From: Progne subis subis
Taxonomy: Eukaryota > Chordata > Aves > Passeriformes > Hirundinidae
Assembly (NCBI GenBank): GCA_022316685.1
Contig: JAKJHU010000082.1
Span: 62,001 to 126,000, forward strand
Direction of reading: 5' to 3'
Length of the DNA: 64,000 bases
Numbering within the stretch: the first letter of the stretch is position 1; the number at the start of each line of letters is the position of its first letter. Of the stretch, positions 1 through 64,000 are shown in pieces. The notes under the pieces were generated by a model. That model had not been told where the DNA came from, ran no database searches, and worked only from the letters and a program-made list of their open reading frames with translations. The translations under genes were made by a program, and so were the position numbers.

Positions 1-957
1 ATGGGAGGAGTGATTGGAGGAGTAGGATTTGTAAATGCCCCATTAACAGCCTCTGAGGTAAGAGGATTTAAGAAAGAGCTAGGAAATTTAGTTGAAGATC
101 CCATAGGTATTGCCACACAGGTAGACCAATTCCTTGGACCCAATGTTTATACATGGGGAGAGTTAAATTCTATATTAAACATCTTGTTCTCTCCTGAGGA
201 AATACGAATGATCAGAACAGCAAGTTATCAGAATCTGGGAAAGGGAAAATAGGTTGGGGCCACCTGAGGATTGTAAATTACTGATAGCTGATCCAGGGTG
301 GGACCCAAATCGAGAAGAGGAAAGACAAAATATGAGAGACAATAGGTCCTTGATAGTAAGAGATATAAGAGAATCTGTCCCCAGAGGGAATAATACTAAA
401 TTAGCTTTTGATGGGTCCCAAGAAAAAGATTAAACTCCTGCCACTTTTAAAAACTAAAAAGGATTTTTCAATTATATTCAAACATAGACCCTGATAGTCC
501 TGAGGGACAAGTAATTCTTAAAGCGCAGTTTGTAACAAAGTCATGGCCAGATATACGGAGAAAATTAGAAAAAATTGAAGATTGGCAGGAGAAAAGTATT
601 AATGAATTATTAAAAGAAGCCTTAAAAGTTTACCTGAGGAGACAAGAAGAAAAAGCTAGAGCCAAGGCTCGCATTATGGTAGCTGTAGCAAGAGAAAGTA
701 CTGGAGTAGCAGAAAACCACAGAAACTCCTCTTTGAAATCTAGTGAGGAAGGACCAAGACCCTCATTTAAAGGACCAAAGTCACCCATAGTTCCACCGTG
801 GGTAAATTTGAAAAGAAGTAACCCAGGAGAGAATAGAATTTGTTATTACTGTGGTGAAATAGGGCATTTAAAAAGGGATTGTAAGAAATTATCACTTGAT
901 GAAGCTATTGCATGGGAGCAAGATGCCTTGGAGAGGGTGCTGAAAGGGGAGGATTAG
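1..957 (+). pseudogene. gag: gag remnant: capsid C-terminal part plus nucleocapsid
   Basis: Gag is the retroviral structural polyprotein. Positions 1-252 read as capsid (PLTASEVRGFKKELGNLVED, then a FLGPNVYTW segment). The frame is lost near 250; capsid continues in another frame to about 433 and in further broken frames to about 675, including a DIRRKLEKIEDWQEK stretch typical of the region after the major homology region. From 676 the frame is open to a UAG at 955-957 and holds one zinc knuckle, CX2CX4HX4C, at 841-882. At least two frameshifts and several stops make it non-coding. The matrix part is off the left edge. The call is secure; the exact break positions are approximate. Confidence 0.9.
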
Positions 958-1497
958 GGGTGTCAGAGGCTCTATAAAATAGGGGACCCAATAGAACAAC
1001 AAGATGAGCCTCTAGTAAGCTTTGATATGGGGCCTCAAAGTGAAGAATATGAATTCTTAGGGGACACAGGGGCTGATAGGTCGAGTTTAAGGAAATTACC
1101 AACAGGGGTAACAATCGGGACAAAAACCTGTGAAGTGTTAGGGGCTGAAGGGAGGCCCTTTCGAGCATTAATAATTGAAGGAGTAGAGATTAAAGGGAAC
1201 TCAAAGTATTGTGTAGCTGATTTTGTTTATTTAGCACATGCAGAAACTAATTTACTAGGCAGAGACTTACAAGTGCAGCTTGGGGTAGGAGTTATCCCAA
1301 AAGATGGAAAAATGGTTGTGCATATCATGAAACTGACCCAAAGGGATATACAAGAGATAAATCCAGAAGTGTGGGCTACAGAGGGAAAGTATGGGTGTTT
1401 AGATATCCCCCCCCCATTAAGAAAGAAATGCAAAAAGATACCCCCGCCATCAGAGTCAAGCAATACCCAATGTCACCAGAAGGAAGGAAGGGGCTAG
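958..1497 (+). pseudogene. pro: Retroviral aspartic protease, in frame with gag after UAG
   Basis: The protease matures Gag and Gag-Pol. The reading frame runs without interruption from the gag UAG (955-957) in the same phase as gag, so the ancestral virus would have made Gag-Pro-Pol by stop-codon suppression, as known for gammaretroviruses. The catalytic DTGA is intact at 1063-1074 in the context FLGDTGADRSSLR; the flap-like and LLGRD segments follow. The frame ends at 1497 only because it drifts out of phase at a C run (about 1407-1415). The remaining pol reads in another frame from there. The family call is confident. Confidence 0.88.
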
Positions 1498-2266
1498 CTT
1501 CAGTAATTGAGCATCTTTTAAAAGAAAATATCCTAGAACCCTGTATGTCCCCTCATAACACCCCTGTATTGGCTATAAAGAAAGATGAGGGAAAGTTTAG
1601 ATTAGTCCAGGATTTGAGAGAAATAAATAAAAGAACTATTGCTCGACACCCAGTAGTACCTAACCCCTATACCTTGCTGAGTAAAATTCCAAGAGAGCAT
1701 ACCTGGTTCACAGTGATAGACTTAAAGGATGCTTTTTGGGCATGTCCCCTAGCAGAAGAGTGTAGGGATTGGTTCGCCTTTGAATGGGAACATCCAGACA
1801 GGGGAAGAAAACAACAGCTAAGTTGGACGCAGTTACCACAGGGATATATGGAATTGCCAAATATCTTTGGACAGGCCCTAGAGACATTATTAGAACAGTT
1901 TAGTCCCAAAGAAGGAGTTCAGATTTTGCAATATGTGGATGATTTATTAATATCAGGGGAGACGGAGAAAGAAGTTAAAGATCTAAGTATACAATTTTAA
2001 ACTTTTTTGGAGAAAAGGGTTTAAAAGTATCTCAAAGTAAACTACAGTTTGTGGAAACTGAGGTCATTTATTTAGGACACATAATCGGAAAAGGAAGTAA
2101 AAGGTTAAGCCCTGTAAGAATTTCAGGAATAGTATCTATATCACCTCCAAAAACTAAGAGGGACATAAGGAAACTTCCAGGCCTGTTCGGATGCTACAAT
2201 CACTGATTAGATAAGTACACTCAAGGGGTCAAATTTCTTTATGATAAATTAATAGACCACGAACCA
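1371..2266 (+). pseudogene. pol: Reverse transcriptase fingers/palm/thumb
   Basis: RNA-dependent DNA polymerase domain. The open stretch 1371-2000 shows RLVQDLREIN, FTVIDLKDAFWACPL, a LPQG motif and the catalytic YVDD at 1932-1943. After the stop near 2000 the thumb continues out of frame (VIYLGHIIGKG, then ISPPKTKRDIRKLPGLFG) to about 2260, with another stop before the next open frame. Substrate-binding and metal-binding residues look intact in the palm, but frameshifts at about 1410 and 2000 and the stop near 2205 prevent a full product. The LPQGYMELPNIFGQAL stretch departs slightly from the more usual LPQGF version. Confidence 0.9.
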
Positions 2267-3439
2267 ATGAATTGGACAGAGAGTGACGAGAAGCAGCTAC
2301 AAGATCTAAAAGAGAAATTATCCTCAGCACCAGTTTTAAGCTTACCAGATCTTAAAAAGGAGTTTGATCTGTTTGTAAACACTGAGGAAGGGATAGCATA
2401 TGAAGTTTTAACTCAAGAATGGGGAGGATACAGAAAACCTGTGGTATTTCTATCAAAACTACTAGATCCAGTGGCCAGGGGATGGCCAGCTTGCCTGCAA
2501 GCAATCGCTGCTGCAGCTATTTTGATAGAAGAGGCTCAAAAGTTAAAATTACAAGGAAAGATAAAGATATATACTCCACATGATTTGCAAACAATCTTAA
2601 ACCAAAGAGCTCAAAAGTGGCTCACAGATTCTAGAAACCTAAAATATGAAATTATACTAATAAATACAGATAACCTAGAACTAACAACATCAAAAAGCTT
2701 AAATCCAGCCCAATTTCTCTCTGGCAAGTCCACCAAAGAGATAGAACACCATTGCCTAGAACTCATTGATATGCAGATGAAGGTAAGAGAAGATCTAGAA
2801 GACACACCCCTTCCATATGGGAGAGTATTGTTCACAGATGGTCATCCCGAGTGGTGGAAGGGAAAAGAACATCCGGATACTCTGTGGTTGAGGGAGAGAA
2901 AATGAAAGTCTTAGAAAAGGGAAAGTTACCAAGTAATTGGTCAGCATAGTGCTGTGAAATATATGCACTAAAGAGGGCTAGATTTACTTAAAGATGACCG
3001 AGGGACCATTTACACAGACTCTAGATATGCCTTTGTTATCGTGCACACATTTGGGAAGATTTGGGAAGGACGGGGATATTTAAATCCAAAAGGGTAAAAC
3101 TTAATACACACAGAATTAATAAAGTCAGTGTTAAAATCTTTACAAAAACCAGTAGAAATTGCAGTAGTCCACATAAAAGGGCATCAAAAGGGAAATATGC
3201 CCAAGATAAGGGGAAACCAGTTAGCTGATAAAACAGCCAGAGAAGCAGCTTTAGAACCAGGAGAACCAGTAAAAATCCTTAAATTTGAGAAAATAGCAAG
3301 AAAAGAAGAAGAAGGGATAGAGCAGGTGTTTAGTGAAAAGGAGCAGAAAGCAATAAAAGAATTGGGATTACATCAGGGGGAACATGGAGTATGGTTAACA
3401 GCTGACGGACAGAAATTCTTAAATAAAGCCCTAGCCTGA
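2267..3439 (+). pseudogene. pol: RT connection and RNase H domains
   Basis: 2267-2905 reads as the connection domain (WTESDEKQLQDLKEKLSSAP, PVVFLSKLLDPVARGWP) and enters RNase H at LFTDGHPEWW. The frame then breaks; 2905-3127 contains YTDSRYAF in a disrupted frame. From 3128 it reopens with HIKGHQKG and NQLADKTAREAA, the C-terminal RNase H motifs, and ends at a UGA at 3437-3439. RNase H removes the RNA strand during reverse transcription; the acidic active-site positions are recognisable (FTDG, YTDS, QLAD). At least two frameshifts make it inactive. Confidence 0.86.
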
Positions 3440-4507
3440 AAAATACTTACAGAAATACATCATTTAACCCACTGGGGAACCCAGGGGTTATGTGACCATT
3501 TCCTAAGGGGAAACCTATGTATTGGAGCACACGAATTAGCAAAGGAAGTTACTCAAGGATGTATAATATGTCAGAAAATAAATCAAAAATTATGAGGAAG
3601 ACTGAGTCTGGAGGGAGGGAGTTAGCCTTAAGGCCCTTCCAGAACGTGCAAATTGATTTTACTGAGATGCCCCCTGTTCAAGGTTACAAACACTTGCTAG
3701 TGATCATAGATCACCTTACCCATTGGGTAGAGGCATTCCCTACAAAAAAAGAAACAGCAGAAGTAGTAACAAAAATAATATTAGAAGAGATCCTCCCTCG
3801 GTATGGGCTGATAAATAATATTGATTCAGATAGAGGGCCACATTTCACAGCACAAATTCTACAACAGGTAACACAAGCCTTAGGGATAAAATGGAGGTTA
3901 CACACCCCGTGGCATCCCCAAAGCTCAGGCAGAGTAGAAAGGATGAACAAGACAATTAAAAATGTACTAACTAAACTAATAGCAGAAACTCAACTAAATT
4001 GGCTTAAATGCTTACCCCTAGCATTATTATGAATCAGAACACAGCCACGAGCAGATATAGGAGTGTCACCATATGAAATGTTATTTGGGCTTCCCTTTTT
4101 GTTATCTCCTTATAGTTCTAAAGACTACCTGGAAGGAGAGGAAGTCACTAGAAAATATCTAAAAACCATTGGACAAACCCTAGGAAAATCTCAGAAAGAA
4201 AGGCTATCTTCCTCAAACTTCCCCTTTGGATGCAAATGTGCATAATATCAATCCTGGAGATTGGGTATTGATCAAAACGTGGACTAATATCCCGCTGACC
4301 CTGAAGTTTGAAGGTCCCTACCAAGTACTGTTAACAACTCACACAGCAGTGTGCACTAAAGAAAAAGGATGGACCCACATCACCAGAGTTAAAGGGCCAG
4401 TACCCCCTCCTGGAGAGAACCCGAGTTCAGCACCCTCACTGGATGAAACCGAGTGGACAGTAACACCACACCCTAAAGACTTGAAATTAACCTTTAAAAA
4501 GAAGTAA
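3440..4507 (+). pseudogene. pol: Integrase (HHCC, DDE core, C-terminal domain)
   Basis: Integrase inserts viral cDNA into host DNA. The HHCC zinc domain (HHLTHWG, then CIICQK) follows the UGA at 3437-3439 in the same frame as RNase H. The core is open at 3517-4032 in another frame, with D in VQIDFTEM, D in DSDRGPHF and E in GRVERMNK (the DD35E triad). It stops at a UGA at 4030-4032 and continues in the same frame from 4063 (SPYEMLFGLPF). The C-terminal domain is at 4226-4507 in yet another frame, with NPGDWVLIKTW and FEGPYQVLLTTHTAV, diagnostic of gamma-type integrases. It is broken by one stop and two frameshifts. Confidence 0.9.
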
Positions 4508-4560
4508 GAGATAACAAAGACTGTGAAACCTTTTTCAGTTGCCTCTCCTGTAATCAATGG

Positions 4561-4838
4561 ATTGTAATGTTTTGTAAGTAGCAATTTAAATAAGTTTAAG
4601 TAATAGATTTATTAAAAAATTGTAAGTTTTTTATGTGTTAATTTTAAAGGTTGTTTAAGTTTTATAAGTAGCAATCTAAATAAGTTTAAGTAATAGATAT
4701 ATTAAAAAGTATAAGTTTTTTTAATGTGTTAATTTCAAAGGTTGTTTAAGTTCTCTAAGCAGGAATTTGAACAAGTTCAAGTAATAGATAAAAGAGTATA
4801 AGTTTTTTTTAGAAAGAAAAAAATGTTAATTTTAAAGA
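4561..4838 (+). repeat. Three tandem copies of a 90-bp AT-rich unit between pol and env
   Basis: The segment TAAGTAGCAATTTAAATAAG recurs as variants at about 4574, 4664 and 4754, an exact 90-bp period. The units run about 4561-4650, 4651-4740 and 4741-4838, with divergence growing in the third. It is followed by a TTAA/AATT tetranucleotide run (about 4850-4870) and a G run (about 4880-4888). It lies in the 540-bp non-coding gap between integrase and env. It may be a duplicated cis element of the virus or a post-insertion expansion. Confidence 0.85.
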
Positions 4839-5046
4839 GTGTTTATTATATTAATTAATTAATTAATTAAAGAAAGAAAGGGGGGGGGAAACATGAATCA
4901 CCTACAGAACATTCTCTAAAGGTAACTAAATTAATAGGGAAGGGAAGTGGAAGCATGTAAGTGGGTTCTTTAGGAGACCTCTCCACTCCAAGAGGCAAGG
5001 CCGGGTGGAGCAAGAAATCCAGGAAGGATAGGCCCATACCGGACTC

Positions 5047-6037
5047 TTGGGAGGGATCGTACTGGTGATGTTCATAAAGCACACCTATGAAACAAAAGCC
5101 TGTGCTAACTGCTATCATCCAGTGTACGATGGAGAGGATCTCAGATCCTTATTCAGGGTCCATACTAATGTGAACCCAAACTGCTTTGACCACTCCCAGT
5201 TGAATACTTGCCAAGAAGATGGAAAAGTTTATTGGACCACAAAAAACACAGCTAGTTATGCACAGCGCCTATTTGGGGAATGTCCTATAGGAGATACTGG
5301 GTTATGCTTTGAAGCGGATTACAAAGGATTGAGAGATATAATAAAAGTGTTGACAACAAAAACTGAAAAAGACCTAGACATCCCATCAGGAAAAAACCTG
5401 TTCATTGACTTAGTAGAAAGGATCAGTCGAGAATTAAATTTAACCAAGTGCTGGATATGTGGAGGTACACAAATGTCTGAAATATGGCCTTGGGAGGGAA
5501 TTAGTTTAAGCCCTCTAGAAATTCTAAAATGGAAGCAAACTGAACAGAATACACGAAGTCTAAGAACAAGAGGAAGAGAGAAGTGGGATCTCAAATCCTA
5601 AAATCATTGGGGAAGAATGTATTATGAGGACAGGAACCAGATATCAAACCCATGTAGGAAAATTAATGTGTAAGAGGTATATAATAGTGATAAACTCAAG
5701 TGCTAAACAGGTTCCCAAAGGGCCTAACAAGTATTGGTCAACTGAGAACATGGAACAATGTATCTATAATGAGAGGTATGAATTATATGAACGTATTGAC
5801 AAAGCTATAAATCCTTTTTGGGGAATAAAAGAACTATCTCGATTTTGGCAACATCCTTTCAAAACTAGGGAAGATTACTGGGAAGCTCCAAATCACCTGT
5901 TCTGGATCTGTGGGGATACTGCTTATACAAAATTGCCTGGGGATTGGTCGGGAAGCTGTACAATAGGGATCATAAAGCCAGCTTTCTTCCTATTACCCAA
6001 GAAGATTAGGAGCACACCTAGGAGTCCCAGTATATGA
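5047..6037 (+). pseudogene. env: Env surface (SU) region
   Basis: Env SU binds the host receptor. The hydrophobic run LGGIVLVMFI just at the start resembles the end of a signal peptide, but a stop lies upstream of it. The open stretch 5047-5601 is cysteine-rich and holds the SU CWIC motif at 5449-5460 (LNLTKCWICGG), the CXXC used by gamma-type Envs for the SU-TM disulfide. The protein continues in a second frame at 5624-6037. At least one frameshift and one stop separate the halves, so no functional Env is made. The assignment is good; subfamily naming needs a database search. Confidence 0.82.
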
Positions 6038-6081
6038 CAATCTGGGAAAAGTCGAACAAAAGAAAAGAGATACTCTAACAA

Positions 6082-6648
6082 TTGGTGGAGACCAAAAATG
6101 AAAAGGAAAAATATAGGACCCCAGAAGAAATCATTAAAACCTATGGACCAGCTACATGGGCACAGGACGGGTCCTGGGGGTATCGCACTCCAATCTACAT
6201 GTTAAATAGAATCATTAGGCTCCAAGCTGTCCTAGAAATGGTATCTAACCGAACAGCTCTCGCATTAGACCACATCAGTGACCAACTAACACAAACAAGA
6301 GCTGTAATATACCAAATACGTCTTGCTGTAGACTACCTTTTAGCAGATGAAGGAGGAATCTGTGGTAAATTTAATTCATCTGAATGTTGTTTAGAAATTG
6401 ATGATAAAAGCACAGTAATTAAAAACATCTCAAAAGAAATCAGAAAGCTAGCCTATGTGGGAAATCAAGAATGGAATCCTCTAATGGACACCAACTGGTG
6501 GAATAGGTTTTGGTCATTCAAAGGGGATTGGTGGAAGAAAGCTGGGTTTATGATAATTTGCTCAGGGTTAATAGTTTTTACCCTGTCTAATTCCATATCT
6601 AATTCGAACAATTACCTCCACAGTCCAAGCCAGTATCTGGATCCCTAA
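6082..6648 (+). pseudogene. env: Env transmembrane (TM) subunit, CX7CC type
   Basis: TM mediates membrane fusion. A basic cluster near 6050-6075 lies at the expected SU/TM boundary. Then come a heptad-repeat stretch ([19 protein letters not shown]), an immunosuppressive-like segment ([16 protein letters not shown]), and the cysteine motif at 6361-6390. Seven residues separate the first Cys from the Cys pair, not the six of classic gammaretroviruses. A membrane segment follows ([16 protein letters not shown]) near 6535-6590, and the tail ends at 6648. This piece is open for 188 codons, the best preserved env part, but it is detached from SU by frame breaks. I infer similarity to the CX7C-type Envs described for some ancient vertebrate ERVs. 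Confidence 0.85.
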
Positions 6649-6810
6649 AGCAACCAGTCAAAAACAAACCAAAATGATGGTGATAGAGAGTCAAGAACCC
6701 TAACATGAGAATGCCAAAGAAATATATGAGAAGTTCCAAAAATGTAGAAAAATTTATTTTCAAGAAGAAGAGGTAACAAATTGATGCGAGCTAAAGCTCA
6801 ATCAAAGAAA

Positions 6811-6823
6811 TAGAGGGGGGAGT
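6811..6823 (+). promoter_or_regulatory. Polypurine tract of the class I provirus
   Basis: A purine-rich run with six consecutive G residues abuts the TG that opens the 3' LTR. This is the position and composition of the plus-strand primer site of retroviruses. Confidence 0.75.
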
Positions 6824-7454
6824 TGTTATAAACGAGTTCTATTCAAATGATCTATGTTTTAGTTACTTAATTGTTAAAATTCCATTAAGGTAGTTAATGC
6901 TAGTTCTGTTTAAAGAATTTGCCTTATTCCTGTTTTAATATTGATTAATCATCTTATTTACTTCTGTTTGTTAATTAAGAGTTTACTCTGTTACCTGTAT
7001 CTCTGCTCTCATTTGTTGGATAGCGTCTGAATATGTAAATAAAAAGAACACTGGAATTCTGGGAACGACTCATGAACAAAGGACTCTTAAAGCAGAGAAC
7101 CAAAGTGGAATCCAGGACTGAAATAGCATCTCTGAACTAGTGCAAAAGTAAAACTGTCTGCCGAGGCAGCTTTATTTGGTCGCTGTGACCTGGGTGGGAG
7201 TTCCCCATCGCTGGACAACTCCTGACTAATGAAGCAAAAACGACTCCCCCAGCAGAGGAGAGCCTGCGAGTGGAAGGAGTCCTAGCTTCGCTGTGAAGCG
7301 AAGCTGTTTGTACTTCTTCCTCTTCTGCGTTGCCAAGAGAGAGTAGCTGGGAGCATGCGCAGCTCCTCAAGCTCTCCGCCAGAGCTTGATTTTCTAATAA
7401 AGGCATAAAAAAGAGCAAGTATCCCAGCCCTTGATTTTTTTTTTCTCCATAACA
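6824..7454 (+). repeat. 3' LTR of the class I provirus
   Basis: It starts TGTTAT and ends ATAACA, a perfect 6-bp terminal inverted repeat, 631 bp in all, directly after the polypurine tract. An AATAAA signal lies at 7396-7401 close to the end, with T-rich sequence after it. The 5' LTR is outside the window, so the age cannot be estimated here. Confidence 0.88.
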
Positions 7455-8672
7455 GATCTACATTAAATTACGTAATTAACTGTGGTATTTCCTCTTCTCT
7501 GTAATGACAAACATTGTTCAAAGTTTACACTCATTATTATCTAATTTATAATGAGCCAAAATTCAAACTTCGAATCTAAATTTACCAAGTTAATCTAAAG
7601 AATTTAATATTTTTATTTTTAAAATATTGCAGACATTCCAATTTATGACCATTTTCCTACTTCTTGCAAATTCTTTCTGATATTGTCTTTGACAAATATC
7701 TGCTATCTTCCTAATAAAATGTGCAGTAGCTTCCTTTTTGTAATTGAGAGCTCTAAAACTTCTTAATTGCTGAGCCTCTGTGACTTTAAGATATATTGAG
7801 ATTTGAAGTTTTATTACTTTTGCACTTGAATATTGCAGTTTTCTCTTATTTGAAGTTGAAATAAGAGAAATTGGAGAAATTGGTGAAGTTGAAGCCAGAG
7901 AAATTGGTGAAAATATTTCAATTCATACAAAGGGACACTGATGGAGTTATTACTTGCATCAAAAGTCAAAGTATGTTCATGCTATTCTGAAAGTTTTATA
8001 ATGACTTCTGGTTCTAGTCTTTTTACAGTTTAAGACTTTTCACTTGACTTACAAAAGACAATTGTTATGCCTTAAATTTGCATATTTGCATGATTTATCC
8101 TGCCATATGTTTTCAGCCTCACTCACATTTTGTCAGCTTTGCTCTGTGCCTTCCCTGATGTGCAGCTCTGACTTGATGTGATAAGTTCAGGGTTAGATCT
8201 GTATTTAGATCTGTTAGATCTTGTGCTTCCAGCTTTAGGAGTACCTCAAATGCAAAGCTGGCTGTACGGTCATCCCCATTATAGCAGGACCAAGCCAGTG
8301 TAACTTCAGTAGATTTTGTTTGAAACTATTTTTCATTAATTGTGTGTCAGATTGACTGCCTGGAATGAGATTATCATTTTCATTGCCATTGCACTTTTGT
8401 ATTGCCCTGTTCCTCTAAAGGGTTGTGTTTGCTATGGAATATGCCATATCCTCCATGCTGTGGGAAGTCATGAACATTCGTAAAGTGCATGGCTAATCTT
8501 GAGAGTCTGTCATAGTTCCTGTACCAACACCAAACCAAGTGTGATATCCTTTTGCACGCTGGCCTTTGGGAAGGACGTGAAACTTTGATTGTACACAGGC
8601 TCCTCCTCTTTTAACCTGCTTGTCTGGGGCTGGCTCTTCTCAGCAAGAGCCTGCTTAATGGCCAGAAAGAGG
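7455..8672. other. AT-rich sequence without recognised features
   Basis: No gene or repeat is recognised. There are short imperfect repeats around 7850-7910 (AGAGAAATTGG units) but no supported coding frame. Confidence 0.5.
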
Positions 8673-9423
8673 TGTCTCAGTTTTGAAAGACAGTTGTCTG
8701 CCAAGGAAAAGCTAGAGCCTCCCTTGGAATGGAGATTGTAAATTCCCCTTCCCTCCTTATTATTATGATTTTGTAATTAGGGGCTTTCAGGCAAAGATAT
8801 GGGAATAGGAGTAACAGTTCTTTACTAGGGATATTAAAAAATAGAAAATACAAATGTAGTAGTACAAAAAAAACAAGCAAGGAAACAAACAAAAATCTGG
8901 GAAAAAACTCTGACCTCTAGAGTCAGGGATACAAGCTGGCATCCTGTTGGTCAGGGTGTTGGAAGCAGTTCAGATAAATCCTCCTGGAATTACAGATGTA
9001 GTTCTGTGGAATAGAGATGGTCCTGTAGAAAGTTCAGTGGCAACGAGATGAGTCCAGTCCACCTCTGGGAATCCAGTGGAAAAAACAGGATACCTTGTGT
9101 CCTTCAGTCCCAGTTTTTATCTAGCTAGGAACTGTTAGCTCCTCCCCCACTGTGTGGAGCATCTCCCAATGGGATGATGGAATGTGTCATGTCATTGGTG
9201 GGCCCTAATGGCCCATTATCAGAAGATGTCCCCTTGGAGAATGGAGGGGTGGTGAAAGAGATAAGAAACACTGCCCCACGTGGCTTTAATGGCTGGGCCA
9301 TTATCAGAAGGCATCCTCCTCCCTACCCCCTGGAGTTACAAGAGGAGGGCAACACATCTCCCAAAAAACAGCTTTCAACAGATGAAATAGAATATACATT
9401 TTTAAGTTACATAATTCAATACA
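8673..9423 (-). mobile_element. Solo ERVL-type LTR (copy A)
   Basis: A 751-bp LTR. Sense is inferred by matching its left edge, reverse complement ending CCAAGACA-like, to the ERVL provirus LTR. It is flanked by a perfect 5-bp duplication AGAGG (8668-8672 and 9424-9428), the size usual for ERVL. The same family recurs at 47075-47816 and 55872-56617. No internal region is attached. Confidence 0.87.
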
Positions 9424-9428
9424 AGAGG

Positions 9429-10253
9429 CTACAAGTTTAGGGCAATTTTCCTCATATTGTTTCACCATGCCATGGGAATATTTTGTTAACTAACACAGAT
9501 GGAAAAGGAGAGGTGAATTCTTGAGACTGCAAAAGCTGCATGAAGGATCATCCTTCCATGATCCTGCAGTGCTCAAGATAATCAGCACTGAGTGTTGCTG
9601 CTCACCTTGAAAGTGATGCTCATTAGCATTAATCGAAAGGCACAAGAAAGAAAATTTATTTTTTTACCACAGGAAAAACATAACATCAAAAATTCAACAC
9701 ATTTTAATTTTCTAGATTTCTGAAAAGTCAATTTTTTTTTTTTTAATAAAAATCCAGCAATTTCTTAGACATTCAAGTGTTCTCAAAAATGGAAACTAGG
9801 AATTTTATAGGTCAAGACACAGTAAAATCCCCAGCAGTCAGATATCAGTAATTTAGATGAGTTTCCTGGCCTATTCAATACCTGTGTGAGGCACAAATTC
9901 ACGAACAGGAAAGGGCTAAAAGGTCTGCAGCACTTTCTCCTTGAATATGCTCTTCTTTGTTTCTCCAGATCATGGAACTCTGAAATAATTGTGTGCTCAA
10001 GGCAGCCAGAGAAGCCCTGGATTTTGACCAGGAGCTCCAAGCTACCATTAACCATAGCTGCCACTATCAGCTCCATTCCAAGAAGAAACTTGATGCAGCA
10101 TGGTCAAAAATGTTAATATGAACTGAAATAGGACAACATAGAACAAAACTTGAAAAGAAAAAAAACTCATTTGAGCTGTTTCTACCATCTTCACCCTCTC
10201 TGTTATTCAAAGTAGTTAAATGTGACATCAAAACCTTCACCACATGCACTTAT
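9429..10253. other. AT-rich sequence without recognised features
   Basis: I see no gene, RNA or repeat I can name. A T run lies at about 9731-9744. The short open frames here have no family features. Confidence 0.45.
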
Positions 10254-10258
10254 GTATT

Positions 10259-10896
10259 TGTTGAGGGTCAAGTTCTCCTGTAGAATTTTTCCCCCCCCCG
10301 CCCCGTTTAAGTAGGGGCAGTTTAAGCGGTGCTTAACCTGACAAAAGAAGTTGATCACTTGGTTTTGGGGAAGGGAGGAGGCTCCGGAGAGAGCTGGGGG
10401 GTGGCCTCACTTCTCTCAGCTTTCCCGGGGAGGACGGTCGGACTACGGGTGGCTGCCTGGAGTCCACAGCTAATGGAGGAGTTTGGTCCTGGGAATTCTA
10501 TCATCTGTTAGAGCGCCCAGGAATTCGGAGTTTCTTCATTACCCTGCTGGATTTTGGGTCAGCCCGGGGTCCAGCCGCTGCGGGTTCTTCGGCACTGCCC
10601 ACTCCATCTGCCAGGGACACCCCCCTGCCTGCCAAGGACAATCCACCGCTTCCAGCTTGCAGCCATCAGCGACGGACTTTGCCACCGTTTGCCCTCAGGG
10701 TTCTTGGTTCTGTTTTACTGTTATTATAAGTGCTGTTGTTGTTTGTCTGTCCTGTTATATTTACTAGTAAAGGACTGTTATTCCTTTTCCCTATAGCTCT
10801 GACCGAAAGTTGTTTTTTTTTTTTAATCTTCTAAATTATAATAACCCGGAGGCTTGCCTCTCCTTAGCAGACAACTGTCTTTTTCAAACCAAGACA
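10259..10896 (+). repeat. 5' LTR of the ERVL provirus
   Basis: A 638-bp LTR, TGTTGAGG to CCAAGACA. Compared by eye with the 3' LTR I find substitutions near 10474 (T here, C there) and 10536 (A here, G there), a possible third in the T run near 10812, and length differences in C, G and T runs. A TATA-like TTATTATAAG lies near 10719. I see no AATAAA. Confidence 0.95.
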
Positions 10897-10901
10897 GAAT
10901 T

Positions 10902-10920
10902 TGGCGCCCAATTCGTGGGG
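10902..10920 (+). promoter_or_regulatory. Primer binding site, lysine-tRNA-like
   Basis: Five bases after the 5' LTR the sequence TGGCGCCCAATTCGTGGGG begins. The first nine bases match the start shared by retroviral PBSs for lysine tRNAs, and the rest resembles the Lys1,2 type with a small difference (ATT where AC is usual). Mammalian ERVL is named for a leucine PBS, so this assignment is notable. Confidence 0.65.
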
Positions 10921-10988
10921 CTCGAGGGGCATTGAGAGAAAAAGGAATAACAGTTCTTAAGTGCCTGCATTACTGTGTACTGGACATC

Positions 10989-11510
10989 ATGTGGTCTGCC
11001 TTTGTCTGGTTCAGGTGGCATGTGGGTGTGGCCGTAGTCCTCCCATTTGCAGGGCCTTTTCTAAACATGGGCCCTGTAACTAAGGTTGCTGTGGCTGTCA
11101 TCCAGTTTGCTATATGGGTTAACAAAGTGAGGAAATCGTGGATTTTTAATTTTCTCTGGAAGGCAGGCACATGGATTCAGGGCTATCATACACTGATTGT
11201 GTGTTTTTGGAGTTACTTTAACAACGGTACATACTGTGAGGAAATGACACCAGGGGAAACCTTTTCCCAACCCTTCACCCAGCTCTTTGGGCCTACCCCA
11301 CCAGTCTTTGAAGGGTTCAAATCTCTGAATGTTAATGACATCATACAGTGGCTGGTGTTGCTGGTATGCCTGTTCTGTGTAGCATTTAGAGATAAGGGGA
11401 GACTGGACTGGGTAACCACCCTGATACCTCCCCTAGAGAATAAGGATACTGCCCCACAGCCTGAGCCTGCCCACAGCCTGAGCCTGCCCCACAGCCTGCC
11501 TCAGGAATAA
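10989..11510 (+). pseudogene. gag: gag N-terminal part with hydrophobic segments (frame-broken)
   Basis: The first in-frame ATG after the PBS is at 10989, and the frame runs 173 codons to UAA at 11508-11510. Several hydrophobic stretches stand out: VGVAVVLPFAGPFL, VAVAVIQFAIWV, a YHTLIVCFWSYF segment and IIQWLVLLVCLFCVAF. These suggest membrane insertion, unusual for Gag. The frame ends inside a proline-rich tandem repeat (about 11451-11503) in which the second unit lacks one C. The same PQPEPA-type repeat is readable in the frame of the next gag segment, so the two were one gene (inference). Alternatively it is a separate pre-gag membrane protein, but the shared repeat argues against that. 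Confidence 0.65.
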
Positions 11511-11521
11511 ACCACCCAGAT

Positions 11522-12787
11522 TTGGTGAAGGAGATAGGTGAGATGCTGAGGGAGTACCTTGCCCCTGTAGTAGCCTCATTAGCCCCAGCTGCTGAGAAAC
11601 CCTCCCCCTGCCCCGACAAAGGAGAGTCTGATGGTGCAGCAGCGGAACCCACAGACGTTACAACCATCCAGGTTCCAGCTGAACCACAGGAGCAGCCACA
11701 GCCAGCAGCAGTGGCCCCTGTGGAAACAAAGAAGTACAAGGTGAAATCAGAGCACCCAGGCAACAAGGATAAGAAAGGAGGGCCCTCACAACCCGCGGGG
11801 GACTCAGAGGTTGAGATCATCACCGAGTCCCTGACATATGAAAGTCTCCGTAATCTGCAAAAAGATCTTGCACGACGGGGACGTGAGGCTTATACAGCCT
11901 GGTTAGTTCGGGTCTGGGACCTTATAGGTACAGGCGTGCAGCTAGATAGTAGTGAGGCAAGGAATTTGGGACCCTTGACCCAGGACTCGGGTGTGAATCA
12001 GGTATTCGTAAGGGAGCCAGGGCCCCTTTCCCTTTGGGAGCGGCTTTTAATGAGTGTAAGGGAGAGGTTTGTCCACAGAGACAGAATGCAGGAGCACCAT
12101 CATAGAATGCGCTGGAAGACCCTTGAGGAAGGGATCCAACAGCTGAGAGAAGTGGCAGTATTGGAGGTACTCTTTGGGAGGGGTGGACAGCATGATAATG
12201 ACCCCGACAAAGTCAGGTGCACAGGGCAAATGCTGTGGAACCTGGCAACTCTAGGACCATCTCAATACGCCACATTCATTGCAACAATTAATGCCGATAA
12301 CAACCGAGAGACAGTGGGTTCTGTGGCCAACAAGCTTAGAAATTATGAGAGCATGATCAGTGGCCCAATGCAGGCTCAGGTCTCTGCCATGGTTAAGGAA
12401 CTCAGAGAGGAGATGAGGGAGGTGAGGGAGGAGATGAGGAGGAACAGTTCCTGTGTGGCACCGGTGCGAGTTACAGGCCCCAGAGTCAGAGCTCAACAGC
12501 CCCCAGCTAGAGAGAGAGGGTACACCCCACGAGCTGACCTGTGGTTCTTTCTGAGTGACCATGGGGAAGACATGGGAAGGTGGCATGGGAAACCCACTTC
12601 TGCCCTGGCAGCACGGGTGCATGAGCTCAAAGAGAGAAACACTAACCGAGGGGGTTCCACTAAGATGAAGGTAGCCTCAACCTCACATGACCAAGCTGCC
12701 AGGTATTATAGAAGTGAGGATATGTCAGATCCCTGTGAAGGAACCTCTACCATGTATGCCCAGGAAGGGAATAATGACCGGTGCTAG
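11522..12787 (+). pseudogene. gag: gag main part (ERVL-type)
   Basis: A 421-codon frame, open also upstream through the proline-rich repeat; the start at 11522 is a TTG and the first ATG is at 11543, so initiation here is unlikely. The N-terminal third is acidic, Pro/Ala-rich linker; then comes an alpha-helical capsid-like part (LRNLQKDLARRGREAYTAWL onwards). A charged coiled-coil-like stretch (VKELREEMREVREEMRR) lies near residue 295. The C-terminal part has TPRADLWFFLSDHGEDMGRW. I see no CCHC zinc knuckle in this frame. It ends at UAG 12785-12787, in the same frame as pro-pol. It is intact except for its separation from the N-terminal part. Confidence 0.75.
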
Positions 12788-15700
12788 TGGGGCCCTGCCT
12801 CTAGCCAGGGAGAGGCACGGGAAAACCGGATCTATTGGACGGTGTGGATTAGATGGCCTGGCACATCAGAGCCACAGAAATACGAAGCTTTAGTTGATAC
12901 TGGTTCGCAGTGTACACTGATACCATCGGAATATGTGGGGACAGAACCTATTTCCATTGCCGGGGTGACGGGGGGATCACAGGAATTGACTCTGTTGGAA
13001 GCCGAGGTGAGCCTGACCGGGAAGGAGTGGCAGAAACATCCAATTGTGACTGGCTCAGGGGCCGTGTGTATTTTGGGCATAGACTTCCTCCGGAATGGCT
13101 ATTACAAAGACTCTAAAGGACTCAGGTGGGCTTTTGGAATAGCAGCTGTGGAGGCAGAGGGCATTAAGAAATTGAATGGCTTGCCTGGACTGTCGGAGAA
13201 CCCATCTGCAGTAGGACTCCTAAAGGTAGAAGAGCAACGAGTTCCAGTTGCCACCTCGACGGTGCACCGCCGACAGTACCGGACAAATCGAGATGCTGTG
13301 ATCCCCATCCACAAGATGATCCATGAGCTGGAGAGCCAAGGGGTGGTCAGCAAAACCCACTCACCCTTCAACAGCCCCATCTGGCCTGTGCGCAAGTCTG
13401 ACGGAGAATGGAGATTGACTGTGGACTACCGTGCCTTGAACGAAGTGACTCCACCACTGAGTGCTGCTGTGCCGGACATGCTGGAACTCCAGTACGAGCT
13501 GGAGTCCAAGGCAGCAAAATGGTACGCCACCATTGACATTGCTAACGCATTTTTCTCCATTCCTCTGGCTGCAGAATGCAGGCCTCAGTTTGCTTTCACC
13601 TGGAGGGGCGTGCAGTACACCTGGAACCGACTGCCCCAGGGGTGGAAACACAGCCCCACCATCTGCCATGGACTGATCCAGGCTGCACTGGAAAAGGGTG
13701 AGGCTCCGGAGCACCTACAGTACATCGATGACATCATTGTGTGGGGGAACACGGCAATGGAAGTGTTTGAGAAAGGAGAGAAGATCATCCAAATTCTCCT
13801 GAAATCTGGTTTTGCCATCAAGCAGAGCAAGGTCAAGGGACCTGCCCGAGAGATCCAGTTCCTGGGAGTAAAGTGGCAAGATGGACGGCGGCAGATTCCC
13901 ACTGAGGTCATCAATAAGATCACCGCAATGTCTCCACCGACCAGCAAGAAGGAAACACAAGCTTTCCTAGGCGCCATAGGTTTCTGGAGGATGCACATTC
14001 CTGAGTACAGCCAGATTGTGAGCCCTCTCTACCTGGTCACCCGCAAGAAGAACGATTTCCACTGGGGCCCTGAACAGCAACAAGCCTTTGCCCAGATCAA
14101 GCAGGAGATCGCTCATGCAGTAGCCCTTGGTCCAGTCAGGATGGGACCAGATGTGAAGAACGTGCTCTACTCAGCAGCCGGGAACAATGGCCTGTCCTGG
14201 AGCCTTTGGCAGAAGGTGCCTGGGGAGACTCGGGGCCGACCACTGGGATTCTGGAGCCGAAGCTACAGAGGGTCTGAAGCCAACTACACTCCAACAGCGA
14301 AGGAAATCTTGGCCATGTGAGAAGGAGTTCAAGCTGCCTCAGAGGTGATTGGCACAGAAGCACAACTCCTGCTGGCACCTCGACTACCAGTGCTGGGGTG
14401 GATGTTTAAAGGAAAGGTTCCCTCCACCCATCATGCCACCGACGCCACGTGGAGCAAATGGATTGCCCCCATCACTCAGCGTGCCCGCATTGGAAACCCA
14501 AATCGCCCTGGGATTTTGGAGATAATTACAAACTGGCCAGAAGGTGAGAACTTTGGTCTCACAGATGAAGAGGAGCAGGAACAAGTGACACGTGCAGAAG
14601 AGGGTCCACCATACAACCAACTACCAGCAGAAGAAACACGCTATGCTCTTTTCACTGATGGATCCTGCCGCATCGTAGGGATGAAACGAAAGTGGAAAGC
14701 AGCTGTATGGAGCCCCACACGACAGGTTGCAGAAGCCACTGAAGGAGAAGGTGGGTCAAGCCAACTTGCTGAACTCAAAGCTGTTCAACTGGCCCTGGAC
14801 ATTGCTGAAAGAGAGAAGTGGCCAAAGCTCTACCTCTACACTGATTCGTGGATGGTAGCCAATGCTCTATGGGGTTGGCTGGACAGGTGGAAAAAGGCCA
14901 ATTGGCAGCGTAGAGGAAAGCCAATCTGGGCTGCAGATGAGTGGAAGGACATTGCCACTAGGGTAGAGAAGCTACCTGTCAAAGTCCGTCATGTAGATGC
15001 CCATGTCCCCAAGAGTCGGGCTAATGAGGAGCACCGAAACAACGAGCAGGTAGATCAAGCTGCAAAGATAGAGGTGTCAAAGATAGACTTAGATTGGGAA
15101 CACAAGGGAGAGTTGTTCCTAGCTCGATGGGCCCATGATGCCTCAGGCCATCAGGGCAGAGATGCCACCTATAAGTGGGCACGAGACCGAGGGGTGGATC
15201 TAACCATGGACAGTATTTCTCAGGTTATCCATGACTGTGAGACGTGTGCTACCATCAAACAGGCCAAGCGGGTGAAGCCCCTATGGTATGGCGGACGATG
15301 GTCCAAATATAAGTACGGGGAAGCCTGGCAGATTGACTACATCACCCTTCCCCAAACCCGCCAAGGCAAGCACTATGTGCTGACCATGGTGGAAGCCACC
15401 ACTGGATGGTTGGAGACCTACCCTGTGCCTCACGCTACTGCCCGGAACACCATCCTGGGCCTTGAAAAGCAAATCCTGTGGAGACATGGTACCCCTGAGA
15501 GGATTGAGTCAGACAATGGGACTCATTTCAAGAACAGCCTTATAAACACCTGGGCTAGGGAACATGGCATTGAGTGGGTGTACCATATTCCTTATCATGC
15601 GCCAGCAGCCGGGAAAGTTGAACGGTGCAATGGCCTGCTTAAAACCACTTTGAAGGCACTGGGTGGGGGGACTTTCAAGAACTGGGAGATTAATTTAGCA

Positions 15701-15970
15701 AAGGCCACCTGGTTAGTGAACACTCGAGGTTCCACCAACCGAGCAGGCCCTGCCCAGTCTGAGCCCCTGAGAACAAGAGATGGAGATAAGGTTCCAGTGG
15801 TACACATGAGAGGAATGCTGGGAAAAACTGTCTGGATTAATTCTGCCTCCAGCAAAGACAATCCCGCTCGTGGGGTGGTTTTTGCTCAGGGACCTGGCTG
15901 CACATGGTGGGTGATGCAAAAGGATGGAGAGACCCGCTGCATACCTCAAGGGGACCTTGTTTTTCAGTGA
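12788..15970 (+). pseudogene. pol: ERVL pro-pol: protease, RT, RNase H, integrase (one in-frame UGA)
   Basis: A single frame from the gag UAG to UGA at 15968-15970, interrupted only by UGA at 14318-14320, between the RT/connection and RNase H regions. Protease active site DTGS is at 12896-12907. RT shows WRLTVDYRALNE, YATIDIANAFFSIPL, LPQGWKHSPTIC and YIDD at 13721-13732. RNase H has FTDGSC, QLAELKAVQLAL, LYTDSWMVANAL and NEQVDQAAK. Integrase has an HHCC domain (HDASGHQ, CETC), D in WQIDYI, D in ESDNGTHF, E in GKVERCNG, and a C-terminal tail rich in W and G. All catalytic residues I can place are present. A single point change likely created the UGA; no dUTPase is seen. Confidence 0.93.
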
Positions 15971-16045
15971 ATACTGTGACTGTGTCTGTATTTATATTCA
16001 CGTGTATATATATGTATATTATTTAAAGGTTTAAATTCAATATAA

Positions 16046-16078
16046 TATGTTAGGGTGGGAAAAATTCGGGGTGGATAA
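16046..16078 (+). promoter_or_regulatory. Purine-rich tract before the ERVL 3' LTR
   Basis: A G/A-rich stretch with two short interruptions (AGGGTGGGAAAAATTCGGGG) ends at the TG of the 3' LTR and is the likely plus-strand primer. Confidence 0.6.
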
Positions 16079-16711
16079 TGTTGAGGGTCAAGTTCTCCTG
16101 TAGAATTTTTCCCCCCCCGCCCCGTTTAAGTAGGGGCAGTTTAAGCGGTGCTTAACCTGACAAAAGAAGTTGATCACTTGGTTTTGGGGAAGGGAGGAGG
16201 CTCCGGAGAGAGCTGGGGGGTGGCCTCACTTCTCTCAGCTTTCCCGGGGAGGACGGTCGGACTACGGGTGGCTGCCTGGAGTCCACAGCTAACGGAGGAG
16301 TTTGGTCCTGGGAATTCTATCATCTGTTAGAGCGCCCAGGAATTCGGAGTTTCTTCGTTACCCTGCTGGATTTTGGGTCAGCCCGGGGTCCAGCCGCTGC
16401 GGGTTCTTCGGCACTGCCCACTCCATCTGCCAGGACACCCCCCTGCCTGCCAAGGACAATCCACCGCTTCCAGCTTGCAGCCATCAGCGACGGACTTTGC
16501 CACCGTTTGCCCTCAGGGTTCTTGGTTCTGTTTTACTGTTATTATAAGTGCTGTTGTTGTTTGTCTGTCCTGTTATATTTACTAGTAAAGGACTGTTATT
16601 CCTTTTCCCTATAGCTCTGACCGAAAGTTTTTTTTTTTTAATCTTCTAAATTATAATAACCCGGAGGCTTGCCTCTCCTTAGCAGACAACTGTCTTTTTC
16701 AAACCAAGACA
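16079..16711 (+). repeat. 3' LTR of the ERVL provirus
   Basis: 633 bp, TGTTGAGG to CCAAGACA, followed by the GTATT duplication at 16712-16716. It is nearly identical to the 5' LTR, which indicates a recent insertion. Confidence 0.95.
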
Positions 16712-16716
16712 GTATT

Positions 16717-17273
16717 TAACTTAGGTTTTGTTTAATAAAGCTGTGATATTATACCATTTAATACATATTCATATTTAGATACTACCAAATTATGTCTTCT
16801 CAATTGTTTCACATTTACTGAGTGGGAATGTTATGGATATAAACCCTTTCAACATCAAAAATTCTACAAAACCTATTGATATATTCATACCTCACCATGT
16901 GCTCATATACTGTTGGAAATACTTCAGTGAGACCCCTCTATTAGCTCCTTCTTTTAGGAAAAGATAATCACAACTGGACATTCATAGTGATAGGATTAAA
17001 AAAAAAAAAAAAAAAAATCTTGGATACTTCCATTGCTGGAAGATGGAAGGCACATCTTAAGGTGTTAACGCCTCTTAGACTAAGGTCAGGTTTGTATTTT
17101 ACTAAATGATAAGAGACAGGGACAAGTGATTGTAATGTAATTGCACATCAGCAGGGCTTATATAGATTAGATAAGGTGCTTCTCTTTGTGATATGTTTGA
17201 TGTTGATGGCCATTGCATTGGCTTATCTGGTGGAGTAAGGATCAGAAAGCTCAAACATAAGCTTTTATATTGG
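16717..17273. other. AT-rich gap with a poly-A run
   Basis: No gene is seen. A run of about 19 A residues lies at about 16999-17017. Confidence 0.5.
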
Positions 17274-17988
17274 TGTTGGGGGGTTAAGTTTTCCTGTGGA
17301 ATTTTTCCCCCCATAAGTTGCTAGGAGACTAAACACTGATGCTTAAAAGGATGCTTGCCCCGTACAAAAGAGGTGGATCACTTAGTTTAGTGGGGGGAGG
17401 GAAAGGCTCCCGGGAGCTGAGGGTGGTTGTTTTTGGCCTGCTCTCAGTTTTCCAGGGAGGACGGTCGAGCAAGGGCTAGCTGCGTGAAGTTCATGGTTGG
17501 CGGAGGAGTCCAGTCCATTTCGTCTGCTGGAGCACCCGGGAGTTTGGAGCTCTTCGCCCGTCCTGCTGGACTTGGTCAGCCCGGGCCCAGCCGCCGCGGC
17601 TTCTTCAGCACTGCTCACTTTGCCTGCCAGGACACCCCCTGCCTGCTGGGACAGGCCACCGTTTCCAGCCATCAGCCCTGGAGTTTCCACCATTTCGGCT
17701 TGGTGCTCTTGGGGCCCCCAAGAGATCAGACTGCCCCAGGCTTGTGAGACAAAGCCCCTCGGGGTTCTTGGTTCTGTTTATTATTATTACAATTGCTGTT
17801 GTTTGTTTGTCCTCTTATATTTACTAGTAAAGGACTGATATTCCTTTCCTCATAGCTCTGACTGCAAAGTTTTGGGGTTTTTTTAATCTTCCAAATCATA
17901 ATAACAGGGAGGGAAGGGATTGGAATTCCCCATTACCAGAGAGGCCCCGCCTCTCCTTAGCAGATACCTGTATTTTCAAACCAAGACA
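17274..17988 (+). mobile_element. Solo ERVL-type LTR
   Basis: A 715-bp LTR, TGTTGGGG to CCAAGACA, of the same family as the provirus LTRs but clearly diverged. It is flanked by ATTGG (17269-17273) and ACTGG (17989-17993), a 5-bp duplication with one mismatch. It probably arose by LTR-LTR recombination. Confidence 0.85.
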
Positions 17989-20900
17989 ACTGGTCATGAT
18001 GTGATAGAGTTCTGTAAAATATCAAGGTCGGAAGTAATTAAACAGAGGATGAGTATTCAACATTTCTAATTATTCTAAAGCTAAGGATCACTTGGTTAAA
18101 TTATTAAGCAGGTATAAATCAAACAAAGTTTTGTGTGGTTTTTTTTTTGTTGGTTTTTTTTTTTTTTTTTGGTTTGGTTTTTTTTTTTTTTTTTTGATAT
18201 CAAGGTTTGGAGTTATCTGTGGAAGCTGAGCTACAAATCAGCTTCAAAGTTAGACATCTATTTTCACAGTTACCAAACAATACAATCTCTACCTCATATT
18301 TTGAAGCATTTTTATTTTGAAAGCAGAAAAGCCTAATTTACCTAAGAAATTTGTTTGCTCTGCTTTCTATACTTTTTCTGCAATCATGACGTTCTGACCA
18401 CCACACCTTAGCTTGTATTCTCCATTTAGTGTTTGGTATATATTTAAAATGAGAAATAGTTCTGCTAATTAGAAAACTACTTTTGTCTTAGTGGTCATTC
18501 TCTAAAGAGTGAGTTTAAAGACTGATGAATCTGTCAAGATGATAAAAATGTCAGTTAAACATTGGAAAGAGAAAAAAATTATTCTGAATTATTACATTAG
18601 GAAATGACAGGCTGGATGCCAAATGACAGCACTGAAACAGGTAATAAGTTACTTCATGATGTCAGAGAATGAAAAACTTGCTATTTATGTTACCCAATTC
18701 TCTATGTGATCTGCTGACACTATAGTATATATTTCCTTCAAACTGAAGGAAAAAGATTTTGGTATTTGAAAGTAACTTTATAATAAAAACTAATTTTAAA
18801 AAATCAGCATGCCTATTGGTTATCTGTATTTGAAGACTACCTTCAGTTGGCATTGTACCCAAGGGTAGAGAAGTCTTTTGCCAGATCAGCTCAGTTCTTT
18901 GCAATAGGCATTGCAAGATATCTTGCTTTGATCTTCACCAGCTCCTCAGACTCACGAGTGTCATCACAGCTATTTGTTGATGATGGCCTATGCTATCACC
19001 CAGATGCCTTTTGTTGGAAATGCAGTTTACGGCTTGTCAAGGGGAAAGGGAGCACCTGGTCACATCGAGGGATAGATCAGATGGCTGAAGATCACAAAAG
19101 GCTGCCCCATCATTATGTGCCAAAATTTGGCTCCACAGTCTCTGACTGTCAAATGCAATATATATTTTCCCTTGATTTGTGTGTTTTTAATGGTTTCATA
19201 TTGTGCTTTCACACTGTCTAATCATATCACATTCCAAACATAATGTAATGCAATTCTGTTTTTTCTGTCTCTGACTAAATTAACAATGGAGAAGAGGTAT
19301 GGAATTAACAATGGAGAAGAGGTATGGAAATGTTCTACAGAATAACTTATTCACCTTCATCTTCTTAGCTTTCTTTGCAGGATTACTTTTGGCTATCCTT
19401 GTAACTGAACAGCTTGCTCCCTTGAGCCATTTTCTTGGGGAATTTTCTGTCTTTGACCTTGCCATTTATCATTATTACTTACTCCACTTGCACTGTTTAT
19501 TTCTGCAATTTCTTTTTCTGTTCCAGTTGTTTTGTATTTCTTTGGTTTAGGGTATTTATTTTAATTTTCCATTTATACTTATTTAGATTTACACTGTGTA
19601 ATTAATTTTTTTTTTTTTTTTGCCTGATATGGCAATATTTTATGATGTGCTCACTTTTTTTTTTCCTTGGGGATTATTCACATTAATTCCCATAATTCCA
19701 GTCTCAAGTGACTAATGTTTTAATCAGTTATTCATCATGCTTTTATCTTTCACTGTCTGTATCATGCTGTTTTGATTAGTTTCTTTGTATATATTTGTTT
19801 TGTTTTCTATTTACCTTCTTCCGTCTACACCTCCCTTGCATGCTTAGTCGTCTCTTTAAAATGCACAAAGTAAAATTACTGATCTGTAGTTTTTTTAAAA
19901 AATGTATCCTAGATGTTAACCAATTACAAACTCCAAAGCTGGCAGCTGTTAACAGGACCAAAATGCCTTCTGCTCTTTGTCTGCACTTAGAGGTGTCAAA
20001 CTGCGGTTTGAGTGGCTCAGTCCTTCTGACACCTTGGTTTACAGTGGCAGTTGTCTTGGGAGCAGACAAAGGCTGAACACCAAGGACAGCACAGCAGCTG
20101 TGCCATTTCAGCTCAGGTTTTGACTTGCAGTTTACTCCAGGGTGAATTCAGACCTGAGTCTTCACTCCCCAGCACAGATATGACAGAATCCCGCAGTTGT
20201 TTGGTTAGGATGGAGTGTTTCCTCCTCATTTTCATGTGTCCTTGTAGAGCATAACAAGCTTGGACAAACAGCAGGCAGGACTCTCTGCTCTAAGTAATGC
20301 TTGTATAATCAAATAAACTTAAGGGAAACACTTTAGTATTAACATATGCAGATGCCATTTAAATCATTAATTTCTGTTCAAAGTTACCCAAGAAACAGAT
20401 CTGCAGAATAGAAGAAAATCTAGTATTAATTTGTCAGTTTTATTCCAGGTATGTTAAAAATAAAAGAATCATCCCATTTACCCATTTGTAAGTTCAATGA
20501 TAATCATAGTCTGAATCCAACAGATTTCTCAAGGGAAAAAAAGTTGATTGCAAACACTGCTTGGTGTCTGAGTTATTTCTTTAAGTAAACCTGACTGATT
20601 TTCTGAGTGCGGTAGCAAAAAGTTTGCTTTCCAATTTTCAAGAGAAAACACAGCAGAAAATGAAAGCAGAAGGAAAAAAATATTACAACAAAATGAAGAT
20701 ATGTTCATGTGATAGATGCTGGCCTGATTTTTCATTTGCTGCTATTTAGGTAAAGGAATACTCCCTTCTGTTCCTCCTTGAAGAAGGACTCAAAGTACTG
20801 ACATTTTTATGTGGAAAGGCAACCTTTTTCTTCACAAAACCCAAGATACTTAAAAAAAAAAAAATCCAGTTAGGAAAAGGAATAATTATAATTCCTTCCC

Positions 20901-23900
20901 AGGGATAAATAAACACTAATAAATGAGAATTAAGACAGAACCCTGATCTGACATCTGCTGAATTAGTCAAGCTCCAGTACCACAAATTGCAACTCTGAGG
21001 CAGTAACTTGCCTTGTTCAACACCACATTTGCTCAATATCACATGAATAGCAAATCAAGCACTCCCTTAGCATAGGAATAAATGTCTCCTTGACAATATC
21101 CAGGCTTGCACTCTGCAGAAAAAGAGCTCACAAATTTACCACCTTCAAAGCCAAAACTATTCTTGTCCCACTGAACACAGGGAACACCTTTGTTGCTCTT
21201 CTAATTGTGTGGAGTTTGCTGGAACTCATTAATAATAACAAAAAAGGAATTTATGTCCACAAAGTATAACAACTTTTGTTCCCTCTAAGGCAAAAGCATT
21301 GTACCTAATAAAATTAAAGCTATACAAGGAAAGAGGGAGGATTTCAATAAAACTAAGCTGGCTGCAATAAACAAGAGTAAATTTTGAGTAGTAAGCATGG
21401 CCAGTGCTAGAGAGTCAGAGATGTCACAGAGTAGGGAGGAAAAAATCCAGCCTAAAATGAAGAAGGAAGATTATCTTCTACTGACTGGGACTAACTATGC
21501 TAGAGACAAAACTATCAAAACATGTTCAGCTATTTGTATCCTGCTTAAAAGATCTGAATATCCAGTTTTATATCAGCTGGATTTAGTCCCACCCTTCCCT
21601 GCACTCAGCCATCCAGATAGTTTTTCACCCAGTGAAGAACATGCCTGACTAAGCCATAAGCTGCCATGTTCTCCAGGAGAAATGTGTGAGAAGCAGACTC
21701 AAATTCATGGTAATCATTGTCATTCATCATCACAGATCAGGAAAAGCAAGATATTTTCCTTGCCCACTGCACTCTGCAGCATCCACGAAGTCTGTGCTTT
21801 TAATTGCCCCCTACCTGAATTCCACTCATTCATTATTAGTTGATGGAATTTTTCAGATCAGCCCAGGAACAGAAAAAAAATGATCACCAACAACTTTGTG
21901 TAAAAACATAGACGGAGTTTTTACAACCAACAGGAAACAGTGAGCCTTTTTTTTTTTTTTTTTTTTTTTTTTAATCCCCTATTTGAAAGATATTATTTAT
22001 GTCAGCTTTCATAATTTGGTCCTTTGAGATTCCAGTCATCAGCCAAATTCTTTTTTAGAATTGTATGACAAGCTAAAAATTGGTTGAAAGAAAAGTCAGC
22101 TGAATGTAGACAAGTGTAAAAGAAAGGAAGAATGACCTATGCCGGAACTGAGATACATGATACACATCACTGAATGAAATTTATCTCCTTAGCTCACAGA
22201 GGTTTGGCTTCTGTGGAGGGGTGTTCCCTAATGGGATTATGTAGAAAAATTTAAAGATTACAAAGAAAAAACTTGTGAAGTTATATAGTTTGTATGAGAT
22301 TTCAAGAGCAGGAAGTATATGAAATGCTGAAGTATCATATTGAGCCACATTTTTGTTTCTAATAATAAAATAATCAGGTGCAGCCTTCTATGAGACTGAT
22401 TACTAATTAAAAAAAAGAGAACATCAAGCTATCCAAGCAATATCCAAAATACATTCAGTTTATATAGAAAGAGCTAGATTTGTGACTTGTTTAAGATTCA
22501 GTCTACTGCTTCAAACACAGCACCCCACATTTCACTGTCAGTATACTATTGCTGGCTGCTTCAGTGCCACAGAAACCACTGCTAACTCCTGTGGGGAACC
22601 TCTGGAAAACAGCAAGTGCATCTCAGGAGCTGAGCTCACTGCCTGACATCCTAATTAAATGGAACAGCTTCTAGAATTTACTGTTTAAAGGGGAAAAAAA
22701 GAAGAAAAAGTAGGTTTCAACATAAGCAATCTCATGACTTAGTTTACTCAAACAACCCTTTGCATACATATAGCCTTCTTAGACAAATAAATCTTGAAGA
22801 GGTAAAGTATTAAAAAATAAGACTTTTAACCTGTATCCTAAAACCAGTTATGTAGCAAATCTGTAGCACAGAAAAGTTAAGTCACTTGCTAAGGCCTGGA
22901 GATCAAACTGCAGGGTTTTTTTCCATAGCTCAGTTATCCATGAAAGGATAAGTTTACTGAAAGAAGTAAGAATATATAAGAAATAAGAAATTATTGACTA
23001 CCGTTTAACATTTTGTTCATTTATAATCCAATTGTTATTGGAGTAAGCTTTCTTCACATGCTTCAGCTATACACTGTTATTTCTACTCCCAAAGCTTTAT
23101 GACAGCTTAGTCTCTCTCACTGTATGGTACAGTTATTTTCAACCTAAAAAGCATGTCATCCTGTCATTTGGTTCCCTCTGTCAGTTCTTCCATCTTAGCA
23201 CATGAGTTACGCTTTGGAGCAGACTGCTCTCATAGTAAAATATTGTAGACAGAATTGAAATCAAATGATACCCAACTATCCACTGTTATAATCCTTATAA
23301 GCCAATTAATTTAAGAAGCCATGTCTTTTAGCATTGCTACTTCAGTGGTCACAAGGAAAACTGTGATGATGGATCTTCAAATCCAAGAATCCATAGTCAA
23401 ATGCAATTTTCCTCTACAACTGTAACTATCACTCAGTGCAGTATTTGTTCTTTTATTGCTATTCTAAAATACCTCCTTGTGTATCAGAACAGATCCCTGT
23501 GGAAACCAGACTATGCTACTGATCACTTTCATTCAACTTACAAAATTGAAAATTCTTTTTCCTACATGGAAATTTTTATTACTCAGACTGAGAAGAGAGG
23601 GGGGAAAAAGAAGTGTGATTTAAGTGACCCAGTATGTTCTCCCAGCAAGGAGTACCTGCTGCAAATGAACTGCTTGTAGGTATAATATACACTGGAGTTT
23701 GCAATACAAGCCTTTTGGCTAACTCATATTAATTAATTTGAAGAAAAAGAGTATTTATTCCATAAAATTTCTTAAATGGAAAGCATACTACATCTATTTG
23801 CATCAAGTACTGTATGGCTAGTAAAGTCCACAACGTCTGGATCAGGAACTGAGGACGACATGGAGCACATTAGATAATAATTACACACTATTTTCTGCAG

Positions 23901-23966
23901 CCAACAATGAAAAGCAAATTCAGTTAATTATAATCACCATTATCACCACCTCTAAATGTAAGCCAG
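17989..23966. other. 6-kb AT-rich stretch with no recognised gene
   Basis: I find no supported coding region. It contains T-rich tracts at about 18139-18195, 19604-19621 and 21948-21972 and a short tandem duplication at 19278-19327. The open frames here are short and lack family features. Confidence 0.5.
19278..19327. repeat. Perfect 25-bp tandem duplication
   Basis: Two identical 25-bp copies (AATTAACAATGGAGAAGAGG followed by TATGG) lie head to tail, consistent with a recent slippage or repair duplication. Confidence 0.9.
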
Positions 23967-24117
23967 TGTCTTGGTTTGAAAGACAGGTATCTGCTAGGGA
24001 GAGGCAGGGCCTCTCTAGGAATGGTGAATTCCAATCCCTTCCCTCTAAGTTATTATAATTTAGAAGATTTAAGAGGCTTTTTAGTCAGAGCTATGGAGAA
24101 AGGAATAACAGTCCTTT

Positions 24118-24796
24118 TGAGACGTTAATTTTGAGGAACTAAGGATTTTTAGGAAAGTTAAGATAATAAGCTGCTGAATTAGCTGAAGTAGATAGGTAAT
24201 CTTTGTTCGCAGTTAACAGAAGCCGGATCTTAGATAAGCTACCCCAGATCTTGTAACTCATTTCTTGTCAGCTTTATGTTTATGTAGTTGTGCTTGTAAT
24301 GAAAAACAAAATGTGGTAAATAGGACATAAGATAGCTGCAGATTTCCTGCTTAAAGGACCCATTGAACACAGGAAACTGTAAGTTCTACCAAGGATTCAT
24401 TTGTCACAAATGCATTGAAAAGGCAGAAAGGTCAGGACGAGGAAGACTCATCTTACTTCCTCGTTTTGGGTGACCCCTCCCCAGAATAGACCCCCGACTC
24501 ATTTTAAGAAACAAAGTACGCATGCTTAATAGCCTTTTTGCCAATTAGCATACGAAGCGAGGAATTGGAGGTGACAGGGTTATGAATATGCATTTGTATT
24601 TTGGATATTCAACACTTTTGTAAATAAAAGGGTTTGTAATTACCTGTGAATTTCGCAGTGCGAATTAGGGAAATACCCCGCGTGCCTGCCGGCCGTAATA
24701 AACATACGCTTTCTAACTTTAAACTGTTAGAGAGTCTTTGTCCGTCACAGTTGGGTATTGTTACTAGATCAGTACCCATATTTCTTTAATAAGTCA
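24118..24796 (+). mobile_element. Nested LTR-like element Y, copy 1 (4-bp target duplication)
   Basis: 679 bp from TGAGACG to AATAAGTCA, with imperfect terminal inverted repeats of about 11 bp and the duplication CTTT on both sides (24114-24117 and 24797-24800). The host LTR resumes exactly across the site. A 4-bp duplication and AATAAA signals (near 24624 and 24697) fit a class I solo LTR. A second copy is at 52353-53002 plus 46087-46116. Confidence 0.8.
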
Positions 24797-24843
24797 CTTT
24801 ACTCGTAAATATAAGAGGACAAACAAACAACAACAGTTACAGC

Positions 24844-24895
24844 AATAATAATAATAATAATAATAATAGTAATAGTAATAATAATAATAGTAATA
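24844..24895. repeat. AAT-type microsatellite inside LTR
   Basis: About 52 bp of AAT repeats with AGT interruptions, within the ERVL-type LTR. Confidence 0.9.
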
Positions 24896-25387
24896 AACAG
24901 ACCCAAGAACCCTGAGGGGCTTTGTCTCACTAGCCCCAGGCAGTCTGATCTCTTTGGACCCCGAGAGCACCAAGCCAAAACGGTGGAAACTCGGGGCTGA
25001 TGGCTGGAAATGTTGGGATGTCCAGGCAGGCACTGGGAATGTCCTGGCCGGCAAAGTGAGCAGTGCTGAAGAAGCCACGGCGGCTGGACAGGGGCTGACC
25101 CAGCTCCAGCAGAGCAGGCGAGGGGCGAGGGGCTCTGAATTCCTGGGCGCTCCAGCAGATGATAGAATTCCCAGGACCAGACCCTCCGTTAACAGTGGAC
25201 TATTCACGCAGAAAGCCGTCACCCGACCGTCCTCTCTGAAACTGAGAGCAGAAGAAACCATCCTCAGCTCCTGGAGCACCCGCGCCTTTCCCTCCCCCTC
25301 AAACTAAGTGATCTACTGCCCTTGCCACTTCTTTTGTGTGGGTCAAGTATCCTTTAAGCATCGGTATTTAGTCTCTTAGCAACTTTT

Positions 25388-25408
25388 GGGGGGGGGGGGG
25401 GGGGGGGG
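25388..25408. repeat. Run of 21 G residues
   Basis: Expansion of the C run near the 5' end of ERVL-type LTRs (8-9 C in the young provirus), read here on the opposite strand. Confidence 0.9.
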
Positions 25409-25924
25409 TGGAGGGAATTCTGTAGGGAAAGAAAAGAAACAAAATTTAACTTAACCTCCAACAGCCAAATGATTGCAAATGCTGCATAATTTTTCACTTC
25501 CAACAGCACTGATGTGTTTTGTGCCCTACTATAATATGTTAATTAAATACTTTAGGGGAAAAAAAAAAATTAAATAGTTGGTATAGCAACCTAAGCCTTT
25601 AAGCAGATGCATTCACTCTCTGAATCCCTGTTAAGTAATTGAATGAAAAACTGTTGACCCCTGTTGTGTTGCATAAAGCAGGACAGAGGGCATTTAAAGG
25701 GAAACCTCTGCCTTTCCAAAATACCAGACAGAGATACATCCAAAAATTAAATAGGGAACAGGAAGAAACAGGAATAAAGGATTGTCTCTTGTGTATAGAA
25801 AGTGGGATTTCCAGTGAGAAATGCTGTTCATCAGACTCGAGCATCTTACTTACTACTCATGAGAAATCTGGTAGAGATAAGCCTCATGCAACAACACAAA
25901 TACTTCTCTGACATTCTCATAAGA

Positions 25925-26757
25925 GAGGTGTGGCAAGATTTCGGTAGTGGCTTCCCTGTGTCCAGTGGAGGCAGTGCCAGCCGGCTCCAGGGTGGACCTG
26001 CCACTGTCCAAGGCCAAGTGATGGTGGAAGTGCCTCTGGGAGAACATATTCAAGGAGGAGGGGAAAAACCTGCTGGGGAGAGAAGCAACAATATGTGAGA
26101 GAAACACCAGGGTCAGTAAAGAGGAAGGGGGAGGAGCTGAAGTGGGACCAGAGATTCCACGGCAGCTGGTGGTGCGGACAGGGAGGAGTAGAGATCTACT
26201 TGCATCTGGTGCAGGACCTGGAGCAGGTGGATGCCTGCATTACTGGAGGAGTTCAAGGCTAGGCTAAATGGGGCTGTGAGTAACCTGTCCTAGTGGAAGG
26301 TGTCCCTGTCCATGGATGGGGTTTGGAACAAGATGGTTTTTAAGGTCCCTTTCAGCCCAGACCTTCTATGGTTCTCCTCAGAGGAGACTGTGACCTCCAT
26401 GGGAAGAAGATCCTGCATGGTGGCAGGACCTGTGGAGAGAGGGACTCACAGTGGGACAGAGGAAGAGTGTGAGGAGAATGGAGTGGCAGATGCGGAATAA
26501 ACTGACTTCAACCCACCTTCCTTGACACCCTATACCGGTCAAGGGAAGAAACTGAAAGTCAAAAGAAATTGGGAGTAAGGCTGAGCCCAGGAGAAAGGGA
26601 GGGGTAAGGGGAAATTCTCTTAACTTGAGTGATATCTCCTTGTCTTTATCTCAACCCATGAGCCTTTCTTATTTTCTGTCCCTCTGTCCACCTGAGGAGG
26701 GGAGTGATAGAGAAGTTGGTAGGCACCTTTTGCCCAGTCAGGGTGAATGCACTAGAG
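25925..26757 (+). repeat. Old interspersed repeat, probably LTR-derived
   Basis: GC-rich block unlike its AT-rich surroundings, with a GAATAAACTG segment near 26497 and a tail (TCTCAACCCATGAGCC near 26650, then GAGGAGGGGAGTGATAGAG) that resembles an abundant avian repeat. The boundaries are approximate and the family was recognised by general appearance only. A CR1 tail lies inside it. Confidence 0.4.
26225..26384 (+). repeat. CR1 LINE 3' tail
   Basis: Contains a diverged form of the standard CR1 end: GGTGTCCCTGTCCATGGATG, GGTCCCTTTCAG and a terminal TTCTATGGTTCT. CR1 is the dominant bird LINE and its copies are usually 5'-truncated, as here. Confidence 0.75.
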
Positions 26758-29133
26758 GTAAACACAGAGCAAGCACAGGGGTAGAAAGAGGAAAAAAAAA
26801 ATAAATCCCAGAGCTGCAAAACTGTAAGCAAAATTGAAAGTTTACTGTTTGTGACACAATAGTTCCAGCCCTAATTCAAGTACAAACTTCAACTCACAGC
26901 AGACCACTTTGTTCAAGAAGCTTTTTCACCTGTGCAGTGCATGCAGGCAGGTGTATTCTCCATCCTCTCCACAGGGGAGCAGCAAGCATCGTCTTCAGAT
27001 TTTAATTACAGATGAAGTGTTTACACTTGTTGATTTTCTTGCTGGGAGATCATCTTTCCCTCTTCACAAGTTCTTCTAAAATCAACTTATTTTATTTTTA
27101 TTTTACATATATGATAAAACTACTCAGCTGGTGAGGAGGCACTTCAGGGGTGAAGGAAAATCTTCACTTCCCTGATCACAGGGAGCTTCTGCTTACCCAC
27201 AGTTTTAACTCCTTGTGCTTACCACTGCTTATTCCGTAAAGCCTTTACTCTCACCTCTGCTCATTTAATTTGTATTTTCCTCACCCTTAGGCAGTGGAAG
27301 TGGTGCATATTTCACTTCTCAGCTGGGCCTCCTAATAAGCTTGTTACTGCTTGGGGCCAGGGTAATCAGGAGACGAGTCAGGATGTCCAGCAGAGAACCA
27401 ACACAAAATTGAAAACCAGACTAAAAAGTGAGGTTGGAGCTTGATCCTAGGCTTAGGAAAGCAGGTACACCAGTCTGAAGGAGAGCAAGTGCCTCGTCAC
27501 TGCTGACTATGACAAAGATCTGGCATTAACAAGCACCGTTCTCTTAATATCCCGTTTTTAATAGAATTCAAAAAAAAAAAAAAAAAAAAACCCAAAAAAA
27601 CCCCCACCAAAACCAAAGAAGTTTGATTGGTTTGTAGCCACAGACAGTTGTTCAACATGCAGTACATCACCTTTTAATGCAGCGTGGCCCTAAATTTTAA
27701 ATGTACAGGTTTGCAGCTGCTATATTTGTTCTGGCTAACACTGCTGCAGTGTTCGCTTTGAGCTGAAGTTATTCCTCTGTGGTCTGAATAGCAGCACAGG
27801 CATGCCTCGCCTTGAGGAAATGAAGATGCTTACTCTGGGAATAATCAAGTTCAAAAAGACCCCAAAAGTGAGCCAACCCAGCAACCAAAACGCATCAGGC
27901 AAAGGACGTGTGTTTGACCACGAGGATATGGACAAAGTACACAAGGGCTGGAGAGGAATCAGGGAGAGACAGACAGTAATTCCAGTCATTCTTTAAAATG
28001 CTTTTATAACTTTTATAGTTTCCAAACAATGACAGGACTCACTTTGTAACACTAATACATAAAACAATACGGCTTCATATAGCAGGAGTAAGAAATAGAT
28101 TGGAAAAGCTGATGCATTCAGACCTTAGTATCAGTATTCATGCAGACTGTGGTAACAGTGTGCTGTTGTAGTTGCTTAATATCCATGAAAAATAGTCCCT
28201 CTTAAGCATCTTGTAGAGATTCATTTAATGCCTTTCAGATTTCTGCAAAGGGGAATGAAATGCTGTGATTTCTCTCTCATGTGAGCATTAAAAAGCCCTT
28301 GTTCTGTGGGAAATGTGTCTCAACCAAAATGAGATTTTTTTTTTTAAGGTTCTCTTCTAAATTGTGTAATATTAAATTTCATCAAGTCCTGTACCTTATC
28401 CAACATTTTTCACGTGTTCTCAAAAAAGAACAAACCCATTGTGAATAATTTTTCTATATTCCACGAGTGAATTTTAGTAGGCCCTAATACTTTGAAAATA
28501 TTAGGTTAATGTAAATTATTAAAAAAAAAATATTCAGACAGCTCTCATCTATGTATTTCTGGTACTAATTGTGTTACTATATCAGTTCTCAGTTCAGTTT
28601 GCTAATGCAGAAATACACAGTTATATTAAAAAATCCTTTCCTTTGGCACTGTATACTCTTAACTTTCCCTCTGGCTCAAATAATATACTCCTCAAATACA
28701 ACATTTCTCATTCCCCGTCAGTCATAATAGCTGTAGTTTTTGTAGTGTACAGTGGTTACAAATAGTTCTGAAGTCAAAGACAGTTTGAATGACTATAAAA
28801 TGTAGATTCATATTAGGTGGTCAATGGAGTGACCTCATAAATGAATCAAATTACATTGCTTGTATCTATAAGCAGAAGTGGTAGAAGGAAATTTGTAATA
28901 ATTCATCATCCATTTCTTTGTCTGGGATAAAGGCTTCTGACACTAAATACGATATATTACTTATCCAGCTTTAGAGCAATGAACAAGCCTTAAAGCCTAC
29001 AAGGGGTTTGTTCTTACCAGATGGTGACCTTGAGAGCAAATCCCCATCCCTGGTCTGGTCTGGCTGCTGCCTCTAGTGTGCCTTCCTAACAGTGAAAACT
29101 TCTCAGTTGTGGAGATTTGAATATCACCAATTC

Positions 29134-29165
<32 letters not shown>

Positions 29166-31321
29166 CCCCCAATAGAACATAGCAAAATAATTCTGCTGCT
29201 AGAAACATAAGTCAAGGGTGGCTGTTTCTACAGGCAAAATGTTGAATGAAGGACAAACAATAAGGCTTATGAAAATTACAAAAAATGAGTACTGTAAATT
29301 CTACTATTTCTTAAGTCACAGGAATTACATGAGGCAGAAGACAAAGCTGTCCAAGAAAAGTAGAAACACACAATTTGCACAGAGTGCAAGAAAAAGCAAT
29401 ATATTCCTGAGAATTATATACACACAGATGCTATTAACCTCAGTATTATGCAAAAATGAAAAAGGGTGTCCAAGTATCAGCATGTGGTACACAGGACACA
29501 CTTTTTTTTTTTTGTTTTCTTACTCTCCCACTTTTCCTTCCTCAAAAAACTCCACATGTATTCACAAATGTGTTGCAAAGTCAGACAAGCATCACCAGAT
29601 CAATTATTTCTAATGATCAAATTCAAAAACCTTTAAATTCCCCAAAATTAAATATACACAGTAAAAAAATCATTACCATTGCTTAAACTGGAAAGATAAA
29701 GGGAATAAATAACATCCATTAAAGGTTCAGGTTATGCTAAGGAAAACTATTCACCACACAAATTTAGCACTTATGCATGAAAATACAATTAACACAAAAG
29801 CTTATAACCATTCCGAAGAACCTATTATGGCCCATCATGTAAATGGTTACACATAATGACACAGCCATTATGGCCTGTAGGGCTCTGAATCAGTGAATTA
29901 AAATTTCTCTGGGTGAAAAAGACTGAGCAAACAGGCTCAAAGGAGCTGTTACAATAAACTATGCTAAGACCTGTCTAACCAACTCCCAATTGCACGTTAA
30001 CCCACTAACATAAGTTGAATTGTTAAATTTTGGAAAATTCAGTTAGTTACAGTACAGAAAACAATATTAAAAGTCACTGTTCTTGAATACGTATAGTATA
30101 GATATCACCGTCCTTTACTGTTTCAAGAAAGAAAGTTGTTTCAGGTGCAAGTTGCAGATAACTCTTAGAGGGTGGATTTCTTTTTTTCCCTATCAAGTGG
30201 GGCATTTAGATGAGAATGGAAATAGGGTCACTACCAGCTCTTTTAAACTGGATGTCTGTGTCTTACCTTCATCCCAGAACAAATCCATTTGGGGAAAATC
30301 ACATAATACAAATATTGCCCATGAAATCATGGACCTCCTACTACCTTTCTTAAGGCAAACAATAAAACTTAGACATATTTATTAATAATATATGATTTTT
30401 CTATTGCAACTTTCATTTCTGAAGCTCTGCTTTAGCTTTGCTGCAAGGTAGTGATATTCTACTCATTTTGTGGATGGCAAACATGGCAAAACAGTCCAAA
30501 CAAAAGGGCAGGAAAGCTGAAATCTGAACTCTGAGAGTGCCAAGTTCTGTCTTGTGCTAGTCGGTGAGATATTAGTGATGCTTCAGTTAATGTTCGGTTC
30601 ATGACAAGACTTCAGTGCAGCCTTGCCTTGACAACATACTTTTCTTTCAACCAAGTCTCTAGATAGGAGTAAAGGCTATTAAAAGAAGCTTGCATTTTCA
30701 AACCTATTAAACAACTACACCATTGTCTGATTTTGAGAAGCTTATTTTGAAATATTTAGAAGGACCTGATCATCACACCTGCATTCTAAAACTTCTGCTA
30801 GATATTTGCAGAAATCTAAATGTCAGCTCTCCATAATAGTAAAGTCCAACTATTCCTCTAATACTCCTGGTTTTTAAAACCCCTTCCCCAAACAATGCAA
30901 TGTTTTCCACTTTTTTCAAGGACATATGAGGTTTTGTTGGTGGCTCCCCAGATACTCACCCATCTGGCGTCCCTTTTGGTTTATCTCTCTATAGATGGAT
31001 GACTGCAATTTGGAATAGGTGGATAAAATTCCTGTGCAGCCCCTGGCCATCCATGGGAATGGCAACCTTCTGTACCCAGCAGTGCCCAAGAGATGCCATT
31101 TCCATGCGCAGCTCTGTGCAACAGCCAAACCGAGCTCCCAATTCCCACTTCACGTAAACTGTGACTCAGATCACTGAGATGGGGCAACATTTTATCAATG
31201 TCACTGAGAGAGTAGAATCAGTCCAAATCCACAAGCTTTGGGATTTTTGTTAATTATTGTGTGCCTGATGGAAGCCTGCATTTCTTTTTGAACAAATTAT
31301 ATTTCAAACATCTCCATCTCA

Positions 31322-31352
<31 letters not shown>

Positions 31353-34300
31353 CCCCTCCAGGGTTGCCTCTTTATTTTCATAGAGAATAAAAAGATGTCT
31401 CCTTTGCATGCACTAGGCAGGTGTTGAACTGAGCACAGGCGAATCCCCCAGGTGACTGGATGTCCACAGTCCAATTGACTACACTCCTCCTTCCAATAAG
31501 CAGGTAAGGCAAAAAATGGAACAATTTTCCTTCTCTACTGCTTGCTGCTCAGTTGCAGCAATGGATGGTGAGGCAGCACCATATCTCACTCCAAGCAGAC
31601 CTTTTTCACCTGCATGCCCAGAATTTTGAGATGTTTATAAATAAGTAAAAACCTATCTGTATTTAATGCAATGTGATATTTGCATAATTACTTTTCAAGG
31701 TAACAAGTATAACAGAAGCCAAACCACAGAAAGCTGAATATTTTCAGAGCACCCTGTGCTCTAAATAAACAAAGATCTCTTGTCAATAAACACAGAACTC
31801 TTGTATCAAATTACAGAGAAGTTTAGAACTAACATAATTTATTTAGGGAACAATAAGTATCTATTTTTGCTGGGCAGGTGGCCAAGGTGAACAAATGAAA
31901 GACATATATGTAATCGAATATTAGATGAGCCATCATTTCATTTCCCACAATTTGTCTCTTGGATATCTGTAACCAACCCTACTGTACAAAACAATATAGA
32001 ATAAAGGTGGCTGTCAAACTACCTCCTCCAAAGCCAAGAAAACAGTTAGGCTGAAGCAAATAATGAAATTTGAGATGATGGTTCTTCTTGTTAAATCATG
32101 AAATCAAGACCAACTACAACTATTGTTTTAAGTAAGAGCATTTTAAGTAAATAAAGCAGAACAATAAATACATAGAACAAGCCTGTTAAAACTGTTCTGT
32201 TTTAGATGTTAATGTTATGGTCTAATGCTGCTGAGAAATATATTCTAAAAACTAGGAGGTTCTGCAAACATAATTAGAAGAGAGAAAAAAATTGAAAAAG
32301 GAACTAATAAAGTGGTTTGAACCATGTCTCTTTTTTAAAAAATGCAAAATCACAACTTGTAGTCTCCCTAATATGTCTTAAGTTAAAAGCATCTGGATAA
32401 TGTAGTTTGAAAATATACGCAGAACTCAAATAAATAGAAAAAAAGGACTAGATATTAGCAAATAGATTAAAAAAAACCCCATGAAATATGTGTCCATAAA
32501 TGTAAGGTTTTGGCTACTTGCTCCTGCCATAGAAAACAGAATCAGAAGTGGAACTGGAACAAAATTCAGAATGGTAAAGTCTAGCTAGTAAAAGACAAAC
32601 AAAATTACTGGAGATCAGAGAGGATTAATTTACACAGAAAAATTAAACATGAACTTTTTTGTGTTACGAAATACCTCAATCTCTCACTAACATTTCCAGG
32701 AAAGTAAGAGAACAAAGTTCTCAATATCCATCCAAGTGACAGCAAAGCAAGGATAAAGTAACAGCCTGCCTGAAAGGTATAAACGTCTGAGAGCAGGGAG
32801 AAAGCTTCCCAGGTACCATGATGCAACAGTGTTCAGAATTTACTGCTATCGTTTAAGCAGCTGGTATTACAAAAAAATTAAAACAAGAGTGAATTTGTTA
32901 CATATTGCAAATTCTTTTCTGATGCTGTCCAATATTAGAGAGAGTGCACAGGACAACAATAGCCTGTCTCATCCAGTAAAGAACGTTTCAGCTTCAGGAA
33001 GAGGAGAATTTTATCTTTAAAAGAACATTTATTATGATCTGCATGTCACAGGAATGTCACCTACCAGCTAGAAAGCTCTTGTTCCAGCCTCAACAAGAGA
33101 AATGAACAGAGTAGTTTGACCAGCCTGAGTACCATACCCATATAGACCACGTGTAGCTCAAAAACCCAACCCAGGGAATAGTTTTGCTTCTGTTTCCTGG
33201 CACAAGTTCTTTCTTCATAAAATGGGAATATTTTGCTTTCTTGGCTACACAGAATTTGTATTTCATTATTTGCTAGATACAAAGTGCTTCAAAAATTCAT
33301 AGGAAAATTTGGTTCTTTCCCCTGCATTTCTTTTGCCATACATAGGTTAAACAACATTTCAGAGAGAAATCTCAATTGTCAAGAGGTCTTATAGCTATGC
33401 AAATATTTTTAATAAAGTTCATTGCAATTTTTTTCCCTCTTCTTCACAAAAATAACTAAGACAGGCTCTATAAATTATAGGATTTTGGCCTTCAAATAAA
33501 AACCTCCTGGACGTGCCCTCACATTTTTTAATGTGTTACTTACCATGAGATTTTTGCATTGCTTTTTTTTAGCAGCTCATGGCAAGAAACAAACATAGTA
33601 AATCTAAAATCAAGCCATTAATTCTACTGTAATTCAAATGAAATATGAATATCTCACAAGACTCATAAGCTGAAGAGGAAAAGGTTTCAGCTATTTTTTT
33701 TTTTATTAATTAAAAAAAGACCCTCAAAACTTGCATTCTCAAAAACATTGGCTAGGATTATCTCACCCCAGCATACACTCTGAGCAGAAATGACATTGTA
33801 TTTTCTGGCAATTTAACCCTTTGAAATGCTTAGTCTTTTCTCAGAAAGCCTGCACAGAAAGTATTATTTCTTCATTTTAATGTTACTAAATATATACCTG
33901 ATTTGCACAGACAGCTCTGAATGGGTTAACTCTTGCTCTGTCAGCAGTGTATCTGAAGGTGAGAAGCCACAGTGAGGTCATAAGAAAACCTAACCATCCA
34001 GAAACACAATTTTTCAAAGCAGTTTTTTGAACATCATGAGACAATACAAACTAACAGTGCAGAACCCAGTGCTCCAAGAACTCCTCTTAGGCTAAAGAAG
34101 CAGTGTAATTTTGTCATGGATTTGCAGCACTCTGGATTCAGTGCACAACAGGTGAGCTGGATGGTCACATTCAGGCAGTGTAACAGCTCCCTGTGACTTG
34201 GATGTTTCCAGAATGTAATAACAGTGAGGTGGGATGAAAACTCTGCCCAGTGTCCTACCCACAGTCTCCAACAGGGACCAGCAGCAAAGTGTAAGTATAG

Positions 34301-34970
34301 GAATGGAGATATTTTCTAAGCTTTCAGAAGGTGTGGCTTAAGGGTTTTGTCAGCCACAGAGAGCCTCTTGGTATCCAACAGCTCACGAGGGTTTTCTCTG
34401 AATTTGTGTGCTGCCCATTTGAGATCTTGACAATTTTTGCCGGTATTATAACCCCTGTGCCAGGAGTTTCACTCTCTTCAGCAGTAAAATCAAACATAAG
34501 CTTAGAAGGTCCTTATACCCACCTGATATTTAAAATTTCTTTCCACCAGATAAAGCCTCTAATTGCCTAACTTCTTTATGAATGTCTACAATCATGGAAA
34601 AAAGTATTTCCAATCAGTAACTCAAATGGAACTAAAATAAGACATTTGCAAAGGGACTTTCTAACAGAAGTGCCAAATAAATGTAGGTGAATCTTGTTAA
34701 AAATGTCTCAGGATGATATTTGGAAATTTGAAATGGAGAACATAATAGTCACTGTAAGATCTATGTTTTTCCCTTATTCACCACTGTTGATATATATTTA
34801 TATGTGCTTGGGTGATATTATTTTAAAATAATAACTCTTGCATAACTTGCCTTTGGGCAGTTATACCTTCCTAATTTTTCCAACATTTATTCAGAAGTAT
34901 ACAAGTGGTAAAGAAAATGCTTTAGATAATTCTTTTGAAAACTCTGCAGTACAAGTTATCTCTACCTGCT

Positions 34971-34974
<4 letters not shown>
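26758..34974. other. 8.2-kb AT-rich stretch with no recognised gene
   Basis: No coding region, RNA gene or element that I can support. Homopolymer runs occur at 27571-27590 (A), about 29138-29165 (T) and about 31327-31352 (T). The open frames are short and lack domains. Confidence 0.5.

Positions 34975-35007
<33 letters not shown>
34975..35007. repeat. Run of 33 A residues
   Basis: Uninterrupted A tract three bases before the left target duplication of the solo LTR at 35017. Confidence 0.9.
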
Positions 35008-35010
<3 letters not shown>

Positions 35011-35016
35011 GGGAAT

Positions 35017-35297
35017 TGTCGCTAGAGGACACAATAAGATACTCACAGAATCTGGCCTTACGAAGATGAAGGCTGAAGAAAGAAGAACTGTATTGTTTAT
35101 AAAGACTTCACTTACATAGATTCTGAACAATGACCAGGGATTGGAGAACAAGGTTACCACTCCTCCATTCCACTGCCAGACTAGAAGTCAATTAGTTGAC
35201 TCTCATCAGAGAGGAATGTGGAAAACACCATTGTTTACAGTACAAACTGTGAGAACTTAGCTACAGAGTTGTAAACATCTCACAAAATATAGCAACA
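35017..35297 (-). mobile_element. Short solo class II LTR (281 bp)
   Basis: On the minus strand it reads TGTTGCTA to TAGCGACA, an 8-bp inverted repeat with one mismatch. The perfect 6-bp duplication GGGAAT lies at 35011-35016 and 35298-35303. Six-base duplications are usual for class II elements. The same family is at 55322-55610, where the sense strand has a TATAAG box. Confidence 0.88.
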
Positions 35298-35303
35298 GGG
35301 AAT

Positions 35304-37371
35304 TATATTTATCATTCTTGTTGTCACTGGTGGAAATCTATCTGGAGAATAAATCATGGGACAATGTCTCTGAGTTAAGCAAAATCAAGTTCTGCATCTT
35401 CTGCACATCCATGAACCGACCTTAAAGGAGACTGTGGTAGGAGTTTAGAAGTAGATGAGGCCACCACAGTGTGGAGAAATTTGGTAAACAAGCTGGTCAT
35501 TTTATCTTGTATAGATCTTTTCTAATCAAATAGTCATCCAGTGAATTATTTACTAAGGAATAAATTTCAAATGAGCCCTCATTCAAGTCTGGTTTTGCTA
35601 TAAAACTAGAGGACAAATCATCAAAAGTTTATCCAGCCAAACATCCATTTGACTCAGTTAAACACATTAAAAGTAGACAAAAAAATAGAAGTAGATAAAC
35701 AATAAAAAAAGCCCTATCAGCTGAGTTTATTCTTAATTAAACACAACAGACCAACTGTGCTGTACACCTCAGGAAACATCAGGGGCTACAGAAAGCTCCA
35801 GATTAGATTACCATGTATCATCCACAAACTCACTATGACTTTTGCTCAGCTACAGGCATATTTTATGTTCCACATGGAGTTTTTTAGAAGGTTAACCAGA
35901 AAATTCCGCTCACAGTTTTGTTATTTTTTTGTCCTCTCTTAAAGCACTTCTTTTGCCTATGAATAAATGTATTTGACAAACAGGCACCTGTGGTATTTAA
36001 TGCAGCACCTGAAAATGCTCTTCTGAGGACAACATTATGGGCTTTTGTATCCTAAGCACCACAGGATTTAGGGACTTTGAGACACATAGCTCTTAGAAAC
36101 ACCCTATTAATACAGCACTGAAAGTGGGCTAATAAAACAGCCTATTCAATGGGATATTCTAAACTCAGTGCGGTATTAAGGCAATAATTAACATTTTATT
36201 AACCCCAGAAGTGACAAAGTTTGCTTGTGTCTGCCCAGACCAGAGTGCTCTGAAACCTCTTGGAACCTGTTGGAGGATACAGACAACCAACACATAAACA
36301 CTTGAAAGCCATAAGCTCATCTACTCCACCAAGGGCAAGTTTACTCAATTCTTATTTCCCGGACACAATCAGGGAGGAGGGAACAGAAAAGCAAGGAAAA
36401 ACAGACTACAGCTACTACAGCTGGATTTCAGGTGCTGTAACCTCTGCAGTGCTGCAATCTCCTTTTCACAGTGTGGAAGAAGACATGGGTGATGGCCCTT
36501 CTTTCTTTCACACATACCAGAAAGTCTCAAAAATCATGGTCTCAGTGCTGCAGAAGGAAGAAATTTTTGCCAAGATTTCCAGTGCAAGTACAGAAAAATA
36601 AGAAGGTTTCTGCGTTGTTCATTGTCTGAATCTGCACAAAGACCAGAGCTAATCTGAGCCTTTAAAATTTGGAAAAGGTATGTTGCCTCTGGCAAGTACA
36701 TACAACTTGTATATTCAAAGTTTCACTCGCACCTATTTGTCAAATTCAATACATCAGGGAAACCACCCTACCACACATCTTTTATACTGTGATGCTATTG
36801 TTACAGAATCACTTTTCCATTATTTCAATTTCCTTCCCTGGATAGATGGAAACGTAAAGCTGAGGACACTTCCTCAGTGTTTCAGTGAAAAGCATTTTCA
36901 GGATTGACCTTGAACAATCTTAACCATTACTTATCCGATCAAAACCCCACAAGTAAGCTTTGGACAAAGGGCAGGAGGGAACTAAAGATAAAGCCTAACA
37001 CGTTCATTTCATCACCAGAAAAAAGCAAATCCTAGCCAGCTGTATTATTAGTCCAATTTCAAAAGCAAACCATAGTACTCAACAAATAACAATGATTCTT
37101 ACTTCAAGGTTTTTTTTTTTTCTCACTTCCTGCCAATGTAACACTTGACAGCATGACATTAATTAGAGGAACAGAAAGTGCCAGAGATACTGAAAGGGAA
37201 TGGCTGACAAACTCATGGTAATTGAAAACTAATTTTATTTATCTAGCAAATAATCACTACCTGTTCAATATTTAATTTCAAAAATGGAAGGGATGCGAAA
37301 GCCCACCCTTCATTTTTGTTATCATAAAGCCTGATTAAACCCTTATAAAAAATTATATATATATTCTCCTA
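35304..37371. other. AT-rich gap, no recognised features
   Basis: No supported gene, RNA or repeat apart from short homopolymer runs. Confidence 0.45.
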
Positions 37372-38232
37372 TGTCTTAGTTTGAAAGACAGTTGTCTGCT
37401 AGGTCTTCGAATGGAGAATGTAAACCCCCTCCCTCCAAATTATTATAATTTTGAAATTAAGTGGCTCTCAGGCAAAGATTTGGGGATAGGAATAACAGTT
37501 CTTTACTAGTATGTATAACAAGGCAAACAAACAACAACAACTACAGCATTAATAATAAACAAGAACCAGGAACCCAGGAACAGTTTCCCTGAGTGCAGCA
37601 CGTTCCCCTTTGGCGCAGTTCCACTCAAAGCCAGCAGGGGCGCTGGTGGCCCCCGATGGGCGGGGCAGGTGCGATGATACCCCCGCGGCTGCAGGGGGCG
37701 CTGTAGGGAGGGCTCAGGGAGTAGGCGGAAATGGCGGCTATGTCTGAGAGAGGAAGGGATGGATCACAAACTCTGGAGCTGTGGCTGAAGGTGGAGGAGG
37801 TCTCAGCAGGCAGAGGGTGTGGGTACAGAGTAGAGAAAAAGTCGGAGCAGTGAGGAAGAAGCAGTGGGGGCAGGACAACAGCGGCCCAGCTCCCAGGACA
37901 GTAAAGAGGGGCAGGCTCAGGATCCCCGGGCACCCGAGAAAATGGTGACAGACCCTTCTTTTAGTGAGGCAGGAGATAACAAGGTCCCAGTTCAGTGGCT
38001 GCTGCCAGGAGCAGAGGCTCACAGCAGAAGGAACAGTACTGAGCTGGGCTCCCGTAGCAGAAGTGAGTTCCCTTCCCCAGGCAGCAGCTCCACTGTCCTC
38101 CTCTGAAGGCTGAGAACAGAAAGCTAGTCCCCCCTCCCTGCTGTCTCAGGCACCCATCAGTGCTTCTTAGCAACTCAATGGCAAAAAATTCCACTAAGAA
38201 AAGAAAAGGAAAGAAAAGCCCAACCACCAACA
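37372..38232 (-). mobile_element. Solo ERVL-type LTR (861 bp, GC-rich centre)
   Basis: In sense orientation it starts TGTTGGTGG at 38232 and ends in the family's GACA terminus at 37372. The flanks TCCTA (37367-37371) and TCCTG (38233-38237) are a 5-bp duplication with one mismatch. It is longer than the provirus LTR because of a GC-rich middle part (about 37610-38000); open frames there are not genes. Confidence 0.83.
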
Positions 38233-38237
38233 TCCTG

Positions 38238-39085
38238 ACTGCTTGACTTAGTCCTCTCTTCCTCAGGTTCCTGACTGGAGTCCTCTCCTTCAGGTTCCTG
38301 CTGAGCACAATATGAACTGACTGCTCTGGACTGGGTTCTGCCCAGCACAGGGCACACAAAAAGTTCCAATATCAGCAATGTGTTGTTCCATTTATTATAA
38401 TTTCACTTATCACAGGGTCTGTGAGTATTACCCAGGGCAGGTATGAGTTTACAAAAACCCTGTCTTTCTTTTCAAGAGGCAGGTATAACCTACTTTCTCT
38501 CATTTCTTTGTACTTTTAAAGGTAATACAAATAACTTCAGCTAGAAAACCTCCCTGAGAGGACATTGCTTGGCTCAGATTCATTGCCTGGCCAGGCTTGA
38601 TAAAGAATATATTTTAATAGACTACCATCTACAACCTTCTCATTATAGCCTCTTCTCCAGGATGTGTGATATGTGACAACTTTGTTAAATGCACATAGGA
38701 CTAATTTTCAATGCAACATTATTTCAGTGTGTCACAGACTGGGATTCAAATTATGCTATTCCTATCTCTCAAAAAAACAAAACCAAAACCAAAAAGAAAC
38801 AATCAATCAATCAAACAAACAAATTACTTCAAGGAGGAAAGTAATTCTGAGTTAGGATGTATTACTGTGTATTCTGTGTATTTGAACCTAAGTTTAAATT
38901 AAACCCAAATTAATTTTGTGGCATTGGGAATGCCCAGAGGAAGGAGGAACTAGGAATAGAAATTTCTATGCACTTGGAACTTCTCTGGCAAATCTTGCTC
39001 AACATTACAAAGGACTAAGAGGAAAATGTTTCATTTCTGTTCTTTCTCCTACAGCTACTGAGAATGGGGAAGTCCATCAATGTGT
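38238..39085. other. No recognised features
   Basis: AT-rich; an A-rich simple stretch with AAAC/CAAT units lies at about 38769-38823. Confidence 0.45.
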
Positions 39086-39087
39086 AG

Positions 39088-39375
39088 AATCACAGAATGC
39101 TTTGGATTGGAAGACCTGAAAACCCATCTCATTCCAAGCCCCTGCCATGGGCAGGGACACCTCCCACTGTCCCAGTCTCCTCAGAGCTCCATCCAATTTG
39201 TCCTTGAGCACTCTCAGCAATGGGGCAGCCTCAGCTTCTCTAGGCACTCTGTGCCACGCCCTCACCACCCTCACAGGGAACAATTTCTTCCTAAAATCTA
39301 ATCTGAATCATCTGTCATGTTAAAGCCATCACCTTTTGTCCTGTGTCTCTAGGCTTCCTGTTGGATAACCCTGTC
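39088..39375 (-). repeat. CR1 LINE 3' tail
   Basis: Reverse complement of the CR1 end: AGAATCACAGAATGCTTTGG at the left, then CCTGCCATGGGCAGGGACAC and CTCACCACCCTCACAGGGAA. This is a 5'-truncated copy, moderately diverged. Confidence 0.9.
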
Positions 39376-41236
39376 ACAGGCATTGATCTAGTACCTTCAA
39401 ATCCATTTCACAACATTTCATTTGTTGAAATTACTCTTGGGTCTCTGGTAGGCTTTTCCTTTTCATCTTATAGAATACGGATTCCCCAAGAGTTTTTTTA
39501 AAAAAAAATTATTTAATAGCTTATTTCCTTTCTTCATAGATACAAAATAACTTTGCACTGCTTTGCAAGCATGAAGATTTCATTGCAGAAACATCAACTG
39601 GTCAATAATCAAGCACAGAGAATCTGGTGGATTTAGGTGCTGTGGATGAACAACATGTTGAAAATAGTTTTTCAGAAGGAAAAAAGGAAGTGTAAAGGTC
39701 AATATAGCTCTTTGCACTGACATTTAATTCCCTCATTCCATTTAACTATGCAGATCTCAAAGTGCAATAGGGAGATAAAAACAGTATTTATGTTGTGAGA
39801 CTTAAAAGTTAAAGCCAAGGATCATACTAAGCCAAAATTCTGAAGCAGATTTAAAGATCTGGTGCAAGGGAAACAAACAATATATAAAAAAGTAACAACT
39901 ACAGCAGGCCGGAATAGTACTTAACCAAAGAAGTAAGCCACCCTGGGTAAACACATTTTTGAACATTATCTGGATGCTTCTATCTACAATGTACGAACAG
40001 AAAGCCGGGCAAGACTCTTTCCTTTAGAAGCTCCTCCCCACTGCGTGCAGTAAAGTCCATTTACAGCAGCACAGGCATGAGCTCAGTTTCCCCTGAGAGG
40101 ACAACAGGTCACAGGTTAGGAAAATGTCTGTCCTTATGGATCAACAAATAATAGCAATTTGATTATGCTCACAAGCTGCAATGGAAATTAGAAACAAGTG
40201 CAATTAACTTTCATTACCCTTTCCCATTATCATCAGTTCTTAAAAATCATCTTTTGCAAGGAACTTCAAAAAAATTTTCCACTCAAAGTAACATGACCAC
40301 TCTCAGGGAGAAAAAGAAATGGACATAGAATTTTGCCATGCCCAAATTATCTTTACCTTCTAAATTAGAGCAGTTCCTTGAGTAGTTTTTTAAGTGAAAG
40401 CCGCAGTTGTGATTAGTCCAAAGACAGAATTTTCTGATACTACCCAAATATAGACAATGCTGCTACCAAAGATTAGAGCCAGGTGTATAGAAAATAAAAG
40501 GAAAGCCACATCTATTTAATTATTTTCTATTTTCTTATCTTTTGTAACTGTTTTGGCTTTCTTTCAACAGCTATTAAACTATTAGGACACCTAGAGCCTG
40601 ATGAGGGCAGCTCCAAATCCTGTATCCTGGAACTTAGCCTCTATGAGCAAAGGATCCTAATAACCCAACTCTTCCTTTTGGTTCTATTCATATTCAAACC
40701 TTTACCTTACAGATTTTCTTAAAACCTCAGGATAGGTTAAATTTTAACTCTTTAAATAGATAAATTTCCTACCTGGAAAGGCAGTATTTCATGCACCTGT
40801 CAAGAATTAGTCTTTTCCTCTCCAGACAAGGAACAATACCCTGGTAATATTTTATCTGCTTTTAATTTCCTTGTATGACAAAAGTGATAATCTGATAAAA
40901 ATGTTATCTTTTTCTGAAAAAGAAGTCCAAGTTTCAGGTGAAGGAATTTTTGGATGAGGAAAAGTACATTGTTATGTAAACATAAAGATGAAGAGCCATG
41001 GCTGCAAAACCACATAAAAGGGATTTTTGTGTGATGTTAAACATGAGTCTGATTAGATATGATAACAATAAGATATTTTGTGTGAGTAAGGGAGATCTTA
41101 CTTTTAGTTCAAGAGTGTCATAATATTGAGTTAAGAGTTGCTGTTCAAAATTAGTCAGAATCAGTATTTGAAATCGGATACAACTAACAGAATTGCATTG
41201 GTCTTCCTATTGTTTAATTTTTTAAAAAAGAAGCTT
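39376..41236. other. AT-rich gap, no recognised features
   Basis: No supported gene or element. Confidence 0.45.
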
Positions 41237-42799
41237 TGTCAGATGCGGTTAGTCTCTCTCTTGGAGCCCTGGCTAGCTCAAGAGACAGACTAACCACAGT
41301 AGAAAGGATTTTTTCCTCAGGACCCCAAAAATCCCAGGAGTAGCTGTGAACCTTTTCTTTTAGAGAGAGCAGGTCCCAGTCAATGGCAAAGGAAGGTCTG
41401 CACTTGATCCAGGGGGAAATCAAGACTTTTTTCAGTCTTTCTCCTTGTGGTCCTGTCCAGTCCTGGGTCAGGAGCCCGATCCCTGTCCCCAGACCAAGAG
41501 AGGGATTTCCACACTGTGTCCTGGCTTATATCAGGGGAAGGGGCTAAAAGCAGGTACAAGCCACTACCCAATTGTTACTTGGACACGCAAAGCAGTCACA
41601 TGAGACAAGAGATTTTCGCAGGACAGAGACTTCTCTGACCAGCTCAAGCTGAGTCAGGACGGAGAGCCTCCTTGTTTCTTTCTTACTTTTTATACATTTC
41701 TGGGTCTGGTCGAGCATTGGCTTCTTGGGTCTTCCACCCCTCAGCCTCAGTGGCTAGACCAACTGTCAGTTAAAATTGTTTTCAGGTTAGAAATATGCAA
41801 ACAAAGGACACAGAATGAAAAAAAAGGATTTGTTTATGTTACATATGTGGGAAAAAGGTAGAAATTGATCCTAATATTGTGCAGTAGCTAAAAAATCTGA
41901 CTCCATTTTTATGAAAATCAAAAGGCTATAAAAAACTCAGAAAAACCAGAGTAACACCCAATCAGGGATAAAGTGGGATGTAGTGGTGTGGGATTTGTTT
42001 TGGTTTTATTGCATGTGCTGTTGATTTATTGAGTGGTTCCTTTTATGTACCCCTCTTTGTTTCCCCTCAATGGTCTTTCCCTGTTTTTCTCCCCTCCAAC
42101 TGTTATATGTCAATCCCCCACCCCCCTCCTCTGGGGTCTGCCTGTCATCTCGCGGCCTTCCCCTGGAGCTAGAAAGTTCTTCCAAGGGCGTCGAGTGATA
42201 GGTCAGATCCAGAGGGGGTCCCTCCCCATCATTTATGTTTGGTTTATGAAAATATCATTCATCTGTGTGACCCCTCCCTGGTGATCCCTGATTTGCTCAC
42301 CCCCTGCCTCTTCTCCTTGTTCTACTCCCAAATAAAAGGTGCTGGCAAGCAGCCTGGGGGGCTCTGCCTGGGCAGTTACCTGGAGGTGAGGAGGTCCCGC
42401 GCCAGGGCTCCAATAAAATCTTGTGACCCGCTCAGCAGAGTCTGCCTTTCTATCTCTGCTGTCGTTGCCTTGCACCACCTGTGCCTACTGCCGAGGTCAC
42501 GTGGGAGCCAAGACCCCACAGGATCGATTAGCTGGTGTGGCCAGCGGTCCATACCTTTCCACGCTGTGGTGCCTGAGCTAGCCCGAGCGAGCGTGGAGAC
42601 CACGCTTAAGGCGCTGCAACAGCAGGAGAGGAACAGAGTTGGATTACATTCCAGTGTGGGAGAATGGGCAGGGAAAAGGGGCAGTTACAAACCTCAGGAT
42701 GATACATTTTCCAGGGGAACAGGGGAGTACAGAAGAAACCATTACAAAACCCAATATAAAAATGAAATACAATATAAACCCAAATAATACACAGCAACA
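41237..42799 (-). mobile_element. Class II LTR (family X) interrupted by an LTR-bearing insert
   Basis: On the minus strand the LTR starts TGTTGCTGTG at 42799, runs to about 42627, and resumes at about 41575 down to a TGACA end at 41237. The resumed part matches the family X LTR at 45.6-46.1 kb (GTGGCTTGT..., GATCAAGTGCAGACCTTCCT, TACTCCTGGG). The intervening 1.05 kb is foreign. I could not identify target duplications, so the exact ends are uncertain. Confidence 0.65.
41576..42621 (+). mobile_element. Insert carrying a class II-type LTR in plus orientation
   Basis: The right part (about 42000-42621) has LTR layout: a TATA-like AAATAAAAGG near 42331, an AATAAAATC signal near 42411 and an end in GCAACA. 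It resembles the LTR at 54126-54783 in its TTCTAGAAAG-type U3. The left part (41576-42000) looks like a reverse-oriented LTR piece with a TATA box near 41689 on the minus strand. Exact composition is unresolved. Confidence 0.5.
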
Positions 42800-44929
42800 G
42801 TCAGATATGCAGATATGAAAAGACTTTCTGTCCAAAAATTCTGAGTTAAAGTTCTGTCTTGACATCAGATAAAATTCTAGAAGGATGAAGAAATTTAGAA
42901 AGCTGTTTTAGCACCAATGAAGATATTCACAAACTCTAAACCACAAAATACCAGTGATTACTATAGCTGTGTAATCTGACCAGCAGTGTAACATAGTCTG
43001 CAAAATGTGTTTCCACTTTCTTAGGCATCAGGTTTTCCTTTACAAGATTTCAGTGGGATTCTTAAATTGCCAAACATCTTGATTTAATTATATATAGTAC
43101 TGATTTAAAACTTGGTAAGGTTTCAGTGCTCAGCTGCAATATCTATTTTTTATTTAGGAGGATGAAAGTGATCTTCCTCACAACTGATGTACGAACAGAC
43201 CTGTCAACAAATAATTGACAAGAAAAACAGGCACAGCTTTGATGCTTAAATCATGTCATCCTTTACCTATCATGTCCTAGATTAAACTCAAAGCCTGATT
43301 ACACTTATGATCATTAAGTTCAACTTAGATAAAAAATTGTCACTGTCTCCTGTCTTATGTCTCCCCAAGGCAGCCGCTTTCTTTAGGCAGAATGACTCCG
43401 AAAGGACAAGGCAAAACACCCCAGACATCACAGAACCATCCCATCAGCTACTGCAGACAAGCACATCACAAAACTCTGAGCACAATAAAATCCATCCTAA
43501 CGCAAAATGGCTCCTCTGCCCCTGTGAATAGCTGCTCTAGATCCTAATATCATTCTTAGTTCTTCATAATTTCCACCATAAATTTGTTCAGGGACACTGT
43601 AGAGTCATTTTTTGTTATGCCAGCATTGTCCATCATCTGCAATAGCTCTTCCAACCTCCATGGTGTTCATCCCTCAAGATTTTATAGAAAACAGGAAGAT
43701 CTTATCTCTACACTTTTTTTTTAGCTTGGCAAATAATAATTTTTGCCAAGCTAAAGATACTGATATTAAGATACTGATTCCTTCCCTGCCCCTTTCTGCT
43801 GTTGTTGGAGAGGGCAAGAGAAAGCAAAGCATTTTCAATGGCTACCTGTGTTCATAGGACAATCTCCTGAAATCATTCCCTCTGGGAGCAAGCCTGATTC
43901 TTCTAAGGATCAAATAAAACATGTATTTCCTTGCCATATGCAATGAGAACATCCATGCACACCCAAAACCTCCTCTGCAGCAGTTAAGAACAGGTTGTTT
44001 GCTGAGGTGTCTCTGCTGCCCCAGATTGAAAATGTTGATTATCACATTTGTACTTCACTATGAGCAAGACTACATTTTCAGAAGAGATTATGCAAGCTCA
44101 GGGAAAGTCATTAGGATGGATATTGCCACTGGTTGTTCAGATCACTTGATCACACTTCTCTGCTTTAAGCTAAGAATTATTTATCATAATTTCCTTGACA
44201 AACTAAATTTAATACACAGTATTTCTCATTTTAAGAAGCAAGCTTTTTCTGCCAAGTATTTATCTTTGATTGAAATGTTTCAGTTAATACTGAGTCTACA
44301 GATGAATCAGTTTGTATTGAGGGGGATAATATATAATTTGTTACTGAAACTACTGTCATGTTGAGTCTTTAGAGAAATATTTTATTCTGAAACACTAAAA
44401 CTTTCAGGATTCTACTCCTACAGGAGTCTTCTAAATTAATTGGCAGATCATTTTTTCATTTCACTGCTATCTAAACAGAGATAGTTTTGCATTTTTGTAA
44501 ATGTATTTTTAACCACTTCTAATTGTTTAAATCAGTATATAAAATTAATTAAACCTTTACTCCAGTTCGCTCCTTTATGTAGTATAGAAATGACACTGAT
44601 CTTTCTGAAGCATTATGTTGCTGGCTAACCATTACAGACACGTGAGAGTATTTGAAATTAATTCTGCTTATATGTCAAAATTAGCATTTGCTGGTTTTAT
44701 ATATATTCCTTTTGGTTTTCTTTATGTTCACTCTGTCTTTCCTTACTCTCTCAGAGAAGGGTTAAGCTCTGGAAGTTTCATGTTGCTAAGAAAGAGTTAA
44801 ATCTGCTCCGAGTCTTTGTCTCTCTCTCTCTCTGTAGCTCGTGGTGTTAGATGTTCAAGGCCAAGCTGATGAGGGAGAAAGAACTCACAGAAATATTAGA
44901 AATTGGAGCACTCAAGAAGTCTGGAATCA
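42800..44929. other. AT-rich gap with one perfect hairpin
   Basis: No gene is recognised. It contains the inverted repeat at 43720-43755 and a TC microsatellite near 44818-44834. Confidence 0.45.
43720..43755. repeat. Perfect 14-bp inverted repeat with 8-base loop
   Basis: The arms TTTAGCTTGGCAAA (43720-43733) and TTTGCCAAGCTAAA (43742-43755) are exact reverse complements around TAATAATT. Confidence 0.9.
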
Positions 44930-45602
44930 CAAAAAAAAAAAAAAAAAAAAAAAAAAACCAACCAAGCAGAATCATAAATGCTTTCTCAGCCCACCCCTCA
45001 GTGTAAATTGGGGTGGCCTCGGCCCAAATGGTGCCCATAGCTCTTATCAAGGGCCCAGCAGAGATCTCTCCCTGCTCTAGGGAAGTCTGAAGAAAGTAGC
45101 TGTTACAAAACAGCAATCTCTCCTTCCCCCCCTTCACCCGGGAGCCGATGGAATCCGGCCAGGCCTCAGGCCAGCTCCCCCCAAAAGGGGGGAGCAGCAG
45201 ACCCAGCTCAGTGTTACCCATCTCTCTCTGGCCAAAGGAAGAAGCAAAAAGGACCCACCTACAGGAAATCAAGGGGTTTTATATGGTACTTCCCAAAGTC
45301 GCAGCTAACAATTTCAGTGGTCAGAACAGATGTCAATATTCCAACTAACTCTCTGATAGGTTTCTGTCTCTTCCAAAGCAATTCCCAGGTCCTGACCTGG
45401 AGAATTATTTTACACTTTTTTATAACTAAAAAAAAAAACCTGTACTAACCTATGACATTTGCCAATCCAGTTATGCCCATTTTTCTTTCCAAACTGCCCC
45501 GCTCTATGAGTTGTTATTAATACGGTTATCTATCATAATATTTGTTTTTGTTTGTTTGGGGTTTTTTGTTTTTGTTTTCTCAGATTTTTCAGTGGTAAAA
45601 AA
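44930..45602. other. Poly-A run followed by unassigned repeat-like sequence
   Basis: About 28 A residues lie at 44930-44957. The following block to about 45430 is GC-richer than its surroundings and resembles LTR-type sequence, but I cannot find its ends or family. No coding frame is supported. 45430-45602 is T-rich. Confidence 0.4.
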
Positions 45603-46086
45603 TGTGTTAGAACTCCTACAGGCCTAATAATACTTAGATAGAAAAATAGTATTTTGATTATTTAAAAGTAGTGCTAAAGTTGGGTTTTAAAATGGTTTGT
45701 TCTATATCCCCTCTTCCCCTGGAAAATGTAACATCCTGAAGTTTGTCCCTGCCCTTCCCCCATCCCATCTCCCACATTGTTCCCTTCCTGGAATGTAATC
45801 CAACCCTGTACCACTCCCACATTATCCCTGTTTGGTGGTGGCTTGTCACCACGTTTAGCCCCTTCCCTGGATATAATCCAAGACCATGCAAGCTGCCCTT
45901 CTTCTTGGGTCAGGGAGTGGGAAGGGGCTCCTGACCCAGGCTGGGGCAGGACCACAGAAGAAAGACTGAATAAAGCCCTGGTTTCACCCTCGGATCAAGT
46001 GCAGACCTTCCTTTGCCATCGATGGGGACTCACCTTCTCTGCTAAGGGAAAGGTTCTCCGCCACTCCTGGGTTTTGGGACCCTGAG
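45603..46086 (+). mobile_element. Class II LTR (family X), 5' and middle part
   Basis: U3 and R of an LTR with GAATAAAGCC (AATAAA near 45969) and CTCCTGGGTTTTGGGACCC. It breaks off after CCCTGAG at 46086. The missing end of the LTR is found in reverse at 52263-52352. The start is uncertain within about 20 bp (TGTGTTAG at 45603). It is followed by the terminal 30 bases of element Y. Confidence 0.7.
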
Positions 46087-46116
46087 TAACTTATTAAAGA
46101 AATATGGGTACTGATC
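46087..46116 (-). mobile_element. Terminal 30 bases of nested element Y, copy 2
   Basis: Reverse complement of the last 30 bases of Y copy 1 (24767-24796), with one difference. It adjoins TGAG of LTR X on the left and integrase sequence on the right. The body of this copy is at 52353-53002 in the other orientation. Confidence 0.85.
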
Positions 46117-47069
46117 CTGCCAAAGGATGTGATGTGTGTCACGTCTGTCTGCCATACCTCACAGCTGTTCAATCCCCTGGGGTTTGCTCCTGCACTTAGG
46201 GCTGGGAGTGCATGTTGCTGGCATGAGGGACACATTGACACAATTGCCCGAGCCTGTTCCTGAGTTAGGTGGAACTGGCAGACGAGGCCTGGTGCATTCT
46301 GGTGAAAAAGCTGGTGGCTGATCTTCACTTGTTCGAAGATGTTCAGGATTGGGGCCATCTCTGCAAGTGCAGCAAGAGCATCAGCCCTACTGTTGCCCTC
46401 TACTATGAATCCTGGTAAATTGGTGTGTGATCTGATGTGCATCACATAAAATTGCTGCTCTCGGTGGGAGACCAGATTCACTAGTTTTGAGAGCAAATTA
46501 AACAGTGCAGTGTTGGAGACCTCTTTCAGCACAGCTTGCTCAGCTCTGGATACTACACCTGCTACATATGCTGAATCTGTGATCAAACTGAATAGCTCAG
46601 GAAACCTTTCAAAAGCTCTAATAACTGCAGCCAGCTCAGCTACCTGAGGTGATCCTTCCACCCTGGCAATATCTGCCTCCCACCGCTGAGTCTGAAGATC
46701 CTTCCAAGTCATTACTGACTTGTGGGATGCTCCGGAGGCATCTGTAAAAATGGTTAGATCCTTTAGGGGTCTCCAGCTCTGAACACATTTTTGTGATAAT
46801 TTAAATTGAATTTTTTCTAGGAATAATTTGTGGGCAGGCCGATGAATTGAAATTTGACCTGTGTAGCTATCCAGAGCAAACTGCAGAGCTTCTTCTCTTG
46901 AAGCAGGTGCTCCAACATTGCTTCTGTAATTTGGCCTTATTTTAATTCAACTGGGATGTGAATGCACTTAAAATCACACCCTGCCAACTCCCTGATCCAG
47001 GTCCTAGCCTTCCAGATCAACTCTGCCACCAGTTCCTGTGGCCTGGTCATTCTTTTGGACTGGTGCTGA
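46117..47069 (-). pseudogene. pol: Class II RNase H and integrase N-terminal half
   Basis: The minus-strand frame (about 46712 to 46117) holds RNase H motifs VAELAAVIRAFERFP, ITDSAYVAGVVS, HIRSHTNLPGF and ADALAALAEM. The integrase zinc domain follows, with H residues in SHQLFHQNAPG and CPSCQQ, then the core start CEVWQTDVTHITSFGR. The protein ends there: the next bases belong to element Y, so the DDE core is absent. The upstream portion (about 46713-47069), linker and RNase H start, is broken by stops. This is the 5' half of an integrase whose other half lies at 53003. Confidence 0.88.
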
Positions 47070-47074
47070 CTGAG

Positions 47075-47816
47075 TTTCCTAGATTATGTAACCTAAAAAT
47101 GTGTATTCTATTTCATCTGTTGAAAACTGGTTTTTGGGAGATGTTTTATCCTTCTCTTGTAACCCCAGCAGGGAGGGGAGCGGATGCCTTCTGAAAATGG
47201 CCCAGCCATTAAAACCACGTGGGGCAGTGTTTCTTATCTCTTTCACCACCCCTCCATCCTCCAGGGAGACCTCTTCTGATAATGGGCCATTAGAGCCCAC
47301 CAACGACAGGACACATTCCATCATCCCATTGGGAGATGCTCCACACAGTGGGGGAGGAGGCAGCTGTTCCTAGCTAGATAAAAACTGGGGCTGAAGAGCA
47401 TAAGGTATCCAGTTTTTCCACTGGATTCCCGGAGGAAGACCAGACCCATTTAATCACCACTGGACTTTCTACAGGACCATCTCTACTCCACAGAACCACA
47501 TCTGTTACTCCAGGAGGACTTATTTGGACTGCTTCCAACACCCTGACTAACAGAATGCCAGGTTGTATCCCTGACTCTGTCAGGGTGTTTTCCCAGATTT
47601 TCTGTTTGCTTCCTTGCTTGTATTTTTGTACTATTATTTTTGTATTTTCCTTTTTTAGTATCCCTAGTAAAGAACTGTTACTTCTATTCCCATATCTTTG
47701 CCTGAAAGCCCCTAATTACAAAATTATAATAATTTGGAGGGAAGGGGGTTTATGTTCTCCATTCTCATACTCTCTAGCTTTTCCTTAGCATACAACTGTC
47801 TTTCAAAACCAAGACA
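47075..47816 (+). mobile_element. Solo ERVL-type LTR (copy B) inside class II pol
   Basis: 742 bp, same family as copies A and C, ending AAACCAAGACA. It is flanked by perfect CTGAG duplications (47070-47074 and 47817-47821). The minus-strand pol frame reads across the site if the LTR is ignored (IIEWVFLS before, then the QSKR-type stretch after), so it inserted into pol. Confidence 0.92.
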
Positions 47817-47821
47817 CTGAG

Positions 47822-49200
47822 GAAAACCCACTCTATGATTAAGAGGGGATCCTTACAGTCTTTGTCCTTTTTTGACTTGTCCACTTTCTGCCACTGGAAG
47901 ATCACCCCATGGATTTGTGGCAGTTTGCCTAAAATGATGAATATAAAGGCAGGTCTGGTCTGCATCTGTTGGCCTGTCTGGTGCCCATACATTCCTTCAC
48001 CTTTTCTAGGGCTGCTCGTGCCTCTTGAGTAAGGGTCCTAGGAAAACTTAGCTCCTCTCCCATTTCAACAGGTTGAAGAGGGGGTCTAGGTCCTCGGTGG
48101 CCAGACCCAGCCAAGGCCTTACCCAGTTCAAATACCCACATAAACTGCTGGACATCTGCCAAGATCTTGATGTTATTTTTTAACAGCTAATTTTTGCAGC
48201 ACAATGGTCCGCTTACCAATCTCCAGACCCAGGTACTTCCAAGGCAGCATCCTTTGAATCTTGTCCTCCTGAAGCTCGAACCCTGCAGCAACCAAAGAAT
48301 CGATTGTCAGGTCAAGTGCGTGGGACAGTAAGTCATCACTGGGGGCACACAAGAGCACATTATCCATATAGTGCAGGATGATGACTTCTCCTGCAGCTTC
48401 ACGTACTGGGGACAGCAAGGAAGAGAAGTAAAACTAGCAAATAAATGACGAGCTCTTCATCCCCTGGGGAAGAAATTTCCAGTGGTATCTCTTCCTCGGG
48501 GCTTCTCAGTTGATGGTTGGGACTGAGAAGGTGAAACATGGGGCATCATCAGGGTGCAGAGGAATCTGGAAAAAACAATCTTTGATATCAATAATTGCCA
48601 AATTCCAATGACGGAGGTCGTGGAGGAGCCGCCACTTGCCTTTGTTTGCCTTTTTGATAACAAAGACCAGGGTATTCCACAGTGACATGGTCTCTACAAT
48701 GTGGCCTTTAGCCAGCTGCTCATCCACTAGCTCCTGAAGTGCCTTCAGTTTTTCTTCACTGAGCGGCTGCAGCTTCACCCAGACTGGCGGATCACTTTTC
48801 CATTTGAATTTCTGGGTAGGGCACTTTTCAGTGACTGGTGTCCAAAAAACCGGAGGTGCATCTGAGATGCCAATTTTGATCCCCCACTGGGCCATCATAT
48901 CTCTCCCCAGTTAGGGCTCCAAATAATCCAAAACAAATGGACACAATGTAGGCAATTTTCTGTTTGGCCCGTCAATTTGCGGGACACTCTTTGGCTGTTT
49001 AGCCAATTGCATTCCCCCTACACCTTGTACATGTGCAGCCACGTTTTGCAGTTCCCAATGTGACAGCCACATCCTTTCGGGTATGATCATCACATCTATC
49101 CTCGTTTCCAAAAGTCCTTTGATGCTTTTGACTTCCCCACCCTGACACACCTCACACCACATTTTGTGTTTGTCCCTCCCAATGACTTTTGTGGTGCAAA
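47822..49200 (-). pseudogene. pol: Class II protease and reverse transcriptase
   Basis: The protease (about 48911-49200) has the retroviral fold pattern, but the active site DTGA is replaced by ETRI at 49097-49108, so it is dead. It continues in another frame at 48898 into RT (KWKSDPPVWVKLQPLSEEKL, RLLHDLR, IIDIKDCFFQIPLHPDDAP). RT appears shortened between LLHDLR and IIDIKD, lacking the usual linking segment. The second RT piece (48173-48418) has HYMDN at the catalytic site, where the second Asp of YMDD is now Asn (48359-48370). The thumb/connection follows to 47822 (IFQWQKVDKSKKD), where LTR B interrupts. Confidence 0.87.
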
Positions 49201-49777
49201 CCTCAGGATGTCTGTTCCTTGTGATGACCTTCTCAAGGAACTTTTGGCAGCATTTCTGGCTTCCTCAGCTAAATCATCCCAAAATGATTGTGCCTGCCTT
49301 TTTCCCTCAGCAGGGCTTGAGGGCTTTGGAGAGAGCCTTTGCTCCTGCGAGTCTCTGCACTCGGCAGAGCCAACCTTATCAACAGCCTGAACACTTTCAT
49401 TGACCTTCAGACCGCATTCTTTCATTATCTGACAATTCTTTGTAAAAGTTTGCATCGCAGCCCCCACACAGAGCGGTGGAGTAAATCGCAAACAGTTCTG
49501 TGCAGCTTGCCAGGTCTCTTGCTCTTGCAGAGCCTTTTGCAATGCCTGCACAACTTTTCCCCATAATTTAAGATTTTTCCCTGAGCCAGAAGACATTGTC
49601 TCCTCGGCCAGAGCTTTCGTACATTGATCCCATATATCTGGGTGGAGAATGTCCACCGCTCGATCAATGACCCCAAGTTGCAAAAGCCTCGTCACTGCGA
49701 GAGGTAAAATCTTTTGCTTTACAATCAATCCCCCATTATTTATGAATCTGAGATGTGACCTTCATGAGAGCTTCCAT
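49096..49777 (-). pseudogene. gag: Class II gag, matrix-like part only
   Basis: An ATG at 49777-49775 opens a short frame that hits a stop. The main frame (49728-49096) reads VTRLLQLGVIDRAVDILHPD and ALAEETMSSGSGKNLKLWGK, helical matrix-like sequence, then a low-complexity linker. It passes directly into protease within about 500 bp. Capsid and nucleocapsid are missing: no major homology region and no CCHC knuckle are seen. It is therefore an internally deleted element. Confidence in class II gag is moderate and rests on its position between the LTR/PBS and protease. Confidence 0.7.
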
Positions 49778-49876
49778 CCTCCTCTCGCGGGTCCGGGAGC
49801 ATCCTCCCCACCAAGCTGGCCCCGCCACTCGGCCACCGTTCACCCGTCCAGGCGACTCCCATTCTCCCAGGCGATG

Positions 49877-49895
49877 TCCCGGGGTTTCAGCACCA
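49877..49895 (-). promoter_or_regulatory. Primer binding site, phenylalanine-tRNA-like
   Basis: On the minus strand TGGTGCTGAAACCCCGGGA begins three bases after the LTR end. It resembles the complement of a vertebrate tRNA-Phe 3' end with one substitution and one extra C. This orients the element leftward. Confidence 0.65.
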
Positions 49896-49897
49896 CT

Positions 49898-50192
49898 TGC
49901 TGCCTCCGCTGAGGCGTAGCAACCTGGTTCAGGAACAACACGGCAGCCACACTCATGCTGCTCAGGCCATTAGCTCACAGACACCAATGTGGTAGATGGC
50001 AAATGGCATTTATTGACAGGTTACATGGGGGTTATAAAACTTCTGTTTACTACATCACTTCCGTCTGTTTACGTTTCAAACTAGGTGTTGCTTAGCTTAT
50101 CAAGGGGAGTAAACAACTAGCTGTTGAGGGAGGGGTTCTGTCTTCCCTGTACAACACGATGTCTTCTGACCGCCTGTCCCTAATCTCCCACA
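49898..50192 (-). repeat. 5' LTR of the minus-strand class II element (about 295 bp)
   Basis: In sense orientation it starts TGTGGGAG at 50192 and ends GCAGCA at 49898. It has a TATA-like TTTTATAACC, then TCAATAAATGCC (AATAAA) about 45 bp later, then a U5 of roughly 100 bp. Short LTRs opening TGTGGGA also occur at 57749. The outer target duplication cannot be checked, because the other end of the element is rearranged. Confidence 0.7.
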
Positions 50193-50830
50193 GCTGCCCT
50201 TAAAAGGCAGGGAGGGTGGGGAAATGAGGCGTAAGTCAAACTGTTCCCTTGGCCACCCCGCATCTGCCCTTTTGCAGCCTCTCTCAGAAGCGCAGCCGGC
50301 CAGCACTACTGCCTCTCTCAAGAGGAGAGCCAGTGGCCCCCCTTTGCCTCTACTGGCGGGGCGGGGACCGTGCGGAGCCGAAGCTGCCCTTGACCTGCCT
50401 ACAGGTGATACAAAGAGCCAGGAGCGGCGAGGCTCAGCCCCTGTCCTCCTTCCTGGCTTGGCTGCCCCGCCCCTCTCCGAATGCCGGAGTGGGAGTGGAA
50501 CCACCCGCAATGCTCGGGCGCCTGCGGGGGCCCGGGCACAGGGAAAAGAAACTTCGGCCACTGCCGGAGCCACCATGGGGAGTATGGAGGGGGCTGGGCA
50601 CGAAAAAAGAGAGTGGGGGAAAGAGAGCCTGGCTGCCACGGTTGCAGCCCCTGCAGCGCCGTGGGAGCTGAACACAGAGAGACTCCGGCCGCCGCCGCTG
50701 CCGCCACAGAGAAGGCTCGGCACAGCCCTCTTTGGGCTGCATCTCCATCTTCCCCCACCCCCAAACACCCGCAGAGGGAACAAAGAAAAAGAAAACACAG
50801 TAGAATTAGCACTAAAATCACACAACTAAC
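50193..50830. other. GC- and CpG-rich block with overlapping ORFs on both strands
   Basis: Sharply GC-rich compared with its surroundings, with CCGCCGCCG-type repeats. The plus strand has a 201-codon frame from ATG 50224 to 50829 and an internal ATG near 50574 in a strong start context (GCCACCATGG). The minus strand has 241 codons at 50100-50825. Both are Pro/Ala/Gly/Arg-rich with no domain I recognise, and long frames are expected by chance in such composition. It lies between two class II pieces and could be LTR, gag linker or a captured CpG-rich sequence. Not called as a gene. Confidence 0.4.
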
Positions 50831-50904
50831 ACAAGTTGAAACCCCGGTCCCCACCACAACCTCCCCGGGCCAAGCAGCCTCCGCACAGTCTGCAGTGTGT
50901 CTGT

Positions 50905-51369
50905 CTGCCAGTCTGTCAACAAATCTTCCCTCCAAAGGCTGAATAGAATTATTATCATCCAGGGCTGCACCGCTGCTGTCTGTCCTTTTGCATTTGTGAC
51001 CAGGACAGACTGTGGCCATACAAAGACTGGTATTCTGCTTCCCGATCCTGTGATGCCCGGTCCCACAGCCAGAGGCCAGGTGGTAGGCCACGCAGAGAAG
51101 GATATGACCGTGATGCCAGTGCCGGGGTCAAGAAGACCTTCAAGCTGGATCTGAGGCGGGCTGGCTGGAAGCGTCGAAGGCAGGGGAGGGTAGCAATGAT
51201 GGACGCTGCGAGAGAATGACGATCCCGGCCGGTCACACCATGAGCACCGTCCCCACTGACAGGGAGGGCAGATGCAGACGCTTGCTCTGACCCCGCAGAC
51301 AGAAGCAGCGGAGCTGGGGGAGGCAAAAGGAGTTGTCTGCAGTGGAGAATCTTCCATGGCCGCTTGCAA
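50905..51369 (-). pseudogene. pro: Second class II protease fragment
   Basis: The minus-strand frame from 51369 contains IQLEGLLDPGTGITVIS, then SVLVTNAKGQTAAVQPW and SLWREDLLTDW, matching the order of retroviral protease: active site, flap, LWGRD-type C-terminus. The catalytic motif is DPGT at about 51118-51129 instead of DTGA, so it is inactive. It differs from the protease at 49.1 kb, so it belongs to another class II lineage. The frame after LLTDW is not RT. The upstream 80 residues are Cys/Ser/Pro-rich; a relation to dUTPase is possible but unproven. Confidence 0.65.
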
Positions 51370-51584
51370 TGCAGAGAAATCCCAGCTGTCGGTCAGTCAG
51401 TGAGGGATGACCTTCACAGAAGACATAGTCTGTCCTGTCTAGAGGGCCTGTTCCTCAGTGGAATTTCAGTTTCTCCTTTTAGGAAAAACTTGTGCTATAA
51501 AATACTTTTAAGAGGAGTTTCTGATATTGTTTGTTGCTAGTAGTATCTGTTCTAAAAAGTATTGATTCAAAGGTTATAAGTTAT

Positions 51585-52004
51585 TGTGACACTGTACAGG
51601 TGTAAAATGCCATGTCAATCATGGCAGGAAAAAGAGGGGTGGGGAAGAGTTAGTTTTTGCCGGTTACATCACCCTGAGCCGTGATTGGTGGACGTGACTG
51701 ACCAATCATTCGATGCCCTCGGAAAATGACTGGTCAGGAATGACTCTCGAATAAAGACCAATCAGGACCCTGACAATGGACCAATAAGGGGAAGGATCCA
51801 AAATGCCCCAATCAGGAGAAGGCAAAGAAGATAAAAGAGACTGTAAGACTGTGGGGGGCGGGGAGGGTCCTCCTTCAGAACCTTTAGGGGTCTGAAGGAG
51901 CACCCAGTGTGGTGTTGCACTGTCTGTTGTTTTCTGGCTCACCAAGAGGAACTTGGGCCTATCCTAGGTTCCCACTTCCAGTGGTTGTTAAAGTTAAATT
52001 AACA
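51585..52004 (+). promoter_or_regulatory. CCAAT-box-rich LTR-like segment
   Basis: Within about 135 bp (51680-51815) there are several CCAAT boxes: GATTGG, GACCAATCA twice, GACCAATAAG and CCCCAATCAGG. A TATA-like GATAAAAG follows near 51829 and then a G-rich stretch. This is the layout of a retroviral U3 promoter. Candidate ends TGTGACAC and AATTAACA give 420 bp, but no target duplication was found. Confidence 0.45.
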
Positions 52005-52244
52005 AGTGCCTTTTTTTTCATCATTACATTTGAGTCCTGACCTCATTTCTAATACTTGTGCCCCAACGACCTGTGTATGCAGAGTTGCAGTTACCCAGTG
52101 GTTCCTCCTGGGAAGAGGAACACTAGCTTGGTTGGGTGCCATTGCAGACCTGCTCAACTTGGCTGAGTCCTTTACCCCGTGGTGGAAGGGACCACCCTCC
52201 TCTGGTGGAGGATGACTTCTGTCCTTCAGCTCTTGGCTGAAGAG
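52005..52244 (-). pseudogene. Leader or start of gag after a Trp-type PBS
   Basis: The sequence immediately downstream (minus strand) of the PBS is open for 82 codons (52247-51999), with an ATG-led part from about 52143. No domain is recognised. By position it should be the leader and gag start of the element whose LTR is family X. It is cut by the CCAAT-rich segment. Confidence 0.4.
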
Positions 52245-52262
52245 CAAACATCAGGGTCACCA
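52245..52262 (-). promoter_or_regulatory. Primer binding site, tryptophan-tRNA-like
   Basis: The minus strand reads TGGTGACCCTGATGTTTG directly after an LTR end (CACACA). It matches the known tRNA-Trp PBS of avian leukosis-type viruses at about 14 of 18 positions, with several differences explained by CpG decay. Confidence 0.7.
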
Positions 52263-52352
52263 TGTGTGGTTTGTCTCCCTCACGGAGCCCCGGCTCTGTT
52301 TTTGCCCCGGCTAGCTTGAGAGAAAAAACTCAGTTAGAAGGAGCTTTCCTCA
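52263..52352 (-). mobile_element. Class II LTR (family X), 3' end segment
   Basis: On the minus strand this is TGAGGAAAG to CACACA, homologous to the end of the family X LTR at 41.24 kb (GTTAGTCTG..., GAGCTAGCC). It abuts the PBS on one side and element Y on the other. Its missing front part is at 45603-46086, ending in TGAG at 46083-46086; CTCA at 52349-52352 is the matching half of the Y target duplication. Confidence 0.78.
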
Positions 52353-53002
52353 TGAGATATTAATTTTGAGGAACTAAGGATTTTTAAGAAAGTTAAGATA
52401 ATAAGCTGCTGAATTAGCTGAAGTAGATAGGTAATCTTTGTTTGCAGTTAACAGAAGCCGGATCTTAGATAAGCTACCCCAGATCTTGTAACTCATTTCT
52501 TGTCAGCTTTATGTTTATGTAGTTGTGCTTGTAATGAAAAACAAAATGTGGTAAATAGGACATAAGATAGCTGCAGATTTCCTGCTTAAAGGACCCATTG
52601 AACACAGGAAACTGTAAGTTCTACCAAGGATTCATTTGTCACGAATGCATTGAAAAGGTAGACAGGTCAAGACGAGGAAGACTCATCTTACTTCCTCATT
52701 TTGGGTGACCCCTCCCCAGAATAGACCCCCGACTCATTTTAAGAAACAAAGTACTCATGCTTAATAGCCTTTTTGCCAATTAGCATACGAAGCGAGGAAT
52801 GGGAGGTGACAGGGGTATGAATATGCATTTGTATTTTGGATATTCAACACTTTTGTAAATTTTGTAATTACCTGTGAATTTCGCAGTGCAAATTAGGGAA
52901 ATACCCTGCGTGCTGCCTGGCCGTAAACATACGTAAACATACGCTTTCTAACTTTAAACTGTTAGAGAGTCTTTGTCCGTCACAGTTGGGTATCGATACT
53001 AG
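52353..53002 (+). mobile_element. Nested element Y, copy 2, body (3' end severed)
   Basis: Near-identical over its length to Y copy 1 (24118-24766), with a small deletion near 52860. It ends at ACTAG, exactly where the 30-base fragment at 46087-46116 begins. No Y bases are lost between the two pieces, apart from about one shared base. Confidence 0.88.
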
Positions 53003-53985
53003 GTATCTGTGGACACCTTTTCTGGAGCTGTCTATGCCTCTGCCCACACAGGGGAGAAGTCTGGTAATGCCATGAAACACCTAATACAGGCTTTCTCCTT
53101 CCTGGTCATCTCCAAGGCACTGAAAACTGATAACAGGCCCATGTACAAGTCCAAAGAATTCAGAATCTTCCTGCAGCAATGGGGAGTAGAGCACAAAACT
53201 GGCATGCCTTACTCCCTGACAGGTCAAGCATCATGGAAGAGACCCACCAGTACATCAGAAGGGTCCTCAGCCAGCAACAACAGGCTGTAAACATAGAACC
53301 ACCCTCAATCTGGTTCTCCAAGGCCTTGTTCACATAAAATTTTTTAAATTGCTCATTCGAAAGTTTTAACCTGTTAATCGTGTGCCATTTCAGAGAAAAC
53401 TGCCAACTGCAGCTGAAAGCAAAGTCACCAGTAATGTTTAAAGATCCAGCAACCTGGGAGACTGTTGTATTTCCCCACGAGACTAGATGACCGCCGATGG
53501 CAAAAGTAAAAGAGTCTGCTCTTTCACCGGGTGGGATATTACAGCTTTTATTCTCAAGTCCTGCCCTGCTTAGCTGGAGCCCATCCCGATCACTTGCCGG
53601 TGCCAGAGAGAGCTTGGCCCCGACCCAAGCAGAGGCTTTTCCCCCCAGGGGCAGGGCCAGAGGCAGGGACAAGACATCACCTAATCAGGGAGAAGTGGCA
53701 GTGGAAGAGTTAGGTTACAGCTGAGTAAGGACAACCCACGATACAGATTACAGATCCAATAAACATAACACAATTAATGCATTACAACAGGAGACAAAGG
53801 GTCCTTACGATCTGTTCACCTGGTGTTGTAGATACGCCCGCGTGTCCACTCCCTCAGGTCTCAAGTGGGTGCCATCCAAGTGGGTGAAACCTTTCATCCC
53901 TAGAAGTGCAAAACCACCAGCAGAAGCCCCACAAGTGGTTAGCACCACCTGGAGAAGGAAAAAGCGCCAAACCCTCTCCCTCTAA
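53003..53985 (+). pseudogene. pol: Class II integrase C-terminal half
   Basis: It begins abruptly inside the core with VSVDTFSGAVYASAHTGEKS, where D is the first catalytic Asp. The second Asp (LKTDNRP) is present. The Glu position appears lost: the expected ERxH context reads SWKRPT after GQA, apparently through a frameshift near 53226. The region to 53462 is the degraded end of the core. After a nested LTR the C-terminal domain resumes at 53796 (GPYDLFTW, then STPSGLKWVPSKWVKPFIP), ending in a basic tail near 53985. No zinc-binding N-terminus precedes it; that half is at 46117 on the other strand. Confidence 0.85.
53463..53789. mobile_element. 327-bp solo LTR nested in integrase
   Basis: The termini TGTTGTA and TACAACA form a perfect 7-bp inverted repeat, and GGAGAC is duplicated on both sides (53457-53462 and 53790-53795). 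Integrase reads on after it. AATAAA occurs on both strands; the minus-strand one (followed by about 90 bp of U5-like sequence) fits LTR layout better, so I favour minus orientation. Confidence 0.9.
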
Positions 53986-54111
53986 ATATCCCCTTTTTCC
54001 TAACAGGCTTTTTCTTTCTGGACAATTTGTTTACATTGTTTATCATCCTTTTAATTTTTTCAGCTTTGCAGGTATCTCCCATGGACTGAGTTTTCCTCCT
54101 CCTAGTTTGGT

Positions 54112-54125
54112 AAAAAAGGGGGAGA
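54112..54125 (+). promoter_or_regulatory. Polypurine tract of class II element
   Basis: AAAAAAGGGGGAGA directly precedes the TG of the LTR, after a T-rich stretch that often precedes such tracts. Confidence 0.8.
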
Positions 54126-54783
54126 TGTTGCATTGTGCTCTGTGTTATTTATTTTCATATTGAATTTTTTGTTATTTATTTTCATTGTAAGAATTTGTTC
54201 TGTACTCCCCTGTTCTCCTGAGAAATGTTACATTCCAAGGTTTGTGTCCCTGCCCCTCTTCGCTGTCAATCCTCCCATATTCCTCCCAGTCCCCTCCTAC
54301 AGGCCCTGCCTATCACCTGTCATTCGATTGTTCCTCCCAGCTTCTAGAAAGCTTGGGTAAGGGCATTGAGTAATAGGGCAGGAGCCAAGGAGGTTCCTCC
54401 CTTTATGTTCTCATTAGTTTCTTTGAATGTCCCTCCAACCCTGTTCCATTCCCACCTTTTCCCTCATTGGATGTTAGTTTGTCTCCTCCCTTAGTCCCTC
54501 CCCTGTATTTAATCCCGGAGCTGACTGCCCCAGGCAGCGCGGCTAGAGAGACTCCCTGAGGATGTCTCCTGCATGGGACTGAATAAACACCTTGGACTTC
54601 ACCCTCTAACTGAGTCTGACTCCTCCCTCCGTCTTCGGTGAAGTCTTTCCCGTGATAAGGGGAAAACGCCCTTTTGCCGCTCCTCAGGTTTCCAAATCCA
54701 GAGGAGTGTTCCCTGACTGATCACTGTGTCAGAGCTAGCCTGGGTGGAAGGAGCCACCGCTTTGAGAAGGACACAGCGACACA
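54126..54783 (+). repeat. 3' LTR of class II element (658 bp)
   Basis: Starts TGTTGCATTG and ends CAGCGACACA. Features are CTGTATTTAATCC as a TATA-like site and CTGAATAAACACC (AATAAA near 54581), followed by a U5 of about 200 bp. It is related in layout and in the U3 start to family X but is not close enough to be the twin of the X LTR at 45.6 kb. Its right edge joins the pol relic of another element. Confidence 0.82.
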
Positions 54784-55321
54784 TGTTATCTGAATTAATT
54801 GTTCCTTTGATAATTAAATGCCGTTAACAGTGTTTGCAGTTAAGTGGCAGCTGATCCTGCAATAATTGTTGCTCCAATATAGCAGGAAGACTTCTAATGG
54901 AGCCTTGTAAACAGCAAACAGTGCTCCTTTGCAAAGTGTGCTACAAATTTTCAAGGCAGATCACTTATCACTTGCTCAGTCATAAATTATTGAAATTGAT
55001 CAAATCAACCAATTTGTCAATGTGGGTGTTGGTGCAAGGATCACTGTCTTTTACTGACAGTTCAGAAAAAAACAGGAAAAAGCCATTGTTACCTGGAAGG
55101 ATGAATCTGACTGGCAAATGCTAGAGGGTCACAAATCAAGCATGGCCCTGATTGCTTGAATTGAGGGCTGTTGCCATGGCATCCTAACAATTTCTTCAAG
55201 TATCCCTGAATTTGGTTATTGAATCTGCATATGCAGCAGACATAACCAAATGTTTGGATTGTTCACTTCTGAAAGAGGTCAATAATGCAACTTTGTTTTA
55301 ATTATTGAAAGCTTTGTGGCC
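54784..55321 (+). pseudogene. pol: Class II RT connection and RNase H relic
   Basis: Starts mid-gene against the LTR at 54783. The broken frames read as connection domain (near 54785-54830; the KLLKLIKSTN stretch near 55000). RNase H follows: SLSFTDSSEKNRKK near 55045, then LNLVIESAYAADITK near 55210 where the usual Asp is Glu, then CSLLKEVNNATLF. It is cut at 55321 by a solo LTR. Several stops and frameshifts; distinct from the pol at 46-49 kb. Confidence 0.78.
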
Positions 55322-55610
55322 TGTTGACACAGTTTGTGAGTTTTGTGAGATGTTTACAGTTTTGTAGCTGAGTTCTCAGGTTTGTGCCATAAACAATCGG
55401 TTTTTACATTCCTCTCTGATGAGAGTCATCTGATTGACTTGTAGCCTGGCCAGGGGGATGGAGAGGTGGTAACCTTGTTCTCCAATCCTTGGTCATTGTT
55501 CAGAATCTGTATAAGTGAGGTCTTGGAAAATAATAGTAATTTTTTTCTTCAGCCTTCTTGGAGTCAAAAGATTGTGTGAGTATTCATTCTCTTTGTGTCC
55601 TCTAGTGACA
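55322..55610 (+). mobile_element. Short class II solo LTR nested in pol (289 bp)
   Basis: Same family as 35017-35297: it starts TGTTGACAC, shares TTTTGTGAGATGTTTACAG and GTGGTAACCTTGTTCTCC, has a TATAAG box near 55510 and ends CTAGTGACA. The flanks GTGGCC and GTGGTG share four of six bases, a decayed 6-bp duplication. Confidence 0.83.
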
Positions 55611-55871
55611 GTGGTGTGCAATTCAAGTGTAAAGTTACCTATATTAGATCCTACACAGTCTGAGTGACTCCAGTTTACCAGGTTTCATATTAGAAGGTAA
55701 TCCCAGGGTTGACAAGTTAGCTAATCTTATATGGGTAGCACCTCAGCCTGACAAAATTTTGCAAATCAAAGTGCTGCATGATTTTCCATCAAAGTGCACA
55801 TACTTTGCAGAAGCAGATTCAGTTAACACCAACTGAGGTTCGTTCAATTGTCAGTTCTTGTGCTGTCATGG
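55611..55871 (+). pseudogene. pol: Class II RNase H end and integrase zinc domain, first part
   Basis: RNase H resumes after the LTR near 55635 and reads DKLANLIWVAPQPDK near 55705-55760. It enters the integrase zinc domain, with LHDF and QIQLTPTEVRSIVSSCAV in two frames, to 55871. LTR copy C cuts the domain just after the Cys. Confidence 0.75.
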
Positions 55872-56617
55872 TGTATTGGATTATGTAACCTAAAAAATGT
55901 GTATTCTGTTTCATCTGTTGAAAACTGGTTTTTGGGAGATGTTTTATCCTTCTCTTGTAACCCCAGCAGGGAGGGGAGCGGATGCCTTCTGAAAATGGCC
56001 CAGCCATTAAAACCACAGTGGGGCAGTGTTTCTTATCTCTTTCACCACCCCTCCATCCTCCAGGGAGACCTCTTCTGATAATGGGCCATTAGGGCCCACC
56101 AACGACAGGACACATTCCGTCATCCCATTGGGAGATGCTCCACACAGTGGGGGAGGAGGCAGCTGTTCCTAGCTAGATAAAAACTGGGGCTGAAGAGCAT
56201 AAGGTATCCAGTTTTTCCACTGGATGCCCGGAGGAAGACCAGACCCATTTAATCACCACTGGACTTTCTACAGGATCATCTCTACTCCACAGAACCACAT
56301 CTGTTACTCCAGGAGGACTTATTTGGACTGCTTCCAACACCCTGACCAACAGAATGCCAGGTTGTATCCCTGACTCTGTCAGGGTGTTTTCCCAGATTTT
56401 TGTTTGCTTCCTTGCTTGTATTTTTGTACTATTACATTTATATTTTTTTTTCCTTAATATTCTTAGTAAAGAACTGTTACTTCTATTCCCATATCTTTGC
56501 CTGAAAGCCCCTAATTACAAAATTATAATAATTTGGAGGGAAGGGGGTTTACATTCTCCATTCCAAGGGAGGCTCTAGCTTTTCCTTGGCAGACAACTGT
56601 CTTTCAAAACCAAGACA
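55872..56617 (+). mobile_element. Solo ERVL-type LTR (copy C) nested in integrase
   Basis: 746 bp, TGTATTGG to CCAAGACA, nearly identical to copy B (few differences by eye). The flanks CATGG (55867-55871) and CATGA (56618-56622) are a 5-bp duplication with one mismatch. Integrase coding resumes on the right. Confidence 0.9.
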
Positions 56618-57400
56618 CATGACCTTGCTGCACTTTTGCCAGCTGGGGATAAACCCCAGAGGCCTGAAAGCCCTGCAGCATTGGCAAAGAGATTTCACTC
56701 ATATTGCTGAATTTGGGTGACTTAAGTACCTGCACGTGTTTTATTGACATTTTCTCCTCTGCCATGTGGACATCTGCTTATATTGGAGAAAAGGGATTGC
56801 AATGTTATTGCCCATTGGGAAATGGTTTTTGCAATCTTAGTTATATCTTCTGCCGTGAAACTGATAATGGTCTTGCTTATGTCTTACAGAAGACGCAGCA
56901 GTCTCCACAGTGTATGGGGAATGTCTCATGAATTTGGCATTCTGCATTCTCCAACTGGTCAAGCCATTGTTGAATGCGCTCATGGCATCCTAAAGCATGT
57001 TCTGTTTTTACTAAAAAAGGGGGAATTCCTGGAGAAACCCAGCACAGTCAGTTGGAAAAGGTTTTATATGCAATTGATCACTTTGCAGTGCCACAAAAAT
57101 GCAATCAATCATGTCATTCTAAATTACTTCCTTTTTGTTGCAGTCATCAAGTGAGATGCACTTGCCTTGAGTGAGGTCTGGGTATGGGATCTAACCACTA
57201 TAAGTGGGAAGGCCTCTGTGGGCTTATTGCTTGAGGTTGCAGGTATGCCTCTGTTTCCACAGATTCTGGGGCATGATGGATAACCACAAGGTGTGTTCGC
57301 CCTGACCTGCGACATCTAAAGCAGAATGTGGCCATTAGGCAACATTTGAATGATGATCAGGATGCTGATCATCACTCAGACAATTTTTTCTACAAGTAGA
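56618..57400 (+). pseudogene. pol: Class II integrase, core and C-terminal domain
   Basis: Continues the zinc domain (CHDLAALLPAGDKP-like), then the core in shifting frames: LKYLHVFIDIFSSAMWTSAY with the first Asp, then SAVKLIM where the second Asp motif has decayed. Then HEFGILHSPTGQAIVECAHG, with the catalytic Glu, is in frame 56744-57154, and LKKGEFLEKPSTVSWKRFY follows. The C-terminal domain lies at 57160-57400 in other frames. Non-functional. No env is recognised after it. Confidence 0.82.
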
Positions 57401-57748
57401 GAATGAATATTCTTTTTGTTTCTAGAGTAGTGAGTGTTGACAGGTTAGACTGCCATTTTTTTGAGCAGACTGACAAAGTTTTGTGTACTGTATTAGAATT
57501 AATAACTGACTCCTTGCAAGGATGAACAGTAAGACTTGGTGTTGGTGCATGGATGTGACTCTGAGGAATTTGATAGCATGTGCCAGAGAATCTCCCTGAC
57601 CATTCTAACTCAGTGCCCGATTGAGGTTCTATCAAGTAACCATCAATTACTAAAGGGACCTCTTGTGCTGTGTTTGTTCTTCCTCCTGCAAGGGCCCTGC
57701 AGGAAATTACAAACGCTGCCTTCTGCCTTAAAAACAAAAATGGTGAGA
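57401..57748 (+). other. Internal 3' region of class II element with A-rich tract
   Basis: Lies between the integrase relic and the LTR. No clear env motif is visible. An A/G-rich run (about 57731-57748) precedes the LTR as a decayed polypurine tract. Confidence 0.45.
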
Positions 57749-58077
57749 TGTGGGAACTGACAGTGAAATTAGATTTTAGGCTCCAGGCAGTAGCTTGAAG
57801 CCTGTGGGAAAAGCCAAGTACATAACTTTCTCACTTGGGCCTGGGAAATCACAAGGAGGAACCAAAAACAATCCCTGCAGATATCTTCTTCCTGACATCT
57901 GGTGATTTTCCAGCTGATTTATGGTAAAGATGTTTACTGAGAGGTGTTGGTCTGAAACAACCAATATTATTCATTGTACCAAAATACTGTATAAAAGACC
58001 TTGTCTTTCAACAAACTTTTGCTAAAATGCCCTCCGAAGAAATCAGAGTTCTACGTATTATTATTTGAGCCATCACA
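57749..58077 (+). repeat. 3' LTR of class II element (329 bp)
   Basis: Starts TGTGGGAACTG and ends GCCATCACA (TGTG/CACA ends). CTGTATAAAAGACC near 57990 is a good TATA box, preceded by a CCAAT-type AACCAATATT. The short length and TGTGGGA opening are shared with the LTR at 49898-50192. Confidence 0.75.
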
Positions 58078-59315
58078 AATGGTAATGAAAATTACATACT
58101 TACTATTGCTCAAGACTGATTAAGTGATAATTGTAGTTGATGTAGGTTTTACACCACAAAACAAAGTTCACCAAAATGATGAGGCTGTGGACTGGACAGT
58201 CAATTAATCCATGTTTATGAAACACTCTGTGATATCACTGATACTATTTTCCTTTAGAAAACACCACTTAAGCTGTCATTTTTTAACCCTTTCCTGCAAA
58301 TTGTTGTAGATAAGAATATTTACAAGATAAGTCATGCTGCATTACTTTCCTCTTTAGAAATACCATTGAAATCCAGTAGTTCATAAGGCCAGTGAATGCC
58401 CAGGCAGCTGCTTTTTGAGTGTTCTTTGAGCTCATGCTGAAGCAGCAGACATCTTTACACTGCTTTTTGTGAACCTTGGATAATATTGTGGGTTGTTTGT
58501 TTGTTGGTTTTTTTTTTTTTTTGGTGGGTTTTTTTGTTGTTGTTGTTTGTTTGTTTGTTTTTTAATATTGACTCTCAATGTAAGTGGGTAAAATAGGAAA
58601 ACGAACTTCAGTTACATCCCATTTGTTTTCATTGGCAAAAAGTGCTCCTTCAAAATCAGCATATGGGTGTTGTCAGGAACAGGACTGTGCCTTCTTTCCT
58701 GACTACTGAAATGGTGCCAATAAAGCCCTACAAAAGGCTACTATAAAACTGTCTCCTCTAGCTTGTTTTAATATTCCTCTAAGAAATAAAATTTCTGCAC
58801 ATGAAAATTCTTTCCCCTCACTCAGAGATTGTTCTGAGCTGGTGCAGCATGCCAGTGCTGTATGAGCCTTCTGAAAAATGGGAGCCACAAAAAGTGAACT
58901 CTTAAATCACTTCGTCAGCCCATCTCCTCTTTTTATTTTCCTGCAGTTTGACCGTAACCACAGATCCAGGCAACTCTTCTGAGTCCACGTTTACAATCAT
59001 AAGTGACTAATTTTAGGATGTTAGGCAATTCAAGAAAAGGAGGCAAAAGAGGGACTGAATGTTAAGTAAATGATTGTGTAAGTCAAAATGGAATTTTCAA
59101 ACAGAATAATTAACCACCGTGATATTTCATTTACCTGTTTTATACAACTGCCTCATCTGGAATAGTCTTTGCACGTGATTACTTGTGTTGTCAGTGTCTC
59201 AAAGCTTCCCTCTGAAACATTAAGGTCAATGGAATGGGGCTGAACCAGCTGAGAATTGGACCCAAGAGCTTTTCAAGTAGCTATTTTTCTCAAAAAAAAA
59301 AAAAAAAAAAAACAG

Positions 59316-59346
<31 letters not shown>

Positions 59347-62300
59347 AAAAAAAAAAAACCAAAAAAAACCCACAAAAAAACCCAACAACAACAACAAAAA
59401 AAAACAACACAAACCAAACCAAAACAACAAACACCATATCAGGATCTCATTGATTCTCAAAATGTTGGTAATACTGCTTGGCTGCAGATGAGGCACTATT
59501 ATTGTGTCATTTAAAGCATGGAGTGCATGTCTGAATCCACTAGTATCGGGCAATAACAACAGCTGCTCTCAAAGCAGGCTTTTACCCACAGAAACCAGCT
59601 TTTGAAAGATAAATGTACATTTCTGCTGAATTTCAGGAGCAACTAGAGCTGCTTACAGGATAGTGAAAATCTCAAGAGAGACTGTTATAGAACAGACAAG
59701 AAAACCAAAAGCAGTAACTCAGCTAGAGGAACTGAAATTACTTATTCTGCATCTTGGACCTATTCATTCAGTAATGAGTCTGGTTGCTTTATTTTTTTCT
59801 TTTAAAATAGACTTTTTAAAATATTATTTTCTTTTTATCTTTATTTAACTTTATTTAACTTATCTCCAGATCCATAGTTCCCAAGCGGACTGCAAAACAC
59901 TTCCAGAAATACCCATGGTCTGTGTTAAACCAGTTCAGCTGCAATAATCCCTGCTTTAGAAAAATTATATCTATGTAAACAAATGATTCCAAGCCTTTTG
60001 CACATTTCAAGCAAACAACAAACAGGACATGCTGCTGTGGCCGTCTGGCAAGTGCTAGGACAGGGATAGGGAGTGCTCCTTGCCAGACTACAGTTTACAA
60101 TCTTCTTTTCAAATAATCTCAAGAGTCCCCAACTTTCTATGAGGTCAGCACACTCACTATTTACCCAGAAGTAAAATTGGGATAAAAACCTCAAAGATGC
60201 TTATCAGAAAAACTTCTGGAATTGAGCGTTGGCCTGTTTTCGCTTCTGGAAAGAAGCTCTTCCTCTGCAGCATTCAAGGATGGACTAATCCATTGTAAAC
60301 TCCTGTAAAGTGCCACATTAGGTAGACTTAATGATTGGATTATTATTTCTGGACTCAAGATTTAGGAGAACTAGATATCTTTCTATGATGAAGTGACAGA
60401 TTTTAAGGCATTTCCTAAATTTCCTAAACCATTTGATTTGGCTGACCTTTGCTGGACACAAGCCTTTGCTAAAAAGCAAACATCCCCAGTTTGAACAATT
60501 CTGTAATTTCCTTTGTTGCCTATTCTCTCACATCAGCTAGGGTTTACATCATGTTATAACCCTTATAGTCACTGCACTAAAACCAGTCCATTTTTTGATG
60601 CAATTTCACAGTAATATCACTTCCTCAAAAGCCTAATGCTCCTCCATTGGAAGCCTGCCCTATTGATTTTGTTTTGAATGCAAAGATAGATGAAAGTAAA
60701 AATTTTTAGTCAATCCAAAAAGGCAATTGCAATCTGAATATATTGTTATATGCATTGTATATATACTTCCTATAACATCTATATATGATATATATATATA
60801 GTGTGTATATACGATTATATACATAATTCCTGTTAACAAAGGGACTGCCATTAACAAAAGGACATTCACGTCCCCTATGACCCTAATTCCAAATGGAGAA
60901 CACATTCCTCTCTGCTATGTATTTTTGTCCATATCACTGCCTTTCCTGTGACCTTTGTCTCACTTAACCTTAGATACGTTTGCTTCTTCTTTACTGCTTT
61001 CCCCTCTTCCAAGTCTTCTATAACTTTCAGATAGAAAACCACTGAGAGTTCAATATCAATTACTGTTGGAATGCAAAAGCTTCAGCTCTAAGTTTGGAAC
61101 TGAGGAGATGGAAGAACTTGCAGGATAAGGGTTTTTTTCATTATCACAGTCTTTGCCTGAACGTACATAACAAATGTGCTTGACAAACCAAGTATGAAAT
61201 TGCTTCAGGCAAGGGGCATTAACAAATTGGCAAATCTGGTGCCTTAGGGAAGTAACCAAGATGAAGTTGCCTATCTGAAATTGCTGTTCTGTCACTGTCT
61301 AAATATACACTTTCTTCAAGTGCTGCAGGGTGTAAACTGAAAGTAACTTGCTGAGAGGGTGCTGACTGAATACTCTGAAGGAGATTTCATTTGTGATGGC
61401 AGAGCAGTATATCGACATACGTCAGTGATATATTCAGGGAACTCTTCTTGGGGTTCAGGAATCTGATATAACTGGAACCATTTTATAAGGCCCAGGACAC
61501 TGAACTATAAATTGTCTGTTTCTGCAGAACCCACATGGCCATTTCCTGCCTCATTCATGGAAGTATAAACTGACCTGTTCATGTGCTTGTTTTCCTTATA
61601 AAGGACATTTTGAGATGGATATAAGATTGATATGCAAAGTATTGAGGCAGAAGTACACTTTTAGACAACAGGCAAAACTTGTCCACCTGGTAAGAAATGG
61701 CTTAATTTGCAAGAGATTTAAGAAAGAAGATGGAGCAAAGTCCTAAGCATTCTAACTAGAATTTTGGTGAGCAGTTAATTGTTCTTACAGCTATGTATGA
61801 TTATCACATTTAGCTCTAAAAACGCCTAAATAAGTACTTTGCTATAACTGCTGGTGGTATTAGCAAGGAATGTGGCTTCTGTTTGTGATGCAGCATCAAA
61901 GCTAACAGGAGATACACAGCTACTTATTTATCAGAAATTTCTGGGAGATGAGAGTGACCTGCTGCTCTGTTCTACAGCATTAGTGGAAATGTGTAACTTC
62001 AGACAGATTGCAGTGTTAGTGTTGGAGACTTATAATGGCAGAAAAATTCACACTGCTGAGGTGAGAGCATAGATAGATTTTTAGGACATGGTGTGAATTA
62101 ACAGTTAAAAAACTAGGAGATGCATTTCCTGAGAAAGGTGAGAACCACTGCATTAAAAATTTCAGACAAGGTTAGGCACAGCTGAGGAAACAGGCAATAG
62201 TAAACACAATTCAAATGTGAGAAGAGAAGAATATCAAAGAGGGTGATAAAAGTGCAATTTTTGTAAGTAGTAAATGGTTCAGTGGGAAGCCAGGCAGCAG

Positions 62301-63095
62301 CAATCTTTCAGCACCTGAGCTTATGATAATTTGTAACTTTAGCTGTATAACCTCATTGTTCACAGCATTTTGATTCTTTGGAACTGACACAAAATGTCCC
62401 CATTAGACCTTTGCAATACAATTTTCCATTTCCTAATTTGACAGCTACTCAGTAAGACAAAAGCTCTTCCAAAAGACACCAAACCCAGGTTATCTACAAA
62501 ACAGACCTTCAGAGATTAAAGACAAAGTTTCTCAAAGATCATGACTATTATGTTTTAAAAGTTATATTGCAGATAATGAAGTCCACTTCAAAACAGAAAT
62601 TACAGACTTCTTTCTAGCAAGGGATGTCAACCATTAATTGTAATTTGAGGCCACTGAATTCTATTCTCTGCAGAAAACCTGAAAAAATTCCACTGCAGCG
62701 GGATTCTGCCTCAGTGAAATCAGTGCCACCAAGAATACTGGCAGGTGATGGAGTCCCCTGCAAAGACTCTTACTCAGGTACCCTGTGCTCAGGGCCTTTC
62801 AGCTGCCATTTTAACCCAGGGATAATAGGCTGAACACTATTAAGTCTTTAAACAAAATCATTATGACAAAAAATTGCAGTACACATTGTATTACTTCCTT
62901 TAATCAGACAGAACTCTTAAGGCAGAAAAATTAAAAGGGCCAAAATAACAAAACAGAAGAAAACTTTAATATTACATTATACTTGTTTCCAGAAATATAA
63001 TTTCTGGCACCTCTGGAGTACTTCATATTGTAATGTTTCCTGCGCTGTTGCTCTGCACCCAGGGACGTCAGTTGTTGCTGCCCTGTTTCGGCAGT
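58078..63095. other. 5-kb AT-rich stretch with no recognised gene
   Basis: No supported gene. Simple sequence occurs at 58501-58562 (T/G-rich), 59292-59425 (A-rich with C interruptions) and about 60770-60830 (TA-rich). Confidence 0.5.
59292..59425. repeat. A-rich low-complexity tract
   Basis: About 130 bp of A runs with AAAAC, CCAAAA and CAA units. Overlapping open frames here, on both strands, are artefacts of composition. Confidence 0.9.
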
Positions 63096-63745
63096 TGTTG
63101 GGGGGCTGCTTGCTGGAGTTTAAATTCCCCAGCATTCAGGTGGTTTTAGAATCTTTTTTGCCCTCTGCAAAGCTCTGCGCCAAACACAGGAAAAGACGGA
63201 GTCTTCACGGTTACATGCTTCGTGTTTATTAGTTCTTATCTTACAATTTTCTCAGTGTCCTGCAAGATGTTTGCCGCGGCTCGGACATCTGGTGACTCCC
63301 CCGTCCCAGGGTTGTCCTTATCTTTTATACTAATTGCTACGTATTCGATATTTACTATTTATTACCAATGTCTATCACTATTACTAAAAAGGTCATCTTT
63401 ACTTTGATCCAATCCTCACAAACTACTTTGTGCCAACGTCACTGCAGAAATGGAGTGAGGGAACAAGAAAGAAGGAGAAGGAGACAACGCCCCAAATTCT
63501 CCATCTTGTCCCCATTCACTTCAATACAAGAAATCCAAACCCACTGTTTTTCTCACCCTGTGATATACTAAACTACAATCTTTCACAATCTTGTAGCCTG
63601 CAATGCTTCCTGCAGTGCAAGAAGCCTCTCCCATGGACTGAAATCAAATCCAGTGTCTCTCTGAGCTCTGGGCTGTGGTCCCAGACCCCCCTGCCCAGGT
63701 CTCTGACCCTCCAGGGCAACCAAAGGAATGCCCTGGACTCCAACA
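63096..63745 (-). mobile_element. Solo class I LTR (650 bp)
   Basis: In sense (minus) orientation it starts TGTTGGAGTCC at 63745 and ends CCCCCCAACA at 63096, a 6-bp inverted repeat. CAGT is duplicated on both sides (63092-63095 and 63746-63749), the 4-bp size of class I elements. The sense strand has TATAAAAGATAAGG and, about 120 bp later, CTAATAAACACG (AATAAA). Confidence 0.9.
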
Positions 63746-63749
63746 CAGT

Positions 63750-64000
63750 GCCAATCCCGAAGTTTTTCTAATTTTAGATGGGAAAAAAAAAAAAAAATCA
63801 GTTAATAGAATAGTATTGCTTACACATTGTTTTCATCTTGTCAGAAGCCAACCCAGATTATTTTGCTTAGCCTTAACTCACCTCAAAACAATACCAAAGC
63901 TTAGCACCTTTAGCACCTGATCTTGTTGGAGTGGTTAATAACAGACCTTAGCAGAGCCAGCTCATTTCTAACACAACAATAGGAACTATCAAATATACAG
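63750..64000. other. No recognised features to window end
   Basis: A-rich; a run of about 15 A residues lies near 63783-63797. Confidence 0.45.

What the first reader, a model, noticed from the sequence alone, without database searches (positions are those of the whole stretch)
46083..53010. A 6.9-kb inversion cuts both an integrase gene and a nested LTR
Seen: Y copy 2 is missing its last 30 bases, and those bases sit reversed at 46087-46116, 6.2 kb away. LTR X is split in the same way: CCCTGAG stops at 46086, and its remainder (TGAGGAAAG...) sits reversed at 52263-52352. The TGAG duplication of the Y insertion is therefore found one half at each place. On the other sides of the two cuts lie complementary halves of integrase: minus strand ending after THITSFGR at 46117, plus strand starting VSVDTFSG at 53003. 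Undoing one inversion makes Y, LTR X and integrase each continuous in a single step; about 15 bases of integrase may be lost. Inference: one two-break inversion with little or no homology at the cuts.
Basis: partly seen in the sequence, partly recalled or inferred. Interest (0 to 1): 0.87.

Follow-up and report, generated by a model that had tools for sequence, protein, structure and literature searches.

The report
Small inversion splitting bird retrovirus remnants
In what looks like bird DNA, a 6.9-kb stretch packed with old retrovirus remnants has been flipped end to end by a two-break accident, cutting virus relics and one virus gene in two; it is clear in the sequence but of an ordinary kind.

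Summary
LTR Y copy 2 (52353-53002) lacks its last 29 bases (not 30); they lie reversed at 46087-46115, 28 of 29 identical to Y copy 1. LTR X stops at 46086 and resumes, reversed, at 52352, each half with one TGAG; a related X-type LTR near 41.3 kb reads through that point. The integrase halves are complementary: in the best-matching solved integrases the first ends at residue 74 and the second starts at 80, and 67 of 73 bird relatives that match both halves put exactly five residues between them. A reciprocal two-break inversion of 46117-53002 (6,886 bp), with 1 nt of microhomology and about 15 bases lost, explains all three splits. No homology flanks the cuts beyond chance, so end joining of two breaks is the likeliest cause. 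Songbird inversions of 51 bp to about 100 kb are on record (PMC7341801). No reads and no orthologous locus could be examined, so assembly error is unlikely but not excluded. Low interest.

The parts
45672..46086 (+). Head of LTR X (X-type LTR; left end not exactly placed)
   Evidence: 45831-46086 matches the X-type LTR on the minus strand at 41316-41571 at 79%; left end judged by eye
46083..46086 (+). TGAG, first copy of the target duplication made by insertion of Y into X
   Evidence: the X-type LTR near 41.3 kb has a single copy
46087..46115 (-). Last 29 bases of Y copy 2, left outside the inverted block
   Evidence: 28 of 29 identical to the end of Y copy 1; no match in 100 shuffles
46116..46117 (.). 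Left inversion junction; base 46116 fits both sides (1 nt microhomology)
   Evidence: read
46116..46946 (-). RNase H and N-terminal integrase half of a class II (ERVK-like) pol
   Evidence: Pfam RNase_H and Integrase_Zn; up to 84% identical to swallow proteins
47082..47820 (.). Inserted repeat of about 740 bp between reverse transcriptase and RNase H; further copies at 55879-56622 and 8672-9423
   Evidence: self comparison; pol matches on either side of it are collinear, e.g. P0033
48173..48910 (-). Reverse transcriptase remnants
   Evidence: Pfam RVT_1 in two pieces, one of them (24 bits) below the curated cut-off of 29.6; about 73% identity to bird pol proteins
48911..49264 (-). Protease remnant B, next to the reverse transcriptase
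   Evidence: Pfam RVP, marginal (20.8 bits, cut-off 20.7)
49096..49761 (-). Gag matrix remnant
   Evidence: Pfam Retro_M, marginal (26.3 bits, cut-off 25)
50818..51396 (-). Second protease remnant A, sign of another provirus in the block
   Evidence: Pfam RVP, E 4.7e-7
52263..52352 (-). Tail of LTR X, inverted (inner end judged by eye)
52349..52352 (-). TGAG, second copy of the target duplication, inverted
52353..53002 (+). LTR Y copy 2 without its last 29 bases
   Evidence: 626 of 642 aligned positions identical to Y copy 1, 16 gap positions
53002..53003 (.). Right inversion junction
53003..53463 (+). C-terminal integrase half (core from after the lost residues)
   Evidence: Pfam rve; solved integrases; swallow protein P0055 residues 259-338 and 352-412
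53464..53820 (.). Inserted sequence of about 360 bp inside the C-terminal integrase half
   Evidence: gap between two collinear matches to P0055
53821..53982 (+). End of integrase
   Evidence: P0055 residues 421-474, 74% identity; no Pfam match for 53836-53985
54126..54783 (+). LTR T downstream of integrase after a purine run, distantly X-like; ends judged by eye
24118..24796 (+). Y copy 1, comparison copy with CTTT on both sides

Best explanation
A reciprocal two-break inversion of window 46117-53002 (6,886 bp) inside a nest of avian endogenous retrovirus remnants. Shown by sequence: LTR Y lies in LTR X with a TGAG duplication, and Y, X and integrase are each split reciprocally between the same two places. 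Inferred: Y inserted into X first; later one break fell 29 bases from the end of Y and another in the integrase core of a class II (ERVK-like) pol; the piece between was rejoined the other way round, with about 15 bases of integrase lost and Y cut without detectable loss. Inferred too: repair by non-homologous end joining, since there is 1 nt of microhomology and no flanking homology. I propose no function; the relics also carry stops and insertions, and whether those came before or after the inversion is not known.
For: Reciprocal halves of Y and X. Complementary integrase halves: of the 8 solved chains listed for both halves, 3 give five residues between them directly and 3 more by projection; so do 67 of the 73 bird relatives that match both halves. 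One swallow protein, P0055, matches the N half, two C pieces and the tail in order. Relatives closest to one half tend to be closest to the other (Spearman 0.67 over 49 relatives). Reversed but orderly interior. Apart from dispersed repeats no second copy of the block in the window. The 600-base surroundings of the two cuts share no direct 10-mer and 2 inverted ones, which is not above random pairs.
Against: No raw reads, second assembly or orthologous locus was available; the genome search did not answer in five tries. 2 of the 8 solved chains listed for both halves (3hpg, 5m0r, distant) project to one residue between the halves, their alignments stopping short of the cut. 6 of the 73 bird relatives gave negative distances (-30, -34 or -43), not inspected; the 73 come from the 120 best of 283 hits. 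The C half is less similar to relatives than the N half (seven closest by N: N 88-93%, C 68-84%; P0005 and P0006: N 75-77%, C 42-49%), though 26 control pairs of relatives with N identity of 85-95% had a median C identity of 81% (range 54-98). One family does not prove one copy.
Confidence: 0.9

Rival explanations
1. Assembly error: the block was put in the wrong orientation by the assembler among near-identical repeats.
For: The region is dense in repeats; reads could not be examined. A passage of PMC3123225 notes that some inversions reported from genome comparisons were later suggested to be assembly artefacts.
Against: Misassembly normally switches inside shared sequence (general knowledge). 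Here both joins fall between unrelated sequences with 0-1 nt in common, reciprocally, with about 15 bases lost.
Confidence: 0.06
2. Template-switching replication repair rather than two breaks rejoined by end joining; the product is the same inversion, so this rival lies inside the best explanation.
For: 1 nt of microhomology and a small deletion are compatible with either mechanism.
Against: I saw no templated insert or duplicated stretch at the junctions (read by eye). A single 1-nt overlap is what chance gives (44% of random joins).
Confidence: 0.12
3. The two integrase halves come from different proviruses of one family brought together by other rearrangements, and the match at the junction is a coincidence.
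For: At least two proviruses contribute to the block: two protease remnants; LTR X and downstream LTR T are only distantly alike; the C half is less similar to relatives than the N half.
Against: The halves abut to within five residues in most relatives examined, and Y and X are split at the same two places, which one inversion already explains.
Confidence: 0.07
4. Recombination between inverted repeats (ectopic homologous recombination).
For: Inverted repeat pairs are common in the window.
Against: The 600-base surroundings of the two cuts share 2 inverted 10-mers; random pairs average 2.8 and 41% share at least one. No repeat in the self comparison lies across both breakpoints.
Confidence: 0.01

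Closest known systems
Segregating inversions in songbird genomes (crows; PMC7341801, passages seen)
   Same: Intrachromosomal inversions in songbirds; 694 inversions among 41,868 filtered variants, median 980 bp, range 51-99,824 bp, which includes this size
   Different: Those were called from reads of many individuals; here the event is read from split repeats in one sequence
Human-chimpanzee inversions associated with retrotransposons (PMC2603318, passages seen)
   Same: Breakpoints inside mobile elements; some with loss of sequence (75 of 252)
   Different: 49 of those 252 are ascribed to recombination between inverted L1 or Alu pairs, and the deletions ran from 94 bp to 11,012 bp; here no homologous pair spans the cuts, the elements are LTR elements, and about 15 bases are lost
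Avian microinversions (PMC3123225, outline with abstract, passages)
   Same: Small inversions in birds
   Different: A passage there favours limiting the term to inversions under about 400 bp, while another finds a 50-kb limit workable; this one is 6.9 kb
ERVK-like (class II) endogenous retroviruses of birds
   Same: Pol domains and close protein relatives in swallow and other birds
   Different: This copy is broken by insertions and by the inversion

Membership tests
Simple reciprocal inversion | Both junctions exchange partners reciprocally | tested here: met
   Y, X and integrase halves at both places
Simple reciprocal inversion | Interior reversed as one block in consistent order | tested here: met
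   X tail, protease A, gag matrix, protease B, reverse transcriptase, RNase H and integrase all on the minus strand along 52352-46117; from gag matrix on, in the usual provirus order
Simple reciprocal inversion | No second, uninverted copy of the block (not an inverted duplication) | tested here: inconclusive
   none in the window apart from dispersed repeats; the rest of the genome could not be searched
Simple reciprocal inversion | Uninverted order in relatives or other individuals | not testable with these tools
   no bird genome at hand; the genome search unanswered
End-joining (non-homologous) repair | 0 to a few nt of microhomology, small loss, no flanking homology | tested here: met
   1 nt shared, about 15 bases lost, no direct shared 10-mer and inverted sharing not above random
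Inversion by recombination between inverted repeats | Homologous inverted pair across both breakpoints | tested here: not met
Class II (ERVK-like) endogenous retrovirus | Protease, reverse transcriptase, RNase H and integrase domains with ERVK-named relatives | tested here: met
   the protease B and one reverse transcriptase match are marginal or below cut-off
Class II (ERVK-like) endogenous retrovirus | 6-bp target duplication (recalled) and paired LTRs | tested here: inconclusive
   outer ends of the provirus not placed; X and T LTRs are too unlike to be a clear pair
Y as an LTR | TG start, CA end, short target duplication | tested here: met
   copy 1 TG...CA with CTTT on both sides; copy 2 starts TG, ends TA, with TGAG on both sides

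The most novel reading that the evidence does not exclude
The break in Y was not random: it falls in the 9-base loop of a 9-bp hairpin near the end of the Y LTR (copy 1: z -2.2 and -2.6; 8 and 4 of 200 shuffles fold as well). Loops of such hairpins cover 1.5% of the window and 6.6% of Y copy 1, so hairpin-tip breakage at LTR ends may seed inversions in LTR-rich bird DNA. Against it: with looser hairpins the shares rise to 12.6% and 17.4%, copy 2's own stem has a mismatch (by eye), it is one case chosen after the fact, the other breakpoint cannot be tested because its bases are lost, and avian microinversion hotspots showed no stem-loop association (PMC3123225).
Probability: 0.06. Interest if true: 0.35.

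Novelty: new member of a known kind. Interest (0 to 1): 0.14.

Why it matters
It is a clean example in which nested repeats, a target duplication and a coding frame together locate both breakpoints of an inversion to the base, without a second genome. It could serve as a rare marker between bird lineages and as a test case for split-repeat methods. It says little new about mechanism.

Tried and rejected
Recombination between inverted repeats as the cause: rejected. Inverted duplication: no second copy in the window apart from dispersed repeats. Viral contig collection for relatives of both integrase halves: 6 and 10 stretches matched a pattern, none a confirmed relative. Hairpin at the Y breakpoint: suggestive only. 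Pairing LTR X with LTR T as the two ends of one provirus: too unlike to claim. The genome search for the window's own assembly did not complete, so genome-wide copy number and orthologous order are unknown.
Full report
What is there. The window looks like bird DNA, probably from a songbird: the closest pol relatives of the integrase half are proteins from barn swallow and other passerines, up to 84% identical; two non-passerine entries (P0037 nightjar, 81% over 65% of the query; P0061 gull, 87% over 56%) are also close, so the host is an inference. No source record was seen. The window is rich in repeats.

Y. Copy 1 (24118-24796) is an LTR with CTTT on both sides. Copy 2 (52353-53002) matches it at 626 of 642 aligned positions, with 16 gap positions, and stops 29 bases short of the end. 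Those 29 bases lie at 46087-46115 on the minus strand with 28 of 29 identical. Across the whole window, with up to 3 mismatches, only these two places match, and no shuffle of 100 gives any. Base 46116 fits both Y and integrase, which gives 1 nt of microhomology.

X. The plus-strand X head ends CCCTGAG at 46086. The minus-strand tail begins TGAGGAAAG at 52352. An X-type LTR on the minus strand near 41.3 kb (201 identities, 46 mismatches and 18 gaps over the matched part of the head) reads through this point with one TGAG; it has an unrelated insertion further along, at about 41.6-42.6 kb. This is an empty-site comparison in the same window and indicates that TGAG was duplicated when Y inserted.

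Integrase. Pfam finds RNase_H and Integrase_Zn in the minus-strand piece and rve, from profile position 28, in the plus-strand piece. Searched apart, the pieces match three solved integrase chains (3jca, 5cz2, 7usf) at residues 3-74 and 80-160 (that these are from mouse mammary tumour virus is recalled, not from a call). Of the 8 chains listed for both pieces, 3 more (4fw2, 5ejk, 7jn3) project to the same five residues, and 2 distant ones (3hpg, 5m0r), whose alignments stop short of the cut, project to one. Of the 120 listed relatives (of 283 found), 99 match the integrase part of the N piece and 73 the C piece, and all 73 match both. In 67 of those 73 the distance is exactly five residues; in the other 6 it is negative (-30, -34 or -43) and was not inspected. 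A third, decayed integrase in the window (56.6-57.2 kb) also places the pieces about 15 bases apart, allowing for a one-base shift that I counted by hand. One swallow protein, P0055, is matched in order by the N half, the C half, a second C piece and the tail, at 70-89% identity.

Same family or not. Over 49 relatives with both full pieces, similarity to the N half and to the C half rank together (Spearman 0.67). The window's C half is less similar (68-84% for the seven closest by N) than its N half (88-93%), and P0005 and P0006 drop from 75-77% to 42-49%. As a control, 26 pairs of relatives with N identity of 85-95% have a median C identity of 81%, range 54-98; over all 1,176 pairs the correlation is only 0.38. 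One family is supported; one copy is inferred.

Mechanism. One reciprocal inversion of 46117-53002 explains all three splits. The two breakpoint surroundings (300 bases each side) share no direct 10-mer, and 2 inverted 10-mers where random pairs average 2.8 and 41% share at least one. A 1-nt overlap is expected in 44% of random joins. End joining of two breaks is therefore the simplest cause; template switching would leave the same product. The inferred order of events is: X inserted, Y inserted into X, then the inversion. Whether the other inserts and the stops came before or after it is not known.

The block is not one simple provirus. It holds two protease remnants on the minus strand (48911-49264, marginal; 50818-51396), a 740-bp repeat between reverse transcriptase and RNase H with two more copies in the window, and an insert of about 360 bp lies in the C half. 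LTR T at about 54.1-54.8 kb, after a purine run, is only distantly X-like.

Known context. In crows, 694 inversions were found among 41,868 filtered variants, median 980 bp, range 51-99,824 bp (PMC7341801, passages). Between human and chimpanzee, 252 inversions were characterised, 49 ascribed to recombination between inverted L1 or Alu pairs and 63 more with such an element at one breakpoint only (PMC2603318, passages). Avian microinversion hotspots showed no stem-loop association (PMC3123225, abstract and passages). Paper searches were made; none aimed at this particular locus, so I make no claim that it is not in print.

Verdict.

Noticed in passing
8672-9423, 47082-47820, 55879-56622: Three copies of one repeat of about 740 bp, 88-96% alike; one sits inside a pol gene.
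   Followed up: partly
50818-51396 and 48911-49264: Two separate retroviral protease remnants on the same strand within the inverted block, so at least two proviruses are nested or recombined.
   Followed up: partly
49900-50160: Stretch on the minus strand that looks by eye like a short LTR followed by a primer-binding site just upstream of the gag matrix remnant; no other copy in the window.
   Followed up: partly
54850-57200: A third, heavily decayed class II pol on the plus strand.
   Followed up: partly
10259-10902 and 16079-16717: Nearly identical direct repeats (98.8%) 5.8 kb apart, possibly the two LTRs of a young provirus.
   Followed up: no
24748-24782: 9-bp hairpin near the end of LTR Y with the inversion break in its loop.
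   Followed up: partly
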